A stretch of DNA of 11,081 nucleotides from Coleofasciculus sp. S288 (GTDB lineage Bacteria; Cyanobacteriota; Cyanobacteriia; Cyanobacteriales; Coleofasciculaceae). Position numbers and translations under genes: made by a program. The notes under the pieces are model-generated. The model ran no database searches, was not told where the DNA came from, and saw nothing but the letters and a program-made list of their open reading frames with translations. Positions 1-11,081 of this stretch are shown here, in pieces. How positions within the stretch are numbered: the stretch's first letter is position 1; every line of letters begins with the position of its first letter. The DNA is taken from contig JAIUYC010000041.1 of assembly GCA_020216575.1 (NCBI GenBank), forward strand, positions 1 through 11,081, read 5' to 3'.

Positions 1-133
1 TATCCGTAGGGATAGATTAATGATTTAACCTCAGATGTAGTAGGATAACACCAATTTTGAGTTTGATGATTGGCAAAGGAGTGTGATACGATTTTTGTTT
101 TGCCATGACGGCGTTTGAGTCGGATTCAATCTG

Positions 134-161
134 GAACAGTGGTTAGTGGTTAGTGGTTAGT
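134..161. repeat. Heptanucleotide tandem tract (STRR type)
   Basis: Four phased heptamers: GAACAGT, then three copies of GGTTAGT. Read on the minus strand they are ACTAACC three times and ACTGTTC, so they share the ACTNNNN pattern of the tracts at 9054-9088 and 9689-9758, in the opposite orientation. Heptamer STRR tracts are known from filamentous cyanobacteria; this one lies 5 bp past the stop of the small ORF at 167-334. Confidence 0.75.
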
Positions 162-166
162 GGGCG

Positions 167-334
167 TTAATTAACAGTGAGTTTTTTCTTTTCTTTTGCT
201 AGCAAATGCTCGTCTTTGAGAATTTGCGACAGCGTTCTCACTGTCCCCGTTTTAGTGGCTCCAGTTGCCTTGCAATAGGCTTCTAGTAATGCAATCTCTT
301 CTTCCGGAAGTCTCAAATCTAGTCGCTGTATCAA
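167..334 (-). CDS. Small ribbon-helix-helix-like (CopG/Arc type) protein
   Basis: This ORF of 55 codons starts with TTG and ends with TAA. The protein opens with (M)IQRLDLRLPEEE, an alternating polar/hydrophobic strand as in ribbon-helix-helix DNA-binding proteins, followed by two predicted helices (about residues 11-25 and 30-44) separated by a TGATKTGT turn, and a lysine-rich tail. A GGGGAG motif lies 6 bp before the TTG; there is no ATG, and a stop lies ten codons before the TTG. Such proteins are usually dimeric repressors or antitoxins, but no toxin partner is visible downstream inside the window. The start overlaps the end of a TnpB relic on the other strand (from about 328), so the original promoter and start region may have been replaced. 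It could be a decayed remnant rather than an active gene. Confidence 0.5.
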   Translation of the reverse strand: MIQRLDLRLPEEEIALLEAYCKATGATKTGTVRTLSQILKDEHLLAKEKKKLTVN

Positions 335-501
335 AATGCGCTCCCCAGTATGCTCTCAGGCAGCTTAGAGAAGCGTGGGACAGATGCTTCAAGAAAATAG
401 CAGGAGTGTCCCGGTTAAAGAAGAAGGCAAGGAAAGACAGCTTTACTCTAGATGGCTCTATCAAGGTAGAACACTTCAGAATTCGGGTTCCTGTCATCGG
501 C
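328..501 (+). pseudogene. TnpB relic (IS200/IS605 or IS607-type accessory protein)
   Basis: The plus-strand reading frame encodes about 58 residues resembling an internal N-terminal-half segment of TnpB: SKCAPQYALRQL near 331-366, then WDRCFKK, a basic RLKKKARKDSFTLDG stretch and IKVEHFRIRVPVIG up to 501. In intact TnpB proteins (about 400 residues) this block precedes a conserved GxLKTYE-like segment and the catalytic RuvC region. Here the frame hits TAA at 502, and I see no continuation in any frame. No other part of the protein, no TnpA and no clear transposon ends are visible. It is a short decayed fragment and cannot encode a functional nuclease. The identification rests on remembered family motifs. 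Confidence 0.6.
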
Positions 502-587
502 TAAGCTTCTATCTGCTCGGATTGAGGAATGAGGAATCCAATGATCATCGCTTGAAGTTTTGATGAGAACGTTCAACAGGTAGGGCT

Positions 588-1133
588 ATGCACGAACTAA
601 CGTTAGAGTGGCGAGAAGCGGGTCGGATCAAACGAGAAACCATTCTCGATCAACAACCGAGTAAGAATCCGGGAACTGTACGGCTTGGTCGTGACCCAGC
701 GCGGTGTGATATTGTTCTGATCGACCCGACGGTGTCAGGGCTGCACGTTGAAATCTTTTTTAATGCTCAGCAGCATTCCTTTATATTGCGGAACCTGCGA
801 AGTACCAATCCACCCTTGGTCGATGGACAAGTTGTGGGTCAGGTAGACGTGCGACTCAACACGGGCAGCATAATTTATTTAGGACAACAGATATTGCACG
901 TTACGGCTGTGTCTCTAGCGGTGATGAATGGGGGCATTGCACAAACGATTTTACTCCCACCTCAAGCACCTGTCCGCTTTAACCCACCTCAGCCAGCCAG
1001 TGCCTCATATGGTCTTCAGTGTCCTCGCTGTAATCGAGTGTCTCCCTACAATCGCATCGATTTGGGGTGTCAGTGGTGCGGTACCTCTCTGGCTGCTGCG
1101 CCTAGTGTGTTAATGGTTCCCAACGCTAATTGA
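588..1133 (+). CDS. FHA domain protein with C-terminal zinc ribbon
   Basis: This 181-residue soluble protein has no signal peptide or membrane segment. Residues about 30-105 form a forkhead-associated domain, a phosphothreonine-binding module: the GRD loop at 34-36, S50-x-x-H53 and the NLRSTN loop at 69-74 match the usual phosphopeptide-contact motifs. A proline-rich linker (123-138) leads to two CxxC pairs, CPRC at 145-148 and CQWC at 161-164, which look like a zinc ribbon. An AGG-TAGGG purine stretch precedes the ATG. The gene is followed after 13 bp by a second FHA gene, so they are probably co-transcribed and act together, perhaps reading the output of a Ser/Thr kinase encoded elsewhere. 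The phospho-ligand is unknown. Confidence 0.85.
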   Translation: MHELTLEWREAGRIKRETILDQQPSKNPGTVRLGRDPARCDIVLIDPTVSGLHVEIFFNAQQHSFILRNLRSTNPPLVDGQVVGQVDVRLNTGSIIYLGQQILHVTAVSLAVMNGGIAQTILLPPQAPVRFNPPQPASASYGLQCPRCNRVSPYNRIDLGCQWCGTSLAAAPSVLMVPNAN

Positions 1134-1146
1134 AGGATAGAATGGC

Positions 1147-3147
1147 ATGCAGTCTGGGCGATCGCGAATTCAGTTGAGCTGGGACGATCCAACAACAGGT
1201 GATCGGCGACAACCCTTGCTTAATCTGCCTATTGCTCTCGGTCGTGATTTTCATCAGATGCCTATTGAGATTCAAGGGCGTCCTGTTTCTCGGATAGTTC
1301 TCAGCAGCCTTGAGGTTTCTCGCTTCCACGTCTTGATTGACCAAGACAGTGGCGGGTTAATGGTCATTGACCAACATAGCCGCAACGGTACTTTTATAAA
1401 TGGCACCCGTGTTGTAGAAAATAACCGTATACCCTTCAATGAGGGGGATTCGCTACAAATTGGACCTTACCAAATTACTGTAAGCTTTGCCGCGATCGCA
1501 TCCCCATCTCCCCCTTCTGGCAACTCTCAGATTTTCTTTAACCCAAACACGGGATTACCCGACCCCAACCAGCTTTCATCCCAAGCGGCAGCATTACGCA
1601 GGGGCAGCGCAGCAGGTCGTTCCTCGTTTCCCCCCTCTCTATTTGACGCATTGGAAGTCGATGTGCAAGACCTTCATGCCACTGGATTACCGGTAGATGA
1701 AGTGGATTATGCAACCCTTGGGGCGGGGTTGGGTAGTTTTGTGTGGGTGGATTTATTGAGAATTTACGGCGCGAACAGCCGTCAGATTGCTGCTTTAGGC
1801 ATTGACCCGACGCCCTACAGCCGTTACAAGCAACTGTGTCTGAATTCTCAAATTCCCCTACACGAACGGCTGCGTTCTAATTCGGATTCCTGTCCGGATA
1901 ATATTTGGGGCTGGCCTAGCTATGCGTTGCGCGAAGCATGGCATGATTTGTTACAAGGGCGCTTAAACGCATCATTAAGCTATTTGTGGCAAGTGTTTGC
2001 TGAGCCAGCGTTTGCCCAAACCTATACGCCTCGTGCTGGTAACGTATTTGATTCGCTCGATCGGGAAGCCAAGCGAATTGGTTGGGAACAGATGTTTCGT
2101 TATGCAAGTGTGCGTGCAATTCGGAAAACGACCGATGGGCGATATGCGATCGCATTTTCCCGCACCCGCACCGAACGCCGCGACCATGCCTTCCTAGTTG
2201 CCCGCTACGTTCACCTGGCAACAGGCTATCCAGCGATTAAGTTTCTCCCCGATTTGCAAGCGTATCGAGAGAAAACCCAGGATTTTCGGTCGGTGGTCAA
2301 TGCCTACGAACCGCACGACTATGTATACGAGCATTTAAAGAACTATGGCGGTACGGTGCTGATACGCGGACGGGGAATTGTTGCCTCGCGAATTGTACAG
2401 CGAGTGTATGAAATAAGGCAGTACAACCCACAGATTCGGCTCGTGCATTTAATGCGATCGCCCAAACCCCAAGGTAACAAATTTGGCACTGCTCAACGAC
2501 TGGTCAAACACCACTACGAATTTCAACCCTTCAACTGGCCTAAAGCCTGCTGGGGTGGAGAACTCCGGACAATGCTGGAGAATGCTGAACCCCAACAGCG
2601 ACAGCGCTTACTCACCGACTGGGGCGGCACAACCACGGCTGACCGTCATGACTGGAAGCGCATTGTGGAAGCAGGGATTAGTCAAGGTTGGTACAAAATT
2701 GAATTCGGGGAAGTCGAACGAGTTGAACGCGAAAAAGACTGCATTGTCACTTACATTCAGGAAAAACACTACAAAGGACAAATGCGGCTAGAAGCCGACT
2801 TTATCATTGATGCTACGGGACTTGATGCAGACGTAACCGCAAGCCCTCTCTTGAATGACCTCGTGACGCATTACAACCTGCCACTCAATCCCTTGGGGCG
2901 TCTGAACGTAAGCAATGATTTTGAACTCGTGGAGATGCGTGGTTCCCGAGGTCGAATGTATGCGGCTGGTGCAATTACTTTAGGTGGACCGTATGCTGCT
3001 GTTGATAGCTTCCTAGGTTTACAGTATGCTGCCCTACGTGCCGTGGATGCGATCGCTGCCATGAAAGCTCCCGGTATCAAACCATTAAACCCCCTGAGTT
3101 CCTTATTGCAATGGTTAAAGTGGGTTGGAAATCAACCTCCTGTGTAG
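1147..3147 (+). CDS. FHA domain fused to FAD/NAD(P)-binding oxidoreductase-like protein
   Basis: This 666-residue protein has two parts. Residues about 28-112 are an FHA domain with GRD at 32-34, S58-x-x-H61 and N80-G81-T82. A low-complexity Ser/Pro linker (about 115-165) leads to a flavoprotein-like region. Its signs are LGAGLGS at 191-197 (a dinucleotide-binding glycine loop), a second loop GRGIVAS at 408-414 after a beta strand, IIDATGLD at 553-560 (the ATG motif of two-dinucleotide-binding flavoproteins) and a C-terminal GAITLGGPYAAVDS segment (608-621). This order recalls flavin N-monooxygenase/pyridine nucleotide oxidoreductase folds, but the substrate cannot be told. AAGGA lies 9 bp before the chosen ATG; an out-of-frame ATG lies 5 bp upstream. 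No membrane segment is seen. The FHA part suggests that localisation or activity depends on Thr phosphorylation of a partner, perhaps the upstream FHA protein. Confidence 0.8.
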   Translation: MQSGRSRIQLSWDDPTTGDRRQPLLNLPIALGRDFHQMPIEIQGRPVSRIVLSSLEVSRFHVLIDQDSGGLMVIDQHSRNGTFINGTRVVENNRIPFNEGDSLQIGPYQITVSFAAIASPSPPSGNSQIFFNPNTGLPDPNQLSSQAAALRRGSAAGRSSFPPSLFDALEVDVQDLHATGLPVDEVDYATLGAGLGSFVWVDLLRIYGANSRQIAALGIDPTPYSRYKQLCLNSQIPLHERLRSNSDSCPDNIWGWPSYALREAWHDLLQGRLNASLSYLWQVFAEPAFAQTYTPRAGNVFDSLDREAKRIGWEQMFRYASVRAIRKTTDGRYAIAFSRTRTERRDHAFLVARYVHLATGYPAIKFLPDLQAYREKTQDFRSVVNAYEPHDYVYEHLKNYGGTVLIRGRGIVASRIVQRVYEIRQYNPQIRLVHLMRSPKPQGNKFGTAQRLVKHHYEFQPFNWPKACWGGELRTMLENAEPQQRQRLLTDWGGTTTADRHDWKRIVEAGISQGWYKIEFGEVERVEREKDCIVTYIQEKHYKGQMRLEADFIIDATGLDADVTASPLLNDLVTHYNLPLNPLGRLNVSNDFELVEMRGSRGRMYAAGAITLGGPYAAVDSFLGLQYAALRAVDAIAAMKAPGIKPLNPLSSLLQWLKWVGNQPPV

Positions 3148-3152
3148 AATTA

Positions 3153-3166
3153 AAGCGATCGCGCTT
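3153..3166. other. Palindrome containing HIP1 in the convergent gap
   Basis: AAGCG-ATCG-CGCTT forms a 5-bp stem with a 4-nt loop, built on a HIP1 octamer (3155-3162). It fills the 18-bp gap between the end of the FHA fusion gene and the end of vapC. It could act as a weak bidirectional terminator, but it lacks a U-run on either side, so it may simply be a HIP1 copy. Confidence 0.3.
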
Positions 3167-3624
3167 CACTTCGTCGTTCCAAAACACCAATTCTCCAGTG
3201 TTAACGCCTGCACTTCCTGAATACGGACAAAGTCGCTGTCAGCCGAAACTACGGTTAAGTTGTAGCTGATCGCCGTCGCAGCAATCCACAGATCGTTGTC
3301 ACTAAAACCCAGCTTTTGAATGGTTGTATTTCTAGCTTGTTTTTTGTCCTTGGGGCCGAAATGTTTTAAAATGTTCGCTTTAAGTTTACCGTAGCAATCA
3401 GAGATAGCATTATCAATTAGATACGTATTGATGTTGTCTAGAAAGGGAGAAAATCTCTTATAATTCTCTTCTACTCTTTCAAACCGCTCTATCATAAAAA
3501 TCAGTTCGTCGCGAGTAATAGCACTGATACCTACTCCCTGGATACTATTTTCTTGAAGTTTTTTAATGACATCAGGATTGGCTCCGATAATCTGACTACA
3601 GTGATTAGTATCCAGCAAATACAC
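3166..3624 (-). CDS. vapC: PIN domain ribonuclease, VapC-type toxin
   Basis: This 152-residue protein opens with YLLDTNHCS, the first PIN-domain strand with acidic residue D5. Further candidate metal ligands are E40 (ITRDEL), D111 (SDNDLWIAA) and D129/D131 (SADSDF), giving the full acidic set expected of an active Mg2+-dependent RNase. VapC toxins cleave tRNA or rRNA and are blocked by a cognate antitoxin normally encoded just upstream. Here the upstream gene is hsdR, ending 2 bp before the start. The start is GTG at 3624, and its GGAG Shine-Dalgarno motif lies inside the last hsdR codons, so translation is probably coupled. No separate vapB is present, but the HsdR tail is antitoxin-like. 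It is the last gene of the minus-strand operon. Confidence 0.85.
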   Translation of the reverse strand: MYLLDTNHCSQIIGANPDVIKKLQENSIQGVGISAITRDELIFMIERFERVEENYKRFSPFLDNINTYLIDNAISDCYGKLKANILKHFGPKDKKQARNTTIQKLGFSDNDLWIAATAISYNLTVVSADSDFVRIQEVQALTLENWCFGTTK

Positions 3625-3626
3625 GC

Positions 3627-3752
3627 TTAGAACTCCGCTTCAGTGCGATTGTCGTAAACAGCTTGGAGACATTCATCTAGATCGTCACCAACCCACGCTC
3701 CAACGAACTTTAGTAAATCTCCTGCTGTTGAACCACGCCAAACGATTGCAGG
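3627..3752 (-). other. Antitoxin-like C-terminal extension of HsdR (possible nested antitoxin)
   Basis: HsdR residues about 1003-1043 contain VWRGSTAGDLLKF, then GAWVGDDLDECLQAVYDNR, ending in TEAEF. The pattern (LL-F-G-W, then an acidic DDL-ECL--VY--R helix) is that of short C-terminal segments of antitoxins encoded directly before PIN toxins in cyanobacteria, and a PIN toxin gene does follow after 2 bp. An in-frame ATG at 3824 (HsdR M979) would give a free 65-residue protein, but I see no good ribosome binding site before it. So the tail could work as a fusion, as a nested gene product, or not at all. The assignment is from pattern memory and context, not from a search. Confidence 0.45.
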
Positions 3753-6700
3753 ATTGCTAGCATCATCTGCGCGTCGTGTAGGTTGTTCGAGCTGAAACTG
3801 TTTAACACCTCTGTCGTAATCCATCTCAAATAAGGTGTCAGTTAGCCAGGTTTTAAATTCTGGGTTGTCTGTATATTGGCGATAGGCTTCAATGTGGTCG
3901 AATACATAGCCTTGAAAGGCATCTTCTAGCTTCTTCTCAAAGGTAATACGAGCATTTTGGCGATCGGAATATTTTTTAGCGTTCTGGTACTCTTCATCTT
4001 GACTAACTTCTCTCGGCAAGTCTTCAAATAAAAATCGGCGTACTCTATCTCTATCTGTCCAATCGATATTTCCGAAGCGTTCGTTGAAGTCCTGAATAAT
4101 GTTGCTCAAGAAATCTAAATCTGGCTCGTATCTCCTGCCTCGCGGTTCGGGGGGTGTAGGCGTGAGTTCTGCGCCATCTTCAAGTAAAATGGCTTGAGTT
4201 GTCTGCCGCTCAACACGATAGCTGTCTACGCTGACACTTTCTAGAACACCGTCAGATAAATCGGCATCGTTGAAGAGAGGCAGTTTGGGGATTAGGAATT
4301 TCAAGAACGTTTTGAGACTTTCCCAGTAAGTATTTTTGAACGTGCGAATTTGAACGAGAAACTGGTAGTTACGGACGAAAGACTTGGCTTGTTTCTTAAA
4401 GTCGATTTGTTCGTCTTCGTCTAAGTCTTTCTTGTAGGTTTCAAGGCAAGTATTGAGGATGGGGTCAAGTCGATCGCGATCTACTCCTGCGAGGAATAGC
4501 ACCATAAATCGGTTAACATCCTCTGGGGAGTAAACCTGGTAAGTATCAAGAGCATCTTGTAGATTGTTGAGGCGATCGAGGTCTGTTTCTTCGCTGAGGA
4601 TGGTGGTTTTGTAGAAGGGGGCAAATGCGGATTTTATCGCATCAATTGTATTGACAAAATCAAGAATAAATGTATCTGTTTTACCGGGATAGGCACGGTT
4701 GAGGCGGGAAAGAGTTTGAACTGCCTTCACGTCAGATAAAGGCTTGTCCACGTACATGGTGTGGAGAAGCGGTTCGTCAAATCCGGTTTGATACTTATTG
4801 GCGGCGATGAGAAAGCGATACTCGCTCTTTTTAAATTCTTCAGGAATATCATTACCAGGGAAGCCATTCATCGAGTCTTCATCTTCTGTTCTGCCATCGA
4901 CTTCTTTTCGCCCAGAGAAGGCAACAATGGTTTTGTAACTCGATTTGATTTCCCTTAAATAAGCATCGAAGGCAAGTTTATAACGAATGGCGTTCATAAT
5001 GCTGCTAGTGACAACCATCGCTTTTGCTTGTCCGTTAATTTTGCGTAAACCGATGACTTCCTCTAGGAAGTGATCGACCATAATCTCGGTTTTTTGGCGG
5101 ATAGCGTGAGGATGCCCTTCGACGTATTCCTTAAGCTTTTTATTAGCGCGTTTGGTGTCGAACTGCGGGTCAGCTTCAATCTTTTTCTGGAGCTTGTAGT
5201 AGCTCTGGAAGGGAGTGTAGTATTGCAGGACATCGAGGATAAAGCCTTCCTCAATGGCTTGCTTCATTGAGTAGTTGTGGAAGGGATAAAATTTACCGTC
5301 GGTTGGATCGTAAGTGCCGAAGGTTTCTAGAGTTTTATTTTTGGGCGTTGCGGTGAAGGCATAGTAACTGGCGTTATCAGAGAGCTTCTGTTCTTCAATA
5401 ATGCGAAGAATCTTGTCTTCTGTCGTTTCCTCTTCCTCACCTTCTTCTTTGCTGAGAGCAGCACTCATTTTAGCTGCTTTACTACCGCTTTGGCTGGAGT
5501 GGGCTTCATCAATGATGATGGCAAACCGCTTATCGTTTAAAGACTGGATATCGTCAACGATATAAACAAATTTATCAACGGTTGTGATGATGACTTTTTT
5601 GCCTGCTTCTAAAGCTTTTTTGAGTTGCTTGCTGCCTTGAGTAATTGGCTGAACAACGCCTTTAACCTGGGCAAATTGTTTGATATTCTCGCGGATTTGC
5701 TTGTCGAGGACTTTGCGATCGCTAACCACCACAATTGAATCAAAGACCGGGTTAATATTAGTCGCGTCAGTGAGTTCGACCAGTTGGTGACTCAGCCAAG
5801 TGATGGAATTGCTTTTACCCGATCCGGCAGAATGTTGAATGAGATAGCGGTGTCCAACACCTTTTTCCTTGGTGTCAGCGAGAAGCTTCCGCACTACATC
5901 AAGTTGGTGGTAGCGAGGGAAGATGAGTTTGCGTTTCTTGGTCTTGCCATCGCCTGTTTCTTCAACAATCTGAGCGTATTTTTCAATAATGTTGCTGAGA
6001 CTGGGTTTGGTAAGGATGTGTTTCCAGAGGTAGTTGGTTGTGATGCCGTTGGGATTGATGGGGTTACCTGCACTGTCGGGAAAGCGCAGGTCTGGGTCAG
6101 ATTTTTTACCTTTATTGAAGGGGAGAAAGGTAGTTGACTTGCCTTTGAGTTCGGTCGTCATGTATACCAGTTCTTCATCAACAGCAAAGTGAACGAGGCA
6201 ACGGGCAAAGTCAAATAAAGGTTCTTTGGGGTCGCGGTCAGTTTGGTACTGCCGCATGGCATCTTTGACGTTTTGTTTGGTCAGGTTGTTTTTGAGTTCA
6301 AAGGTGATGAGGGGTAAGCCGTTGATGAAGATGGCTAGATCGAGGGCAAGTTTTGTGTTGTCGTCACTGTAGCGCAGTTGGCGAGTGACACTGAAGCGGT
6401 TGGCGTTGTAGCGTTGGATGGTTTCGGGGTTGAGTTGAGAGGCGGGTTGCTTGTAGTAGAGGGTGAGGGTGATTTCTTGCGCTTTGATGCCGTTGCGCAG
6501 AACGTCAACGATACCTCTGGTTTTAACTTGGTCTGAAATGCGCTTGAGGAGTTTATCTTCAAACCGCGTGCCGTAGGTGGTGGTGAGTTTAGCGACGGCT
6601 TGGGGTTGGGTGGCGCGGAGGAATTCTAGCAGTTGGGCTTTGTCAATGCAGTAGGCGCGATCGTAGTTGCTGGGGTTGCCGTTGATGTAGCCCGCGTCTT

Positions 6701-6758
6701 CTCTCAGGCTGCTGGCGATGAGAATTTCTAAGCCCCGTTCGGACATATCGGTAGGCAT
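3627..6758 (-). CDS. hsdR: Type I restriction enzyme R subunit (HsdR), with unusual C-terminal tail
   Basis: This 1043-residue motor and nuclease subunit of the type I complex translocates DNA using ATP and cuts unmodified DNA. The N-terminal endonuclease domain shows a PD-(D/E)xK core: D140, then E154-L-K156, with RQYQTDRD (169-176) as the downstream QxxxY-like motif. The SF2 translocase follows: Walker A AGSGKS at 311-316, TTVDKF (392-397), DEAH at 417-420, a TAT motif III in YAFTATPKNK, and NKYQTGFDE and QTLSRLNRAY as motifs V and VI. All catalytic residues look intact. A GGGAGGAG Shine-Dalgarno motif precedes the ATG. xisI ends 48 bp upstream. The recognisable R-subunit sequence seems to end near residue 985; the last ~40 residues resemble a VapC antitoxin tail (separate entry). 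vapC starts 2 bp after the stop. Confidence 0.93.
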   Translation of the reverse strand: MPTDMSERGLEILIASSLREDAGYINGNPSNYDRAYCIDKAQLLEFLRATQPQAVAKLTTTYGTRFEDKLLKRISDQVKTRGIVDVLRNGIKAQEITLTLYYKQPASQLNPETIQRYNANRFSVTRQLRYSDDNTKLALDLAIFINGLPLITFELKNNLTKQNVKDAMRQYQTDRDPKEPLFDFARCLVHFAVDEELVYMTTELKGKSTTFLPFNKGKKSDPDLRFPDSAGNPINPNGITTNYLWKHILTKPSLSNIIEKYAQIVEETGDGKTKKRKLIFPRYHQLDVVRKLLADTKEKGVGHRYLIQHSAGSGKSNSITWLSHQLVELTDATNINPVFDSIVVVSDRKVLDKQIRENIKQFAQVKGVVQPITQGSKQLKKALEAGKKVIITTVDKFVYIVDDIQSLNDKRFAIIIDEAHSSQSGSKAAKMSAALSKEEGEEEETTEDKILRIIEEQKLSDNASYYAFTATPKNKTLETFGTYDPTDGKFYPFHNYSMKQAIEEGFILDVLQYYTPFQSYYKLQKKIEADPQFDTKRANKKLKEYVEGHPHAIRQKTEIMVDHFLEEVIGLRKINGQAKAMVVTSSIMNAIRYKLAFDAYLREIKSSYKTIVAFSGRKEVDGRTEDEDSMNGFPGNDIPEEFKKSEYRFLIAANKYQTGFDEPLLHTMYVDKPLSDVKAVQTLSRLNRAYPGKTDTFILDFVNTIDAIKSAFAPFYKTTILSEETDLDRLNNLQDALDTYQVYSPEDVNRFMVLFLAGVDRDRLDPILNTCLETYKKDLDEDEQIDFKKQAKSFVRNYQFLVQIRTFKNTYWESLKTFLKFLIPKLPLFNDADLSDGVLESVSVDSYRVERQTTQAILLEDGAELTPTPPEPRGRRYEPDLDFLSNIIQDFNERFGNIDWTDRDRVRRFLFEDLPREVSQDEEYQNAKKYSDRQNARITFEKKLEDAFQGYVFDHIEAYRQYTDNPEFKTWLTDTLFEMDYDRGVKQFQLEQPTRRADDASNPAIVWRGSTAGDLLKFVGAWVGDDLDECLQAVYDNRTEAEF

Positions 6759-6806
6759 GGCTAGACTCCTCCCGCGACAATTCCTTCTTATGTCCAGTGT
6801 ATATCC

Positions 6807-7142
6807 CTAACTTACGGCAAATTCAGTATGAGGGCGAATTTCGGGAGGATGGAAGGCAAGGACGATGCGATCTTTAGGAATACCTGCGGCAACTAAGTCA
6901 TTAGCGATACCGTCTTCTGTGCCATCTCGATGAATCCATATTTTATCATTGATGATTTCGATGTGAACTAAACAACCGTGTACTCGTTTGTTCTGTTGCC
7001 ATCCCAAGGTTAGAAGTAGGTAATTAGTATGATCTTCACTAACAATCAACCGTCTTTGTAAATCTCCGTAAGAGTAGGGAATTTGAAAATATTCATGAAG
7101 GATTTTATAAATAATTTCACGGTAGCGTTCTAAGGTATCCAT
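6807..7142 (-). CDS. xisI: XisI family protein
   Basis: This 111-residue protein is the usual XisI length, with the family's start (MDTLERYREII), a central GWxxxxRVHGCLVHIEI-type block at about 47-64, KIWIHRDGTEDGIANDL (67-83), and the conserved ending TEFAVS. XisH and XisI were first described as needed for excision of the fdxN element during Anabaena heterocyst development; most homologues occur away from that element and their general role is unresolved. The start lies inside the ancestral end of xisH: the in-frame continuation of xisH beyond its premature stop would end at 7130, overlapping xisI by 13 bp. No XisF/XisA-type recombinase or fdxN element border is visible here. It probably acts with XisH, its constant neighbour. 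Confidence 0.9.
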   Translation of the reverse strand: MDTLERYREIIYKILHEYFQIPYSYGDLQRRLIVSEDHTNYLLLTLGWQQNKRVHGCLVHIEIINDKIWIHRDGTEDGIANDLVAAGIPKDRIVLAFHPPEIRPHTEFAVS

Positions 7143-7195
7143 TGTAATATTACCTCTTTGGCAGAATCAAAAACAATCAAATTTAAACGTTTATT

Positions 7196-7546
7196 TTATA
7201 ATAAAATTCCTCCGATGGGTTCTTCAAAAATGTCAGAGAAGGTTTCATATCGGATAGCTAAATAAAGTATGCGTTCTGGTTCTAGGCGTTGGAGAATATC
7301 GTAGTAAAGGATATATTGCCCTAGAGCTTGTTCTAAATTTGCAACTTCAGATAAGCCAACAAAGCTTTTGATTTCGACAGCAATTTTTTGTCCTTGTCTT
7401 TCAGCAGCGAGAAGTTTTTCGGCTCCTAGATCGACGAATAAATCTTTTTTACCCCATTGTAAGGTGAGTGGATCGTTGGTAATTGTCCAACCGTCTTTGA
7501 TGAGGGCGTTTTTAACGGTGTCGTGGTAGATGTCTTTAGCTGGCAT
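7196..7546 (-). CDS. xisH: XisH family protein, C-terminus cut by an in-frame stop
   Basis: I start at MPAKD (7546), the standard XisH N-terminus, although the frame stays open eight codons further upstream inside hsdS. The protein is 116 residues. XisH has a PD-(D/E)xK-like nuclease fold; D39 (FVDLGAEK), E58 and K60 (VEIKSF) fit its core. XisH proteins are normally about 138 residues. Here TAA at 7196-7198 stops the frame after EEPIGGILL, yet the same frame continues with NKRLNLIVFDSAKEVILQWIP, a typical XisH ending, to TAG at 7130-7132, giving exactly 138 positions. So this is a recent nonsense mutation, a read-through site or a sequencing error. The start overlaps the hsdS stop by 11 bp, indicating coupled translation. 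Confidence 0.85.
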   Translation of the reverse strand: MPAKDIYHDTVKNALIKDGWTITNDPLTLQWGKKDLFVDLGAEKLLAAERQGQKIAVEIKSFVGLSEVANLEQALGQYILYYDILQRLEPERILYLAIRYETFSDIFEEPIGGILL

Positions 7547-8867
7547 AGGCAGTGTCTCGCACTTCTGCATAGTCTCGCACGTCTATTTTACCGGTGACGG
7601 TATCGGAAATGAGGGTGGTTCGGTATTCTTGGATTAGTTCGATCTCTTTTTCGGCTTGTGCGATCGCAAGTTTTATTTTTTGAAATTCCTTATCTAGAAA
7701 TTCTAAAATTTGTGACTGCTCTTCAAGATTTGGAAGTAGAACTCTAACCTTACTTATTAAGCCTGCACTCAAATTCATCTGGCTGGTTTCATTGCCAGTA
7801 TCTCTTATGTACTCATATGCACTTGTTAAATAGTAGTACAGGTACTTCGTCTTTAATAAATTGCAAGGATACATGGCTAAGCAAGCTTGGTTAAAAGCAG
7901 CCTCTATGCCTAAGACAGCTACTCTACCTCGTGTTACTCCCTGCCCATACATACCCATCAGAACTGTACCAGGAGATGCCAGCTTAGCTGATGAGTTTTT
8001 TAAACCTACCTCAGTAATATACTCTTCTGTTTCTCTGATTTCGTTATAATTTATTTCCCCAGTTTTGACCCAAGGAATTTCACCATTCCAGTATTCTTGA
8101 CGGTTTCTGTCTGGTGTTCCACCAGAGGTAAGACGACAGACATAACCTAGAACACTGATTCCCCAATGCTCAGGAATCTCACCAATCCAATGGATGCCTG
8201 ACTCTTTCATTGGAACATCGGGGTTAAGCCCCCTGGTAAGGGTACGGTTAATCAGGGCAGTTTTCTGCTCATTGAGTAATTCGATGAGCCGTCGCTTGTA
8301 GCAGATGAACTGGTCGATTTGTGCGAGTTTGTGGTTTATATAAGTAACGATTCTACGTTGTTCATCTATAGGTGGACAAAATATCGGAATTTGGAAAAAG
8401 TCATCAGAGTACATCCGAAGCCTAGATGAGCGAATCCCCTGCGATCTGCGGTGATATTCAGCAACATATTCCGGTATTCTGGCAAGATAATCTAGGTATA
8501 CAGAATCAAAACAACTTTTATCTCTCAATCTATATACGCCGTAAGAAGAACTGACTATTCCTCTGTGTCTAGATAGTCCTAATGCACCCATCCAAGCCCA
8601 CATGATGTTAATCACTAAGTCATCAGGATGGCATAATTTAAAACCCTCATAGGACTCAGCCATAAACATTGTGATGTTCTTTTCACTCCGAGGCGTGACT
8701 CCTGTGATATGAGAAACAGAGAGTAACTCTTCATTACCTGCTTCGGAACGTTCATCAATTTCACGAAAGAAATATTTTGCCCGCTTCACTTCCCAATGTT
8801 CAGGCACTTTATCGATAAACGATAATCCAGAAGCCTTGTAAACTGAATATTGCTTCATTCCTCCCAT
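7536..8867 (-). CDS. hsdS: Type I restriction-modification specificity subunit (HsdS)
   Basis: This 443-residue protein has two half-repeats, as expected of HsdS, which reads both halves of a bipartite target. Target-recognition domain 1 runs from VPEHWEVKR (21-29) to about 165. A helical spacer follows (PIDEQRRIVTYINHKLAQID, 166-185, to about 215). Domain 2 starts with IPEHWGIS (231-238), preceded by the repeated MKESGIHWIG block, and ends near 380. The closing helix LEEQSQILEFLDKE to TVTGKIDVRD mirrors the spacer. The two recognition domains differ, so the site should be asymmetric. The family usually begins MKQY, which fits the internal ATG at 8858; the frame's first ATG is at 8867, and neither has a well-spaced ribosome site. 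It ends inside the start of xisH. Confidence 0.92.
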   Translation of the reverse strand: MGGMKQYSVYKASGLSFIDKVPEHWEVKRAKYFFREIDERSEAGNEELLSVSHITGVTPRSEKNITMFMAESYEGFKLCHPDDLVINIMWAWMGALGLSRHRGIVSSSYGVYRLRDKSCFDSVYLDYLARIPEYVAEYHRRSQGIRSSRLRMYSDDFFQIPIFCPPIDEQRRIVTYINHKLAQIDQFICYKRRLIELLNEQKTALINRTLTRGLNPDVPMKESGIHWIGEIPEHWGISVLGYVCRLTSGGTPDRNRQEYWNGEIPWVKTGEINYNEIRETEEYITEVGLKNSSAKLASPGTVLMGMYGQGVTRGRVAVLGIEAAFNQACLAMYPCNLLKTKYLYYYLTSAYEYIRDTGNETSQMNLSAGLISKVRVLLPNLEEQSQILEFLDKEFQKIKLAIAQAEKEIELIQEYRTTLISDTVTGKIDVRDYAEVRDTAYAS

Positions 8868-8885
8868 TTCTTCGACATCACTCTA

Positions 8886-8899
8886 ACTGATAACAGTTC
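8886..8899. repeat. Degenerate heptamer remnant
   Basis: One ACTGATA unit (8886-8892) is followed by ACAGTTC, which also gives a short inverted repeat AACTG-ATAA-CAGTT. It lies between the small antitoxin-like ORF and hsdS, in phase with the pattern of the larger tracts at 9054 and 9689. As a single good unit it could be chance. Confidence 0.35.
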
Positions 8900-8904
8900 A
8901 GGAC

Positions 8905-9039
8905 TCAACGCTGCCTATCCTCGCGTAACAACTCCACACTATCGCTAAAAATCCGCCCCCCATACTTTTGACGTAATTGCTCAAGCCGCCTTTTTGATTC
9001 TCTATGACTTCTGACCGATTTCTTGACAGGTTTAACCAT
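8905..9039 (-). CDS. Small basic protein with antitoxin-like tail
   Basis: This 44-codon ORF has the highly basic N-terminus MVKPVKKSVRSHRESKRRLE, a short linker QKYGG, and the ending FSDSVELLREDRQR, a pattern often seen at the C-terminus of VapB-type antitoxins. AGGTGG lies about 9 bp before the ATG; a GTG at 9051 in the same frame would add four residues. The gene lies between uma2 (48 bp away) and hsdS (37 bp away), all on the same strand. No toxin follows directly, so it is either an orphan antitoxin-like gene, a remnant, or a distant partner of the PIN toxin 5 kb downstream in the same operon. Too short to assign with confidence. Confidence 0.5.
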   Translation of the reverse strand: MVKPVKKSVRSHRESKRRLEQLRQKYGGRIFSDSVELLREDRQR

Positions 9040-9053
9040 AAATGAAGCCACCT

Positions 9054-9088
9054 ACTGATAACTATTTACTGTTCACTGATAACTGTCC
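9054..9088. repeat. Phased heptamer tract (ACTNNNN), five units
   Basis: ACTGATA, ACTATTT, ACTGTTC, ACTGATA and ACTGTCC follow each other in perfect 7-bp phase. The tract fills most of the gap between uma2 and the small ORF, and its last base belongs to the uma2 stop codon (9088-9090). It is a diverged version of the cleaner tract at 9689-9758 on the other side of uma2. Confidence 0.75.
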
Positions 9089-9669
9089 TAACCCCCAAAA
9101 ACAACCTGTAAATCCAGTACAAATCCAGGTAAAACTTCTTCACCCGATAAACTCACAGGCGACTCTAAAACCTCTACCTCCTGATTCGGTCGATAAATTT
9201 CAACCCTTTTATTCTTCGCATCAATCAACCACCCCAAACGCAAACCATTTTCTAAATATTCCCGCATCTTTTTGCGTAAAGGTTCCATATTGTCACTCTT
9301 AGAACGCAATTCAATCACAAAGTCCGGACAAAGCGGTGGAAATGTCTCCTGTTGTTCCGGTGTCAATGCATCCCATCTCTCTTGACTCACCCAAGCATCA
9401 TCAGGAGAACGATCCGCACCATTAGGCAGTTGAAATGCTGTAGAAGAGTCAAAAGCAACCCCTAATTTTGCTTGACGATTCCACGCCTGAAGCTGAAAGG
9501 ATATATCAATATTTCGCCTTCCAGTATTTCCGCCAGTAGGTGGCATAATAATTAATTCTCCTGTAGCAGTTCGTTCAAGTCGCACATCTCGATTAGCAGC
9601 AGCTAGTTGCACAAACTGCTCCTGAGTAACTTTTAGTGTTTCTGGGATAATAACAGGAATCGTGTTCAT
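9088..9669 (-). CDS. Uma2 family (DUF820) putative endonuclease
   Basis: This 193-residue protein is the normal size for Uma2, a family very abundant in cyanobacteria with a PD-(D/E)xK restriction-endonuclease-like fold and no settled function. Visible marks are the N-terminal TQEQFVQLAAANRD helix, GELIIMPPTGG (37-47), SPDDAWV (88-94) with the acidic D90/D91, PDFVIELRSKSD (115-126) with E120, a helix LRKKMREYLENG, and GWLIDAKNKRVEIYRP (146-161). The usual catalytic lysine position after E120 is not clear-cut. The gene sits between hsdM and hsdS and has heptamer tracts on both sides, so it may be a later insertion. No clear ribosome binding site precedes the ATG; a 15-bp inverted repeat abuts it. 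Confidence 0.88.
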   Translation of the reverse strand: MNTIPVIIPETLKVTQEQFVQLAAANRDVRLERTATGELIIMPPTGGNTGRRNIDISFQLQAWNRQAKLGVAFDSSTAFQLPNGADRSPDDAWVSQERWDALTPEQQETFPPLCPDFVIELRSKSDNMEPLRKKMREYLENGLRLGWLIDAKNKRVEIYRPNQEVEVLESPVSLSGEEVLPGFVLDLQVVFGG

Positions 9670-9684
9670 AATTAGTTGCTAATT
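9670..9684. promoter_or_regulatory. Inverted repeat next to the uma2 start codon
   Basis: AATTAG-TTG-CTAATT is a perfect 6-bp inverted repeat directly before the uma2 ATG, where a ribosome site would lie. It could be an operator or an AT-rich hairpin that lowers translation. AT-rich short repeats also arise by chance. Confidence 0.3.
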
Positions 9685-9688
9685 GTTT

Positions 9689-9758
9689 ACTGATAACTGA
9701 TAACTGATAACTGATAACTGATAACTGATAACTGATAACTGGTCACTGCTCACTGATA
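9689..9758. repeat. Ten-unit heptamer tract overlapping the hsdM stop
   Basis: Seven perfect ACTGATA units (9689-9737) are followed in phase by ACTGGTC, ACTGCTC and ACTGATA. The tract fills most of the gap between hsdM and uma2 and runs into hsdM: its TGA stop (9743-9745) and the last four codons (ISEQ) are made of repeat units. It matches the STRR class of cyanobacterial heptamer repeats; copy number is likely to vary between strains. Confidence 0.9.
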
Positions 9759-11081
9759 ATTGTTTTAAGAACTCCCTCTGTTTGTGCCTCTAAAGCTAGT
9801 ATATCTGCTTTAATCTCCTCCAAACTTCGTAACGGTTTAAACTTGTAAAAATACTTTGTAAACGAAATCTCGTAACCCCTCACTGTCTTCTCGTAATCAA
9901 TCCAAGCATCCGGCACATGAGGCAATACCTCACGAGCAAAATACTCCTCAATATTTTCCTTCAAGGGTACGCTTTCTGTATCTCGCAACTCTGGATCGGG
10001 TTCATAAATCAAATCATCCTTCGTATTTTTCTGAATAACAGGTTCTGCTGTCTCGTTCTTTTCCGTAAACGTATCGTAAACTAACTTCAGTTCTTTCTGT
10101 GTCAGCTTCAGCTCTTCTGCCTTCAGCGCCTTCTCAAAAACCTTTTTAACTTCATTAAAATCTTTCTGCCGCTCACTGCCAAACAAATCTTCGAGCATAT
10201 CCACAACTGGATACAGCTTCTTATCTGCTGCTTCTTTGAACTGGGCAATTCGCTCCGGTGTTACCTGCAACGTTAACCGTAAAGGACGCTCAACTGTAAT
10301 TTTGTAATAGCCAAAGTCTTCGTTATCAAAAATCTTTGACTTCTCCGTTTCCTCAAAATTCAAAAACAATTTCGTAATCCGTTGGATATCGACTAGAGTT
10401 AGTTGGCAATTCTTCTTACCCAAATTCCTTCGCAACTTGCTATACCATTGTGTCGCATCGATTAACTGTACCTTGCCCTCGCGTTTGGTTCCTGCCTTGC
10501 GGTTCGACAGCACCCAAATATAGGTAGCAATATTCGTGTTGTAGAACATATCCAACGGCAAGCCAATAATTGCTTCCAACCAGTCATTTTCCAAAATCCA
10601 GCGCCGGATGTTGCTTTCTCCCTGTCCTGCATCTCCGGTAAACATCGCCGAACCATTATGCACGATCGCAATCCGACTCCCCAACCCAGTCTCTTGCTTC
10701 ATCTTGGCGAGTTTATTCACCAAAAACAAAAGCTGCCCATCGCTGGAACGGGGCAACAGTTGCAACTTTTCTCCAGGCGGCAACCCCTGATGATTGACGA
10801 TAAAGCGCGGATCGGTAATCTCCTTTTTCTTGCCTTTCCCTTCTTCCAGTTCCTCCTTATCCAACTTCCACGACTTCCCGTATGGCGGATTTGCCAGCAT
10901 AAAATCAAACTCTATCCCCCGAAAACCATCTTTTGCAAGCGTGGAGCCATACTTAATATCGCGAGGGTCTTTCCCTTTAATCAACATGTCCGCCTGACAA
11001 ATGGCGTAAGTTTCTGGGTTAACCTCCTGCCCGTAAAGCTGAATAGCAATCTTTTTACCCGTCTCGTCTGCCAGCTTTTGC
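9743..11081 (-). CDS. hsdM: Type I DNA methyltransferase subunit (HsdM), 5' end outside window
   Basis: The frame is open to the window edge, so about 445 C-terminal residues are seen; the ATG at 10987 is internal. From the edge, KKIAIQLYGQEVNPETYAIC leads into ADMLIKG and then FDFMLANPPYGKSW, with the NPPY motif IV (10880-10891) of N6-adenine methyltransferases. SRIAIVHNGSAMFTGDAGQGES (about 10617-10682) and WLEAIIGLPLDMFYNTNIATYIWVL are further conserved parts of the catalytic domain. The long charged helical C-terminus ends in RGYEISFTKYFYKFKPLRSLEEI, which in this family contacts HsdS. The SAM-binding motif I lies beyond the window. HsdM methylates adenines in the target chosen by HsdS and protects the host from HsdR. 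The final residues ISEQ are encoded within a heptamer repeat tract. Confidence 0.93.
   Translation of the reverse strand, partial: QKLADETGKKIAIQLYGQEVNPETYAICQADMLIKGKDPRDIKYGSTLAKDGFRGIEFDFMLANPPYGKSWKLDKEELEEGKGKKKEITDPRFIVNHQGLPPGEKLQLLPRSSDGQLLFLVNKLAKMKQETGLGSRIAIVHNGSAMFTGDAGQGESNIRRWILENDWLEAIIGLPLDMFYNTNIATYIWVLSNRKAGTKREGKVQLIDATQWYSKLRRNLGKKNCQLTLVDIQRITKLFLNFEETEKSKIFDNEDFGYYKITVERPLRLTLQVTPERIAQFKEAADKKLYPVVDMLEDLFGSERQKDFNEVKKVFEKALKAEELKLTQKELKLVYDTFTEKNETAEPVIQKNTKDDLIYEPDPELRDTESVPLKENIEEYFAREVLPHVPDAWIDYEKTVRGYEISFTKYFYKFKPLRSLEEIKADILALEAQTEGVLKTIISEQ

Follow-up and report, generated by a model that had tools for sequence, protein, structure and literature searches.

The locus described here raises the question of whether a restriction subunit can double as an antitoxin. 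In a cyanobacterial type I restriction system, the gene for the restriction subunit HsdR is followed almost immediately by a gene for a PIN-domain toxin, and a preliminary description held that the last residues of HsdR resemble the tail of the antitoxins that precede such toxins. The window, by which we mean the whole stretch of 11,081 nucleotides from Coleofasciculus sp. S288 that was analysed, is contig C775 of a genome bin (G000) that is 67% complete. Its minus strand carries, in this order, hsdM for the methyltransferase subunit (9743..11080, cut by the window end; PF02384, PADLOC MTase_I), a gene for a Uma2-family putative nuclease (9088..9669; PF05685, 165.9 bits), hsdS for the specificity subunit (7536..8867; PF01420, PADLOC Specificity_I), an xisH-like gene (7196..7570; PF08814, 170.8 bits), an xisI-like gene (6807..7142; PF08869, 146.4 bits), hsdR (3627..6758) and the PIN gene (3166..3624). 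HsdR, 1043 residues long with its tail, has the HSDR_N nuclease domain and the SF2 (SWI2/SNF2) motor of a type I restriction subunit, with hsdM and hsdS in the same operon, and Pfam recognizes restriction and helicase domains only within it.

No separate antitoxin gene lies between the hsdR stop codon (3629-3627) and the GTG start of the PIN gene, which follows after 2 nt. A GGAG read by eye at 3633..3636 on the minus strand, 8 nt before the GTG, may be the ribosome-binding site of the PIN gene; it sits within the last hsdR codons and would therefore suit translational coupling of the two genes. The 152-residue PIN protein, a VapC-like putative RNase, matches PF01850 with 43.4 bits, its residues D5, E40, D111 and D129 are invariant in 18 close relatives, and its nearest solved relatives are VapC toxins, in agreement with the preliminary view of an intact-looking toxin gene 2 bp after hsdR.

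The antitoxin-like tail of HsdR

The tail comprises about 38 residues at the C-terminus of HsdR (residues 1006-1043, VWRGSTAGDLLKFVGAWVGDDLDECLQAVYDNRTEAEF; 3630..3743, minus strand) and is joined to the natural end of HsdR by a variable linker (residues 986-1005; 3744..3803, minus strand). A protein search with residues 880-1043 returned 47 proteins, seven of which (1042-1045 residues) matched over the full region. The tail is absent from the other 40, and 27 of these are 975-995 residues long, typically stopping just past a ...DYD motif. A tail common to the whole HsdR family, which would have spoken against the antitoxin idea, is thereby ruled out, and so is an assembly artefact, given eight tailed proteins and a second tailed locus in Leptolyngbya. 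Another locus, L040, whose match reached residue 135 of a 160-residue C-terminal query, was rejected as a tailed candidate since its HsdR stops at ...DYDKKTA. The same 160-residue query matched 39 records in a plasmid collection of 72,556; 31 of them match the HsdR body alone (query ends at 95-102) and eight the tail region alone (query starts at 102-125), five of the latter being annotated as DUF2281 and three as hypothetical. Plasmid records match either the body or the tail region, and the two therefore belong to different families. In a structural model of HsdR (mean pLDDT 67.8), residues 984-1043 have block means of about 50 or lower, with three short low-confidence helices (1003-1009, 1012-1018 and 1027-1036) among them; this is compatible with a flexible tail but is no proof of one.

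The sequence comparisons indicate that the HsdR tail is almost certainly homologous to the C-terminal tails of small cyanobacterial antitoxins encoded before PIN toxins. Using a retrieval profile built from the eight HsdR tails and one further protein (P0002), we found 88 tail matches, which lie almost without exception at the ends of small ORFs and are spread over 54 of the 386 genomes searched in the phylum, among them that of the window. The best matches of this search and of the scans with the HsdR C-terminus yielded 46 stand-alone loci, 42 of them distinct after removal of four duplicates, and a PIN gene of the family linked to HsdR directly follows the tail in 29 of the 42. A profile made from 24 stand-alone tails matched all eight tailed HsdRs (59.8-68.8 bits) and none of the 40 untailed ones, a test that is partly circular because the stand-alone set was first retrieved with the HsdR-tail profile. 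W1022, G1024, D1026, R1038 and F1043 (tail positions 17, 19, 21, 33 and 38) are invariant in the eight HsdR and 24 stand-alone tails.

Because these loci came from an HsdR-tail query, a reverse search was begun from the PIN protein. At E 1e-40, the profile of the HsdR-linked PIN clade detected matching sequences in 45 of the 376 genomes searched in the class, and in 29 of the best 30 loci a tail match of at least 50 bits ends 2-35 nt upstream of the PIN match; the check is independent of the tail query, yet its PIN profile was made from the HsdR-linked clade and it covers the best 30 loci only. Two of the 30 are HsdR loci, which leaves 27 of 28 others with an adjacent upstream tail, the exception (L104) having its tail match about 225 nt upstream. 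The proposal that the tail looks like that of an antitoxin preceding a PIN toxin thus stood up in both directions, and the objection that it might match no antitoxin did not hold. No solved antitoxin in the PDB matched the tail profile, the best hit being a secretin at E 0.36.

In the remaining 13 of the 42 stand-alone loci no PIN of the family neighbours the tail, so that the tail can persist after the loss of its toxin or have some other role. Two of these loci (L012 and L013) retain the first PIN codons (MYLLDT...) after the tail antitoxin before the frame is lost; they are decayed toxins whose antitoxin was kept.

The small proteins that bear the tail differ in their N-terminal parts. DUF2281 (PF10047) was matched weakly by three of four stand-alone antitoxins, at 13.7-20.7 bits and below the cut-off of 26.5, and was not matched by the fourth (L036). 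At L110 the tail sits on an AF2212-like N-terminus (PF01954, 35 bits, cut-off 21.6) directly before a PIN gene, which means that the tail has moved between carriers, and in P0002 (117 residues, contig of 2260 bases) the tail follows yet a different N-terminal part, one that Pfam does not clearly match. The antitoxin tail may accordingly be regarded as a portable module found on different carriers. At L075 (minus strand) the tail belongs to a small protein whose N-terminus may be a zinc-ribbon (E 0.064) and whose tail is itself weakly matched by VAPB_antitox (E 0.016, under the cut-off); an ORF that looks methylase-like by eye adjoins it and no PIN gene lies within the flank examined, so it is either an orphan antitoxin or another carrier.

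Linkage and inheritance of the tail and the PIN gene

The second tailed locus read as DNA is in Leptolyngbya sp. SIO1E4 (G795, contig 1; L083), in the order hsdM, hsdS, Uma2, hsdR with tail, and PIN (assigned by Pfam), with one base shared by the hsdR stop and the PIN start. A PIN gene therefore directly follows the tailed hsdR in both loci read. Four other tailed HsdRs (P0004, P0006, P0008 and P0009) appear to share contigs with PINs of the same clade, judging from identical contig sizes (12215, 6966, 7243 and 12473), and with these a PIN would be on the contig of six of the eight tailed HsdRs; no such contig match turned up for P0003 or P0005 in the 120 PIN hits listed out of 1155. At untailed HsdR loci, the HsdR-linked PIN family, the only one searched for, was found in none of 22 distinct flanks (24 before two duplicates were removed), even at E 10, a count that includes one locus with just 61 nt downstream (L049) and three that are broken, partial or doubtful (L054, L076 and L082).

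The Leptolyngbya genome, which is 99% complete, has nothing besides the HsdR tail that matches the tail better than E 0.5, and its HsdR-linked PIN is the sole close member of the family there (275 bits, next 39). With the HsdR tail as its one strong tail match and a single close PIN, this genome shows no separate antitoxin that matches. No other tail match was found at E 1 in the window's own bin, where a missing second antitoxin says little because of the incompleteness of the bin.

In a tree of the HsdR body, the eight tailed proteins and P0043, a truncated relative, form one clade (100/100). P0043 keeps the linker and lacks the tail, and for this reason the tree program counts two label changes. 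The PIN tree was built from 26 locus PINs and from P0051-P0109 (59 of the 120 listed of 1155 hits). Left out of it, and of the distance tests, were the PINs that are short or in pieces (L017, L023, L028, L032, L038 and L060, the last a duplicate of L017) and the duplicates L064 and L078; the five distinct short or broken PINs are counted as having a PIN in the 29 of 42 given above. The HsdR-linked PINs form a single clade of 24 rows (99/96), and none of the 24 PINs that follow stand-alone antitoxins falls inside it. In the PIN search across the class (376 genomes), the highest scores, 275-276 bits, belonged to the two HsdR-linked PINs, and the next was 205. Distances between HsdR bodies correlate with those between PINs (r = 0.89, with 3 of 720 permutations as high), and distances between tails correlate with those between PINs across 30 pairs (r = 0.80, with none of 5000 permutations as high). 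The simplest reading of these sequence data would be one fusion, followed by joint inheritance of the tailed HsdR and its PIN.

Tailed HsdRs are rare among the genomes scanned. A scan with the HsdR C-terminus found the tailed form only in the window's bin and in the Leptolyngbya genome, among overlapping sets of 388 genomes of the order, 388 of the class, 63 of the Leptolyngbya genome's order and 20 of the family; the two represent two families (f1 and f26) of different orders. With the same query, a genome-contig and a viral-contig collection returned only untailed HsdRs, at two and three loci.

Readings of the fusion

The reading that best accommodates these observations is that a VapB-type tail has been fused to HsdR, and that HsdR is probably the antitoxin of the PIN protein and makes the toxin an addiction or back-up device for restriction. 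That the tail neutralises the PIN protein is, on the sequence comparisons, very likely. A different arrangement would have the tail recruit the PIN protein to the HsdR motor as an additional DNA or RNA effector, in which case toxicity of the PIN on its own would not be required. The homology and co-inheritance of tail and PIN would be expected equally under such docking, and the presence of an accessory Uma2 putative nuclease gene in both operons is in its favor. We nevertheless consider it unlikely, because the 27 of 28 non-HsdR loci found from the PIN side have the tail on a small protein just upstream, in the classical position of an antitoxin, and because the solved proteins nearest to the PIN are VapC toxins.

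The preliminary description also suggested that an internal ATG (M979; 3822..3824, minus strand) might yield a free 65-residue antitoxin, the fusion to HsdR being incidental. The codon is present, and P0001, a 65-residue protein from a Coleofasciculus MAG, starts at exactly this methionine, although this annotation may stem from an hsdR that is broken or split. The suggestion did not fare well otherwise: two of the eight tailed HsdRs lack the methionine, P0006 having I and P0009 having L there, a methionine occupies the same body position in 19 of 40 untailed HsdRs, and no clear ribosome-binding site is present, so that we regard this start as highly improbable. We think it just as hard to credit that a chance deletion merely fused the genes and left tail and PIN as decaying passengers. 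PIN-less tails are indeed common among the stand-alone copies, five of the remaining 29 PINs there are short or in pieces, and P0043 is tailless; yet the PIN encoded in the window is intact with invariant acidic residues, the fusion occurs in families of different orders, and the tail does not have the divergence of a relic. Averaged over pairs of the eight tailed HsdRs, sequence identity reaches 81.6% for the tail and 80.9% for the motor, compared with 76.6% for the N-terminal part, about 73% for the helical and C-terminal body and 62.2% for the linker; the tail is therefore as conserved as the motor, though not clearly more so. Between the window and Leptolyngbya hsdR genes, dN is 0.154 for the tail against 0.183 for the body and 0.47 for the linker; this is one pair, and because its dS is saturated no dN/dS ratio was taken.

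If HsdR is indeed the antitoxin, an ancestral cyanobacterial type I hsdR would have acquired, just beyond the point where it naturally ends, the tail with which a small VapB-type antitoxin binds its toxin, with the PIN gene staying directly downstream. The N-terminal domain of the antitoxin would have been lost, with HsdR in its place, and the usual autoregulation was probably lost along with it. Type II antitoxins usually bind their toxins through a C-terminal region that is unstructured (PMC5924515), and Phd-C, a short neutralising segment, works on the foreign carrier SUMO (PMC10440598). HsdR may likewise bind the co-translated PIN RNase through its tail and keep it inactive. By analogy, the loss or destruction of HsdR, whether through gene loss, proteolysis in restriction alleviation or phage attack on the restriction complex, would free the PIN protein, which might then cut RNA and arrest growth, making the cell dependent on its restriction system and providing that system with a back-up. 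Here we infer the binding, the neutralisation, the RNase activity and the trigger alike.

A more specific version, which we offer tentatively and would not call probable, is that HsdR acts as a sensor-antitoxin and the PIN RNase as a guard for restriction. Possible triggers would be phage anti-restriction, the loss of the operon, or degradation of HsdR by a ClpXP-type protease while restriction is being alleviated. Since removal of HsdR would also remove the sole antidote, a working type I enzyme would become a condition for survival. When restriction is alleviated in the EcoKI system, ClpXP degrades HsdR (PMC4231737), and a tailed HsdR may thus tie two controls into one molecule.

Relation to known systems

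As in VapBC, the locus has a PIN-domain toxin with conserved acidic residues and, by homology, a toxin-binding C-terminal segment encoded directly upstream; what it lacks is the small antitoxin, encoded separately and equipped with an N-terminal (often DNA-binding) domain, and it is therefore not a canonical VapBC. The type Ic system EcoprrI with its PrrC resembles what we propose in that a gene for a translation-disabling RNase lies in a type I operon and is silenced by the restriction enzyme. To our knowledge EcoprrI contains no fused antitoxin segment. The type I system restrains PrrC until a phage peptide inhibits the restriction enzyme (PMC2610378, PMC12707154, PMC3506569). PrrC, however, is an ABC-ATPase anticodon nuclease, whereas the accessory toxin here is a 152-residue PIN protein; with a toxin of another family, the locus is not a PrrC system. 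We class it as a type I system with a VapB-type tail on its restriction subunit, and as a variant of the restriction-guard idea.

Cyanobacterial VapBC pairs with DUF2281-like antitoxins have a homologous tail and PIN in the same gene order with genes overlapping or nearly touching; in the window, the place of their small N-terminal domain is taken by a restriction subunit some 985 residues long. A published list for Synechocystis 6803 includes DUF2281-PIN pairs (PMC4963859), and the available part of the Synechocystis VapBC15 paper contains nothing on the tail. The multidomain PanA antitoxins (PMC10440598) likewise place a short neutralising segment, Phd-C, on a carrier, but with other toxins and with carriers other than a restriction enzyme. 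The hypothesis of immunity-suicide coupling (PMC3506569) names PrrC and Cas1 in its available portion, which is silent on any HsdR with an antitoxin tail; an antitoxin-tailed HsdR is nonetheless what would be expected if immune proteins restrain linked toxins. We recognized no description of an HsdR-antitoxin fusion in the open-licence papers searched, and the locus offers a concrete example, backed by sequence, of an antitoxin tail borne by the effector subunit of an immune system.

Several neighbouring genes are recorded as minor observations. The Uma2 gene (PF05685) common to both tailed operons lies between hsdM and hsdS in the window and between hsdS and hsdR in Leptolyngbya (5403-5972 of L083). 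The XisH/XisI-like genes, which score above the Pfam cut-offs, lie inside the type I operon (window 6807-7570), and at another locus (L025) XisH/XisI-like ORFs, named by eye, follow a tail-bearing antitoxin ORF where the PIN gene would be. Finally, two FHA-domain proteins of 181 and 666 residues are encoded on the plus strand at 588-3147 of the window, adjoining the restriction operon.
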